DNA of 64,000 bases from Siphonodentalium dalli (lineage: Eukaryota > Mollusca > Scaphopoda > Gadilida > Siphonodentaliidae), in assembly GCA_032622095.1 (NCBI GenBank), contig CP136065.1, positions 23,817,141 through 23,881,140 on the forward strand, written 5' to 3'. Of this stretch, positions 1-64,000 are shown piece after piece. The first letter of the stretch is position 1. Each line of letters opens with the position of its first letter. A program made the translations under genes and the position numbers. The notes under the pieces were generated by a model. That model made no database searches. It was not told the DNA's origin and saw only the letters and a program-made list of their open reading frames with translations.

Positions 1-36
1 TAATCAACATTGTCTCTAATTTAGTGCTGTTTTTTA

Positions 37-175
37 TTAACCTTTTCATGACAGGAGCTGCGCTAGTGCAGCATTAAAGATCATGTGCTAGTACATTCTC
101 TTATATATGCAATATCCCTATGGGAGACTCGCATATATAAGAGAATGCATTGGCAAAGGGTTTTCGCAAAATTGT
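37..175. mobile_element. TTAA hairpin MITE, family A, 3'-truncated
   Basis: The copy starts at a TTAA (37-40) followed by CCTTTTCATGAC, the terminus seen in the better copies at 9.7, 21.8 and 23.0 kb. A ~70 bp hairpin core (about 88-162) pairs two arms carrying TTCTCTTATATATGC. Similarity to the other copies stops near 175, so the second hairpin and right terminus are lost. TTAA flanks and CCYT-type ends fit a piggyBac-like origin; no transposase is present. Confidence 0.75.
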
Positions 176-453
176 AGCTGTACCCACAGTGAATGCAGTG
201 GGGCACTTTAAATTGCACAAAACAAACACCCATTTTCCGAATGATATGATTATATCCATATAATACTCGCTACAAATATTGTTCTTAGTTTAAAATAATA
301 TACAAAAAGACAACACCAGGAAATATATATATACAATGTTACATTAGTTGACATTAAGTTGACATAATTAACAGTAGAATTTCATTTGGAATGTGTTAGG
401 ATTAAAAAGACATGATAAAACAAAAATTAAAAATCAAAACATTAGAAATAATA

Positions 454-1310
454 CTACTGTGAATGGCTTTAAATTCATTGGTATCAATTTTCGTGGTTCA
501 GCCATTTATGACTTTTTCGTTGGGTTCGTAAATTCGTGGTTCCGCCGGTGCTAAATGTCACCTCCAAATCCCCAATAACAACAATCAAATCGAACTGATA
601 GAAGTGTAGACACCTCGACGAGCCGTCGGTAATTGCGCATCCGCACCGCAGGCGTAATTAGCACGTCCTGTGTATAAGCTTTTGTTGCCGGCTATCGAGA
701 ATATTAACGACGGGATTGTATTACTTAACTTAAGCATACAAAAGCTAGATGAAAGTACTCGCTTCTCAACACAATCAGTGTGAGACTGGGGATTATTTAC
801 CGAAGCCAACATCTATTAGTCTGCACCATATGAAATACAACCCCAAATGGTCAACTGCATAATGCAAATATGTCTCTCAAAGCTGGTTAAAAAGTGGTAA
901 GATTGATTTTCGTCCTCCTACAACTCCTGGATTACCTGATCCGAACCATAGTTCGGATCATGATACTGCTCTACTTATGCAAGTAGCTAACGATTCTGTT
1001 GACAACAAACTCGGCTCCAATTTCTGTCAACAATCTTGAAAAAGAAAACATGGCGAGTATGTGATTAAACATTGTAATTAGACCGTGGCTACTCTTTCAT
1101 TAATGTACTCCCAGTTTGATAATGTTACCTCCCTAGGCTTTGATTTTACATTGGGACAATAGAGTTACCTCCCACGTGACATTTCTTATTTCTCAAAATC
1201 GATCTAGTTTCGAAGATTAATTTTTCGTGGGGTTTTTAATTTCGTGGTTAGCAGCAACCACGAAAACCACGAAAATTGGACCCCCACGAATAAGTGTACT
1301 TTTACAGTAG
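454..1310. mobile_element. TA-flanked TIR element (Tc1/mariner-like), non-autonomous
   Basis: Ends are inverted copies of CTACTGTRAA flanked by TA on each side (452-453 and 1311-1312). Just inside, both ends carry inverted CAATTTTCGTGG blocks and further TTCGTGG motifs. The 857 bp interior has no credible ORF. TA duplication suggests the Tc1/mariner superfamily, but that assignment rests only on the duplication. Confidence 0.65.
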
Positions 1311-1521
1311 TATGGAGAATACTTTGGGTCATATTGTTCGGTAATGTTCAACATTGTGTGATGTGTATGATGATATCTAACAAAAATCTCAGATAAATTT
1401 TTTTGCTAGTTATTTATTTTTTATTTATACTTGGGTTAAATATTTTTTTGACTCAAAGGTTGGGGAGATGTGAGGAACAAAAATAATAGAAATCCACCAA
1501 TAAAAATGGGGCAACGATCAA

Positions 1522-1636
1522 GCCAGAACATTTAACAAACAAAAATTCCCTTTGACCCTAATTAAAAAAAAAAATTTAACACCAATTTTATCTTAATTAG
1601 GGTCAGAAGAATTTTTTTTTTTATAAATGTTCTGGC
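1522..1636. repeat. Short foldback
   Basis: GCCAGAACATTTA at 1522 pairs with TAAATGTTCTGGC ending at 1636, and an inner TTAATTAGGGTC pairs with GACCCTAATTAA. A ~115 bp imperfect palindrome, probably a small MITE; class not assignable. Confidence 0.6.
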
Positions 1637-2469
1637 ATTCATTACTCCATCTTTATTGGCAGATTTTGATGCAAATATCTGCTGTATAATAATCTCCTCA
1701 TTGGAAGACTCCAGATCGACTATGCTTTGTACATGTCCACTTGCACAGGCAAATGCATTTTTTTTATATGGAAGTGTCGTTAAAGTATGGTGCCCAGTAG
1801 GCGACATGGTGAATTTATCTTTTAATGTTCGCACAGATTAGTAGCACAGATTGCCAATTAAAAATCTGCGCATGCTGATTAGTAATCTGTGAGCACGGAT
1901 TAAAAAATAAATTTACCACAGATTGTCACTTCATGGGCATCAGTCATAATACGTAGCCCGACATATAACAAGAGTAACCCTAACCATGCAGGACGGGGTG
2001 GGACAATAACCCTAAACCTAACTGAAACATGATGGGTCGGCATCCTAACATAACGCTGACCATGACTGGATGGGGCGAGGCGGGATGTACCAGGGCGAGG
2101 CGCAACATAAGGGTTGGGATGGGAAGGAATGTACAGGACCTATTTGCCCCGGTGGCTATGAATTTTTGGCCCATATTTTCATCCCACTTCACTAAGGACA
2201 ATCCTGTATTTATTTCCCTCCTCCCAAGTCACAATATTTTCCTGACAGAGCAGCATTCGGGCCACTATCGATCAACTTTTTCAAACATGACCCAAAAACA
2301 TTTCGGCCCAAAAATGTTTGGCAACTTGCCCCATGGTGCGGGTAAAAATTTGAAATATGGGCAAGATGGAACCCAAATTTAACTGTGGGAGAATATTCAA
2401 AAATGGATAAATGCAGATATCACCAACAATTCGCTGAAAGCTTCTGATGGTTAACATCCTTGTCAAATT
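1637..2469. other. No gene recognised
   Basis: Short open frames on both strands lack coding character. About 1980-2150 is locally G-rich with CCCTAACC-like and GGGGCGAGGCGGG words; it is not a convincing telomeric array or CpG island. Confidence 0.5.
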
Positions 2470-2722
2470 TCATGGAGATCCTTTAAGCTATGGCTAAAAT
2501 TCTCTGGTGGACGGACCAAAATCAACTATTTTCTGGGAAAAGAAAAAATGATAATTCTATAATAAGTGAAAAATTTGGGCCCACTTTTGAAGCAGTCTCG
2601 ATGGCAAACAGATCTGATAATGCATGGCTGAGATATATGCCTGGACGGAGGGACGGACAGACAGAGGATGAAGTCAATCTAGTATACCCCCTATTTTTGT
2701 TGTTGAAAAGTGGAGGTATAAA
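2470..2722 (+). repeat. GACGG-tailed dispersed repeat fragment
   Basis: Ends in a run of GGACGG/GACAG words followed by AGTATACCCCC and, after a short loop, a complementary GTGGAGGTATA. The same terminal arrangement is at 3840-3942. Such repeats are familiar to me from bivalve genomes. Confidence 0.55.
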
Positions 2723-2778
2723 ATATATCAGTCAATGATGTTCCCTATGTAAGAAGACAAGGTGTATTGGATGTGGTG

Positions 2779-3243
2779 ACAATCATGCCATGAATCTCTA
2801 CTCTGTCTAACGCCTCTAGAGATCATATTCCACCAGTACAAAACCTTTTTGAAGTTTTGACAGGGAACCTTATAAAGTGGAAAAAATAACACAGGGAATA
2901 TATTTCTTAGTGACTATCTGTTTCTTAATAATGTACTTCACTGTAGGTGAAGGTCCCAACTCGAAATTTCACGATTTAAGTGAATTTGTGAGCGATTTTG
3001 CTTGGCTTCACATACAATTAGGGCATTTTTCCTGGGTAATTAATTTGATGCGATATCGACTCACAAATGTCAGAGAAAAGCATGCAATGTTGAGTTGGGA
3101 CATTCGCCTGCAGTGAAGTACATTATTACGGAGATGATAACAACTAAGAAATATATTCCCTGCATTATGTTTTCGACTTTATAAGGTTCCTTGTCAAAAC
3201 TTCAAAAAGTTCTTTAGCCAGGTAGAGATTCATGGCATGATTT
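2779..3243. mobile_element. Deleted long-TIR element related to 53274-54804
   Basis: The left ~125 bp (from AATCATGCCATGAATCTC) is repeated inverted at the right end (about 3135-3243). The same sequence forms the termini of the 1.53 kb element at 53274-54804, so this ~465 bp copy looks like an internal-deletion derivative. GTGACAAT occurs at both outer edges, suggesting an imperfect target duplication. Confidence 0.75.
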
Positions 3244-3369
3244 AGTGACAATGAAGAGATGAAATGAGGATAAGCACAGCTCAATTGAACACAAATGGTA
3301 TACAGAAGAGAAAAACAAATTTGACTAGCTTTCAATTTACCAAAAAAAACAAGAGGTGTGCACTCGAGT

Positions 3370-3945
3370 GCTAGCATACCCCCACCGTGGCAAATTCAAC
3401 CCGCATTATCCGTAAACTCAACCAAAAAGATTTTTAACTTTAAAGAAAAATTCGGACTAATAATATCGATATGGTGTCACAAGAAGCTTGTACAGAAAAA
3501 ATTATTCAAATCGGTTCATATTTGTTAAAGTTATTAAGTCAGACAGAATTTTCTAAGTCAAAATAAGTCGAAAAATGAGGTGTAATATTACGAAAAACAG
3601 TCTGAGCCAATCCATAGCCGCATCATGTAGAGAGGGTAAGCATGTATACCAAAAATTATTGAAATCGGTTCATATTTGTTAAAGTTATTAAGTCGGAAAG
3701 AATTTTCTAAGTCAAAATAAGTCGAAAAAGAGGTGTAACTTGAAAAAAAAAAGTCGGACGCAATTAGCGTCATGCGGAGAGACCATCCTAAGGAGATTGC
3801 ATACAAAAAATTAATGAAATCGGTTCATAGTTGTTCGAGTTATGAGGTCGGACGGACGGACGGACGGACGGACGGAGAAAGCGTGACGGACGGACGCAGT
3901 CAATCCAGTATACCCCCCATTTTCTTCGAAAGTGGGGGTATAATA
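3370..3945 (+). repeat. GACGG dispersed repeat with internal ~165 bp units
   Basis: Starts with CATACCCCCACCGT and ends with the inverse AAGTGGGGGTATA. The motif AAATCGGTTCATATTTGTT recurs about 3509, 3663 and (variant) 3817, showing two to three degenerate internal units. A (GACG)n microsatellite at 3851-3876 precedes the right end. Fragments of the same type occur at 2470-2722, 33840-33890 and 40850-40890. Confidence 0.6.
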
Positions 3946-4006
3946 AGAAATAACAGAAATGAAATGAGAAGAAATTGTACATTTTACTTTTATTGCACTA
4001 CTGGCG

Positions 4007-4303
4007 TTACTCGCTGCACATGCAGATCTTTATTATGTTCGTGATTGAGATGATGATCATTTCGCAAATATTTTTTTCTTCGCTAGTATAATTATGTCTC
4101 AATATGTTTCTTCCAATCTGATTCGTAATTTCAAGAAATATTCCATTAGATGAGGCTGACCCAGTTCTATAAGATAGTGAAGTGGATTGTGCCAGCTCTA
4201 AACGTGCATGAATTCCTGACACCAAAAAAAGAAACAGAAATATCACTGCAACAACTTTCCTGGACTTTCCAACAACATTGTCAAAAAGGTTTGCAAATAA
4301 CAA
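4007..4303 (-). CDS. Hypothetical ORF with N-terminal membrane anchor or signal
   Basis: A 98-codon frame. Residues 13-16 (KSRK) are basic and are followed by a strongly hydrophobic run (VVAVIFLFLFLVSGIHA, about 17-33), then a hydrophilic part with a possible N-glycosylation site (NYT). This is the layout of a secreted protein or a type II membrane protein such as a Golgi glycosyltransferase, and the frame could be the first exon of one. No family signature is visible, no downstream exon was found, and no second copy exists in the window. It may be a chance ORF. Confidence 0.22.
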   Translation of the reverse strand: MLFANLFDNVVGKSRKVVAVIFLFLFLVSGIHARLELAQSTSLSYRTGSASSNGIFLEITNQIGRNILRHNYTSEEKNICEMIIISITNIIKICMCSE

Positions 4304-4780
4304 ATGGCCGTTTCAACTCAGGTGTACTACTTGCAACCAATACAAACACTCCCTTTTCACAAAAACGACCATAGACTGGAACCAACTTAAGGATTATGTT
4401 ATGTGCGCAGAGAACGGTAGAGATTCTTGAGGGGCATTCCGCAATACCAAGATAGCTGTTCATGGAGAGTTTAACCAGTCGCAGATTCCAGGATTAACAT
4501 CACAAACTTTATCTTAGTGCACATAAAGCCAGAATTTGCTTTTGCATGGAAACACTACAAATACAGATCTGAAACACTTGCTAAATAAATAATTACAAAA
4601 ATCGTAATCTAATATCTCGGAGTTTTGAAGGGTGGGTTCGTTGACTTAAATCAAATATTTATCACCACACAAAGGAGAAGAAAGAGTAATTTAGTGGTGT
4701 TAAATCGGACAGCGTATCTTTAAATGTATGGATGACTGAAGACCTTTACTAATACATTATGTGATACCGTAACCAAAATA

Positions 4781-4965
4781 CAGTAATGCCCTAATTAATC
4801 GACTCTTTAACCACAGCAGAATTATGGGTAACTTTTCAGGATTTAGTCGGAAATATGGCTTGTTGCCATTCATCGGAAAGCTCTCGGCCATATTTCCGAC
4901 TAAATCCTGAAAAGTTACCCATAATTCTGCTGTGGTTAAAGAGTCGATTAATTAGGGCATTACTA
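4781..4965. mobile_element. Mariner-like hairpin MITE, one arm shortened
   Basis: Begins CAGTAATGCCCTAATTAATC and ends with its inverse, TA on both sides. The left arm is ~105 bp; the right arm lacks the innermost part (the stretch with GCCATTCATCGGAAAGC). A complete copy is at 17067-17279. CAGT ends plus TA duplication suggest Tc1/mariner. Confidence 0.75.
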
Positions 4966-5021
4966 TATAACATATAATACAGGTGCAACAATATTAGTTT
5001 GAATTTGAGACATGTGTAATC

Positions 5022-6132
5022 ATGCCTTGAAATAGTGTGTCTGTCATTTGCAGAATAAGGTCCCCAGAGGGTGAATTTAGTGACACTATCCTGCATAAGT
5101 GCCGAAAAGGATTAATATGGCAACCGTTTAGGTGGTCATAAATCAAGCGCTAGCAACTGATGACGTTCTCCGGTGTAATTTCGACCTTTCCAAAAATGGA
5201 AATTTCTTTTTTAACTGTTCAAAATTATATATTTTGATTATTTAACTTTACTTTGGTGTGTACGTTCCCAAATTTCTTCCAAATTTCTATAAACCGCTCC
5301 TGGATCATGCCTCAGAACTATTTATCATGATGGACGAGGAAACCAGTACCTGTACAAATTGGGCACCAGAACCATAAAACATCCTCACGTCTTTAATATG
5401 TCTTACAGCTACTCTCCTCTTCCATCACGATATACATACACCTATGTTATACTGTTATCATGTGAAAACTTTAAATATATGACGACGGAATAACCAACAT
5501 TCTACTGTCCTGTATTCCTCTGTTGACTTATAGATAGCCGTGAGTTTTTATACTTTCCGGTTGTCAGTTGACGCCTCATACTGGTTTTTACCTGTCAGTC
5601 CGAGGTGGCGGCGTGGCGTTCTACACCCTGTTCTAAGTTATTAGACCCGACATCCACTTTGTCATAATTGGCATAAAACAATAAGGTCCCCAGAGTGTGC
5701 ATTTAGTGGTCTATCCCACACTGTGGGAACCTCATTCTGCTTTAATAATAATAATAATAATAATAATGACCAGTTTTATATAGCGATTAACCAATTACTT
5801 GATCTAACACGCTTGGTACAATATTACCCCAGTCATTTGTACAAGCCAACCAATGAACCGGCTGCAGCCATTGCAGGCGCTGCTCTAGTTTTATCAGAAC
5901 ATGCTCTGATACTCATAAGTATATAGAAGGGAGACCTAGGATCAGATTGGCAACGAAAAACAATGTTAATTGGAGACTACAGATATTTCCCAGAAGATGA
6001 GGCCTAAGAAGAATGAGGTCCCCCAGAGGGTGAATTTAGTGATGGTAGATAGCCGCTGTGCGGAGTAGCGTCACTAAATTCATCCTCTGGGGACCACATT
6101 CTGCAAATGACAGACACACTATTTCAAGGCTT
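5022..6132. mobile_element. Long member of the GAGGTCCCCAGAGGG foldback family
   Basis: Left end ATGCCTTGAAATAGTGTG followed by GCAGAATAAGGTCCCCAGAG; right end is the inverse, with a further hairpin at 6013-6108. A third internal piece is at 5680-5741. Flanking 10-mers (ATGTGTAATC and GTGTGTAACA) match at 7 of 10 positions, consistent with a decayed 10-bp target duplication as in the copies at 56823 and 60085. Interior is non-coding. Confidence 0.55.
5743..5767 (+). repeat. (AAT)n microsatellite
   Basis: About eight AAT/ATA triplets directly after a GAGGTCCCC-family fragment. Confidence 0.9.
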
Positions 6133-6239
6133 GTGTGTAACAACAGTAGATGAGTTTTTCACATTTAAAATTTTTTAACAACAAACTCACAATTTTTTTC
6201 ACATTTATTGAAGATCATAGTCTTTAAACAAGATGTAAA

Positions 6240-6560
6240 TCTGTGTTCAGGGGAAGTAATCCAAATACATGACCTGCTTACAGTGTGAATGTCTTCCTCA
6301 TCCAAGAGATCTGTGTTGAGTGGAAGTAATCCAAACACATGACCTGCTTACACTGTGAATGACTTCCTCATCCAAGAGCTCTGTGTTCAGTGGAAGTAAT
6401 CCAGATACATGACCTCTGTTTTATGGTGTGAAGTAATCCAGATACATGACCTCTGTTCATGGGAAGTAAACCAGGTACATGACCTCTCTTTTATGGTGTG
6501 AAGTAATCCAGATACATGACCTCTGTTTTACGGTGTGAATGACTTCCCTCGTCCAAGAGA
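6240..6560 (+). repeat. Minisatellite, ~64 bp with shorter subunits
   Basis: Units contain GAAGTAATCCARATACATGACC and GTGTGAATGACTTCC-type words. Two or three full units (6240-6400) are followed by shorter units that repeat only the GTAATCCAG..CATGACCTCTGTT part. Confidence 0.75.
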
Positions 6561-6608
6561 TACTGAAAAAGAAAGAACACCCTCAATGCACATCTGTGAT
6601 ATTGTTAA

Positions 6609-6934
6609 CCTCTTCGCTGCTAAATGATGTTATGGCGTCGTGTGCTGGGCTGTTGACATTATTGCCATTTTCCAGTGGGAAAATATAACGCGAATATCAC
6701 ATGAACCATAAAACTGACTCAGTTGAAAGGCTATTATTGTTCAGAATCGTGGAACATCATACACTGTTTGAAACTTCCGAGATAGTTATTCAGATGCACA
6801 AATCTCTGTGTTCCAGTTATCTATAATGGCCTACTGCTACTGCGCTGAAGTAGGTCCATAGTACATATGGACCATATAGCACACAGTGTGCACTTTTACG
6901 TCCGTATTAGTTACGGACGTCAGCAGCGAAGAGG
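6609..6934. mobile_element. TTAA MITE, family D
   Basis: TTAA at 6605-6608 and 6935-6938 flank inverted CCTCTTCGCTGCT ends. Interior includes TTATGGCGTCGTGTGCTGGGC, shared with the smaller copy at 14050-14188. CCYT ends and TTAA duplication suggest a piggyBac-like source. Confidence 0.75.
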
Positions 6935-7257
6935 TTAATAATGGCATCTGAGTATTAAATGGATACCAAAACAAACCTGGATATAAGAGGCCGGACACAG
7001 AGAGTGACCAATCAGAATATACCAATGACCGGCACCCTAATATTCGTAATACTCTATACACCTGTCAGGAAGCCCATCCCTGAGGATAAGCCCAGTCTAT
7101 ATTTTTGCTCCCAACAAAATCATGGGGTGGTCCTTGTAGATAAGCCCACCCCATGTTTAGAACTTAGTGGGCGAGTATACATTGATGTCAGGTTAACATG
7201 TTGAGTCCCAATTACGAGTTATCTTGTATTTTGCATGTATTTTGAATGGGAGCCAGC

Positions 7258-8357
7258 TAGTGTTCAAACGATTAGTCGACAAATAATCGTCGACGCTGGT
7301 TTTTCGGGTAATCGACTCTAACTTCCACAGTCGACTAGTCGAAATACAGTATCTAATCTCATCAGCTGGCCTTGACAATGCATGGTTTCACTAAATGTGG
7401 GTCAGAAAAGCAGCAAAGATAGCTAGTCTATGTTCAAGAAGCTTTCCAAAGTCCAAACATATGTCCTAATGTCGAGCTTGACATAGAACTACGCCGAAAT
7501 TCGCCAATGCGATAATTCAAGTTAACCATTATCATTACAAGAGCAGTAACTCTATATTTGACTTCTAAAAAGTACGTGGTCCATAAACAGTAAACATTAG
7601 GTCGAGGCGTACTTGACCGACGTCTCACGCATGTTCCAGGTTAATGCCACGTGGTCTTTGCATTGCGTCATTTAGTTTCTACGCTCGCGCACATTTCATA
7701 CTCCCTATACCACGGACGCAAAAATTCGTAGTGCGCATTTCTAACCAACACAGGTAAAGAGGGAGGGGCTTCCACAAAAGTGTTCGTCGACACTAACTGA
7801 GTCTAACTCTCTGCTTGCTACGTACGCCTTACGTAAGTTATGGCAACTTACAAAGTAGGCCTATGTACACATCGTATATATAATCATTAATAATTATAAT
7901 GTGTGTCACACAGTATGTGTGCCACACAGTGTGTGTGCACGTTTTCTTTTGTTTTGTTTTTTATTTTGAGCTGACTCTGAGACTGAGTATCGTTTATTTT
8001 CTATACACTGGCAGGGAAGTATTTATTTGATTTCATGATTAACAGAAAATCCCTCAATTATTTCCTCAATTATTTATTCTCATTATCATCGTAGATTCGT
8101 AGGGAACTTATTTGCGATCGGTGGGTTTCTAGAGCACCGGTTCATTTGCAACAAAACCACGTGACGTGTCACGTGATTCAATTCTCCGATCACAGTAGAG
8201 TGTAAATAGTGTGATGATGGCACGGAATTTGTAATTTTCTTTCACATGTGCTTCATTAGTATAAGGTTGGTGATGTATTTGGCCGACTAGTCGACGTCGA
8301 CTCGACTTTTGGTGTTCGACTAGTCGACTCCAGAATCCCAGAGTCGTTTGAACACTA
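7258..8357. mobile_element. Non-autonomous hAT transposon, 1.1 kb
   Basis: Perfect 8-bp duplications GAGCCAGC at 7250-7257 and 8358-8365 enclose inverted termini TAGTGTTCAAACGA. Subterminal regions are rich in the palindrome TCGACTAGTCGA, a common arrangement for hAT transposase binding sites. No transposase ORF survives; a (G)TGTGTGCCACACAG tract lies near 7900. Confidence 0.88.
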
Positions 8358-8365
8358 GAGCCAGC

Positions 8366-9702
8366 ACTCAATGTGTTAACTCTGATTGAAGATGACAAAA
8401 ACTCATGCAAAAAATAGCACTTCAGTTAATTTCCATTGCGAACTCATTAATACTACAAGCCCCATTGTGTTTCATACAATGCTGTATTACGTACAATATA
8501 TAAGATGATCTTTTGTTTCTTATTTTAAATAGATATTTAACATAAAACAGAAAACAAATTATTTTCATTTAAATAAAATAATATACATCATGATTCATAT
8601 AAAACATGACATTAGATTAGCACTATGAATGCAAACTGAGATTTTGCATGTCGGGATCCTCGAAGGTAAACCCAGTCCCAAGTTTTAATATAAAATAATT
8701 CACGCCCCCCCCCCACAGGCTTACTGATGAGTGTATATAGTAATGGTAATTGGGTATTAGATACCTGCCCAGATGTGGGTGTGATTTTGATTAATCCACA
8801 GCGCGTAGCTCAACCTGTTCCAATCATATTTGAAAGTTAAATTAATCTGATGATGTTGCAACCTACACCATAGCTGATGTTTTAAATAGGATGCATTCCA
8901 GTACTGACTGAAGCAGTTTTGCAATGATTCCATGCTGAATGTTCAACAGCCAATGCCAGTTAAGTAACCTTTGAAGCAGATTTGGCTCTATAATAATTTG
9001 GGGTTACACAGGAAGTATATATAATCAACCTGCTCTGCTGTTGTATAGGAAGTTTTGAAATGAGTTTGATCAATTTTATTATCCCGATTCATCTTATTTA
9101 AAATATTTGCCGGATTTACCTTCTTTCTTAATATATGTGAAATAGTGTTCGTAATTTTGGATTAATAATAGGCTCATGCCTGGACCAGGCCAAAAGACTG
9201 GCGTTATTTGGGCACACCAGGATGAAACATGATTCAGCTTAGATTAGTAGGAACAATTGTTTGAAATTTTGACCTAAAAACTTGTAATCCTTCCATTTTA
9301 TTTCAAGAATGATAGATTCCAAGATGACATTTCATTGATATTACTGCATAATAATTTCAGTGTTTCTCAGTAATATACAAACAGAGTTATGCAATGACAA
9401 AAAATGCATTGTCATATTACGTTTGGACGCATTTCCATATTTTGGGCACAGCCTTTTACAGACTTCAATTTGGGGGAATATAAAGGCCTGTACTGAACTA
9501 AAATGTCCCAGCCCATCTGGAAATTGACACATTGTTTCCAAATGTCTATTCGTGAGAGCATTAATCCTTTTTTTTCACTGAATTGTCATTGATGAGTAGT
9601 TTCCATAGGAACCCTTCAGATAGTAAGTTCAACAAACGGGCATAAGCTATCTGATGTATACTTTTATAACTGACTTGGAGAATCCGTCCAGTAAAGAATG
9701 AG
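8366..9702. other. No gene recognised
   Basis: AT-rich sequence with short ORFs only. The next exon of the RRM gene could lie here on the minus strand, but no exon-like segment with matching phase stood out. Confidence 0.4.
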
Positions 9703-9706
9703 TTAA

Positions 9707-9929
9707 CCCTTTCATGACTGGAACAGCGCTGGTGTCGCATTAAAGAACCTATGCCAGTGCATTCTCTTATATATGCGAGTCTTCCATAGGGAGCCTCGCA
9801 TATATATGAGAATGCACTGGCTTACAAGGTGAATGTAAATATTGCTATGCCAATGTATTCTATTATAAATGCGAGGCTCCCTATGACAGGGTTTTCGCAA
9901 AACATCAGGAAGCTCCAGTCCTGGAAGGA
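9707..9929. mobile_element. TTAA hairpin MITE, family A
   Basis: Flanked by TTAA (9703-9706, 9930-9933). Left end CCCTTTCATGACTGGA; right end is its inverse, TCCAGTCCTGGAAGG. Contains one complete hairpin core (9753-9823) and a second, partly degenerate one (about 9860-9895). It lies 36 nt inside the intron following the last recognised RRM-gene exon. Confidence 0.85.
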
Positions 9930-9969
9930 TTAATCCTGCCATAATTCTCATAAAAAACAAGGAACCCAC

Positions 9970-10472
9970 CTCTCTTAATAAACTGTGCGAGGGGATCATC
10001 GTCTGGACTTCTCTGATCAATAGGATTAGGATTATCTCTCTTTGAACTCTGATCCCCAGGATCATCAGCAAACAAAGTATCAGCTCTACTAGTGGTTTCA
10101 TTGTCTGCGCATGATGACGATTGGGATAAACTGAGCATACTGCCAGCAATGTCGGACTCATTACCCGAATCACCACTGGTTTGCACTCTGTCTCTTCTCT
10201 GTCTCGTCGGAGATTCACAATCGAGTCGGATATCAGAGTTATTTCCCTCATTTGTCACAAGGTTTGCTTCACACTGTGTTTTTGTTCTACACGAACTTAC
10301 TGCCCCAGGAGACTTGGCATTGCACTGAGCTTCTGCTCCATCAACTGTAGTGGGAGTATCAGATTTGACTGGTAGAATACCTCTGAGAGTATCGGTGATA
10401 GATTGAAGTGTTTCATCATACTCCTTACAGTACTCAGAAATCCTCGGATCCTCAGCAGCAGAGTCTGATAAC
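9970..10472 (-). CDS. RRM gene exon 6
   Basis: Acceptor TTCCCCAG, 503 nt fully open, donor G|GTGGGT (phase 1). Serine- and aspartate-rich, low complexity; ends DDDPLAQFIKR. If the donor were not used, the frame would run into the family A MITE and stop there. Confidence 0.75.
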
Positions 10473-13400
10473 CTGGGGAATATTACAAAGTGTTAAACCT
10501 CTCTTTTCTATATTGTATGGAATACTATTAGGGTCACTTCCTAATGGCGCTTTTGGCGCGTGCTGAAAGCAACAAAAAGTGCACTATTAGTAACACGCCA
10601 AAGCGACAAAAAGTGCGCCGTTATGGTGCACACGCCAAAAACGACCAAATGTGCGATATTAGCGCATGTTTCGGTGTGCCGAAAGCGAGAAAATGTGCAC
10701 TGTAACACTTTGTCGCTTTCAGCACGCCGAAACATGCGCTAATATCGCACATTTTGTCGCTTTCGGCGCGTTACTAATGGTTCACTTTTTGTCGCTTTCG
10801 TGGGCGATGAAAGCGCCATTAAGAATGGCCCTGATAGTATTCCATAATATTGATTCTCCCATTCAGTGATAATTGTATAGAATGGTCTATTATCATCTGG
10901 AGGGATGTTCAGGTAAAAATATAATCACATGGCAGACTGGAAACAGGTGATACAAGTACTGAAGCTTCATATTCATTGGTGGGAAAGGTTCAACAAACGA
11001 CCTATGTTGGTTGTTTGTTATACTTATTAACTGAATATTTGCTAAGGGAACTACTCATCAATGAGCATTTAGTATATAAATAATACATAAATCCTTTACC
11101 ATATTTCAAGATTTAATTATTTATGATAATAAGAATAAAGTAACTACTTATCATTGAAATTCACTGGGTTTCACTTGAGTTGACACACAAATCACATCAT
11201 AACCGTAAACTTTATAATTCTGTATATAGAAGATGAATACAAATTTCTCAATCTACTGCCTTGTCACCAAGCTATTTTTGCTAAATCACTATTCATTGAT
11301 AAAAACTAATCACAATATATCTAGATGATCACATTTGTTTTTAGAGAGATAGAATATATGAAGTTTAGATAGAGATTGAGATACCTTTGAAGAAATTTCT
11401 TTCTGACTCTCTCCATTTCTGTTTTTGAGTCTGTGCAGTCATACTCTATTGATGCGTATGCAGATGGAGGTCGCGTGGCAGGTGTTTGACTCAGCTTGGC
11501 CAGGAGTTTATCGACATCAATTACTTTGCAATCATCTCCTATAGATAAGATGATGGGGAACGTAACATTAAAGTAGCTCATAAAGTCATAATGTGAAGGC
11601 AATCTTAATTATTTAGGGATTATGTTCTCTAAATAGTTAAGTAGCCAATCATTCTCACTTTATTTTTTAAATCAAAGATTTGTGCCAAAGAACATACATG
11701 TTTGGTTCGGGTTATACCTCAGCATCAACTAAAAATGGGCCTGTCCTAGGTGGAACTAAGGAATACCCCCCATATTCAACATGTTATTCGAATGAAGTAG
11801 CCATTACCATATATTGGGCCCTGCAATTATGTCAACAGGTAACCCTAACCCTAAACCCCCCTAATGGGGGGGGGGCGGTATAATTAAGGTTGGTAGGTAG
11901 GCTCAAAATATTATTGTTTTTAACTAATTGTTTTTATTTTGGCATATTCTTATGACATTTCATGTCTTCTGCAAGATTGAGATGATATTAATTTTGATTA
12001 ACGCTTATGAAATGCTTATGAAATGCTTAACGCAATGCTTTGACAGAAAACAGTTATTACTGAGATATTTAGTAGTTTTTTTTTTTTTTTATTAATATAT
12101 TTTTTTTCAACGTCTACAAATCTTCAGGGTAGGGGTTTAAAATTTGTTTGGTAGGGAAATCTGAGTTTAGTTTGCAGAATGAGGTCCCCAGAGGGTGAAT
12201 TTAGTGATGCTATCCCGTCTGGGGACCTCACTCTGCTTAGGCCTAACCATATAACTGGGTTATATTTGACAAAACTCCTATGCTGTATATATGCTGTATA
12301 TATGTCCGACATACCAACAAAGGACACTGTTCGCAACCTGGGATCGTATTTTGACACAAACATGACAATGGATAAGCATATCTCTAATATGTGTAAGAAG
12401 GCGTTCAGAGGTTTATACAAAATCCGACAAATTAGACAATACCTCGATGTAGACTCAACTAAGACATTGGTCCATGCTTTTGTCACGTCACACTTAGATT
12501 ACTGTAATTCTTTACTGTATGGACTACCGGATTACCAGTGTGATCGCCTGCAAAAAGTGCTAAATGCTGCGGCGCGAGTTGTATCATACACTCCTCGGCA
12601 TGAACATATAACTCCAGTTCTCAAGCAATTACACTGGCTGCCAGTGGAGTATCGAATCATGTTCAAAATTATTTTGCTTGTATTCAAATCTCGTAATAAC
12701 ATGTCACCATTGTATATACAGGATATGATCAAAGACAGAAATGTGTGTACATATGGATTACGATCTGATAGTAGTATGCTTTTGTACATTCCTTTCAACA
12801 AACAGAAAACGTTTGGCGATAGGGCATTTTCATTTGCAGGTCCACATCTTTGGAATAGCATTCCACCTCACTTAAAAATATTCACTGATTTAAATAAGTT
12901 TAAGACCGGCCTCAAAACATATCTCTTTGATGTAGCATTTAATTCCTAGATATATGTGCATGTACATGTATTATGCTGATTAGGCAATGAGCTCGATGTA
13001 ATGTAAAGCGCCGTTGAATATGTACTCATAATATTGAGCGCTATACAAATTAATTATTGTATTGTATATAAAGAATGTATACATTGTAATGTGCATATGC
13101 ATCATTGCAGTCCTAGTTTTGAAGACGAACCAGTTTTCTCTGCGTGTTGTCTGTTGACAGTGGAACACTTCTCCTTTAGCCTCGTACAATACATCATGTC
13201 CTCCATAAGCGTTGACTTTGAGACAGTGATTTGACATTCTTGTTTACCAAGTTTAGCCTCTTGTTTATTTTCAGCATCCAATTCTTAAATGACAAAATAA
13301 TTAACATGAGGCCATCAAAACTTTCTTTACAAAATAGATTCTCCCATCAGTTATAAACATTATATATTGGAATGGTCTATTATTCATCTGGAGGGATGTT

Positions 13401-16400
13401 AAGGAAATATATAAGCAAAGACTTCTGTATGATATTAAAGGTCATGGTTAATTCATTTTATGTTTAGCGTCAATCTATGCATCAATCGACGCATTGCTTA
13501 GATTCAATCGATGCATTTACTTTTTGGTAGAAAATAATCACGTGTTTGATTAATTATTGGCATAATGCACATTCCATGTCCCAAAGAGTGTCCCCTGTGA
13601 AAATTCAGATAGAAACATTTACTCTTAGTCATTAACGCATGCCTCATTCACATAAGGTTAATGTAAAGAAGATATTGGTGCTAATATTTATGTTATATTA
13701 TAACAGCCCTCTTAATTCAGATTGTTTGGCTCAGCAATCCGCTATGGCAACCCCCTGTCGTGTCCCAGTTTGCTTCATAGCCAATTATGAGGGCTGTTAT
13801 AGTTACATAATTCTATATACATTAATATAAGTAACTTCAGAAATCTCTCGTGAAATAATTATTTAGCAATTCTCGGAATCCTGGATGACACTAAGCATAA
13901 ACTTAAGCATAAACATCAAGAACAATACACGACATCGCCAAAACATATTATAAAACTGGATGTTCAACTAAGGACGAAATATCGAGTGGGCACGAACATG
14001 TCAGACACCTTTTGGTGAATAATATTAATTTAAGCATCAACTTAGTTAACCATGGCCTAATAGCCTTTGCATGGACACAATTTTTGTGACATTCCAATTG
14101 TTTATCCACTCAAAAATGGCCATAACGTCAGTGGCCCAGTACACGATGTCCGGACGTCATTCCAGGACATAATTCGACAGTGGAGAAGTTAAAGTGATTA
14201 TTAACACTGCCATTCAGTAGATATTAATAGTTTATTATATCTTTGACATCAAAATATAAATTGTATCCCTACTCCCAGAAGACTGAACATGTTATCCTAC
14301 TCTCAAGATGTTATCCTTCTCTCAGCACTGTGTCATGACGTCATATTTTTGCATAATTCGGTATCCTTGGGCATTAATTTACGAGAAATAGCTGGTGATG
14401 TTGCAGCTTTAAGAATGAGTTAGGTCTATCCATGTTTCATTGTGGTCTGGGTCAGTCTGGGTGGCAACAAACTGGTATAGAAAATATAATAAACACAATA
14501 GTTAACTGTTCTGAGTGGCATACAATTTATCTCCTCTCGTGAGATGAGAGGATTATTTTCACTCAGCTATCGCCTCGTAAAAATAATCCTCCACATCTCA
14601 ATGGAGGAGAAAAACCATACGCTACTCAGAAAGTTAATACATAATTTTTATAATTATAGCAAAGAGAAAGCATCTTTAAAGGCATGGGCGGCATTCGTTT
14701 CAGAAATATTTATATTTGTTCAAATCGCCATCAACAGAAGGAACACCAAAATATATACAGTTCCGCTCATATGCCAATCATATTCAGCGTGTAAATAGTA
14801 TATTGTCGTCAAGACGTACGATGGTGTACATAAACAAGAGACTGCTCATGTTACAGAAGTTGTGCTTCTGTTTACATAACACAGCACAATTCTATTGGTT
14901 AATCACACAAAAATGATATAAACGCTCTTTATCATTTCCGTATCAGGAAAACAGTAACAAATAACGCTCCTTATGTTTACCATATCCGGATCTAAACAAA
15001 AGCCAGGAAACGTAATGTTTTTTGCTTTTTTTTTTACATAACAAAGGGAACAAAATTGACAATAACATACTGTTTATGCCATATATCTGATTGGTATAAT
15101 AACAAAGTATGTCTATATCTTACTATTCCTTCTGTTTATGGCGGTTATTGACGGAGGTGAATATTTTAGCAGCATACCCACCGCCAATGTCGCCCGTATC
15201 TTTAATGGTCAAGTCAATATTTCTTTTCTGGACAGTTACGTGTTATTCCGTGTCCGATTCCAGAATTCCAATGAATACAATGGCAGTTTTTTCTCGGGGT
15301 CCGATTTTTGTGTTCGAAGTTGTATTTTATATGACTTCAATGCAACTTCCTGGGACATATAATGCTCATAGACGCTAGTTCAGTATTTATCGCCCTATTT
15401 CGATACAGGGAAAAATTCCAAAGCGAATATGATTAGGTGTATTTTTGAAGCGCAAACCAGCATGCAGCATTAAAAATGTAAATAAATATATCCTTACTTT
15501 CCTTAACCCTCTGAGCAGTATCCTTTGAGATTTCCACTAATATCTTTGATCCATGTACTGGCCATCGATTGAGCTCGGACTTTGCTCTCAATGCTGAGTT
15601 GTAGTCAAAATATCGGGCAAACCTGAAACAAATTTTTCGAGTAAGCTACAGCTAACTGCATTATAAACAGTATTATCAATAGCCTTGTCTAATTTAAAAA
15701 TAGGCTTTGCTTGGAAAAACCACTGTCAATACAGTAAAGCACAGACCATTATAAACTGATGATATATTTAGACATTAATGAAAGTGTTGAGGGGAGGGGA
15801 TAATTTCATGTGTTACAGTCAACGGAGCGTTTACGAGTGCGGAAAGACTTGTAGCCATTGCCAAAGGATTTATCATGGAAAGAGTAAAATCCAAGATGGC
15901 TGCTGGCGGCCATGTTTTATGGCCGAATGACCTCAAAATGACTTCGTTCCCATCTACATATCAATGTTAACAACCATTACAAATTTCATGATGATCAGAC
16001 ATTAAGTACGGCCTGTAGCCCATGATAATGGATTGAATTTTTTTTTCCGAATAACTCGTTCCCATCTACATATCATGTCAACAGCTATGACAAATTCCCT
16101 AATGATCCCACCAAAGGTACGAACTGTAGCCTGTACTAAAGGAAATCTTTTATGTACATTCTCCATGTACCCAACAATTTTATGTGAACATTATTTAATC
16201 ATCCCGAAGAATTAATCTTGAATTATCACAACAAATATTATGCATATAATGTGATGAAATAGTCTCTGAGAGGGAAGAAGAGGATCTGTCATCATAAATA
16301 GGCCAGATGGTTCTTGAGAAGAAGTTGCTTACTATGAAGGGAAAGAGTTATGGCCATGGCTTCGCACCTATATGACCTAGTGACCTCATTTGAACAAATT

Positions 16401-18600
16401 TGAATCTTAGTCAAACAAGGACGCTCCATACCAAATATAAGCTAAATAGGCGCGATGGTTCTTGAGAAGTCGTTTTAAGAATTTCTTATGAGGGGAAAGA
16501 GTGATGACCCTGGCTTCGCACCTATTTGACCGGATGACCTCATTTGAACAAATGTGAAAGTGAGCTATCTAAAGAACATCCACACCAAATATAAACCCAT
16601 TCGGTCTTATGGTTCTGGAGAAAAAAGACAATTGTTGACAGACAAAAGGCCGGAAGCCCCAACGGATGGATGAGGAATGATGATTATAGATTCACTGGAG
16701 ACTTTGTCTCAGATGAGCTAAAAAGTATTTGAACTCCACCTTTATATAAATCTTACCCATAAGTGAACTCTTGCGAAGAGTGCATGCGATTCACACTCTC
16801 GTCAGCTATATAAGCGGCAGAAAAATTTCCACAACCTTTAAATATCTCTTCAAGTTCAGTCTGAAAAATATATGGAGAGATATCTAGCTTATTATAAATC
16901 CAGATGCATTTGTTATCAACAAGAAATTTAGTAAAAATGGGGATGTTGGCATTGTATTACCTTCCAAGCATATTGTCACTACCCTATATGATAATCCACC
17001 ATGACGGTACAATGTACGATGTACATGCCACATAAATCAGGCAGTCTCAAGAATTTGAATGCAATACAGTAATGCTCTAATTAATCGACCTCTTAACCAA
17101 AGCAGAATTATGGGTAACTTTTCAGGATTTAGTCGGAAATATGGCTTGTTGCCATTCATCGGAAAGCTCTCGGGGAGAGCTTTCCGATGAATGGCAACAA
17201 GCCATATTTCCGACTAAATCCTGAAAAGTTACCCATAATTCTGCTTTGGTTAAGAGGTCGATTAATTAGAGCATTACTCTATATCAATGGTTATTTCTTA
17301 CGAGTAATCGCGACACATCTGTAAAAGCATGGATATGCAGTTGGAGTGTAACGAATAATGGTGATTCAATAAAAGCATGGATATGCAGTTGGAGTGTAAC
17401 GAATAATGGTGATTCAATAAAAGCATGGATATGCAGTTGGAGTGTAACGAATAATGGTGATTCAATAAAAGCATGGATATGCAGTAGGAGTATAATGAGT
17501 AATCACGATATATGTGTAAAAGGATGGATCTGCAATATGAGAGCGACGAATAATGGTGATTCATGTGTATACTAAGAATGGATATGCAGTAGGGGTATGA
17601 CAAATAATCACAATACATCTGTAAAAGCATGGATCTGTAACGAATAATGGCGATTCATGCATAAAAGCATGGATATGCAGTAGGGGTGTAATGAGTAATC
17701 GACATTCATGTGTAAAATCATGGATATGCAGTAGGGGTATAACAGTAATGGATATGAAGAATCATATTGCGATACATTTTAACAGATGTATCGCAATGCG
17801 CTTATTCCCATATTTTGATGTACATGTCCAGTTCCTTAGTGGCTGTGAATAGTAAATGTAGCATTCAACACTAATGGACATCCAACTAAAGCTCAACCAC
17901 AATTGTTACAGAGTGACTAAATTAAAGCCATGGAATACTATGCTATTAGAAATGTGAAATGGAATTACAAGTCCAAAATTTGTCCACTGCAGGTTAAAAT
18001 TTCAATAATTTTTCAAGTCTCAAGTGAATCGCGATACAAATATCGTAGCAGGGTGTATCATTACAGCTGTAATATGCAGGGATTTAAAATTTGAGTATGT
18101 GCTTTTTGTGTAAACATATTTTTATTTCCAAATCCAAACAATTAACATAATTCATTACATAATTAACCAACAAAACAAGCTTCATAATTATTGGTAAGAC
18201 ACATGTGTAATATTAAGGCGTGAGATGACGTCAGGCCATTATTTAAATGACTTGTGATCGCTGAAGTTTATGATTGTTGTTTTCGATGACTACTACGCGT
18301 TGCTTCACGTTTATTTGACAATATGATAAAAGGTATCTCAAACTCGTTCTATTTTATACGTAATTTATCAACCTCGTCCACTAAAGTCTATTTGAGCCTC
18401 TGTAAACCTCGGCTCAAATCAAATTTAGTGAACTCAGTTGATAAATTCCATATAAAATAGAAACTCACGTGAGATCCTCGAAATACAGATGACACATATA
18501 TGTAAAATACAAGAGATAATTTTGCCGCTGTACATACCTTAGTGGTCTTCCATGGCAACGCCGCAATATAAACAGAGTAAAGGTCAGGAATAGGCATCAT
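9970..18600 (-). CDS. RRM-domain protein, 5' part of gene (six exons)
   Basis: Six exons chain without a stop and with matching phases (0,2,1,1,2,1), giving at least 367 residues. Residues ~7-88 form an RNA recognition motif: RNP2-like VYIAALPW at 10-17 and RNP1-like YGFARYFDY at 55-63, spread over exons 1-3. Then follow a Lys/Glu-rich segment, a segment with KLSQTPATRPPSAY, and a long acidic Ser/Asp-rich part (SGDSGNESD, DDPGDQSS, SPDDDPLAQF). The start is the first of two adjacent ATGs at 18600; an in-frame TGA at 18612-18610 in the same exon forces it. RRM implies RNA binding; target and process are unknown. I do not recognise the family. The gene should continue beyond 9970 (exon ends in phase 1 at a GTGGGT donor), but no next exon was found. 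Confidence 0.75.
10516..10846. mobile_element. Large foldback MITE inside RRM-gene intron
   Basis: TA-flanked palindrome: TGGAATACTATTAGGG at the left pairs with CCCTGATAGTATTCCA at the right; the interior repeats GCGACAAAAAGTGC and its complement four or more times in alternating orientation. It ends 43 nt before the exon 6 acceptor in gene orientation. Confidence 0.75.
10848..10912. repeat. Dispersed repeat, copy 1 of 3
   Basis: GATTCTCCCAT ... GAATGGTCTATTAT ... TCTGGAGGGATGTT. Related copies are at about 13337-13402 and 22370-22425, the first two in introns of the RRM gene and the third near its possible 5' exon. Confidence 0.6.
11385..11538 (-). CDS. RRM gene exon 5
   Basis: Acceptor ATCTATAG, 154 nt, donor AG|GTATCT (phase 2). 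Encodes DVDKLLAKLSQTPATRPPSA and a charged helix ending RVRKKFLQ. Confidence 0.75.
12176..12238. repeat. GAGGTCCCC foldback fragment
   Basis: GCAGAATGAGGTCCCCAGAG at 12176 pairs with CTGGGGACCTCACTCTGC ending about 12237. An abbreviated copy of the family seen at 56823 and 60085; it abuts the LINE fragment. Confidence 0.75.
12302..12949 (+). pseudogene. CR1/L2-type LINE reverse transcriptase, 3' fragment
   Basis: Encodes the region C-terminal to the polymerase palm: NLGSYFDTNMTMDKHI, then CNSLLYGLP and LQKVLNAAARVV, typical of CR1/L2/jockey-group LINEs. The frame is open to a natural stop at 12949, but endonuclease and polymerase motifs are missing, so the copy is 5'-truncated. About 13000-13070 carries GTAAAGCGCC and GCGCTATACAAATTAA, the 3' UTR words of L2-like elements. 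It lies antisense in the RRM-gene intron, its tail about 60 bp from exon 4. Confidence 0.88.
13131..13283 (-). CDS. RRM gene exon 4
   Basis: Acceptor TTTAAG, 153 nt, donor G|GTTCGT (phase 1). The donor is weak, but only this one keeps phase with exon 5. Product is Lys/Glu/Gln-rich and may form a short coiled coil. Confidence 0.65.
13337..13402. repeat. Dispersed repeat, copy 2 of 3
   Basis: Same words as 10848-10912 (GATTCTCCCAT, GGAATGGTCTATTAT, CTGGAGGGATGTT). Confidence 0.6.
13435..13670. repeat. Repeat shared with 39830-40090
   Basis: GGTTAATTCATTTTATGTTTAG occurs here (13447) and at 39836 in the same orientation, while the segment AAATTCAGATAGAAACATTTACTC (13598) matches 40039-40065 inverted. 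Probably two rearranged copies of one palindromic element. Confidence 0.5.
14050..14188. mobile_element. TTAA MITE, family D, short copy
   Basis: TTAA at 14046-14049 and 14189-14192. Read on the minus strand it begins CTTCTCCACTGTCG and continues through TGTACTGGGCC and TTATGGCCATTTT, aligning with the left part of 6609-6934. Confidence 0.65.
14193..15490. other. Intron sequence, no gene recognised
   Basis: Within the exon 3-exon 4 intron of the RRM gene. 15109-15378 is open in two overlapping plus-strand frames but shows no family motif. Confidence 0.4.
15498..15622 (-). CDS. RRM gene exon 3
   Basis: Acceptor TTTGTTTCAG, 125 nt, donor A|GTAAGG (phase 1). Completes RNP1 (YGFARYFDY) and encodes the second helix and last strand (WPVHGSKILVEI). 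An alternative donor GTTAAG lies 10 nt upstream. Confidence 0.82.
15669..15751. repeat. 83-bp duplicated intron segment, copy A
   Basis: AGTATTATCAATAGCCTTGT through CAGACCATTA; about 90% identical to 18646-18729, same orientation. Lies 47 bp upstream of exon 3 in gene orientation. Confidence 0.85.
15900..16720 (+). repeat. Degenerate tandem repeat, intergenic/intronic type
   Basis: Units carry GGTTCTTGAGAAG, GGGAAAGAGT.ATG, GGCTTCGCACCTAT, GACCTCATTTGAACAAAT and ACCAAATATAA at 16308-16440 and 16458-16600; the end has GACAGACAAAAGGCCGGAAG and CAGATGAGCTAAAA. A 5' pair repeats TTCCCATCTACATATCA (15947 and 16068). This repeat type is frequent in bivalve genomes in my recollection. Confidence 0.65.
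16757..16860 (-). CDS. RRM gene exon 2
   Basis: Acceptor ATTTTTCAG, 104 nt, donor GG|GTAAGA (phase 2). Encodes TELEEIFKGCGNFSAAYI, the first helix and second strand of the RRM. Confidence 0.82.
17067..17279. mobile_element. Mariner-like hairpin MITE, perfect arms
   Basis: TA (17065-17066, 17280-17281) flanks two arms of ~103 bp that are complementary with no mismatch seen, apart from the outermost base, around a ~4 bp loop at about 17173. Starts CAGTAATGCTCTAATTAATC. Lies in the exon 1-exon 2 intron of the RRM gene. Confidence 0.88.
17320..17752 (+). repeat. 48-bp minisatellite
   Basis: Unit begins AAAAGCATGGATATGCAGTT and includes GTGTAACGAATAATGGTGAT. The first three units (from 17323, 17371, 17419) are near identical; later units degenerate and vary in length. 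48 is a multiple of three, which explains a long apparent ORF on the minus strand (17298-17630) that I do not regard as a gene. Confidence 0.9.
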
Positions 18601-18621
18601 GGAGTTTCATCACACACTGAT
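18538..18621 (-). CDS. RRM gene exon 1 (first coding)
   Basis: Acceptor CATTTACAG, 21 nt of 5' UTR, then ATGATG and 21 codons ending at donor AAG|GTATGT (phase 0). Encodes the first beta strand, VYIAALPW. Confidence 0.78.
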
Positions 18622-18645
18622 CTGTAAATGTATCACAATACTGAG

Positions 18646-18729
18646 AGTATTATCAATAGCCTTGTCTCATTTAAAAATAGGCTTTGCTTGGAAAAACCAC
18701 TGACAATACAGTCAAGCGCAGACCATTAC
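18646..18729. repeat. 83-bp duplicated intron segment, copy B
   Basis: Second copy of 15669-15751, 25 bp upstream of exon 1 in gene orientation. Confidence 0.85.
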
Positions 18730-19694
18730 TGCCCTAAAACATGTCCTCTCCACCTATTATATACAAGTAGTATGTCAATTAAAATTAAAATAACATTCAA
18801 TATATATATATAACATAAGTGAACAGCACCCCCTATAATCATCTGCTAATTGATTAGGCAATAAAGCTTAACTGGTAATAATGAGGTACTCATGGCAGTG
18901 TGCTATCAAACAATGGGCCAATAAATGCGATAAAACATTAATAAGGATTAACACTAATGAATCCTCTGTCATAAAGCTGAATTGCAGATGGTGGGCAGTG
19001 GTATATTGTCACAAATTGTCAATGTAACAATGGTGGGATTAAAGAAGTCTAGACATGGTATTAGAAGATATGGATATAATTTACAGATGTTAGATGTTAA
19101 ATAAACCAACAATATTATTTAATTGTGAGACCAGAAAATGGCCCCAAAAAATCAGAATTGGCCAAAATATTTTTTGGCCCAGTGTGAACACAAACAGATG
19201 GGAGTCGATACCAGATGATGGATCATCTGATATTTAATATGGTTACTATAACATAGTCATTATATAAGGATTTAATTCATCATCATCATATCAATGTTTG
19301 AAATAGCCCATGCTAAAACATGTTAGCATTATTCAACTAAATTTTAGCATACATAATGTGCCCAGAGCATAAATACTGGGTTATGATAACAATCTTTATG
19401 CTTGGACACGGTAGAACATCCTTCTTTTCTATTTCTCTGCATTTTCTCCCCGCAGTGTTTGTTTGGCCCATGCATATTACTCATTCACATATCAGCTTAA
19501 TCTTACTTTTCATCATGCGTAAAATGTACAATATACGTTTGATATACACAGCCAATCAGCACACGCATAACTCAATTTTGCCTTAACATGAGCTTTTAGT
19601 AGTTCTTTTTACCAACAACTTCCCCCCCCTCTCACATTGCTGGCATAGCTATTTTATTTCAGACTTTCCAGGTGAACATTCCTTATCCTTGGCA

Positions 19695-19878
19695 CTTTGT
19701 TGCCCTCACCTTCTTGTCTACATTATTTGTTGCCCTCACCTTCTTGTCTACATTATTTGTTGCCCTCATCTACTTGTCTACATTATTTGTTGCCCTCACC
19801 TACTTGTCTACATTATTTGTTGCCCTCACCTTCTTGTCTACATTATTTGTTGTCCTCACCTTCCTGTCTACATTATAT
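19695..19878 (+). repeat. 30-bp minisatellite, six copies
   Basis: Unit TTGCCCTCACCTTCTTGTCT + ACATTATTTG. Six tandem copies with a few substitutions. Unit length divisible by three keeps all three plus-strand frames open, so the ORFs here are artefacts. Confidence 0.95.
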
Positions 19879-20447
19879 TGCTTCTATTATTTCTGGCTGT
19901 TTTTCGAGTTCAAATTATTAATTGAAAGCTCCCTATTATAATGCAATGTACGCGCTCATATGAACGACTTAACACATACAACAGATCGTATCAACGCAAT
20001 GTAAACGGACGAATGCAACTCATCTGAATACTCCTTTTCTGTTGCAAATAAAGTCTAATTAAAATGTTGCATTTCATTTTGAAAATTTGTTCAGTGAAAC
20101 GAACTGAAAAATTATCTTAAAAGGAGATTTGATATGCTGTTGTTGTAAATGAAGTTCCCAAACCCTGAATATATCATTAATAGAAGGTCCTGATCATTAT
20201 TTACCTAAATTGTGAAATTTGTATTAAAGATTTTCTTAGTGGAGCATCCCATGTTGTTTCTAATACAAATTCCGCAATATGTAATGCACTTCATATTTAC
20301 TTTGAATCTAAAATTGACTGGCGTTTTCCTCTTGTGGGCGTATTCCTCTTGTGGACTAACGGAAATGCTAATTCATATGCTTACTAGTATGAACAATGGA
20401 TGCCAACTAATGACATGAACTCATCTTGAGTTTTAGTAACAACTTAC

Positions 20448-20497
20448 CTTGAACGATGAGCAAATATGTGGCCCCAAAAGTTTGTCAATCATGATGG
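20448..20497 (-). other. Possible 5' UTR exon of RRM gene
   Basis: A 50-nt segment between a good acceptor (TTTTATTGCAG) and a consensus donor (AAG|GTAAGT). Joined to the first coding exon it would carry an upstream ORF of 18 codons (from ATG at 20492) that stops before the main start. Support is splice signals only. Confidence 0.35.
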
Positions 20498-20539
20498 CTG
20501 CAATAAAATAGATTTAATTAGAATATCGACTATCTTGTT

Positions 20540-20940
20540 CCAAGTCTGAGTTTAGAGTGCCTGCCATTTGCAGAATGAGGTCCCCAGAGGGTGAATTTAG
20601 TGACACTATCCCGCATAGTGGGCTAGCATCACAAAATTCACCCTCTGGGGACCTCATTCTGCTTAGGCCTCATCTTCTGTGGAAAGTTTCTTTATTATCA
20701 AATTTCTACAGAAACTTATTCACATAGATTCTATCTCTTTTTTACTTTAGTTTCTCTATATCCCCAAATTGGCAGACGACACATTGCATAATCGAGGTTC
20801 CCAATGGGTGTACATCACAATATTCAACATTTGGGAACATCAATCTGAGTCTATGTCTCCCATATCAGATGAGGTCATGCAGAATGAGGTTCCCAGAGGG
20901 TGAATTTGGTGATGCTAGCATGCTGGCTACCAAAAAACTA
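20540..20940. mobile_element. GAGGTCCCC foldback family, long variant
   Basis: Hairpin GCAGAATGAGGTCCCCAGAG ... CTCATTCTGC at 20572-20664, then an internal region (TTTCTTTATTATCAAATTTC, ACACATTGCATAATCGAGG) shared with 30980-31425 and, inverted, 37735-38340, then a second half-hairpin at 20880-20925. Non-coding. Confidence 0.7.
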
Positions 20941-21112
20941 AAATATGCAATGAAAAATGTTTTATTTTCTCGCAGAAATTAATGATTTCAGATAGTAGAC
21001 AGAGTGTAGACTGTAGTTGGATTCCTATTATAGCTAGATAATGCAGTGCATTTTTTGCAAATGACAAAAAAATACAAAAAAAATTTGTTTTAAACTACTG
21101 TTTTGTACTTAA

Positions 21113-21457
21113 AGGGGTACTGTACACAAAATCTAGCCATTTATGGGACCATCTCCTTTTATACTCAACAGAATATATGCAACAAATGAATCAATTTGAG
21201 TAATGGATTAGTGAAAAGTACACTTATGTGCTCTATGAAAGATGCAAACAACATGGTAATTATAATGAAAATGGATTTATGACTCCAGTCATAAATTCAT
21301 TTTCATTATAATTACCATGTTATTTGCATTATACATAGAACATATGAGCATATTTTCCACTCATCCATGGCTCAAATTCATTCATTTGTTGCATATATTT
21401 TATTCAGTATAAAAGGAGATGGTCCCATAAATGGCCGGATTTAGGGTACAGTCCCCC
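21113..21457. mobile_element. TTAA foldback, family C (Kolobok-like), short copy
   Basis: TTAA (21109-21112, 21458-21461) with AGGGGTACTGTAC at the left and GTACAGTCCCCCT at the right. Arms of ~165 bp pair around AGTCATAAAT. TTAA plus AGGG ends recalls Kolobok/T2 elements. Confidence 0.8.
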
Positions 21458-21775
21458 TTAAATTGAACATACCAGTATCTCTTATATTGTGTGGGTAAAC
21501 AGCTGTTGCTATAATACCAAAGCATACATTGGTTATAAATTGTGATTTTTTTCCCCTTCAAATTGACGTTTGAAATTAAGATTTGTTTTAAATTAACGAA
21601 TGGGGCGCAGCCTTAAGCTGAAATTACCACACAAAGGTATTACAAAAATATAGAATGTTTATCCATAAATGATGTCACACACATATGTATTCCTAACAAA
21701 CTGTTTGAAGGGTGAAGGGCAATGTGATATTCTATTGGTCAGTGAGCACTCATTAGCGGCCATGTTGTGGCTTAA

Positions 21776-22000
21776 CCCTTCCATGACTGGAGCTTCCTGA
21801 ATTTTTTTTAAAACCCAGTGCCAATGCATTCTCTTATATATGCGAGTCTCCCATAGGGAGTCTCACATATAAAAGAGAATACATTGGCTAACAATATTTA
21901 CCTTGAACTTGTAAGCCAGCGCATCCTCTTATATATGCGGTGCTCACTATAGGAGACTTGGAAATATAAGAGAATGCACTGGCATCCCGTCATGAAAGGC
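21776..22000. mobile_element. TTAA hairpin MITE, family A
   Basis: TTAA at 21772-21775 and 22001-22004; ends CCCTTCCATGACTGG and CCCGTCATGAAAGGC. Two hairpin cores (about 21823-21893 and 21912-21985). Confidence 0.85.
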
Positions 22001-22146
22001 TTAAAAGATACTGCGTGAACATTTTATATTATATGGGTTATGATTTGATTTACTGACAGGAAATGAATGATCTTGACTTCTTGACGTAGTCTGAATATAT
22101 TAGCGTCATGCTTCAACAAATAAGGCAATGGTTATTGATAATTTAC

Positions 22147-22234
22147 CTGCCACAAATCCTCAGCATTTTGACCAATCAGACTTCAGCATTATCCATATTA
22201 CTGCACGAAGTGAATTAGAATTCAACTTCAGAAG
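22147..22234 (-). other. Possible 5' UTR exon of RRM gene
   Basis: Acceptor TTGTTTTTCAG and donor GGCAG|GTAAAT bound 88 nt with stops in all frames, so non-coding if real. Evidence is splice signals only. Confidence 0.3.
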
Positions 22235-23000
22235 CTGAAAAACAATGTGCATATGCATGTAGGAAAATTAAACTTTATTTTAAAAAATCACCGTTCTGTA
22301 ATTTCTCATATTATTTATAACTATGTACAGATTGCATATCAACACGTTCTGTACTAAATGGATTCTCCCATTGATTTATAAAAGTATACACTGAAACAGT
22401 CTATTATTCATTTAAAGGGGTGTTCAGGTAATAAAAGCAGATAATAGCATTCCTTTCCTTGGCAAATACAGGTATTAAAAGTACTCAGTTCGATCAGATG
22501 GTCCCATACCATCAAGATACAACATTTCATCAAAATACGCTTTAGTAATTATCAGAATCATTTGTTGCAACACTAATTCTAACCACTGTTAACTATGGTA
22601 TCAAATTTCCAAAAACTTGTTATCAACATTTTGTTCAACAAAATATGGCTGGATTATCACTAAAGTATCACGAAATTTGACCGTATTACCACTTGATTTT
22701 AGAGTTATAAATCTTTATCCGCAATTTTGTCCGAGACCCTCCGTTTGACAACGTGTTTCTGGGCCATATATTATTACACATCTCGAGAAATAACAAACTT
22801 TAAAAATTGATATTTGATCACTCTGAGCTTTGATGGGTGGGTTCCTCGACTCGAATCAAATATTTTTTACCCCCGAAGCCAAAGAAATAATAAATTAGGA
22901 GCATCTGATCGGATTGAGTTCCTTTAAAATGATAGCCATCCCCACAAAATATGTATGGTATGTTTACAGGAAATACAAGTATTTTTTGTTTTGACCGTAA

Positions 23001-23260
23001 CCCTTTCATGACGGGAGCTTCCAGAATTTTTTGCGAAAACCATGTGCCAATGCATTCTCTTATATATGCGAATCTCTCATAGGGTGTCTCGCATATATAA
23101 GAGGATACATTGGCCTAACAATACTTACCTTGACCTTCTAAGCCAGTGCATTCTCTTATATATGTAAAGCTCACTATGGGAGACTCGCATATATAAGAGA
23201 ATGCACTGGCACAGGATCTTTAATTCTGCACCAGCGCTGCTCCCATCATGAACCTCAGGG
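23001..23260. mobile_element. TTAA hairpin MITE, family A
   Basis: Left flank is GTAA (22997-23000), right flank TTAA (23261-23264). Left end CCCTTTCATGACGGGAGC, right end CTCCCATCATGAACCTCAGGG. Two hairpin cores (23047-23115, 23143-23212). Confidence 0.83.
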
Positions 23261-23310
23261 TTAAAATAATGTATAATATTCAAGTCTGCAAATTAAACCT
23301 ATTAACTTAG

Positions 23311-23673
23311 ATACATATTATGGACTTGTTTGGGTGCGTGAAACTGATAAGTTAGTACTCATGCGATATACCAACTGTGGAAATGTAGCATTCTATTAAC
23401 ATCGCCGATATTCTCAAAGATATCTCCATAGATATCACTGTCTGAACTACATGTACGCTTAATTGTAAATATTTACATCTTGATTCGGGACGCATCAATC
23501 AGTGATAAACTAATGAAATGATTTTGCCATCGAGAGTCATTGCATTGAATTAATATATAAGAATGATGGTGTGTGTGATATAAATTTGGATTAATAATCG
23601 TAAAAATAACTACTTTGAGCAAGATTATTCTCCATTTCTATTTGATCACCCAACCGGAGTGTTTCACATCACT
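23311..23673. mobile_element. Dispersed element, family E
   Basis: ATACATATTATGGACTTGTT to GTGTTTCACATCACT, ~80% similar to 59515-59879. Right flank TTAA; left flank TTAG. Non-coding. Confidence 0.7.
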
Positions 23674-23784
23674 TTAAATGAACAAGTTTCGTTTTGAGCT
23701 GAAAATTATGTACATGTAATTTGGTAGTAGGGACAATAGAGGTTGAAAAATATAAAATTACTGGTAAGATCACTTACATTTACA

Positions 23785-23890
23785 GTCCTTGAAATTGGCC
23801 ATGGCAATAAGCAATGCCAAGAAAAGCCATGGCAACCTGTGGATTCTAAAATTTGCCAGGGACATTTTTCCTAATTTCAAGGGCTGCATT
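23785..23890. repeat. Small foldback around CATGGCAA
   Basis: CAGTCCTTGAAATTGG at the left pairs imperfectly with AATTTCAAGGGCTG at the right; the interior repeats CCATGGCAA. Confidence 0.5.
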
Positions 23891-24543
23891 TATACTCTGA
23901 AAAAATTTACAGCAATTTTCCAGCTGTTCCCAAAGTATTGCACAAGAGTGAGGTAAATGTGCTTCATTCATAACACATCAGGACCCAATGTTTCTAAATT
24001 CTGATTCAAAAAAGTTTTTCCATGGCATTTTTAACCCCTTTAAAAATATGTCATATATTTATCAACCTATTTTGATACCCGTAAACAGGCCGGAATTATT
24101 AGGTATAATTTTAGGCTCCAGACTGCCATGTGACTTTAATGCTTTTTGTCACTTTCTAGGGATCAATATAGATTGAAAATACATGAAATAATTAATACCT
24201 GTTGAAGAGCAACACTAGCCAGTTAAACAAGCTGTCCAAACTTACTCAGATGTCTGCAGAAAATGTAATGAGGCAAAAAAAATGGAACAATAAAAACGAA
24301 ATATTTCAGAGACTCGAGGCCTTTGAATTGGGTTCAAGCACCTTAACATAAATTTTATAAAAGTCTGTAACTCAACTATCATCAACAACTTGACTAGTGC
24401 AATCAAAATTTTAATTCTTATTTTCATTATTGACAACATGTTGCATATCAAAACCATTGTTATGTAAACAATACTTTACAGTGAAATTAACAACAAAACT
24501 TTGCGGTAAACATTGGAAAAGGTCAAAGAATTGAAAATATATT
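23891..24543. other. No gene recognised
   Basis: AT-rich, short ORFs, no repeats matched inside the window. Confidence 0.4.
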
Positions 24544-24557
24544 CTGAAAATCATATT

Positions 24558-24859
24558 GATTGATTGATTGATTGGGTTTTATTGTCGCTTTAGCCACTAA
24601 GGCCATATCACGACATTGCCAGTTTTAGTGGTGGAGGAAATCCGCACACTTGCGACTAATCTAACAGTGATTTCAATGGCTGATAAACTCGTCAACCATG
24701 TGCGGCAAACCACCGACGAGTAACTGGCAACTCCACCAGATAGCGATTTCGAGTTACAAAGTCCACGATGGAAACATGTGGATTTGAACCCTTATTGCCA
24801 GCGCTAGAGGGCGAAATGGCTTGGAGTGGTACCCCTAACCGATTGAGCCACCGAGGCCC
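24558..24859 (-). mobile_element. tRNA-derived SINE
   Basis: Read on the minus strand it begins GGGGCCTCGGTGGCTCAATC with an A box (TGGCTCAATCGG), then a B box (GGTTCAAATCC) about 40 bp later, a ~200 bp non-tRNA body, and a (CAAT)n tail. Direct repeats CTGAAAATCATATT flank it at 24544-24557 and 24860-24873. The body resembles the widely conserved SINE central domains (Meta, V or Deu type), but I cannot say which. Confidence 0.92.
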
Positions 24860-25189
24860 CTGAAAATCATATTCAAGACTAAAATATTTGAACTTACATT
24901 TTTAGCGATGTTGGTTAACATATCACTGTAACAGTTTGTTTACATAACAATGGATTCAACATGCAAAATTTTGTTGTTGCAGAACAATCAATAATGAATA
25001 TAAGAAGAAAAGAAAAAAAAAAAGGAAAAAAAAACAATGAAGTTTCTCCATGTTCTTCTCAGTGATGTTTTTACAGAATTTATTTTTTTGGAACATTTAC
25101 ACACTGTGAAAGCCATGGGTCCATTTAACTTCTTTCTTCCACAGTCCACAAAGAGGCTGATGATTGATGGACTGTATATGGAAGAAGTT

Positions 25190-25690
25190 AAGGGGTTTCC
25201 ATGGACCTACACAGAAAACTACGTAATTGTTAAGCTAGTACACCACATGAAGGAATCTATGCTATATGAAGACCACACAAAGCATATTATACAAACAATT
25301 AAAATGTAAAAAAAAATGACTTTAATCATAGTTTTTAAAGGGAGATTTTGAGAAGAGGGTTCTCGGAAAGTATACACATTGAGTGGAAATGAATAACTGC
25401 CATAAAAGGTAAATGATCTGAACTAGTAAACATCTTGAATGGCAAGAATTTAATTCAGTTCAATACTGCTTCAAGAATCTCAACATTATGTTAGGTCTGT
25501 TCTAGAAATTTGTGAACATTCATTTTGCAAGAATTGACATAAACCTTTGGGCCGAGATGAGTTTTAGGTCATATGTCCACAGCCAACTTCCCAGCTATCT
25601 CCAACACTGTGGCAGTTGGTTGCCCCCAGCTTTAGTGGACTGACCTGCATACCAATATTGGGCTAGTTCCTCGATGTAACAGTTCATGGT
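25190..25690 (+). repeat. Dispersed repeat, copy 1 (second at 40110-40640)
   Basis: CCTACACAGAAAACTAC, GACTTTAAT, GGAAATGAATAACT and TAGGTCATATGTCCA occur in the same order and spacing in both copies. A 90-codon ORF (25037-25309) ends inside it; its C-terminal part has no open counterpart in copy 2, so I treat it as repeat-derived. Confidence 0.8.
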
Positions 25691-25780
25691 AAGGGTTTCT
25701 CACAATTTTCTAGTACACAAGTTACACAACTAACAAAATTAGGTACTCTGAATGTATATAATTATTTACTGTAGACTATA

Positions 25781-26217
25781 TGTGACCCGCCATATCAAAT
25801 CCAGTCGGAAGTCGGGATTTTTTTTGCCCTGTGCCAGGTGACCATAGGTCGCCTCGCATATATAAGAGAATGCATTGGCCTAACAATTTTTTTTAATTTT
25901 TTTTTAAATAAATGTTTCTTACAATTTTTAGGACATAAAATAAAAAACATCCATTACCCTGCAGGGAGCCCCACACATATATAGAAGCATATAGAAGAGT
26001 GTTGTCTGCTCATGTTTGTCTGGGGCTCTGTATGGGTGAAATTATAAAATTGTTAAAGAATACAAGAAAAAATTATTAAAATTGTAAAAAATTGTTAGGC
26101 AATGCATTCTCTTATATATGCGAGGCGACCTATGGTCGACTCGCATATATATGAGAATGCATTGGCACAGGGTAAAAAAATCCCAACTTCCGACTGGATT
26201 TGATATGGCGGGTCACA
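25781..26217. mobile_element. TA-flanked foldback carrying the 70-bp hairpin core
   Basis: Inverted ends TGTGACCCGCCATATCAAAT (~45 bp) flanked by TA. Inside are one full hairpin core (26098-26166) and one half core (25831-25886). Termini are unrelated to families A and B, which carry the same core. Confidence 0.85.
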
Positions 26218-27286
26218 TATGTCAAATTATTGTCATCCATGAAATGTAAAAAAGCAATCAAATTAAATTTAATACTACTTGTAGATTTTAATTTTTGAGG
26301 CCAAAAGATAATATGTTGCATTAATGTGTATCTTCTTGTAACTGAAGGAAAATTTACATCTCAGAATTATATGGTGAGCATTCTATCACAAGTGTTCTCA
26401 AATTTACATGTTTGGTCTCATTGTATTTTCTACCAACATCAATGCAAGTTTGGACTGTTTCTTTGACTGGCTAGTCCTACCTAAATAAGCTAGGAATTTG
26501 TCAAGCACATGTTCATGTACTGTCTAATATATATAGTTGTAAAGTATAGATAAGAAGTAATCTGTGTGCTCAAATTCTAGTGTCGCATGTTATATACACC
26601 AGAATGGTTCAATATACTATAATACCAATCAGTGAACCTGGCGGCTATTAAATTACTCATTTAGTGAACAAGAGTACTCAAGACTTTAAAACAAACTTCA
26701 GCCCAAAATTTACTCGACGGGGAAATCGTGTGAGATTGCCCGGCCCGAGTGGTCTTCGGCCTGAGCGGTCCCATTCCTGCTATCTATTCCCTAAACTTTC
26801 TATATAGATAGAGGGGCATAAAATAATAGTTTTGTGCCAGAGAGACCAGTCAATAATAGAAGCTTCTGTCACTACTAGTAGGAAACAATTGTTTTCAATT
26901 TTTTTGTTCACAAAGTGGGACAGAAAATGTAGCTATTTTAATCCTTGAAACAATAATTCTTTAATCTTAGAACAATTTCAGCTGTGATAGATACATGTAC
27001 TAGTATGTTTGTTTTCAATTCAAAATCTATCTTTTAAAAAACTTTTAAATTAAATATGTGCAACATTGGTGGTTTTCTTTTATTTTGTTAGGAATGATAA
27101 TGCATATATGCATTAAAAACAAGTCCCTGACAGAGAAATTTTGTTGTTGTTGGAAGATGTGCGAGGAAGATATTAATTTCAAGAGATAGAATATCTTGCA
27201 TGTCCAGGATGGGTATAAAAATAATTTTTTTATTAAAATAGATAGTTTCTCTATCAGAAATATATAAAAACAATCTGTTACATATT
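26218..27286. other. No gene recognised; 3' flank of THG1L
   Basis: AT-rich sequence that should contain the 3' UTR of THG1L near 27000-27286 on the minus strand. No other gene or repeat seen. Confidence 0.4.
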
Positions 27287-28156
27287 TCATTGTTTGCACT
27301 CCAATACATTTGGGTAATCCTTCCAAAATTTCTGTCCGATTATATCGCAATTGAGTATATTTATTTTCACTTTCTTTGATTTACGGCGGATTTGATTATC
27401 TCCCGAGTCTGAAGCGTCATTCTCAGTTTGAGATACTGATACCACATTCTTCACCAGAACTGTTCCTTTCCTATACAATTCAGGAAGGTTGTTATAATTT
27501 GTATCAAACTCAGAAAACAGGATCTCATTTTTATCAGCAGAAAGAGTTCCCTTGAGTCTCTGTTGAGCATCACTTGGTGACATTCCACCTTCTTGTACTA
27601 ACTTCCAGAAACATGTATTATACATATTATTTATATGACAGTCTGCTTGCCGCCAGCTTAAATAATCACGTAGATTTTGATCAGATGGATAGAGAACAAC
27701 CCTGGCATCAAACGATGGTGGATACTGCAATTCTTGAGATTGGAAATATTTCGGCCAGTTGAAGACATAACTGGATGCAAATAAGCTGACCACATTTGTC
27801 ATTATTTTACTACTACGTCTATTATACATCTTCGATGATTTGTTGAAAACGAAACTATATTCATCACTCTGCCCATAAGCCAGAACGCTATCACTAAATT
27901 CCTCCATAACACATTGCGCACATTTCGTCATCAACCCCAAACCTCGGTCATCATTCGGTTTAGTGAATTTGTGCAGGTCGGTAAATCTGTGGAACGCTTT
28001 CCCATCGATTCTGACAACAATCCAGCAATTTGTCAGGCATCGGTCGTCACTTTCAAATTGCTTCACATATTCGAATTTGCTCTTAGCCATTATCAGCTTT
28101 GATACGGAATAGAAACAACGACTAATGAAATATTGGGAATTGGGAGAAATAAGCAT
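27287..28156 (-). CDS. THG1L: tRNA-His guanylyltransferase
   Basis: Adds G(-1) to the 5' end of tRNA-His, the identity element for histidyl-tRNA synthetase; family members also act in mitochondrial tRNA repair. The 289-residue frame matches the family end to end: MAKSKFEYV at 23-31, metal-binding [10 protein letters not shown] (Asp51), [10 protein letters not shown] (Asp98), [17 protein letters not shown] (the HINxxYN signature), the AADKNEI-like [12 protein letters not shown], and the C-terminal [14 protein letters not shown]. Length is close to the human protein (~298). Residues 1-22 before MAKSKF are basic/hydroxylated and could be a mitochondrial targeting peptide; initiation at Met23 (28090) would give a cytosolic form. 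The whole gene is one exon, whereas vertebrate orthologues have several introns. No stops or frameshifts. Confidence 0.97.
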
Positions 28157-29529
28157 TCAAGTTGTCAACACTATTTAGTCGCTCTATTTCATAATATTTT
28201 AGATATATTTCGTCAAAAAACCCACGTTTCAAATCTGGATTTGGAAGCAGGAAGTTGGTGCGTTCGTTTAACGTTGCATGCGTAGATGGAGTAGCGCCTG
28301 CGAACAAATCCGACCGCTAAAAACTATTCGACCTACTTCCAAGATTTCACTTAAAGATACATAATCCGATTCGATGGTCCCTGGGTCATCCAGTTACAAC
28401 AGCAGCGTTATCAAAATTAGTCTATTGCCAATAAATACTCACTGGCCACAATACCAATCACGATATCATATTTGCCAAACAAGTCTAATAACTTGATAAC
28501 GTTTTTTCTTGGCAGTTTGTTGGATGCTGGGCGAGTGTGGTTTACAACCTCTATATATGGTGATTCCAATAGTTCAAATTGGAATTTCCCAACGCATGTT
28601 ATCACGAATATCCTAGTTATTAGATGAGATGTTTTCTATTGGCGACATAAAACTCGCAAAGGCCACAACAGAAGAAAAAAATTGGCAGCAGTTTTAAAAT
28701 TTGTTATACACTGTGTTTGTGTCAAAACTGAACTGCACATAATTGTGTAGCACCAAGTTTTAAAGCTGCTGTATGGTAGCTTTTACGAGGTTTCTGACTA
28801 ATATAATACTAATACTAACTATAATATTCACTCATATTCAATGTTGAGAAATTTCCACAGACATTTATTTCATGTTTCATTTCTGCACAATTTTGTTTAA
28901 GATCAGATTTAAAACATATGGTGTAGAATTTATACACATTTGTTCTAAGATATAGTGTCAACTTAATACCGAAGATGAAGATAACTTAAAATGGTATGGG
29001 AAATTTGTTATAATTTGTATTTGGCAGCATCTGAAACCTGACGGAATCTCACGTCACGACAGCAGATAATAGTTATATGTTGAAGTCACATACGTTTGTA
29101 AACTATATGTAATAGTTCCACAAAAACTACAATATATACACACCCTATCTCAGCCCCTCCCCCTGGACCGGACCGATTAGGCTCGCACTGGACGTTCCAG
29201 AAGGGGTGGTCCGGTACAGCGGTGGACCAGTACCGAACTTCTTCTTTTTTTTGCGATCCATTCCGCACCATTAGTATATACAGACACCTCTATCTCTCAG
29301 CCCCTCCCATTGTCATTGAATTTCCCAAGCGTTTGGAATTATCACCATGACACAAACCATAAGGTTAGAAATTTCTAACTGCATGATAGCCATGATTATA
29401 ACTTTCAAAACATTTGAACTAAATATTAGACTCTCGGGATATAACAACAAATTTCGCGCTAAATACTTGTTGGAAAATCAATGCAAAATTCGTTGTATCG
29501 AATCTATATATATTATAACTTGACTTGTA
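28157..29529. other. 5' flank of THG1L; no other gene recognised
   Basis: Contains the THG1L promoter by position. CTCAGCCCCTCCC is repeated at about 29151 and 29296. No TATA box or other promoter element can be assigned. Confidence 0.4.
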
Positions 29530-29760
29530 TTGACATGCAAAAATCACTGTACTGAATCCATATTCAAAGTTGACATGCATTTTGGCTCAGAAACACATAC
29601 CAAATCTGGTTATCGGTCGGTTATTTCGAAGTCGAAAAGGGCCGTAAATCATGATGTAAATTATTGGACCGAACCCATATTCTGTATGGTCTGCATGGTC
29701 TGTATTTTTGTATCAGAATCACATACTAACTTCGGTTCTGATCAAATATAATCCAAACTG
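29530..29760 (+). repeat. Dispersed repeat shared with 40710-40895
   Basis: GGACCGAACCCATATTC, CTGTATTTTTGTATCAGAA and ATAATCCAAACTGGAGT recur at 40730-40825 in the same order. The second copy continues into a GACGG tract. Confidence 0.7.
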
Positions 29761-30231
29761 GAGTGCTCATCGGCGTGAACCTGTGTAATATACTGACTGG
29801 AGTTAGTCAACACAATAAGTCCTGTCACCGAGTCGCCGACATATTGGACCCATCAACTAAAACATTTGAGTTGCATTCAAATTTTAATTGGCGATGTTTG
29901 TTACTTTGTTTCAACATAAGAAATAAATTGAATAAAACCCGATAACTGAGTTTATTTTATTTTTCAATGTTCTTCTTGGAGATGGTTTCAAAACCATTTT
30001 TGATTTTTCGCAATTACATGTACCTACCGTGATTGTGTATGTCTTATGTCCATTTAGTGTTCCTGACATATATGAAGGCTTACTTTTCCGATCATTTGTC
30101 ATATTAGCCACAATAGTCAAGTATCCAGTTTTTCATCTGACAGACATATTTGCAGTAGAACTGGCTCAACGACAAGAATTATATTCTTTAAAGGCTGCCT
30201 GATTTAAGTTACAAAATAACGACAAGATGAT

Positions 30232-30481
30232 AATATAAGCGAGACCACTGAGTCGCTACCATATTGGATCCATCCAGCCCCATATTCCGCAGTTTGTGAT
30301 AGAGGTCAATGTTCAGGAGTAGCATTGCATATATGGAGTTTTGAATATTCATGATTTCCATATGAATATTCAAAACTCCATATATGCAATCATACTCCAG
30401 AACTTTAACCTCTAGCACTTAAACCGCGGAATGGGGGCTGGATGGATCCAATATGATAGCGACTCCGTGATCTCGTTTATT
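30232..30481. repeat. Foldback, ~120-bp arms
   Basis: GAGTCGCTACCATATTGGAT at 30252 pairs with ATCCAATATGATAGCGACTC at 30447; the inner part CATATATGGAGTTTTGAATA pairs with TATTCAAAACTCCATATATG around a short loop at about 30355. Confidence 0.8.
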
Positions 30482-30979
30482 CAGATCGAAGGTTGATTAT
30501 CCAGGGGCACATATATTCCACCATATTTTGTGAAACATATGGATTACACAAAAATGATAAGTGTGTTGTATTCCATCATCCATAAGTGTGCAATAACCAA
30601 TAGTAGATAACGTGTACATGGTTTGGAATTTCATGTTTGCCAGCATATCCTAGTATCTCGACCACTGTTAATTGGCTGTTAAAAAGCTGGTCTAAATATA
30701 TGTACCAATATGCTATTGTTAACCATGAAGGAAAGAGGTTATCTGGTCAATCGGCTGTTGAGTTCTTTGACAGTGCTCCTGATGGTGAAAGTCAAGGCCA
30801 AAATTTAAATGGGATCCGATTAACATGGTAAAAGATATATGTGAAGATGTACGAAAAAAAAAATGTCTCAAAAAAAAAAAACAAAGGATAACTCTAGAAA
30901 GGGAAATGGAAGCAACCCCGTTTAAAATCACTCCTTGTAAATCTCAAATTCCAAACTTATTGAGATCTAAAAATACATG

Positions 30980-31425
30980 GGCTGGACATCTGCAGAATGA
31001 GGTCCCCAGATGGTGAATTTAGTGACGCTATCCCGCATAGCGGGCTAGCATCAGTAAATTCACTCTCCGGGTACCTCATTCTGCTTTGGCCTCATATTCT
31101 CTGGAAAGTTTCTTTATTATCAAATTTCTATAGAAACTTCTTCACATAGATTCTATTTCTTTTTTAGTTTAGTTTCTCTATATACCCAAATTGGCAGACG
31201 ACACATTGCATGATCGAGATTCCCAATGGGTATACATCACAATATTCACCATTTGGGAACTTCAATCTGAGTCTATGTCTCTCATAGCAAACGAAGCCAT
31301 GCACCCAGATGGTGAATTTGGTGATGCTAGCACACTGTGTGGGATAGAATCACTAAATTCACCTTCTGGGGACATTCTGCAAATGACAGACACACTAAAC
31401 TCAGGCTTGGAATACACCTCCCATT
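30980..31425. mobile_element. GAGGTCCCC foldback family, long variant
   Basis: Hairpin 30994-31083, internal region shared with 20680-20880, second hairpin 31300-31382, right end CAAATGACAGACACACTAAA. Non-coding. Confidence 0.75.
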
Positions 31426-32124
31426 TGAATAGAGAGTGGAGTACTATGCTCACATAATAAAACAAAGCATAGTATCTGTTTATCTTTTATTTGTCATGAT
31501 TACCAAATAGATATTTTAACAAGAGGCAACCACCGTCTGTGAATTTTATATCCATACCAATGTTGACACTATGACTTATTGATTTATATGACCAACCGAA
31601 CCCTCACACATCCCACTGTCCCTGACTCAGGGTTCGCGCTGCCACTTGCCAATGGCAAAAATAATTCAGATTTGGCAAAAAATATTTTCATTTGGCAAAA
31701 GTTTTGGCAAGTCACTTTTTAATTCCTCAAGAAAGTTGAAAAATATTGGTCAATCAATACCATTCATTTCATGAAGCTCTTACAACATAATCATATTAAT
31801 AGTGATGTTTTATGAGGTTTAGGAAAAGTTATCACCTCCATTAAGATGTAGTTAATCTCATAGCATTAGTACTATTGGTTGGAGGGATTACTAGTATTTA
31901 GTGTGGTGGTGTTTACATAGTTAATCCTCCAGTGATGTGCCCTTCTGATGAAGCAACCCTTCTACAATTGTATTGTCCGGTGATTGGATTAGTGTTGTAT
32001 GATAACCACAATAGAGATGCCAGTATAATTAATTATTAACTACTGTTTTTCTATCGATATCAAAGGTGGGTTAAACCGCGAGTGTCCAAACATAAGACTT
32101 AAGGTTGCAGAAAATGATACTATC

Positions 32125-33263
32125 CTCTGGCAGGAGAGTGGAGCGAAACGGTCGTGATTGCTTCGATCCTTATTAGTTCCTCTTCTGTCGGAGCGTTGAG
32201 CACGGGTGAGTCGTGTGGTCGCGCCTCCGGGTGCATCTGCCAGCTGCCCCCGTGCTTAACGCCAGTGAGACGGTTTTGGATTAGGCTTATGGATTTAATT
32301 CCAGAAGCCGTGTTGGCCGCAGTGCAAAGGTGTCGGGTATTGGATATTGCTAACTGGAGTCTCCAGTCTAGCAGAGGATACCTGACCCTTTGCCTGGAGT
32401 TCCGGACCGAAGATGCTGGCATCCAGAAATCACAGACCCGGGACACCAACTCCAAGACTGCCTCCTGTCACCTGAATGGGAAGAAGGGGCCGCCCAAGAA
32501 AAAGACGCCTGCGATGAAAAGAAGGGACGCCGCCAGACGAGCCAAATGGAAGAAGAGGGGGGTGACTGTTGATCTGCCAGTCACCCCTCCCCTTGTGGTT
32601 CAGCCGACGTCCAATGTCACAGCCGGCAGGTCGGAGTTGTCTGAGAGACGCCCAGACGACCCGACCTGCATGGAGACAGGCGACATCGCACCAGCTAGCA
32701 GGCACTCCGTTGATCTTCCGGAGGTCCCTGCTGTCGTCGTCGAGGCAAGCGGAAAAAGGGAGCAGGAAACCACCCCTGCTGTTCCTGCCGCCTGCTTCGA
32801 GGTGGAACTGGACAGCTTGCCACCACGGACACCGGATTACCAGAACATCCCGGTGTCCCCCAGCTCCACCACCAGTAACAACAACAGCACTCGGTCTGTT
32901 CAGTCTGTAGAAGAAACCATCCGGCTTGCAGAGAACGCCATCGCTAATGCTGATAGTAGGGTAAAGAACAATCAGAAAACTTCCAACGCTACATGAAAGA
33001 GCAAGAAGCGAAGCAAGAAGCGGACCTACAGCGTATCATCCAACAGTACCATCAGAGACATCCTTCACCTCAGTCATCAACCGAAAAACCAAATGCAAAG
33101 AAGAAAAGAAAAAATAATCACCATCACAAAATGCTTACCATTTTTTTTATTATTTTTTTTTTTATGATCACCAATAAAGGCAACAACATGAGGGATTAAG
33201 GGGAGGACCATCCGGTCCTTCTGACAATCCCGGGCTAGCCCCCCGAACCACTCAAAAAAAAAA
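32125..33263 (+). mobile_element. Poly(A) retroposon with ORF, perfect 14-bp duplication
   Basis: AAAATGATACTATC at 32111-32124 is repeated at 33264-33277, directly after a run of A that starts about 33254. The 1.14 kb insert is much more GC-rich than its surroundings and has a plus-strand ORF. Poly(A) tail and long duplication indicate LINE-type target-primed integration. It has no reverse transcriptase, so it is a parasite of a LINE, a LINE ORF1 fragment, or a processed transcript. Confidence 0.9.
32154..32996 (+). CDS. ORF of poly(A) retroposon, basic and proline-rich
   Basis: A 280-codon uninterrupted frame. Residues ~70-80 give a hydrophobic strand-like stretch (NWSLQSSRGYLTLCLEF). A strongly basic segment follows at ~108-134 (KKGPPKKKTPAMKRRDAARR), and the C-terminal half is Pro/Ser/Thr/Glu-rich and probably disordered. 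I recall the KKKxPxxxRRDAxR pattern from repetitive proteins of marine invertebrates, likely LINE ORF1-like nucleic-acid binders, but no CCHC knuckle or RRM is visible. Not a cellular gene I can name. The frame is intact although the element is non-autonomous, which suggests a recent insertion. Upstream in-frame sequence is limited by the element's 5' end. Confidence 0.6.
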   Translation: MIASILISSSSVGALSTGESCGRASGCICQLPPCLTPVRRFWIRLMDLIPEAVLAAVQRCRVLDIANWSLQSSRGYLTLCLEFRTEDAGIQKSQTRDTNSKTASCHLNGKKGPPKKKTPAMKRRDAARRAKWKKRGVTVDLPVTPPLVVQPTSNVTAGRSELSERRPDDPTCMETGDIAPASRHSVDLPEVPAVVVEASGKREQETTPAVPAACFEVELDSLPPRTPDYQNIPVSPSSTTSNNNSTRSVQSVEETIRLAENAIANADSRVKNNQKTSNAT

Positions 33264-33371
33264 AAAATGATACTATCAGGGATATCATTTGGCAAATGCT
33301 AAAATTTGGCAAAAAAAATATTCATCTGGCAAAAGTTAATTTTGGTCCAGCGGCCCAGCGCGGACACTGCC

Positions 33372-34795
33372 CTGACTCTTATCAAAATCCCCATCAAGAC
33401 ATCTGTTCTATCATGAACGGTACACTCTATTATGGTTGAATAGGTCGCTCTCGCCAATGATGATTAAATTCAATTTATTAGCACTATCAAACATTGTCAG
33501 AACTAATGAAATTTAAAATCATTTCTTGCCAATATTCTAGGTTTTTTTTTATGATCCTGTATGAAAATCCAGGTCATTCAAGGTGATTTTGTGGTAAGTT
33601 TAGAAGTTTTAAAAGTTTTCAATTCTAAAGTTATGACACTGAGTTATAGAACAAAGTGAATGTTGTAAATTGTATGTTGATTAAATTAAAGAGTTCAGTG
33701 AGTGGTGTATAATTGATGCCGAAATTGAAGGCTACTTAAAGGTACACAATCCGATTTGATGGTCACCTTATCAGATACAAACACCAACAAAATTTCTTGA
33801 AATGCCTGTTTGAAATATCGAGTTAGAACCAGAACTGTATATCATCGGATGGACAGATGGATGAATGAAGGGTGGTCAATCCAGAGTCAATAATATGTGT
33901 ACAATACTGCCAAACTGCAGTCAGATACACACAAATTGGTCAAAGGTAACAAACAAACTTTTTTCGGATATGATCAGAAAATTTTAACATACATGCACAT
34001 ACTAGTCTTAAATTATGACATGACAAAAACACAACAAACATGAAAAACTAACAATTCTTACTGGTTTTCTTAAAATATTATATTGCACAATCATCAAATG
34101 CTGTTCTCTCAAGGTCTTTCCAGATGGCATGTGTCATGTGATGCAAACAATTCATGTGAATCACGAAGCAGTCTAAAGCATCTAAACAGAGGTGTCTTGG
34201 GTTTCTTGAGCATCAGCGAGCTTTCTATAAAATTTATTTGCAATTTGCCACAGATTTGTTGCAAAAAAGTATTATTTGCCGATCAGAAATACTTCCATAT
34301 AAATGGCATTGATTGCTAATAATCGGAACTGATTTTTAAGCTTGATCTGAGTTGAGGGACATCTTGATGTGCCATTCTGATCCATACATGACCATTTTGA
34401 TAAGAAATGAGAATTTGTTCACTCTCACTGAAGCAAGAATATTGAATGAATGAACACTCATACTGAGTCGGCACCTTCATAAATCTCAGATATAATTTAT
34501 ATTCAATGAATACTTCTTGTATAATCATAATTTTGTGTCATTGTAAAACCCAGAGCTAGTGATTTTAGTGCTTTTTTATGCTGCCAAATTAGAAAAGTGA
34601 GATAATGCAGCAACAAACCAGTGACACCATCTGCATGAGATTCACATGCTACATGGAAAGGCTCTTGTATTCTAATCAACACTTTTAAAAATAAAATTAG
34701 ATTGAAGATCATATATGATATAACAATGATACAGAAATGAACTTTTTCAAATGTGAAGCAAACATTCTATTTAAAATTTAAAGAATGAGGGTGTT
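33372..34795. other. No gene recognised
   Basis: AT-rich. 33720-33890 contains a diverged GGTACACAATCCGATTTGATGG repeat (also 28355) ending in GGATGGACAGATGG. Other ORFs here look random. Confidence 0.4.
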
Positions 34796-34799
34796 TTAA

Positions 34800-35170
34800 C
34801 CCTTTACCCAACAAACCGGCCAAAACCGGCCAAATAAAGCTTCAACAGCCTAAAATATCTTCGGTCCGTCTCAATAGAACCATACAAATATGGATATCAT
34901 TGGAACCGGCTCCTTGACCACATTGTGATAGTTACAGTTATGCCCTGTGCCAATGCATTCTCTTATATATGCGAGTCGACCATAGGTCGCCTCGCATATA
35001 TAAGAGAATGCATTGGCCTAAAAAAATCATTTTTTCTTACATTCTTTAACAATTTTATAATTATTAATGTGTTAAGCCAATGCATTCTCTTATATATGCG
35101 AGGCGACCTATGGTCGACTCGCATATATAAGAGAATGCATTGGCACAGGGCCCTTCTGTTGGGTAAAGGG
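34800..35170. mobile_element. TTAA hairpin MITE, family B
   Basis: TTAA at 34796-34799 and 35171-35174; ends CCCTTTACCCAACA and TGTTGGGTAAAGGG. Two near-perfect hairpin cores at 34949-35017 and 35077-35146, the same core as family A. A repeated CCGGCCAAAA lies near the left end. Confidence 0.9.
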
Positions 35171-35174
35171 TTAA

Positions 35175-35758
35175 AGGGGTACTGTACCCAAGATGTTGTT
35201 GTTGGATTCTATAATCCCCGAGTCGGAGAATAAGGTAACAACTTTTCCATTCTTTGAAAGTCTGTTGAGTACGAAGTATTGTTACGGATGGCAAATTTAC
35301 CGGAATGCAAAAATACAAATTGTCGTTGTCGAGTAATTTTTGTACAGTTTTCAACCAAATGAATCAAATAAAAATTATATTATATGCATAGTAGTCCCAT
35401 ATACTCATTTAAGTTACTGTATAGTAACTAGTCAATGAGTGGCTTGAGTTTTCTCCCCGTATAAGCATAATGTTTCAAACGATCGTGTGTGCAATGGGTT
35501 TACTAATCCAGTATCCCTCAATTATAATTTGATTACGTTTTGTTCACGGAAATTCGTATTTTAATTTACGCCATTTTATGGCTCCAGCCATAAATTCCAT
35601 TTATATGAAATTATTAACTTTTAAATTATTAAATTTTAAGATAGCCTGAGCGTTTACAGAATACTTCTTCGACTCAAATGACTTATGTTTCTATATAGTA
35701 TCGATAATAGATCGTTGTTATCACCGGAAATTTATTGAAAATGGCGTACAGTACCCCT
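35175..35758. mobile_element. TTAA element, family C (Kolobok-like)
   Basis: AGGGGTACTGTACCC at the left, GGCGTACAGTACCCCT at the right, TTAA at 35171-35174 and 35759-35762. The left TTAA is also the right flank of the family B copy. Inverted relative to 38370-39012. Confidence 0.9.
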
Positions 35759-36093
35759 TTAAGTCAAAATAATTCTTTCAGATAGCCACTGCTGATATAT
35801 CCGCTCAAAAAAAAGAAGAAAAGAATTGTTTATGATTCATAGCGAACAACAAAGCCATCTAGGCATGATCACCTGGTCACAACATACTTTGCCAAACAAA
35901 CTATTTGGTTCTAACTTCTATAGGCAATTACTCATCGATTTTCATGATCCTGGTTGGTATTTATATTGGTGTCAAGACTAAATATGCAGTGTGTTTCATG
36001 TTTATTTTTTCTTGAAAACAACCATTCAGTTAAGACACGTTAAATGCTTTTACAATGGCACTCCGTTGCTGCCGGGAGACTGGTACATATAGG

Positions 36094-36113
36094 CTATATA
36101 TATATATATACTT
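36094..36113. repeat. (TA)n microsatellite
   Basis: About ten alternating TA units. Confidence 0.85.
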
Positions 36114-36571
36114 TCTTCATTATCATCATCTACTTTTGTAAATATTTCTTCTCTGTATCAATGTCATATGGAACGAGAGAAATAACATATACTTCTTTGC
36201 CAAATATTGAAATTTAGTAGATTGATCTGCCTTCTTGGCTGTCATCAAGAATAAAAATATAAATAGAACCCTTGCTTCTTCATTGAGTTTCAAAACAGAT
36301 TGCCTGTGAAATGCACATACATTTTGCAATACTATATAATATATACAGACTATTATGACTATGCAAGCTAGAGGTCAGATTCAGCAATATTTCCAGTAGG
36401 TCTCATCTAGTTCAACTCATAACAGATTTCTAAATAATACTTTGTAAAGGATGCAACATATGTATATATAGAAAAAAAATGAAAACATGACTAGAATGAA
36501 AATATGATAAGCTATTGAGATAATAAATGCAGGATGTTAACTTCCATAATGTCATTTCTAGCACCCACTTC

Positions 36572-36759
36572 CTAGAACACAGGAAGACAAACTTTTCCAA
36601 CACAAACGTCTGCAACAACTGTCAGAACAATTGATGTTAGGAATAATCCATAAGATGATCCAACTTGAGTATGATTTGGAAGCTTATACGGACGTCCTCC
36701 AATCTCATCTATGTGGAAGCCGATTGGAAATATGATCGCAGCCAGACAGAAGAGAGCCA
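36572..36759 (-). CDS. MOSMO: MOSMO exon 3
   Basis: Acceptor TATCATTTCAG, 188 nt, ends at TAG (36574-36572). Encodes membrane segments 3 and 4 and the C-terminal GKVCLPVF. Confidence 0.97.
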
Positions 36760-39736
36760 CTGAAATGATAAAAATAATTCCTACTATATAATTCACTAAT
36801 ATAGACATGTATGCATAAATTTAGATGTAATCTGAGTTATTTTGGAATTTGATCTTGATTTCTGGATATATATTTAGCATCTGGTAAATTCTTTGCAGCT
36901 CTGTGATAAAATATCATACCACCAATACAAAAAAAAAAAAAAATGTAATTAAATTAAATACAAATGTCCCCGGACCTCTGTGATCAGTACCATTCCTTAA
37001 AACCTGGTTTCATGAATTCCCAGTCTCAGAAAAAAAAGAGTCCTTGCTTGTTAGTCAAACAGTAAGAGTAGATGTAATTGTACCAAAGATAACATAGCAT
37101 AGTTCTGTTTGAGATCGAAAATATAAAAGATTATATAATTCACAAGCTCTCAGGAGCTATTAACTGCCACAGTTTGGAACCCCCTCCACTACCTTACACA
37201 ATGTTTGTTATTGAATTTGCTTCCTTATTAAATAGACATACTACTCAAGTTACACCCTGAGCTTCACTCATAAAATGTGTAAAATAATATTGCAAGTAAA
37301 AAATATTATCCCAACATATCAACCAGTATTCATTGGCATGTTAGAAGAACGACACAAATTTTCAGGCCTTGCATACAATGGCAGTGTAAAAATTCAACAT
37401 GTCTGAACAAATACATACTCCCAAAGAAAGCGATCCACCTGGCATACATGATAGCCTGCACCCTCCACTGGGAAACGAGAAGTAAGAGGCCGGTCAGCGT
37501 CAGACATATTATTCCGATGAGTATAAACACAAATGTTATCATCCATTCAACAGATAGAGATGGAAACGTGCAGATCTCAGGCCGTCGGTAGATCACCTGA
37601 CACTGCCGTGTCAAGCCTAGCCGCATGTTACCTAAAAAATAAATGTGTAAAATTAAGATATCTGCAATTAATCAGAGGGAGATGTAACTAATCTGTGATA
37701 TATCTTAACCTGGCCAAAATAGGTGCTGGTCATATGCAGAATGAGGTCCCCAGATGGTGAAATTAGTGATGGGCTGGCATCACTAAATCCATCCTCTGAG
37801 GACCTCATTCTACATGGCATCTTTTGCTATGGGAGACCTAGACACATATTTCAGATCCCATATGGCGAAGATGTCAATGTACACCCATTGGGCACCTCGA
37901 TTATGCATTGTGACATCTGCCAAATTGGGATATAGAGAAACTAAACTAATAACTCTTGAGAAAATTGGCGGGCGAAACCCAATTTCGAACTTGACCTGTA
38001 TTTTATGCGAGTAAACCCACATACTAGTACCAAATTGATTTTTTTCAGTTCAGAATTACTAATGCTATCATCTGGAAATGTAAAAAGCGAACGGACAGAT
38101 GGCTCGATTCGACGGACAGATGTACCAATAACATATGTCCCTTTTTTTTCAAATGGGGCATATAAAAAGTAACTTTCTTAAGAAATTAAAATTGTTTTTA
38201 ATTTGATAATAAAGATGCTTTCCAGAGAAGATGATGCCTGAGCAGAATGAGGTCCCCAGAGAGTGAATTTAGTGATGCTAGCATGCTGTGCGGGTAGCGT
38301 CACTAAATTTACCCTCTGGGAAACTCATTCTGCAAATAATTAGCACCATATTTGAAGGTCTGATCTTAAAGGGGTACTGTACCCCAATTTCAATAAATTC
38401 CCGGTGACAATAGCGATCTAATATGAATATTATATTATAAAATAACTAATTTGAGTCGACGATGTCTACTGAAAACGTTCCGGTTAACAGGCTATCGTAA
38501 AAGTTAAATTGAATTATTTAATATAAATTCATTTATGGCTGGAGTCATAAAATGGAGAATTATGCCATTACGAGTTACCGTTCTTGAAATCGCATATGTT
38601 GCGTGTCTTTTATCGACGGCCGTTCGCGAACATTATTGAGTTGCAAACAAAACATGTTACCTGCAAAAGAAGGCCCGTTATAACCGATTCGGAAAAAAGG
38701 AGAAAGAAACAAAGAGTCATAAAGCGTCAAGTATTTTATAGGGAGTGAGATTGTTCGATGGAAGAGATTGAATGCATCAATCGAAGCTGTGAGCAATGAA
38801 CTTCCGGTCCTTCCTGCGACCACGTCTTCTCCGGTGAAGGTCAAAAACATGGCGCGTAGTTTGAAATCGTAATATTTTTGTTTCCAAGATCAATATTTTC
38901 TTCGCTAAATTAGGTTTATACGAAAGTCATATAACACGAACACAATCTAACTTGAAAGTTATTTCAATGGGAGTAAATAAAAAAATCGCCTATCTTTGTG
39001 TACAGTACCCCTTTAACAGATACCCCGGTAGACTTGGTACCATTACGATCAAATGATATACTTGTAAAATACAAGTTTCGCAAACATCAAGTGTGATGCA
39101 AACCAATAGTTAATAATCACCCTTATATGCATCAATTTTCCAATGTGTGATGATAATATTACATTAACAGAACTCCCCATCATAGGAAAGCATGTGCCCA
39201 TGAATTACTGGCAATAACAGTACTCAAAATTTTCCCATCTTATAACTTACCTAACTACATGTAAGTGTTATATAACTACACCCACCTTGAATATCAGAGA
39301 TGGTGCATGTATTTGGTTGTGATAAAACAAATTCAAAATTAGGAAATTTCATAATTGAAATACATGTAGCAGAGTCTGGCAGAGTTGTAAATTTACACTG
39401 GAAAGTAGATCGATATTGTTTTTATTTAAATTTTCCAACCAATCGATTGTAAATATGTGGTTCAAAACGAAAATTTAAGTTTTCTATTCTTTCTGTGAAA
39501 TTAGAGATTCAAATGGTCACCTGTTCTAAGTTCTAACTGGTGGGTAGGTTAGTAGAAATTTATCAAAAGTTATTTCTTCAAGCCAACTTCAAGGGGTGAG
39601 CAGATGCCAAAATTATCTGAATAATAAACATACCAGCAACATTGGTGATGATCCATTCAGGGTGTGCCAAACTCACGATGGCAAATATGTCGGCAGTAAA
39701 AAATAGACATCCTGATACAACTGTCAATCTGTTCAT
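36572..39736 (-). CDS. MOSMO: Modulator of Smoothened (MOSMO), three exons
   Basis: Four-pass membrane protein that, in vertebrates, works with the MEGF8-MGRN1 ubiquitin ligase to lower Smoothened at the cell surface and primary cilium and so damp Hedgehog signalling. The three exons join in phase (1,1) to 504 nt, i.e. 167 residues plus stop, the same length as the human protein. Landmarks: start MNRLTVVSGCLFFTADIFAI (first membrane segment), extracellular GLTRQCQ, a second membrane segment FVFILIGIICLTLTGLLLL, then YARWIAFFGMALFCLAAIIF (third), HIDEIGGRPYKLPNHT with an N-glycosylation site, QVGSSYGLFL leading into the fourth segment, and the C-terminal GKVCLP motif. All introns are GT-AG. 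The gene runs in the same direction as THG1L, 8.4 kb away. Intact. Confidence 0.97.
37419..37631 (-). CDS. MOSMO: MOSMO exon 2
   Basis: Acceptor ATTTTTTAG, 213 nt, donor A|GTATGT, phase 1. Encodes the first extracellular loop with two cysteines (RQCQ and EICTF) and membrane segment 2. Confidence 0.97.
37735..38340. mobile_element. GAGGTCCCC foldback family, long variant, in MOSMO intron 1
   Basis: Hairpins at 37737-37812 and 38241-38334 enclose an internal region that is the inverse of 20680-20880. Flanks carry diverged forms of the family terminus. Confidence 0.7.
38370..39012. mobile_element. TTAA element, family C, in MOSMO intron 1
   Basis: TTAA (38366-38369, 39013-39016) with AGGGGTACTGTACCCC and GTGTACAGTACCCCT ends. 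Inverse of 35175-35758; both contain TTTATGGCT..AGYCATAAA. Confidence 0.88.
39634..39736 (-). CDS. MOSMO: MOSMO exon 1
   Basis: Start ATG at 39736 (MNRLT); an upstream in-frame ATG (39760) exists, but family comparison favours this one. Donor G|GTATGT, phase 1. Encodes LAHPEWII before the junction. Confidence 0.95.
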
Positions 39737-39829
39737 CTTACAGGTATTCCTGTTTATCACATTTCAATTATCTGGAAAAGACATGAAAATCAACAAAATA
39801 CTATTATATCCAATAATCAGTTTGGCTAA

Positions 39830-40090
39830 GGCAAGGTTAATTCATTTTATGTTTAGCATTCTGAGAATTAAATGTGAATGCAGTGATTATTAATTATTAA
39901 TTATTTTCCATAGGTTTCTGAAGTTATAAGTTATTTATATCATACAATGTAATTATAATAACAAAAATATTTCCATAAATCCTGTTTACATTCATTTTAT
40001 GCAAATGAAGCATGTGTTTAGAGACACAGCGACTAAGAGTAAATGTTCCAATCTGAATTTTCACAAGGGAAAATCCAATGGATTGTGCAT
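39830..40090. repeat. Repeat shared with 13435-13670
   Basis: See the first copy; it includes the inverted segment ACTAAGAGTAAATGTTCCAA. Confidence 0.5.
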
Positions 40091-40109
40091 TGTGTCATTA
40101 ATTAAGGGG

Positions 40110-40640
40110 TTTCCACGCCTGAGCTATGTCAGGAGATGGTAAGTTTAGACAGACCTACACAGAAAACTACTTAATTGTTAGTACACCATCTAATGGAATC
40201 TATGATATCTGAAAACCACATCAAGCATATTTATATATACAATGTAACAATAAAAATGTCAAAAAGATGACTTTAATAATACTTTTAGAAGGGAAATATT
40301 GAGAAGAGCTTTCTCAGCCAATATAAAAAAATGATTGGAAATGAATAACTTCCATAATAAGTATATGATCTGAATGATAATTTAATAGAGAGAATTACTG
40401 CTTCAAGACTGTTAGTTTTTGCTGGAAAATTGTAAGCATCCATTTTGCAAGAACTAATATAAACCTTTGCCTTTGGGCTAAGATGAGATTTAGGTCATAT
40501 GTCCATAGCCAAATCCACAGCTGACCAGCTATCTATATTATTATAAATAAATACTGTGGCCTATTTTCAGTTGATTGATCCCTGCTTGAGTGAATAACCT
40601 GCATACCAACATTTATATTAAATTGGGCTGGTTGGGTTGA
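40110..40640 (+). repeat. Dispersed repeat, copy 2 (first at 25190-25690)
   Basis: ACCTACACAGAAAACTAC through GACCTGCATACCAA-like end. Carries no open frame, which argues against a gene in copy 1. Confidence 0.75.
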
Positions 40641-40709
40641 AAGTTTGACAATTTGAGCTTACAAAGAATATATGATATATCATATACCCCTAATTTCAAA
40701 GCCAAAATG

Positions 40710-40895
40710 CAGTCAATTTCTAATTGGACAGAACCCATATTCGAAAATGGCCTGTATTTTTAGCTGTGAAACATACATACATTGTACCAGCTTTGGTTCA
40801 GATAAAATAATCCAAACTGGAGTTATCGGTCGGAAACCAAAAATGTTAACCGAAGGACAGACAGATGGTATGACAGACGGACGGACGGACTGATT
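40710..40895 (+). repeat. GACGG-tailed dispersed repeat
   Basis: Second copy of 29530-29760, ending in GACAGACGGACGGACGGAC. Confidence 0.65.
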
Positions 40896-41110
40896 GCATA
40901 ATACGGTTTCAAAAGTGCGTAAACAAATAAATTCACAAAATTTACAAAAAATGAAATTTTGGGACAACTGTGACAGTAATTTTGGAGCAATCTCCATCCA
41001 TTCAAGATGTGAGTCATGACTCATGAGTAGTCAAAAATCTATGGGATAAAGATATCCAATCAAAATTTCTGCGATGCCTGTAGTCACTTCAAGTCCGGAA
41101 TGTAAGAATA

Positions 41111-41506
41111 TGACACAAGTCACGACCAAACAATGACGTTCTCCTAACACTACATATACTAATGCATCACCTTGACATACCATTTACCTTCCTCTTCCAA
41201 AAAAGATATATTTAATGAGCCTTTTTCTCGTTCAGGCAAAGGACCCGTGAAGCAGGTAGGCCATATTTCGGGTCTGTTTGATCGAGTTCCGGGCATACCG
41301 CGCAGTATCGAGGGGATAATATGCCCAGAACTCGATCAAACAGACCCGAAAAATGGCTGCAATACTTCACAAGTCGTTCGCCTGATCGAGAAAAAGGCTT
41401 ATTAAATGTCTCTTTTTTGGAAAAGGAAGGTAAATGGTATGTCAAGGTGATGCATTAGTATATGTGTTGTCTGGGGAAAAGTGCGGTTAGGTCGTGTCTT
41501 GTGTCA
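41111..41506. mobile_element. TA-flanked foldback with ~180-bp arms
   Basis: TGACACAAG ends flanked by TA (41109-41110, 41507-41508). The arms contain ACATACCATTTACCTTCC and GGGTCTGTTTGATCGAGTTC in both orientations around a loop near 41300. The two mirror-image ORFs across it are artefacts of the palindrome. Confidence 0.82.
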
Positions 41507-43083
41507 TAACCCTACGATGCCAGCGGTGGGGAAAGTTGGACTATACATTCAATGTATAGTCAATTTTGGACTAGACTCATGAGGTACTCAGGCCCAATTT
41601 GTCGTGAGACTGAGTCATCCAATTCCAAGGACGCCCGCCAGCGGAAAACCTGCTTTATGAGTCTCGTGAAACTCTCTTCAGATTAATATTGGCAAGAATT
41701 GTCAGCCAATCATCCAGTTAGTAATATGAATGGTGAATGGCAATAGATTATCAAACTTGCAAAGTGCAAAATATTCAGGTCTCAAATGTGACAATACAGC
41801 TAAAATAGCTTTATTCAGCTAACCTAGATGAATCCAGCTACATGTATATATATTCTACTCTTGAACCAGCTGTTTTTCGATAATAAACTAGAATCGCCAA
41901 TTTGAGCATCATTTTAGGTCACCCTATTATTCAGTCACTTTCAACCAAATAAAAAAAAGTCACTTGTTTTTTGACAAAGTGCTGCAATTTATCGACAGCA
42001 ATTTCAATTTTGTGTGAAAACTTACTATGACGGGAGGTGAACGTAAATATCCTGGGGAAAATTTTCTGTGAAAACATTAACTAAATCACTTGTAAAACAA
42101 AGATATATGCCATCAAAGACACTCCTGTATTTCTTCCCGCTGCTAAAATGGAAAGGATCACTAGAATGATGTAACAGGTTGTGAATGATACTGATAACAA
42201 TTCGCAATGGTATTATACAGATAGTGTGTGGTAAGCTAAAGTGGTGAGTTGTGCTCACTCGGTTAATCTCGGGCTAGCGATCATGTCCCCCTTTTCAACT
42301 ATTTAATAATTTTAGAGCACCAATCAAATTGTGTTTGATCAGCACTGGATTACGATTTCCGGAACTGATAAAGACATTGCATCTTCGGTGTTGAATATTG
42401 TATTAAATATAGTTTTCAAGGTATTACATAATGCATAAGAGAGTTGTTAAACCGTTATGATTGACATCGATCGCGTAGTGAGTTTTCAAACATAATTGAC
42501 ATCGCCGTGTCGACAAAATAAAATACTTTGTCACAAAACGAGTGACAGTTTTGATTTGTTCAAAAGTGATTGGAGAATTGCATAACCTAATTTAGATGCA
42601 CGAATTAGCATTTCTAGTTAATTATAAAAAAACAGCCAGTTTGAGAGTAGAATATATATGCTATAGCTGAATTCAGCTAGGTTAGCTGAATACAGCTATT
42701 GTAGCTGTAACTAGTGTAAGCCTGTATTCGGGTCCTACTAAACAACGAACACAAACGAACATGAACGAACACAGGTCCAAAAAGCGGAATAGAAGGGTGA
42801 AATTTGGTTTGTGGGTGTGTGTGGGTCCACTCTATGTGTATGTGGTGTTATTTCCAACTTTGATCACTTATTTTTTGAGTTATTAGCATTATTTGAATAC
42901 AAAACTACTAAACAACGAACACAAACGAACATAAGATTAGCCATACTGCAAAGGTGTTAATTAACTACGGCTGACTCTGTCTCCTTCTTAATTGCACATC
43001 TGTTAGTTGTTTTTACTGCAAGGTGATTGTCAGTTTTGTCACTGATGGCAATAAAAACACGGGAAACATCAGAGGTCGGCGGT

Positions 43084-44859
43084 ATGTATGAATTCATGTA
43101 TGAATGTGATCCGAAGTACAAGCTATTGTTTCGCACTAGATACTGCATGAAACCGGTACATTTTTCCTCCACTAGGCATTTTGTAACACCATTACAAATG
43201 TTACAAGTGTTACAAAATGCATATTCTGGGCATCTTACTTCATATGATTTCTGAGATACCAGAGATAATAAAAAGTTTCACATCAAATTAGTTCAACTTC
43301 CATCCTAAGATACTACAGGTAAGGTCAGTCCTGTTGACTGTTTTTCTCGCATGTTCGCATTTCCTCCACGTGGGCCGCGATGCGTTTCGATTTGATTTTG
43401 ATTTTTTCATGGTTCATAAATAGTATATGTTATAAATATCAAAGTTGTGTAACTAAAATATATACGGTACTTCGATTCACTCCCCTCTTTCGTTTTGGCT
43501 GATGCACGGTATGCAATACCAATTAACTTTACAAACGTTCTTCCTTCCTGCACTCTATACCTCTACCCCCTTCTTGAATAATATTTTTTCGGATCTAACA
43601 TGTTATCCCCGTCTGCTAAATTTACCCTATATGGTATCTACTCTGATACCAAGGGTATACTTCCTACTCCGAGGAAAAGACTTTATAAAAGCCTTTTAGG
43701 CTTGTTGTCTAATCCCCGTTTTGAACATTATTATTAATTATGTTAATCTGTTTGTATGTATTACATGTTCTGTTCGAAATTAAATATTGTTTACACCAGT
43801 CCCGTCGTAGTTTAGACATCGAATTGCAGCGACATGAAGTTGAAAAAAATTTATGTAGTTCAATCGGTTGTTGTGTTTTATAATGGAGATGACAGTTCGC
43901 CAGACTTGTGTCTGTTTTTTCCTATTTCAATGCGGAAGCGCAGTTGTTTTCTGATTTGAATTGGTGTAGCGAGAATATCTCAGACCACACGTATACATGT
44001 ATGTATTATGTTTCGGACCTTTTTCGTGTGTTGATCGATCATATTTTGTTGGCATGATTATATATAGATGTCTCATTGAAATATAATATTATATGTTTAG
44101 TGTAAACATATTTTATTCCAATCAAAATAACAACATATTTAAACATTTGACAAACATTTTACAGTAAGACAGAATAATATAAATAATCGATTGATTGGAA
44201 ATTATTTTTTCGTTCATTTCCATGGTGCGTGAATGCTTGTGAACCTGGAAAATGTGAGAAGTTATTCTGCGCGTCATGCCATTTTCAGGCCTATATATAT
44301 GCATTCTTACCCATTAAATTGAAAGAGACAACCATTCGTTTCCCAAAATGGCAAAGAATAGTGACCACTCGCTCATATACTCTAACACAATCCCCTCACA
44401 AACCGTGAGAGAAAATACAACATATTTCTTGATTAACTGCATGCTGTCGAATTTAACCACATAGGCCTACATAAAATGGAGGAAAAATTCAGGCTAGAGA
44501 GTTCTATCTCCATGTGCACTCTGATCCGGAAGCGAGACGATGGTTTTCGTAAGCAAAAGGGTTCTATCTCTAAACACATTTTTCGTAGTGTCTTTTATTA
44601 TAAAACTGGCGAGTTTCTGGAACTGAGACTTCGGATAATATAATATTTTAGTTAGCTTTAACATTTTGAAACATGACGACACACAATGAAAACGATTTAC
44701 TTGGTAATTCCCGTCTCGAAATTTCAACATCGATTTCCCAACAAAATGATTAATGTTGGATAGAACCATCTGATTCTCACACGACATCTGATTCTCACAC
44801 GACGATATATAAGGTCGATAAAAAGAGCAACTCAAATGTTTTGTTTGATATGCATTAAA
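43084..44859. other. Loop region of the large foldback; no gene recognised
   Basis: Interior of the 4.66 kb element between its inverted arms. Short ORFs only (longest about 113 codons on the minus strand at 44494-44835, partly repeat-derived). Confidence 0.45.
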
Positions 44860-45367
44860 ACGCCGACCTCTGATGTTTCCCGTGTTTTATTGCCATCAGT
44901 GACAAAACTGACAATCACATTGCAGTAAAAACAACTCACAGATGTGCAAAGAGTAAGCTGTAGTTAATTAACACCTTTGCAATACGGCTAATCTTATGTT
45001 CGTTTGTGTTCGTTGTTTAGTAGCTTTGTAAGTTTGTATTCAAATAATGCTAATAACTAAAAAAATAAGTGATCAAAGTTGGAAATAACACCACATACAC
45101 ATAGAGTGGACCCACAAACCAAATTTCACCATTCTATTCCGCTTTTTGGACCTGTGTTCGTTTATTACGCCACCGTAGTGTGGTGTTTATTGCTTTTGGT
45201 TTTTTTGTATCGCATGGGCGATCGATAATTCACTGGGTGATTGTACATTCGGCAAACCTCGTCAGATTCCGTCACCGTTTCATCGTACCGATAATTACGA
45301 GAGTACAACTAAGATTGGCACATGTGTTTACGTCACCGGTGTAATTGTGGGGACATGCTTCTATTAT

Positions 45368-45965
45368 GAAGGTTTGCTATCCCGAAGGTCCGCTATTCCG
45401 AAGGTTCTCTATTCCGAAGGTTTTTGTTATTTTTAGGTTAATTCTATATTTTAAAGTATTGAGACTAATTTGAGAGGGTTCATTTTCACAAAGATTCTTT
45501 ATATGGAGTGTGCGCTCACATCCGAACTGATCATGCGCGCACACCGATACAGATACAGGAGGAAATAACTTAACTTAGAACATTAAATGTGATTTTGTTT
45601 TGTTTTCGCTGGTTTTCTTGAGATTTTATGTCATTACGTGGGCCCATACCTTTGAATTCTTGGCATATACTATGAATGTTGTGGTATATATGGACCCTCC
45701 CGCATTGGGACATGACATAGGTTCAGTTGACTTAAGTGGTGTTCTGTGTGTGCTCCAATTTGGAGTTCATTATTTTAAGGGCCAAGTTTAGAATTTTATG
45801 GGTCCATACCTTTGAACTCTGGGCATATAATATGAATATTGGGGGGCATGGCTCTATTCCGAAGGTTCACTATCCCGAAGGTCCACTATTCCGAAATTTC
45901 TCTGAATGTTCGCTATTCCGAAGGTTCACCAATCCGAAGGTTCGTTATTCCGAAGGTTCTGTGTT
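45368..45965. repeat. ATTCCGAAGGTT satellite-like blocks with a tandem duplication
   Basis: Blocks of (Y)TATTCCGAAGGTTC units at 45372-45423 and 45850-45965. Each block is followed by the same sequence (GGTTAATTCTATATT, GAGGGTTCATT), so block plus flank has been duplicated about 530 bp apart. Confidence 0.8.
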
Positions 45966-46584
45966 CCAAAGATTTTTTTTATTTTAAGGTTAATTCTATA
46001 TTCTAAAGTAACGAGAGGGTTCATTATCACGAAGATTCTTTTTATGAAGGAAATAACGTAAAACATTAAATGTGATTTTGTTTTGTTTTCGAGGGTTTTC
46101 TTGAGTTTAATGTCATTACGTATGACCTTATTTCTCATTACATATTCACGCCAAGGAGCCCACACAATTGCTATGTTACGATGCGATTTAATGTGATTAT
46201 GTGTGACCTAATATCTCAATAATCTGAGGCAAGAGTACGCCTGCTAAAGGCGAATTATAACAGTTGGGGGTATAACGCTCAATAAATACTGGAGGCTATA
46301 ACAAACTGCGCAGTAGAATATCGCTGAATGGACGAGTATGAGATGAGCCTAAATGCAATTGTGACTTTGTTTAAAGGCCCACTTAATTTTCGAGTCATTA
46401 ATTTTTTATAGTATATACGGTTTTAATAACAATTTATGCCATAAAATTTGAATAAACTACTATAATTCATCACCATTTGAAAGGCAGAATACTTCTATCT
46501 CCTAGTTTGAAACACCTTCAAAATACCGCGTCGTATATCTAGCAATTAGCAACCAACATGTCCTCCTCGGCTTTCCATAGATTT

Positions 46585-47105
46585 CAACGTAATTTGATAC
46601 CTATGGGTATTTGTGTCCGGGAAGTGTTTTGAACGGGTCAAATCGTGACCCCGACCTGACCTTGACCTTTAAAACTGTCAATGCAAGGTCAATTTGGGTA
46701 AAACGGACAAATTTCGGCGAAATTTGATACCTAGGGATACTTTGGTCCGAGGAGAGTTTTGAACGGGTCAAATCGTGACCTCGGCCTGACCTTGACCTTC
46801 AATATGGCCAATCAAAGGTCAACTCGGATAAAACGAATAGATTTCGACGAAATTTGATACCTATGGGTACTTTTGTCGGGGGGGGGGGGGGGTGTTTTGG
46901 ACGGGTCAAATCATGACTCTGACCTTACCTTGACCTTCAAAATTGTTAATTAAAGGTCAAGTTGGGTAAAACGGACGGATTTCGACGAAATTTGATACCT
47001 ATGGGTAGTTTTCTACGGATGGGGGTGTTTTGGACTGGACAAATCATGACCCTGACCTGACCTTGACTTTCGAAATAGTCAATTGAAGGTCAAATCGCAC
47101 CTTTC
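46585..47105 (+). repeat. Four ~130-bp tandem units with TGACCTTGACCT
   Basis: AATTTGATACCTAKGG starts units at about 46590, 46721, 46850 and 46988. Each unit has GGGTCAAATC, GACCTGACCTTGACCTT (or close) and AAAGGTCAA. A G homopolymer interrupts the third unit near 46879. Confidence 0.88.
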
Positions 47106-47432
47106 ACCGGAAAGCAGATGTGAAACAGCCCGGGTGAAGTCGGGCCTATCAGCTTGTGTAATAAAGAAGACAGTTTGATGAAAGTAATGTATGCCACGAG
47201 AAACGGGAAAACTTGAAATATGGAAGTACGCAAATTTCCCGCATAAAATTTGAAAGCTAGTTTATAGAATAATTGTATTATTATTTATATTTATGGCTAA
47301 TAATACGATCTTGGTGGCGTTACCATTTCTGACTATGGTTTTCTTGTGTTCGTTTGTCACTGTGTTCGTTGTTTAGTAGGACCGCTGTATTCTCACATTT
47401 GCCAGACCTGATACAGTGATAGTGATAATGTC

Positions 47433-49695
47433 GGGTACTGCGTTATGCAGTAGGTCCCTAGATTTGCGTAGATCTCCGTATGTCACTCAATTCGCGTAGG
47501 TCCCCGCAGTAATGCAATATATAGTAGGTCTACATGATTTATTGACTGATAAAATGGATTGATACAACTAAATGATCATGTTAGATGTTACTTTGCATAT
47601 TTTTTTTATAATTAATTTCCCAAATCTGATGGGTTTGTTTGCTAAGTGATACTTAGACTAGAGGATGAAGCCCAACTAAAATTACGTGATTTCTGATCGG
47701 GAAAATAAGAGGATTATCTTGTTGGCTTCGGGATAAGATATTAACTGGAGGATAACTGATTGTATTTTGCATTGATTTGTGTGGCTTTTGGAGCAGAAAA
47801 TAAGAGGATTATCAGATTTCTCGATTCATCACTATAGGTGAGTGGGCATGGATGCGTTAGCTATGAGTATTTGATAATTTTCATAGTTTATTGAATATCA
47901 AAACATGCAACAAAACGTTTATAACATAATATGTAAATGACAGCATAAAAAAATGAAGCACAAGCAATGGTATAAAAAAAAATTATTTTTCATGGTACAA
48001 GGTAAGTTATATTTATTTATTTTCTTGATATGGGATGTGATATTTTATATTGCCTGTAGATAGCATTATGATTACTCGCCGATCCTTGGGATTTTTGGAA
48101 TGGATGATGTTTTCGCTGTACAATTTCGTCGCCGAACTTCAGTCGATTTCTGGTTCCATATATCAATACTACATTATTTCCACAATTACACCGATTGAAG
48201 ATGGTTTACAACTTAAATTAAATTGATATCAATACTGATCGAGAATACTAATTAAGTATACTAAATAATTCACAATAATAAAATGGGAAAACGAATTAAT
48301 ATAGTATCCGCCATCCTACTCAATATCTCATTTAAATATACACCAATACCGATCCGATGGTAACTTTAAATAATTAATTTTTATTGGAGTTGTTGAGACT
48401 GTATATGACATGTTATTAAAATAAAAGTATTACAAATGGTGGTAGTAATATACCAATACAGAACGCTATAATTTGTTAATTAGAATTAAAATTAAAATTA
48501 ATGGAAATAATCATAAAATCAAATAAATAATTTCCGAATTTCTTCTGCACAAAACTCGACATTACTATTTGACCAATCAGAACGAAGAGATGACCATTAG
48601 AAAAATATATGTCCAATCAAAACACGATCACTTAATTAGCCGGATAATAATTATTCAACTTATGCTTCAGAAACATTTTTTAATCAGAAACAAAATGCGA
48701 TGGATAAACGCTTTTCCGTTCAAATTGTATATGGAGGAAGTTTAATCCACTCTGTTTATGCCACGATTTTTACAATGATATGGATAAACAATTTTCCGTT
48801 CAAATTGTATGGCGAATTTTTAATCCACTCTGCGAAGTTTAATCAACAGTAGGCGCGTTTAATCAACATGTGTTGATTCATTGTAAAATTTAAACAGATG
48901 GCTTTATTTATATAGTAAGATAGGCGATCGTGCATGGTAGTTACATTTGTATACAAATAAAATGGTAAGTATAACATTGAAATTTAATTATTTATTTGTC
49001 ACTCATCTATGAGTAGGTGAAAAAGTACTAACACCAGTTGATAATTAGTCACAACCCTATCACAACAGACATTGCCGAAATGAATCTTCAAAGAGGACAG
49101 ATCCTTTTCGCAAAGAAAACACCCAGTCTCGCAAACAATTTGATTAATGGTCACCCATGTAGTTGGGCTGTCTAAACTTACCATTCAGTTATTACCATTA
49201 TTTTTTTTTCATCTAAGCTAAACAAAATATATAATTAGATATTTAATTAAAAAAAAACAACGAAATATCATATACAATGTTCACGAATTAATAATATTAG
49301 AAATTACTTATTCTATAAAGCATGCACTCTTGCATTACTACGGGAACCTAAATAAATGCAAAAATATATCCAGTTATCCTCCAGTTAATATCTTATCCCG
49401 AAGCCAGCAAGATAATCCTCTTATTTTCCCGATCAGAAATCACGTAAATTTAGTTAGGCTTCATCCTCTAGTCTAAGTATCACTAAGCAAACAAACCCAT
49501 CAGATTTGGGAAATTAATTATAAAAAAAATATGCAAAGTAACATTTAACATGATCATTTAGTGGTATCATTCCATTTTATCAGGCAATAAATCATGTAGA
49601 CCTACTATATATTGCATTACTGCGGGGACCTACGCGAATTGAGCGACCTACGGAGACCTACGCAAATCTAGGGACCTACTGCATAACGCGTCACC
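47433..49695. mobile_element. 2.26 kb long-TIR element, Mutator-like
   Basis: Perfect 9-bp duplications GATAATGTC at 47424-47432 and 49696-49704. The TIRs are ~315-330 bp (from GCGTTATGCAGTAGGTCCCT inward to about 47763 and from 49376 outward), ~90% identical. Long TIRs with 9-bp duplications are the Mutator/MULE pattern. The interior (47764-49375) is AT-rich and non-coding, so it is non-autonomous. Confidence 0.88.
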
Positions 49696-49704
49696 GATAA
49701 TGTC

Positions 49705-51595
49705 TTAATGATAATTGATATTCATCTGGCATCCAGCCACTGCGAATGCGATTGTCGATTGCGTAATTTAATAATGTTTATTCTAAAAGAACCTTTAAAG
49801 CATTCTCTCGCCATAATGTTTTCAGAGAAAAGTTGTATTTCTGTTAATATATCTTATTATATCGTTATAATTCTTGAACTGTTTTGTTATTTTTATTTAA
49901 TCTCTAAACCGGAAGCTTGTTCTTGGGTTGATAAAAAAAATCTCTCAGGAATAAAAAAGTAACGAAACGAATTCCTGGCGCTTGCCGCGGTAACGTCTTC
50001 GAATCTTAACCATCACCCAGACATTTTTCATTGAATTCGTATAACATTCAGCAATATTCAGAGAATTTTAACTTTACAACGCCATTTATTATGGACAAAC
50101 ACAGGGAGATCAAAATGCAACATGTATAGTCCGAAATGAAATTGGCCGAAATGAAATTCTCTGTGGTACGAAAAGCCCGGCGTCATTCAGATCGCTATTC
50201 GAATACACCCAAGTTTCGCGTCTATGACAATTTTACAGTTATATATGTTTTTTTCCAATTACGAATGGTTATTTCTCTGAGGAAAAGGTCTATCTTTTGA
50301 TAAATAGTATGCATACAATTTATATGTACAGTTTGGTATCCGAGATATACGACGTGGCTATTTCCCAATGCTCTAAAATTATTTACAAACTAACTTTTTT
50401 TTTGCATGCCTGTGCAAGTTCCAAAAAATGCGAAATTATGACATTTTATGATTTATACTGAATTATAGCCATATACTGTGTAACTCCCGTTCTGTACGAT
50501 ATAATTTTAAAACTTGATTGAAGTGCTACATGTATTATCAAATTGAGTAATGGTGAACATATTATCACCTCTAAATTTAGTCAAAAATCTATTGGATATT
50601 CAATGTATAGTAAAATTTGGACTTAAGGCCAAAAAAAAAAACATCTGTGTTTCCGGTTACCCGACCGACCTGCCGAAATTGGGCCGACCTGGACTTTTTT
50701 TTTCAAATTTCAACCCAAATCAAAAAATTTCAACCCAAAAAAAAAAAAAGTTTTTTTTTTTTTTTTATTTTTTATTTTTTTTTAATGCATGTCATTGGCA
50801 TGTAAACACATCAAAATCGTTAAATATATACTATATACTATGTTTACATTAAGCAGCAATAATTTTAGATGGAATTTTCAAAAACAATTTACTTCTATTA
50901 AAATACATGTCCATTTATGGTTGCAGATGAATCCCAATCTCACCAATAAATCTGCAGTCTTTAAAACCTGCCTGTGGTAATCTTGTTTGTTCAACTCCCA
51001 TGTCTTATGGGAAGAAGTCTTATCTGCTAGAGAGCAATATACACGTAGAAGACTTTCTATATCAGAATTTAAAGTTCCTCTCCCCAGTCAATCAAGGATT
51101 CATAGTGTTCAGGCATAGTTACTAGTATGTATACAGACAGTATAAAGATGACTGCATGTCAAATACAACTGAAATATAAAGTCCCACACCACACTGAAAA
51201 TGGTACCACAGGCCACACCTTGACAATTAATTTCACATAAGGATGGATGAATACCAGCATCGCATTTGACCGATGACTGAGACGAACCGCTCTATATGGA
51301 ATGTCTCAACCATAGGTCGGATGCAATGTTGACATTTCATCAATGCTTACACGGACAATCAAATGCAATGTTGAGTGCCTGGGAGCCAATTACCTGTTAA
51401 AATTTATAAAGCTTGTCATCTTATTGAAGTGAATTCAATCTTTGAATACAAATAAGTGGAAAATGTTGATAATTAAAGGTCCGTATTAAAAATAAAATAA
51501 AAAGTACAAAAAAAATAAAATCCCTACCTACCTACCTGGATTTTTTTGGCTCCGTAATAGGAAACAAATAATATTTTTTTTTTGGCCCTACTCTA
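49705..51595. other. No gene recognised; poly(A/T) and low-complexity tracts
   Basis: 49708-49962 is open and encodes SSHCECDCRLRNL followed by a hydrophobic stretch (YYIVIILELFCYFYLI), vaguely like an LRR C-cap plus membrane segment, but support is too thin for a call. 50628-50790 has A and T homopolymers around GACCGACCTGCCG; 51485-51590 has a partly similar CCTACCTACCTGG tract. Confidence 0.4.
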
Positions 51596-51599
51596 AATT

Positions 51600-52925
51600 A
51601 TGTCCTTTCTTGATTCAAATAAACTCCTATATAAACACCAACATGGATTCCGCTCACGTCTAAGCTGTGAAACTCAACTAAAGTCTCTTTCTCACAGGAT
51701 ATACTGGACTCTCTTGCACAGCATCAACAAACCGATGTGGCGGTTTTAGACTTTTCAAAGGCCTTTGATAAAGTTGACCATCAACACCTCATCTTAAAAC
51801 TGAAAAGAGTAGGCATAGATAATACCGCAGTAAATTGAATAACATCATTTCTCTCCAACAGAACACAGAAAGTCCTTGTTGATGGCTCTGATTCTGAATC
51901 AGAATCATGTCCTGTACTATCAGGTGTCCCTCAGGGCTCTGTCCTGGGGCCCTGCCTCTTCCTTATCTACATCAATGATATGCCCACATCCCTGAAATGA
52001 AACACACGACTCTTCGCAGATGACACTATCATCTACTGTACTATCTCATCCCCCACTGACTGTAACCATCTCCAACAAGATTTAAACCAACTTGAAAAAT
52101 GGGAAAAAGAATGGGCCATATGTCTTTCAACACCAACAAATGTGAAATAATTACAATAACCAGAAAAAAGGAACCAATAACAAACAACTATCTACTTCAT
52201 GGCACTATACTGAAAAACACCACTGCAACCAAGTACCTCGGCCTAACCATCACAAACAAGCTTGAATGGAAACCTCACATTAACAACATAGTGAACAAAG
52301 CAAATGCCACGTACACTGAGGTTCCTAAAACGTAACATCAGAACAGACAACAGAATAATAAAGGAGCTGGCATACAAAACCTATGTTCGACCACAGCTCG
52401 AATACTGCTGTCCCATATGGCACCCATGGCAAATAGCCCTTACTGCAAAAATCGAAATGGTACAACACCGAGCTGTCAGATACATCTTTAATATCTATAA
52501 CTACCCAAGCAGCCCCACAAACATGCTAAGCATTCTCAAATGGCCTACTCTTAGCAGAAGAAGAGACTTCTCCTCTCTTATTCTCTTCCATAAAATCCGA
52601 TATAACCATGTAAACATCACTGACTCTGCTCCTCTAACACCCACACGAGACCACAAACTTCTCCGCCCCTTCTATCGACCAAAATACCTCAGCACTTCCT
52701 TCTATCCTCGAACAATTTCTCTCTGGAACAAAATCACAACCGACACTGCGTATATTCATGACGCATCAATGTTTAAGGCTGCCCTCCACCGTCATTTCTA
52801 TGAACCCGGTAAAGGCAACCAGGGCTCCTCCACAAAACCACAACCAGCCCGATCACCATAGTGCCAAAAGAATGGTACATAAAACTCAAATGCTCTTATT
52901 TTAATAATAAACAAACAAACAAACA
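51600..52925 (+). pseudogene. Dead non-LTR retrotransposon (jockey/CR1 group), RT region
   Basis: Reverse transcriptase motifs in order: QHGFRSRLSCETQL (51630), VLDFSKAFDKVDH (51744), [13 protein letters not shown] (51925) and LFADDTIIY (52010), then TKYLGLTI (52230) and a C-terminal region with YVRPQLEYCCPIW (52384) and VQHRAVRYI. Stops replace codons at about 51836 (likely Trp) and 51998, and frame changes occur near 51690 and 52310. The 3' end has (AAAC)n at about 52908-52926. The endonuclease and ORF1 are missing. It cannot be autonomous. Confidence 0.9.
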
Positions 52926-53264
52926 AAAATCTTTTACCCATGTAAATATCTTTTATCCATGCGTCCCCTAATAATCCTCAGTTCATTGAGGGTATGGGGT
53001 ATACTGTAGATGTGGATGTAATTAATGTAACTCCTGTTCGGAAACTTGGCTTATTCAAGTTATTGCCAAAACTTGGCAAAAGCCTGAACAAGATTCTAGA
53101 TGTTTCATATCGTGGTCGTTTCATACCATTTGGTCATTTCGTACCAGATTTGTTGGTCGTTTCCTACCTGATTGTTTGGTCATTTTGTACCATGTAGAAA
53201 TTGTTTGTGCTCCAATGTAAAATTATTTGCAATTTGACAGCCATAATTATTTGCACGTCAGCTC
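52926..53264. other. No gene recognised
   Basis: A short stretch repeats TTGGTCATTT.GTACC / TTGGTCGTTTC (53130-53195). Confidence 0.45.
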
Positions 53265-53273
53265 AAGTAGCCC

Positions 53274-54804
53274 TAGATCATGCCATGAATCTCTACTCTG
53301 GCTAACGCCCATAGAGATCATATTCCACCAGTACCTGGGAACTTTTTGAAGTTTTGACAGGGAACCTTAAATGTATAAATTCGAAAGATTAATGCAGGGA
53401 ATATATTTCTTAGCTACCTATTATCTGTGTCTTATTAATGTAATTCACTGTAGGTGAAGGGCCCCAACTTGAAATTTCACGATGTAAGTGAGTCAAGTGA
53501 CTGTTACCAATCTTGCTTCACTTCCCTTACAATTATGGAATTTCTCCTGGGTAATTAATTCAATGTTTATTGCGATATTGTCAAAGGGTGTTAGTGGGTC
53601 CATTTCTATTGTAAAATGTCCTTTAGTCTCGACATTAAATTTATAAAAGCCTTGGCAGTATGGGCTCTGACAATTCTCTTGGTGTGCAGGGTCTATGAAA
53701 AGTTCATATTACCTTATGTCTTCATATGCATTTATTCACGAACATCATAAGAATAAAACATCTCTGACATCATCACGACTCCACATCAACACAGAATAGC
53801 ATAGTCTGGATACATAGTAAACACACACGCTGGCTGGCCCTGCAACCAAATGCAAATATACAACCATTTGCGTACGGTATATAATAAGCACACATATGTG
53901 CATACACAAATATATTTAAGGAACTTGAGGAGTTCCTGCAAACACCAGAGATGCCAGATATCCAATCTATATCTATCTAATTGAGATATCTACAAACTGG
54001 CATCTCAGGCTATCGAGAGATAACCTCACAAAAGTAACCATATTAAAATATATATAAAATAGGAAATATACTCCTAACTATGGGGCCATATATACTTTAT
54101 GTAAAACAAACTCTACCGATTTACTTGAAAACAAAGTTATTATAAAAACATGATTATAACGATAAAATATAGCAAATGTGAACATACCAGTTCAATGTGA
54201 CATAGGCCACTATGTCTTGATAATCTGTGTTCAACCATAGTCTAAACAACTTGATGACATCTTGACGACAAAATAACCAGATGCTTGAAAACAATAACTT
54301 TCTGACCGACTACAGGTAAACAGTAAAAATCCAATCTAAATGCCCGCGAAATGTAATTAACCTTTGACCATTTGCACGCGGCTGTGTGTTATCCAATCAG
54401 CAGCGAGCTTACCTGTGCTATTTGAAGCGACGTTACTATAGCGTTAGCATTTGGGCTGAAGTAACAAGAGTAATAATACAGGGACAGATGGGTTACAGCA
54501 AAGTGAGAGGGTAAAGCTCAATGTCGTAAATACGTTGATTTGATTTGGATGAATATGTTAGCTGCTAGTTGTCAGTATTAACTTGTATTAGTTATCTATT
54601 TACTAGGGCTAAATTACACCGTCACAATATTGACTCACAAAAGTCATGGAAAAGCATCCAATTTTGAACAGATAATAACTAAGAAATATATTCCCTGCAT
54701 TATTTTTTTGATTTTTCAAAACTTCAAAAAGTTTCCGGGTTTTGTACTGGTGGAATATGATCTCTATGGGCATTAGCCAGAGTAGAGATTCATGACATGA
54801 TCTA
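53274..54804. mobile_element. 1.53 kb long-TIR element with 9-bp duplications
   Basis: AAGTAGCCC at 53265-53273 and 54805-54813, both perfect. The TIRs (~150 bp) begin TAGATCATGNCATGAATCTC and include GATCATATTCCACCAGTAC and AACTTTTTGAAGTTTTGA. No transposase. Same family as 2779-3243. Pattern fits Mutator-like elements. Confidence 0.88.
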
Positions 54805-54813
54805 AAGTAGCCC

Positions 54814-56323
54814 AGGCTATTATTTACGCATTGAACAGGACAGCTGTAATGATTTATATGCTTCAGTGAAAATAATTACGCTTTGAACAATGAAAATAAG
54901 GAATAACTGCGAAAAGCCTTCCTCTCCTATCAAAATTATATATATGTCAATATTGTTTCAAATATTATATATCTCTGCCACAAGCCGGACACTAGAGTAG
55001 TGATAACAAACATGTTTGAACAAAGAGTCGCTACTACAGTAGTCCACAAAGACACCAATATTTTAATCTTTTACATGTATGTCTTCTATTGTGTTGTCCA
55101 GTCCTTCAATTTTGAATAATGTAGGTGCTCAGTTAATTGTGTGCCTGATTTCAGATACCAACAATATAAATATACATCCATTATACGGTACATATATAAC
55201 CCCTTCTTAGTTCTGTCCCAAGCACGAGGAGGGGGGTGATATAAAGAAAAGTTATATTAGATTTCTACATACTTTATATACTGTATACTTCACATCACTC
55301 ATCAGTCCACAATCATGAAGGACAATATGATATGAATATGACCCTAAAATATAAATAATCACATAAATAGGAACATATTCTATATGAGTTATGGCAACTA
55401 TTGTGATAATAATGAATTAATATTAAGAAGTGCTCCATGGAGACTAAAAATAACCACAAAACTCTTCTACAGTACTACCCGGTAATTAAAATAAAAATTT
55501 TATCAGCAAGATTGGGCCCTTAAAACCAATCCAAAGACACAAAATATTGTCATATAGGTGACAGTTGAAATACTGTGAATGCAACATTGGTATAAAGTTG
55601 ATTTCCGACAATTTAAAGAAAATCTAGCGTAATTATATACAAAAAAAAGTCTTTCTCAATGATTTAAATGAACTAAAGAACCAATTCTATATAATTGTCT
55701 GTTTAACTGTCAACAACAAAATGACAAGACAATACAATATTGCGACAACAAGAAATGAAAACACACGAAACATGCAATGACACACTGGCACATATAAAGT
55801 AAGATAACTCACCGATTCAATGCGATTCAGGTCTGGATTCCTATTATGCAGATTAGGAGTTTGTGTTCCATAATAATAATTTTAGTTAAAATGTTATAAA
55901 AGCTATATATACATGTATTTAAGAAGTAAAAGTGGTATAAGCGTTAGCGATGTTTGAAGCAAAACCAAAGATAGAATGGATGATTCCAAAATGAAAAGGA
56001 AGTGATGTCAGTATTATGAAGTTAAAAGATATCACAGACCATGCTAAGCAATAGCGATTAGTGAATAGTTTTATGGAAAGATAGTCAGAGGTGTTGCTCT
56101 GTTGTCGGGTTTTAGTAATTATGATTGTTAGTATAATGATCTAGAGACATTAGAAATATGTGTAATATAATATTTTCATCACTGCTACACATATATGTAG
56201 ATTATTTCCCCTTCAATCTCAAACTAAATTCCTGAGCGGCAATGATGGAATTTATCCATTAAATTGTAGATCAACAACCAGTAGACTCATGTCATATCTA
56301 TATTGTACTCTATGCAATTTTAG
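54814..56323. other. 5' flank of CEP112; no gene recognised
   Basis: AT-rich region in which the CEP112 promoter and any non-coding first exon should lie. No clear core promoter element. Confidence 0.4.
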
Positions 56324-56446
56324 GTCTTGGAGAAACTTTGCCAAATATGGATGGGGATGACTCCCTTTACTACAAGATGGATTCCACATTCGACAAATGC
56401 CTGGCTGACATGAAGCCTTATGTTGTGAAACTAGGCGAGAAATCAG
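56324..56446 (+). CDS. CEP112: CEP112 coding exon 1
   Basis: Acceptor CAATTTTAG, probable 23 nt of 5' UTR, ATG at 56347, donor G|GTAAAA, phase 1. An upstream non-coding exon is implied. Confidence 0.85.
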
Positions 56447-59400
56447 GTAAAATTTGGTATAATAGTATACCTTACTTGTATTTAAATTCGTGCAGTATAT
56501 TTTTCGCTCAGAATTAAAATCGCGCACCTACATGTATCTGCGTGAATTCAAAACTGACAAAAATATTTTCTTAGTCCTTCCTGAAGATACATGTATATAT
56601 TTAACATGATCATGGCAAATTTATATCCTGTAGGCTATAACTGCATGCATTGCTGTGATGGTTGATGTTTATATACTCCAAATAATTATTCTGATAGTGA
56701 AATAGTTATGGACAGGACGTCATTGAAATGAACTCGAAAACAGAAAACTACAACCGCAAAGGCAACTGACTCCAGAAAAATTTGGCTGTGGGTTGTGATG
56801 ACATAACTAACTCAGAATGTACAAGCCTTGAAATAGTGTGCCTGTCATTTTCAGAATGAGGTCCCCAGAGGGTGAATTTAGTGATGCTACCCCGCATAGT
56901 GGGCTAGCATCACCAAATTCACCTTCTGGGGACCTCATTCTGCTTACACCTCAGCAGAATGAGGTTCCCAGAGGGTGAATTTGGTGATGCTAGCCCGCTA
57001 TTCGGGGTAGCATAACTAAATTCACCCTCTGGGAACCTCATTCTGCAAATGACAGACACACTATTTCAAGGCTTGAGAGTGTATGGTCATGGTGTCACTC
57101 CAGGATGGCGAATGGGAGGATGTGCATTCATGCACATGTAATTCTAGAATATATGTATTTCTTACAAGCATTTCAACATCGTCGAGGTTACCATGTTTTG
57201 TACATTGCTTGGCAATGAGTAATGGCTTTGGATTTTTTTTTTATATTGGTTGACCAAATGTAAATGTAGGCCCACATATATAGGCGTAATTGTCTATTCA
57301 GTGTTCAACCTTTCATAATGTGTGTAACTCATCAACATAACCCTCGATCTTGTTTTCCCTGTGGTTCATTAGTTTAAACTCATGAGTTGTACTATTTTTC
57401 ACTCATTTTAAATTGGCACACCGATGGATGCATGAAAAGTAATACTGCACAAATTTAAATATTAGTAAGTTTTGTTTCAATTGACAGTGTAAGTTCTTAA
57501 CCTTGAGAACCCTTCACTATAATTCATTGTCTGAATTGGCCATTGGACTCACTTAATATTAAGGTATCATCATAGGCAGATAGAGACAAGTGTGTGAAGA
57601 AGGTGAACGTTATCAAACAAGTTTATTGTGGCATAATGTTACAAAAGTTGTAACTTCTGGCATAACAAAGGAGTGCGATACATTTCACATTCTTCACACA
57701 TCTGTATGGTTCTGTGTTTATTACACACCAGCAATCAATATTCTTTAGAATCAAATAATTGTTTTTGTTTTGTTACATGCTAGTTAGTCGTCTAATCAAC
57801 ACATTATGAGGTTGAATTTTTATTGTACTACCGGTTTGATTTTTGTTCATTACGTCATTTTCTCCATGCAATTGGGATCGCTCTAGTGAATTTGGGTGAA
57901 GTTACCAAAACGGGCTGAAGTAACGTAATCGACTTAAAATAGCTATATGTGTGTAATAAATAACTTTATTTCATCATTCATTTGTGGCAAATTATTCTAA
58001 ATCTATATTTTTCAGAAAAGAAGTTGCATCTTTAAACCAATGTTTTATTGTAAAGCTGTAGCCTTAACTAGTGTAAGCATTGGTTTTATTTCGAGGAAAA
58101 GATACTGTTGAAGCTATTTTGCACATTTTCAAGACAAACTTCTTGGCTTTCTCAAACAAGAATTAATTATAAATAATAAAACAATGTCTCGTGAATGAGT
58201 GTACTTGATCCCAATATTTGCTTTTCGTGATTTTCATGCCGATTTTTCTTTTATAAATATATTTTTTTTGAATGCTATTTTTTAAATTTTTTTATTTTTT
58301 TATTTTGTCTTTTCAGAGAGACAGAAGTGTGCAGTATGGATTAAAAAGTTATGTGAACCAACTGTTGGTGTCTCCGGACGGTGAGTGACTACTGCTTATA
58401 AACAGATAATTCAGAATTCATACAATTCAGAAAAGGAATAAATATTAGGTTGTTCTTATCAATTACAGACGCTTCATTGGGAGACATATTTACAGGAATT
58501 TTTGGCAGTTTGCTAACTTTGCAATACTTAGTAGTCATCATAAGTCACTTCTCATGAGGCAAATATTTTACTTCTGTTTGTTAATAATTACTAGTCGATG
58601 CTATCAGTTACTTCTACTGTCAAATATCAAACAAACAGACCCTGCTTCAAAACTGCTCCAACTCATGTCTTTGCTATTTATTGTCCCCTGAAATTTTTTA
58701 ATCAGCCGCATCCGTCCATGTATGTGTCTGTCCGAATCCTTGTGCAGACATTAAAGCCATGGATGGCATTTGTAATATGGTTAAAATATGAATGGAATTT
58801 TGTCTTTGAACTAGCAAATAACAAGCGCTATAAAGATATCGTACAGTTGTATCACCTAATGTGCTTCCGAGTCTGTCTGCCCCAGATGGTTTCCTGATGA
58901 TAACTTGACTTTTTGTTATCTGATTGTTTTCAAATTTCGTATTGGATTACCCACAGGAAAATACAGGTCAAGTACGAACTTGGGTTCGGTCCACCCATGG
59001 TTGTCAGAGTTATGTTGGAGTTATGGTCCTTGTCAACTTTGAATTTGCAGAATATATTTTGATTTCCGGTGATAACTTTAGTTATAGTTATCTGATTGTT
59101 TTAAAATTTTGAACATGGATTACACATATGTGAATACAGGCCAATTTGTGTTTGGGATCCATCCACCTATTTTTCCCGGAGTTATGGTTCATGTTTTAAA
59201 ATTTGATGATTATTTAGGTTTCCGGGTGATAGCTTTAGTTATAGTTCTGGTTGTTCCTAGAATCAATTTTCATTTCTAAAAATGCCACCAGTCAAATTAA
59301 GCCACATATTCAGGGGCCATGTGGCCCGATGGCCTTTTATTTACTTTGAAATCACAGTTTTTGTGTTGTCTGATTTATAACTTTGGTACATGGTTCACAT

Positions 59401-62400
59401 TGAGAAGACGCAGCTCAAGTTCGCATTCGTCTGGTGATTTTTTATGAAGTTATGTCTTTGACTCAGTAATAATTAATTTTTGAGTTGTCCGGATGATAAT
59501 TTGTACAATTTTAAAGACATATTATGGACTTATTCGAGTGCGTTAAAATGATAAGTTAGTAATCAGGCGCTATGCCAACCTGGGGAACGTAACATTCCAC
59601 TAACATCGCCTAAAATTGAAAAGAAATCGACCATATCACACCATAAAAAACATCGCCTGAACTATGGCCAAGTGTAAATATTTACATCTCGATTCGGGAC
59701 TCAATTTTCGGCGATAAACTAACACAAATGGTTTCGCCATCGAGAGTCATTGCATTTAGTTAATATATACGAATGGGGGTGTGTTGTCAATTTGAATTAA
59801 TATTCGTAAAAATAACAACTTTGAGCAAGAGTATTCTCAATTTCTATTTGATAATACTACCGGAGTGTTTCACATCACTTTAACAGAATTTCTTGATACT
59901 TGGTAAATGGTTTACAGTTCAGAAAACACAGTTCAAGTTCACGATCCAATGATTTTTGATGGATTTATGCATCTTTGTTTGACTTAAGAATCCTAATTTT
60001 CTGTTGTCTAAATGATAACTTGAGCAATCTTCTAAAGAATCTGATATTTAGTATCGGTTCACCTTTGAGAACATGCAGGTCATCAAGCCTTGAAATAGTG
60101 TGTCTGTCATTTGCAGAATGAGGTCCCCAGAGGGAGAATTTAGTGATGCTACCCCACATAGCGGGCTAGCATCACCAAATTCACCCTCTGGGAACCTCAT
60201 TCTGCTGAGTTGTAAGCAGAATGAGGTCCCCAGAGGGTGAATTTGGTGATGCTAGCCCGCTATGTGGGGTAGCATCACTAAATTCTCCCTCTGGGGACCT
60301 CATTCTGCAAATGACAGACACACTATTTCAAGGCTTGCAGGTCATCATCAGGTTGGAATAAAATTTTGCCCCAAAAAGTCACCTCTTTTCGGGTGATGTG
60401 GGGTCTGCGACATTTAATTTATTGATTATGTTTTCTCTTCACAGAAAAAATCGCAATTTGTATGCTGAATTGTTACTACATATGCTTAAAAAAGTCAAGC
60501 TTGATCCACCTTTCACAAGCAAGCCTGATTATGGGCCTCTACCATCACTGCCATCATATACGGTATGTTTAAATTGTCAATAAACATTGCATATTTTACT
60601 TTTGCCATCTGGTCATGTCATCTGTTTATGATCTTTGAATGAGATTTTGAGTTTTCATAAATTTTAGCTGTGCATTAAGTATTCAAATTAAAAGATATAA
60701 GTTTACGATATATATCACAAATTAATTATCAATTATGAATGGGAATTTAAATTAATGTCATGAAAAGGTGATCACACCGGTGGAGGCGATGATTTCATGA
60801 AATTTACAACACTGTCAGTGCCGGGTGTTGATGTAATAATATCACGAAAGGCTGTCGCTATGCCACCTGCATTCAAGTCAACATTGACACACTAATATGA
60901 TGTCAAACTGTTGTTTTTCTTTATTAAAGAAAGATTCATAAATATTTGTTAGTATATAAAATATAATATACAAACATATTGTTTTCCAGACAATTTACTT
61001 TGATGATGCTCGAGGCTGTGATATTGATAAAAAGGTTAGTTTGAATATCCATCTTCTTCAAGTGAAATATTATATGAAACAACCACAATTAAGAGTAAAA
61101 GTTCTATTGTGGTAGAGCCTACCTTTAAGAGTCTTCATCATGCATTTAATGAATATTCATGCAATACCAAACGGAACACAATCCAACATTGCATCACAAG
61201 ACACATGGACGACATCACACACATCTATACAGGTAGCTTGACTTCCAACATCAAACATCACATTGACACCAAGAGATTACACATCATGTCTCACCAAGAG
61301 ATGAAGAGATGACCCTGGCAAACAAATACATAGGTTGTAGTTGTTGCCTGACCATATCCAGAATGGATATGTATAAATATATATAAAATGTAATGTGTCA
61401 ATAACCAACTTCCCTATTGTCGATATGAAATCTACTTTGACATAGTTAGAAACAAAACCTATATACTAGTATAAAAGGGGGATTATGAACGCAGCATGCG
61501 ATTTCTACATCCCTACACTATTGGGCAAATATATTTAAGCAAATGTGACCATCTCTACAGTTCTAAACGAAGACTTAAAATATTATTAAAAACATGATAT
61601 TAATGAGTAAAAACATATAACAAATATCACAAATATCACATACCATCCTGGGGAAGCATAGGTCTGATGTCATTGTAGTTTACAGTTAACTTTATAACTT
61701 TATAATCATTCTTCAGGCATTGAAGAATTACATGTACGATAAACTGAGTGTGAATATGACAGAGTGACGTTGACAGCTCGAACGCAAATTATAGACTGAA
61801 AAGCCCGCGAAACTATTTTACCTCAACTTACCTGTGATTGGCTGCTATTGTTAGTCTCCGACGACTGTTTGATCTCAGATTGGGCGCTAACATAGACAGA
61901 AGGTAGAGTGAGTGGATAAGATATTGGGCTAAGAAAAGAATATGAATATAGCAAAATGGAGAACAGACATGCAAGTGGGAACGGGATTTGAGATAGGTGG
62001 GACAGCGGAGAATGAATCCAAGTATGCGAAATGAAATGATTACGATGCGGCTATAAGATGTATATTAGTTAGTTAGGTTTTATAACTGAGTTAGTATACA
62101 TGCTACAACAATAAAGGCATATACTGTTTTGTGTAGAAAATAGCATTGTCACACTATGACTACATGGTTTTGTTTTATGTTTACCTTACGGTTGCTAGAC
62201 TATTTTCGCCGGAATATGCCGATGTCATTCGTGAGGTCAATTTTAAAAATATGAGGTCAATTTTTAAAATATGTCAACGCTGCGGTAAATGTCTCTTTTC
62301 ACATTAAACTACCACTTTCAATTGACAACTGATGTGGTTTTCAGAACAAATATCATGTCTTCTACGGAATAAACCCATTTTATTGTCACAATTGTGATAA

Positions 62401-63732
62401 TTGATTACATTTAATTGTGTTTTTTTGTGAACTGATCACGAACGCGTAAACCATGTCATACAAATGGTAACGGGACGTTCTCGTACTAAAACTAGCATCT
62501 CGCTATCCCAATATCTTAGCTGGTTTTAGTACGAGCAGACTTGGACTATTCTTCGGTATGCTATCAAGAATGGTGGATAGGATCTCCATATAAGACAGGC
62601 TATGTCTGCACAATGCCAAAGTTATAGGTCTTGTTAGACTTAAAGAAGTGAAACTATTCTCTCCATGTAGCTCAGATATGATGTTGGGAATCAAATTTTA
62701 CATTACTTGTATTCTATTTTATTCTATGTCTCAAATAAAATTTTCAAAAGAAAGTTTCCTCTCTTAAGAATGCAATGATTTCCAAGCTGGTTGTCAGGGG
62801 TTTATGATCAAAAGTATCATTGCACTTATGTGTACTGACACTTGTTAATTTTTAGGGTGATGTACCAGATTGGGTGGCTGGGGAACTGGACACAGCTGGT
62901 TATGTGTACTGACCCTTGTTAATTTTTAGGGTGGTGTACCAGATTGGGTGACTGGGGAACTGGACACAGCTGATTATGTGTACTGACCCTTGTTAATTTG
63001 TAGGGTGATGTACCAGATTGGGTTGCTGGGGAGCTGGACACAGCTGGTCCATCATTGTTTATTTTTAGGGTGATGTACCAGATTGGGTTGCTGGGGAGCT
63101 GGACACAGTTGGTTCATCATTGTTTATGTTTAGGGTGATGTACCAGATTGGGTGGCTGTATGTGTACTGACCCTCGATAAGTTTTAGGGTGATGTACCAG
63201 ATTGGGTGGCTGTATGTGTACTGACCCTCGATAAGTTTTAGGGTGATGTACCAGATTGGGTGGCTGGGGAACTGGACACAGCTGGTTCATCATTGTTTAT
63301 TTTTAGGGTGATGTACCAGATTGGGTGGCTGTATGTGTACTGACCCTCGATAAGTTTTAGGGTGATGTACCAGATTGGGTGGCTGGGGAACTGGACACAG
63401 TTGGTTCATCATTGTTTATGTTTAGGGTGATGTACCAGATTGGGTGGCTGTATGTGTACTGACCCTCGATAAGTTTTAGGGTGATGTACCAGATTGGGTG
63501 GCTGTATGTGTACTGACCCTCGATACGTTTTAGGGTGATGTACCAGATTGGGTGGCTGGGGAACTGGACACAGCTGACTCATCATTGTTTATTTTTAGGG
63601 TGATGTACCAGATTGGGTGGCTGGGGAACTGGACACGGCTGGCTCATCATTGTTTGGATCATATCCAAGGTCGTCGACATGGAAACACAAACCAGGAGAG
63701 GATGGCGACAATCTGCTGCTCTCGCCCAGAAG
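56347..63732 (+). CDS. CEP112: Centrosomal protein 112, N-terminal five coding exons
   Basis: CEP112 (CCDC46) is a coiled-coil centrosome protein. Five exons chain in phase (1,2,0,0,2), giving 153 residues plus two bases, and the gene runs off the window. They match the vertebrate N terminus: a start MDGDDSLYYKMDSTFDKCL with DMKPYVVKL, then ERQKCAVWIKKLCEP, GRKNRNLYAELLLHMLKK, PSYTIYFDD, and GDVPDWVAGELD. This is the globular region (DUF4485-type, as I recall) before the coiled coils. The start at 56347 aligns with the vertebrate start; the frame is open five or so codons further upstream to the acceptor at 56323. Introns hold foldback MITEs, and the last intron carries twelve decoy copies of the next exon's 5' part. 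Confidence 0.93.
56823..57074. mobile_element. 252-bp compound foldback MITE
   Basis: Outer inverted ends AAGCCTTGAAATAGTGTG; inside are two consecutive GAGGTCCCC/GGGGACCTC hairpins. Flanking 10-mers CAGAATGTAC and GAGAGTGTAT match at 7 of 10. In CEP112 intron 1. Confidence 0.88.
57075..58316. other. CEP112 intron 1, remainder
   Basis: No repeats or ORFs of note. A pyrimidine-rich tract lies before the exon 2 acceptor (58260-58316). Confidence 0.5.
58317..58380 (+). CDS. CEP112: CEP112 coding exon 2
   Basis: Acceptor TGTCTTTTCAG, 64 nt, donor CG|GTGAGT, phase 2. Encodes ERQKCAVWIKKLCEP. Confidence 0.95.
58890..60080 (+). repeat. Degenerate ~170-bp tandem repeat in CEP112 intron 2
   Basis: GATAACTT.AGTTATAGTTATCTGATTGTTTT, GGATTAC.CA, AATACAGG and CCACCC..GAGTTATGG-type words recur at about 58908, 59072 and 59226, more weakly at 59355-59520 and 59890-60080. 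Interrupted by a family E element. Confidence 0.65.
59515..59879. mobile_element. TTAA-flanked element, family E
   Basis: TTAA at 59511-59514 and 59880-59883. AGACATATTATGGACTTATT to GTGTTTCACATCACT; AGTGATGTG/AGACAT ends. Related copy at 23311-23673 supports these boundaries. Confidence 0.75.
60085..60336. mobile_element. 252-bp compound foldback MITE with perfect 10-bp duplication
   Basis: GCAGGTCATC at 60075-60084 and 60337-60346. Outer ends AAGCCTTGAAATAGTGTGTC, inner double hairpin as in 56823-57074 and exactly the same length. It lies 108 bp upstream of CEP112 exon 3. Confidence 0.93.
60445..60562 (+). CDS. CEP112: CEP112 coding exon 3
   Basis: Acceptor TCTCTTCACAG, 118 nt, donor ACG|GTATGT, phase 0. 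Encodes KNRNLYAELLLHMLKK and PPFTSKPDYGPLPSLPSY. Confidence 0.96.
60990..61034 (+). CDS. CEP112: CEP112 coding exon 4
   Basis: Acceptor TTGTTTTCCAG, 45 nt, donor AAG|GTTAGT, phase 0. Encodes TIYFDDARGCDIDKK. Confidence 0.88.
61035..62830. other. CEP112 intron 4, 5' part
   Basis: No gene recognised. 61500-61900 has weak similarity in word order to 53840-54460 (AAATATATTTAAG, ACATGAT, ACATACCA, TTACCTGTG with a nearby CCAAT/ATTGG), possibly a shared old repeat. Confidence 0.35.
62831..63598 (+). repeat. Tandem array of partial CEP112 exon 5 copies with AG acceptors
   Basis: Twelve copies of TAG|GGTGATGTACCAGATTGG start at 62856, 62930, 63004, 63069, 63134, 63188, 63242, 63307, 63361, 63426, 63480 and 63534, followed by the true exon at 63599. 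Spacings are only 74, 65 or 54 bp. The 65-bp type is the last intron bases plus the first ~58 bases of the exon; the 54-bp type breaks off after GTGGCTG and continues TATGTGTACTGACCCTCGAT; the 74-bp type has GTACTGACCCTTGTTAATTT. None has a 5' splice site. Confidence 0.96.
63599..63732 (+). CDS. CEP112: CEP112 coding exon 5
   Basis: Acceptor TTTATTTTTAG, 134 nt, donor AG|GTACAT, phase 2. Encodes GDVPDWVAGELDTAGSSLFG and continues to DGDNLLLSPR. Only this copy in the array extends past the TCATCATTGTTT point and has a donor. Confidence 0.92.
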
Positions 63733-64000
63733 GTACATTTTTAGCTCAATTTGACAATGTCATGTTTGAGCTTTTGCCATGGGTTAGTGTCCGTGAGTCG
63801 GTTCGTCTATCAACAATTTCCTTTGGCAAACCCTACAGGCCATATCCGACATCCGATCCTCAAAAAACACTTTATATGGATCTTTGGGCTGACCTATAAA
63901 TGGGAGCCATTGATTTTTTTCTGACATTGGTTAAAAAGCACAGCCACCAGCAGCCATCTTGGATTTCACATTTGAATCCATTCATTGGCACGCCTTGCAA
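63733..64000 (+). other. CEP112 intron 5, start
   Basis: Non-coding; TTTGACAATGTCATGTTTGAGCT and GGCCATATCCGACATCC-like words resemble bivalve intronic repeats. The plus-strand ORF crossing the exon here (63552-63899) is in the wrong frame. Confidence 0.5.

Follow-up and report, generated by a model that had tools for sequence, protein, structure and literature searches.

Twelve tandem copies of an intron 4/exon 5 junction in a CEP112-like gene of Siphonodentalium dalli, probably a passively spliced 'mirage' minisatellite

Results

A CEP112-like gene in the window

The stretch of DNA analysed here (64,000 nucleotides, hereafter the window) carries coding exons 1-5 of a CEP112-like gene, which share one reading frame when joined and are separated by introns of 1.9, 2.1, 0.4 and about 2.5-2.6 kb (Table 1). 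The joined exons matched PF14846 (DUF4485) over positions 1-83 of 83 with 89.5 bits, the domain being complete across exons 1-3, and DUF4485 was found at one place in the assembly, which holds one copy of the gene, in intact form. Further downstream, at 73948-89430 on the numbering scale of the window, several E/K/Q/L-rich, coiled-coil-rich open frames with AG/GT flanks were found, as would be expected of CEP112, and these exons presumably resemble human CEP112 closely. The complete DUF4485 and the downstream coiled-coil exons support the assignment to CEP112 made in the initial annotation. A sequence search of the PDB found no relative. A search with the haemocyanin domain PF14830, made as a test for a mollusc, gave no match, a result that is compatible with a molluscan host.

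Two other features were observed in the window. A palindrome-like 103-bp dimer (AGAATGAGGTCCCCAGAGGG...) is present in two copies, in introns 1 and 2 of the CEP112-like gene (56852-57046 and 60113-60308), and is likely a mobile element that also occurs elsewhere in the window. On the minus strand, a single-exon frame at 27287-28156 encodes complete Thg1 and Thg1C domains and is a tRNA-His guanylyltransferase gene.

Table 1. Exons of the CEP112-like gene and units of the array ahead of exon 5, in window positions.
Feature	Position	Strand	Remark
Coding exon 1, from ATG	56347..56446	+	joined-exon DUF4485 match
Coding exon 2	58317..58380	+	AG/GT flanks; joined DUF4485 match
Coding exon 3	60445..60562	+	single-exon DUF4485 match
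Coding exon 4, 45 nt, phase 0 end ...AAA AAG	60990..61034	+	
Original intron 4 3' end TTATGTGTACTGACACTTGTTAATTTTTAG, branch-site-like TACTGAC, acceptor 1	62826..62855	+	
Two 74-bp units	62856..63003	+	43-45 nt of exon 5 + 29-30 nt of original intron end
Two 65-bp units	63004..63133	+	57 nt of exon 5 + ATTTTTAG / ATGTTTAG
Two 54-bp units	63134..63241	+	weak donor-like GTATGT at 63158, 63212
65-bp unit, copy 7	63242..63306	+	
54-bp unit, copy 8	63307..63360	+	weak donor-like site 63331
65-bp unit, copy 9	63361..63425	+	opens repeat of copies 4-7 as copies 9-12
Two 54-bp units, copies 10 and 11	63426..63533	+	weak donor-like sites 63450, 63504
65-bp unit, copy 12; intron 4 3' end for true exon 5	63534..63598	+	G>A at 63577 gives AGCTGAC, putative branch site
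True coding exon 5, 134 nt, GDVPDWVAGELDTAGSSLFGSYPRSSTWKHKPGEDGDNLLLSPR	63599..63732	+	
Exon 5 donor AAG|GTACAT	63733..63738	+	sole donor scoring >4.3 in 62856-63760

Thirteen tandem starts of exon 5

The start of exon 5 was located 13 times in tandem, each time with an AG before it (62856, 62930, 63004, 63069, 63134, 63188, 63242, 63307, 63361, 63426, 63480, 63534 and 63599) and each time opening with the shared motif GGTG[A/G]TGTACCAGATTGGG. From 5' to 3' the copies are spaced by 74, 74, 65, 65, 54, 54, 65, 54, 65, 54, 54 and 65 bp, and only the last copy continues into the full 134-nt exon with its good donor. Independently, Tandem Repeats Finder (TRF) reported the array at 62826-63655 with scores of up to 1091, and a chance origin of the repeat is therefore excluded by the array itself and by TRF. 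When the array was used as a query against the whole 2.23-Gb assembly one place was matched, and no second copy of the locus was found in that search. The initial annotation had proposed twelve duplicated junctions ahead of the true exon, unit lengths of 74, 65 and 54 bp and a minisatellite derived from coding sequence, all of which were upheld. It had also given every copy a TTTTAG acceptor and 26-50 exon bases, and here it needs amending: copy 3 reads TTTGTAG and copies 5 and 10 read ATGTTTAG, while the exon portion is about 25 nt in the 54-bp units, 43-45 nt in the 74-bp units and 57 nt in the 65-bp units.

The three classes differ in how exon and intron sequence are joined. In the 74-bp units the exon portion is followed by 29-30 nt of the original intron end (TATGTGTACTGACCCTTGTTAATTTTTAG), whereas the 65-bp units carry exon 5 sequence ending TCATCATTGTTT and then ATTTTTAG. 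The junction of the 65-bp unit sits in TTGTT, which is common to the intron end and exon 5, and a microhomology-mediated tandem duplication is therefore a plausible origin for this unit. The 54-bp unit, with 29 nt of intron-like end, corresponds to the 74-bp unit minus 20 bp plus several later substitutions; these units are near-uniform, four of the five being identical and the fifth one base off.

Copies 4-7 recur as copies 9-12, with 5 differences over 238 nt. The internal units are homogenised and the boundary units are distinct, with private states in the first copy (GACAC) and in the last (G39, C45). All 12 units contain the start of exon 5 and an acceptor, and so span the exon/intron boundary; an AG acceptor is present in every copy, and each has a branch motif or a tract. 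At positions 39 and 45 the true exon 5 has bases that the copies do not share, in each case a synonymous difference, and replacement changes were found in copies 2, 3, 4, 9 and 12, a pattern of tiny numbers that fits the copies being non-coding.

Splice signals and reading frames of the 13 acceptors

Splice signals were compared with a reference set of 19 acceptors and 19 donors taken from the CEP112-like gene and from myosin exons elsewhere in its genome, using models that are either small (this set, picked by ourselves) or approximate. A first, trained acceptor model penalised the branch motif within the 22 nt that it scores and was not relied on for the 74-bp type; acceptors were scored with an approximate general acceptor model plus a branch-site score. 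On this approximate scale the true acceptor (copy 13) scored 8.8, real acceptors 1.7-11.3 (n=19), copies 1-3 9.4-10.0, copy 12 8.3 and copies 4-11 4.0-6.2. The simple view that the last acceptor outscores the others was thus ruled out, as copies 1-3 score as high or higher, and local signal strength therefore does not explain the choice of the last acceptor.

The 13 acceptors, described in the initial annotation as near-identical, fall into three types that differ in predicted strength. Behind the 74-bp units the branch site is strong and the tract is kept, behind the 54-bp units the tract is poor, with a competing AG 6 bases upstream after units 5, 6, 8 and 10, and behind the 65-bp units the branch site is poor, the true acceptor excepted. 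Copy 13 alone among the acceptors after 65-bp units has a strong branch motif, its putative branch adenosine having been made by the G>A change listed in Table 1.

The donor of exon 5 scored 8.7, and no copy other than 12 and 13 is within 200 nt of it. The statement that no unit has a donor was not quite right, as GCT|GTATGT occurs in all five 54-bp units, albeit as a weak site (4.3, compared with 6.8-12.8 for 18 of the 19 real donors). The predicted disruption of the protein held throughout: an in-frame TAG closes the 54-bp unit, each of the 65- and 74-bp units moves the frame by 2, and translation from acceptors 1-11 would stop after 17-44 codons. From acceptor 12 the frame is shifted, yet open through the end of exon 5.

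Junction duplications elsewhere in the genome

Self-comparison of 60 loci with myosin or kinesin exons, a small and partly paralogous sample of a single genome from which no rate is claimed, recovered two further duplications of a junction. In a paralogous myosin pair (L011 1608-1756 and L009 1446-1594, G000 C4) about 67 bp containing the exon 3' end and a GTAGG donor are tandemly duplicated in two copies, and in a kinesin exon (L065 1591-1779, G000 C1 about 88002 kb) the exon end and donor are repeated in tandem, giving three AAATAAG|GTATAA donors. With CEP112 included, the sequences point to three independent events, one on the acceptor side and two on the donor side.

Other repeats were seen in passing. 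Minisatellites of 38 bp (7 copies, 74038-74312) and 57 bp (12 copies, 74316-74998) run from the donor of the CEP112 exon at 73948-74034 (L033, numbering scale of the window) with no exon sequence repeated; the 38-bp array was considered as a further case of junction duplication and rejected, since it begins within the intron and copies nothing of the exon. In another kinesin exon (L056) a 39-nt stretch has a 79% identical counterpart in the intron, some 230 bp further upstream (1573-1611 and 1804-1842), possibly a decayed exon duplication. About 90 near-identical protein kinase genes without introns form a tandem group at G000 C2:149.83-150.60 Mb, with 281-codon frames, many of them equal-scoring.

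Discussion

We consider it probable that the array is a 'mirage'-type minisatellite which arose from the intron 4/exon 5 junction, is now intronic and is passively spliced out, most likely with near-neutral effect. It would have arisen by tandem amplification of the junction through unequal exchange or replication slippage. The sequence shows that the original intron end is preserved in the first 74-bp copy and that a block of 4-5 units was duplicated later. Normal splicing of the pre-mRNA would be expected to join exon 4 to the last acceptor (63598/63599). Judging from established knowledge of splicing, exon definition should govern this choice because intron 4 is long, and the upstream acceptors would be passed over because only the last one is followed by an entire exon and, at close range, a good donor; on this reasoning, use of the last acceptor is likely. 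The last acceptor also has both a tract and a branch site that has been restored. Acceptors further upstream would open either a long exon without a nearby good donor or, where the weak GTATGT donors occur, weak pseudo-exons, and mis-splicing, chiefly to acceptor 12, should yield a minor frame-shifted product.

The strong local signals at acceptors 1-3 and 12, and the stop or frameshift that follows from every upstream acceptor, would suit a regulatory array in which some transcripts use an upstream acceptor, meet a premature stop and enter nonsense-mediated decay, so that array length tunes CEP112 output. We regard this as unlikely, as 877 nt separate acceptor 1 from the sole good donor and as both the lancelet mirages and CBS 844ins68 (see below) are spliced correctly as published. 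A very improbable alternative would have the 54-bp units serve as 24-nt in-frame microexons (GGTGATGTACCAGATTGGGTGGCT, GDVPDWVA), sometimes included to add extra peptide copies. Each of these units does contain an acceptor, 24 nt in phase 0, a GTATGT and a TACTGAC branch motif, and GTATGT is frequent among the donors of this genome, but the site has a poor exon side (GCT) and scores below nearly all real donors, the acceptor tracts of the 54-bp type are near background AGs by the trained model, and the introns between adjacent units would be only 30 nt.

It is similarly hard to credit that a single junction was multiplied through misassembly. Tandem repeats are prone to this, and the draft genome of a lancelet had one globin mirage wrongly assembled (PMC3087553); against it stand the private differences, the three length classes and the nested higher-order duplication among the units, the length of the array (0.8 kb, shorter than one long read) and an assembly of 9 contigs of 200-300 Mb.

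If the passively spliced array is indeed spliced correctly, it constitutes a natural 13-way acceptor competition assay in which a single transcript presents three defined architectures, and a direct view of the extent to which exon definition prevails over strong upstream sites. Should junction duplication be frequent here, as three independent cases in a small sample suggest, the 'mirage' process of lancelets would reach another animal lineage, as would the part in intron gain that has been proposed for it. The full combination, in which junction amplification is frequent genome-wide in this non-lancelet lineage (CEP112, the myosin pair and kinesin), feeds new introns, and the length of the CEP112 array tunes output, seems doubtful to us.

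Comparison with known systems

In human CBS, 844ins68 is a 68-bp tandem duplication of the intron 7/exon 8 junction that produces two close splice sites, of which the distal is strongly favoured (PMC2630376). It is a two-copy analogue in that the junction is duplicated as in the CEP112-like array, although it is a human polymorphism with one extra copy where the CEP112-like array has 12. The same human gene has a 31-bp VNTR that spans exon 13/intron 13. By the title of a study cited in PMC2630376, this exon-intron boundary minisatellite is associated with reduced enzyme activity. Both it and the CEP112-like array are minisatellites at an exon-intron boundary of a gene, but the VNTR lies on the donor side and has a shorter unit and a measured effect.

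The closest description is that of the lancelet 'mirage' minisatellites, minisatellite-like tandem duplications of an exon/intron boundary reported in Adh3, the globins BflGb6 and BflGb9, TnC and PGBD5 (PMC3087553, PMC3902484). Mirages were named in Adh3; they are unstable in length and somatically, and are spliced regularly as far as RT-PCR suggests. Two haplotypes of BflGb6 carry 6 and 3 repeats of the 3' intron end with the 5' part of the exon, and RT-PCR again suggests normal splicing (PMC3087553). The PGBD5, Adh and TnC mirages are described likewise (PMC3902484), and for lancelet mirages in general RT-PCR and cDNA data suggest normal splicing (PMC3087553, PMC3902484). Like the CEP112 array, lancelet mirages have boundary-spanning units with splice signals, homogenised internal units and different boundary units. 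The BflGb6 mirage has units of 150-160 bp, whereas the CEP112-like array has its 12 extra units of 54-74 bp in a 2.23-Gb genome of 9 contigs of 200-300 Mb, unlike the karyotype of a lancelet and speaking against a cephalochordate host; and length instability and correct splicing are documented for the lancelet mirages, whereas the CEP112-like array was seen in the sequence of one haplotype. On this comparison, the CEP112-like array fits the already described mirage class, on the acceptor side, and is most probably passive.
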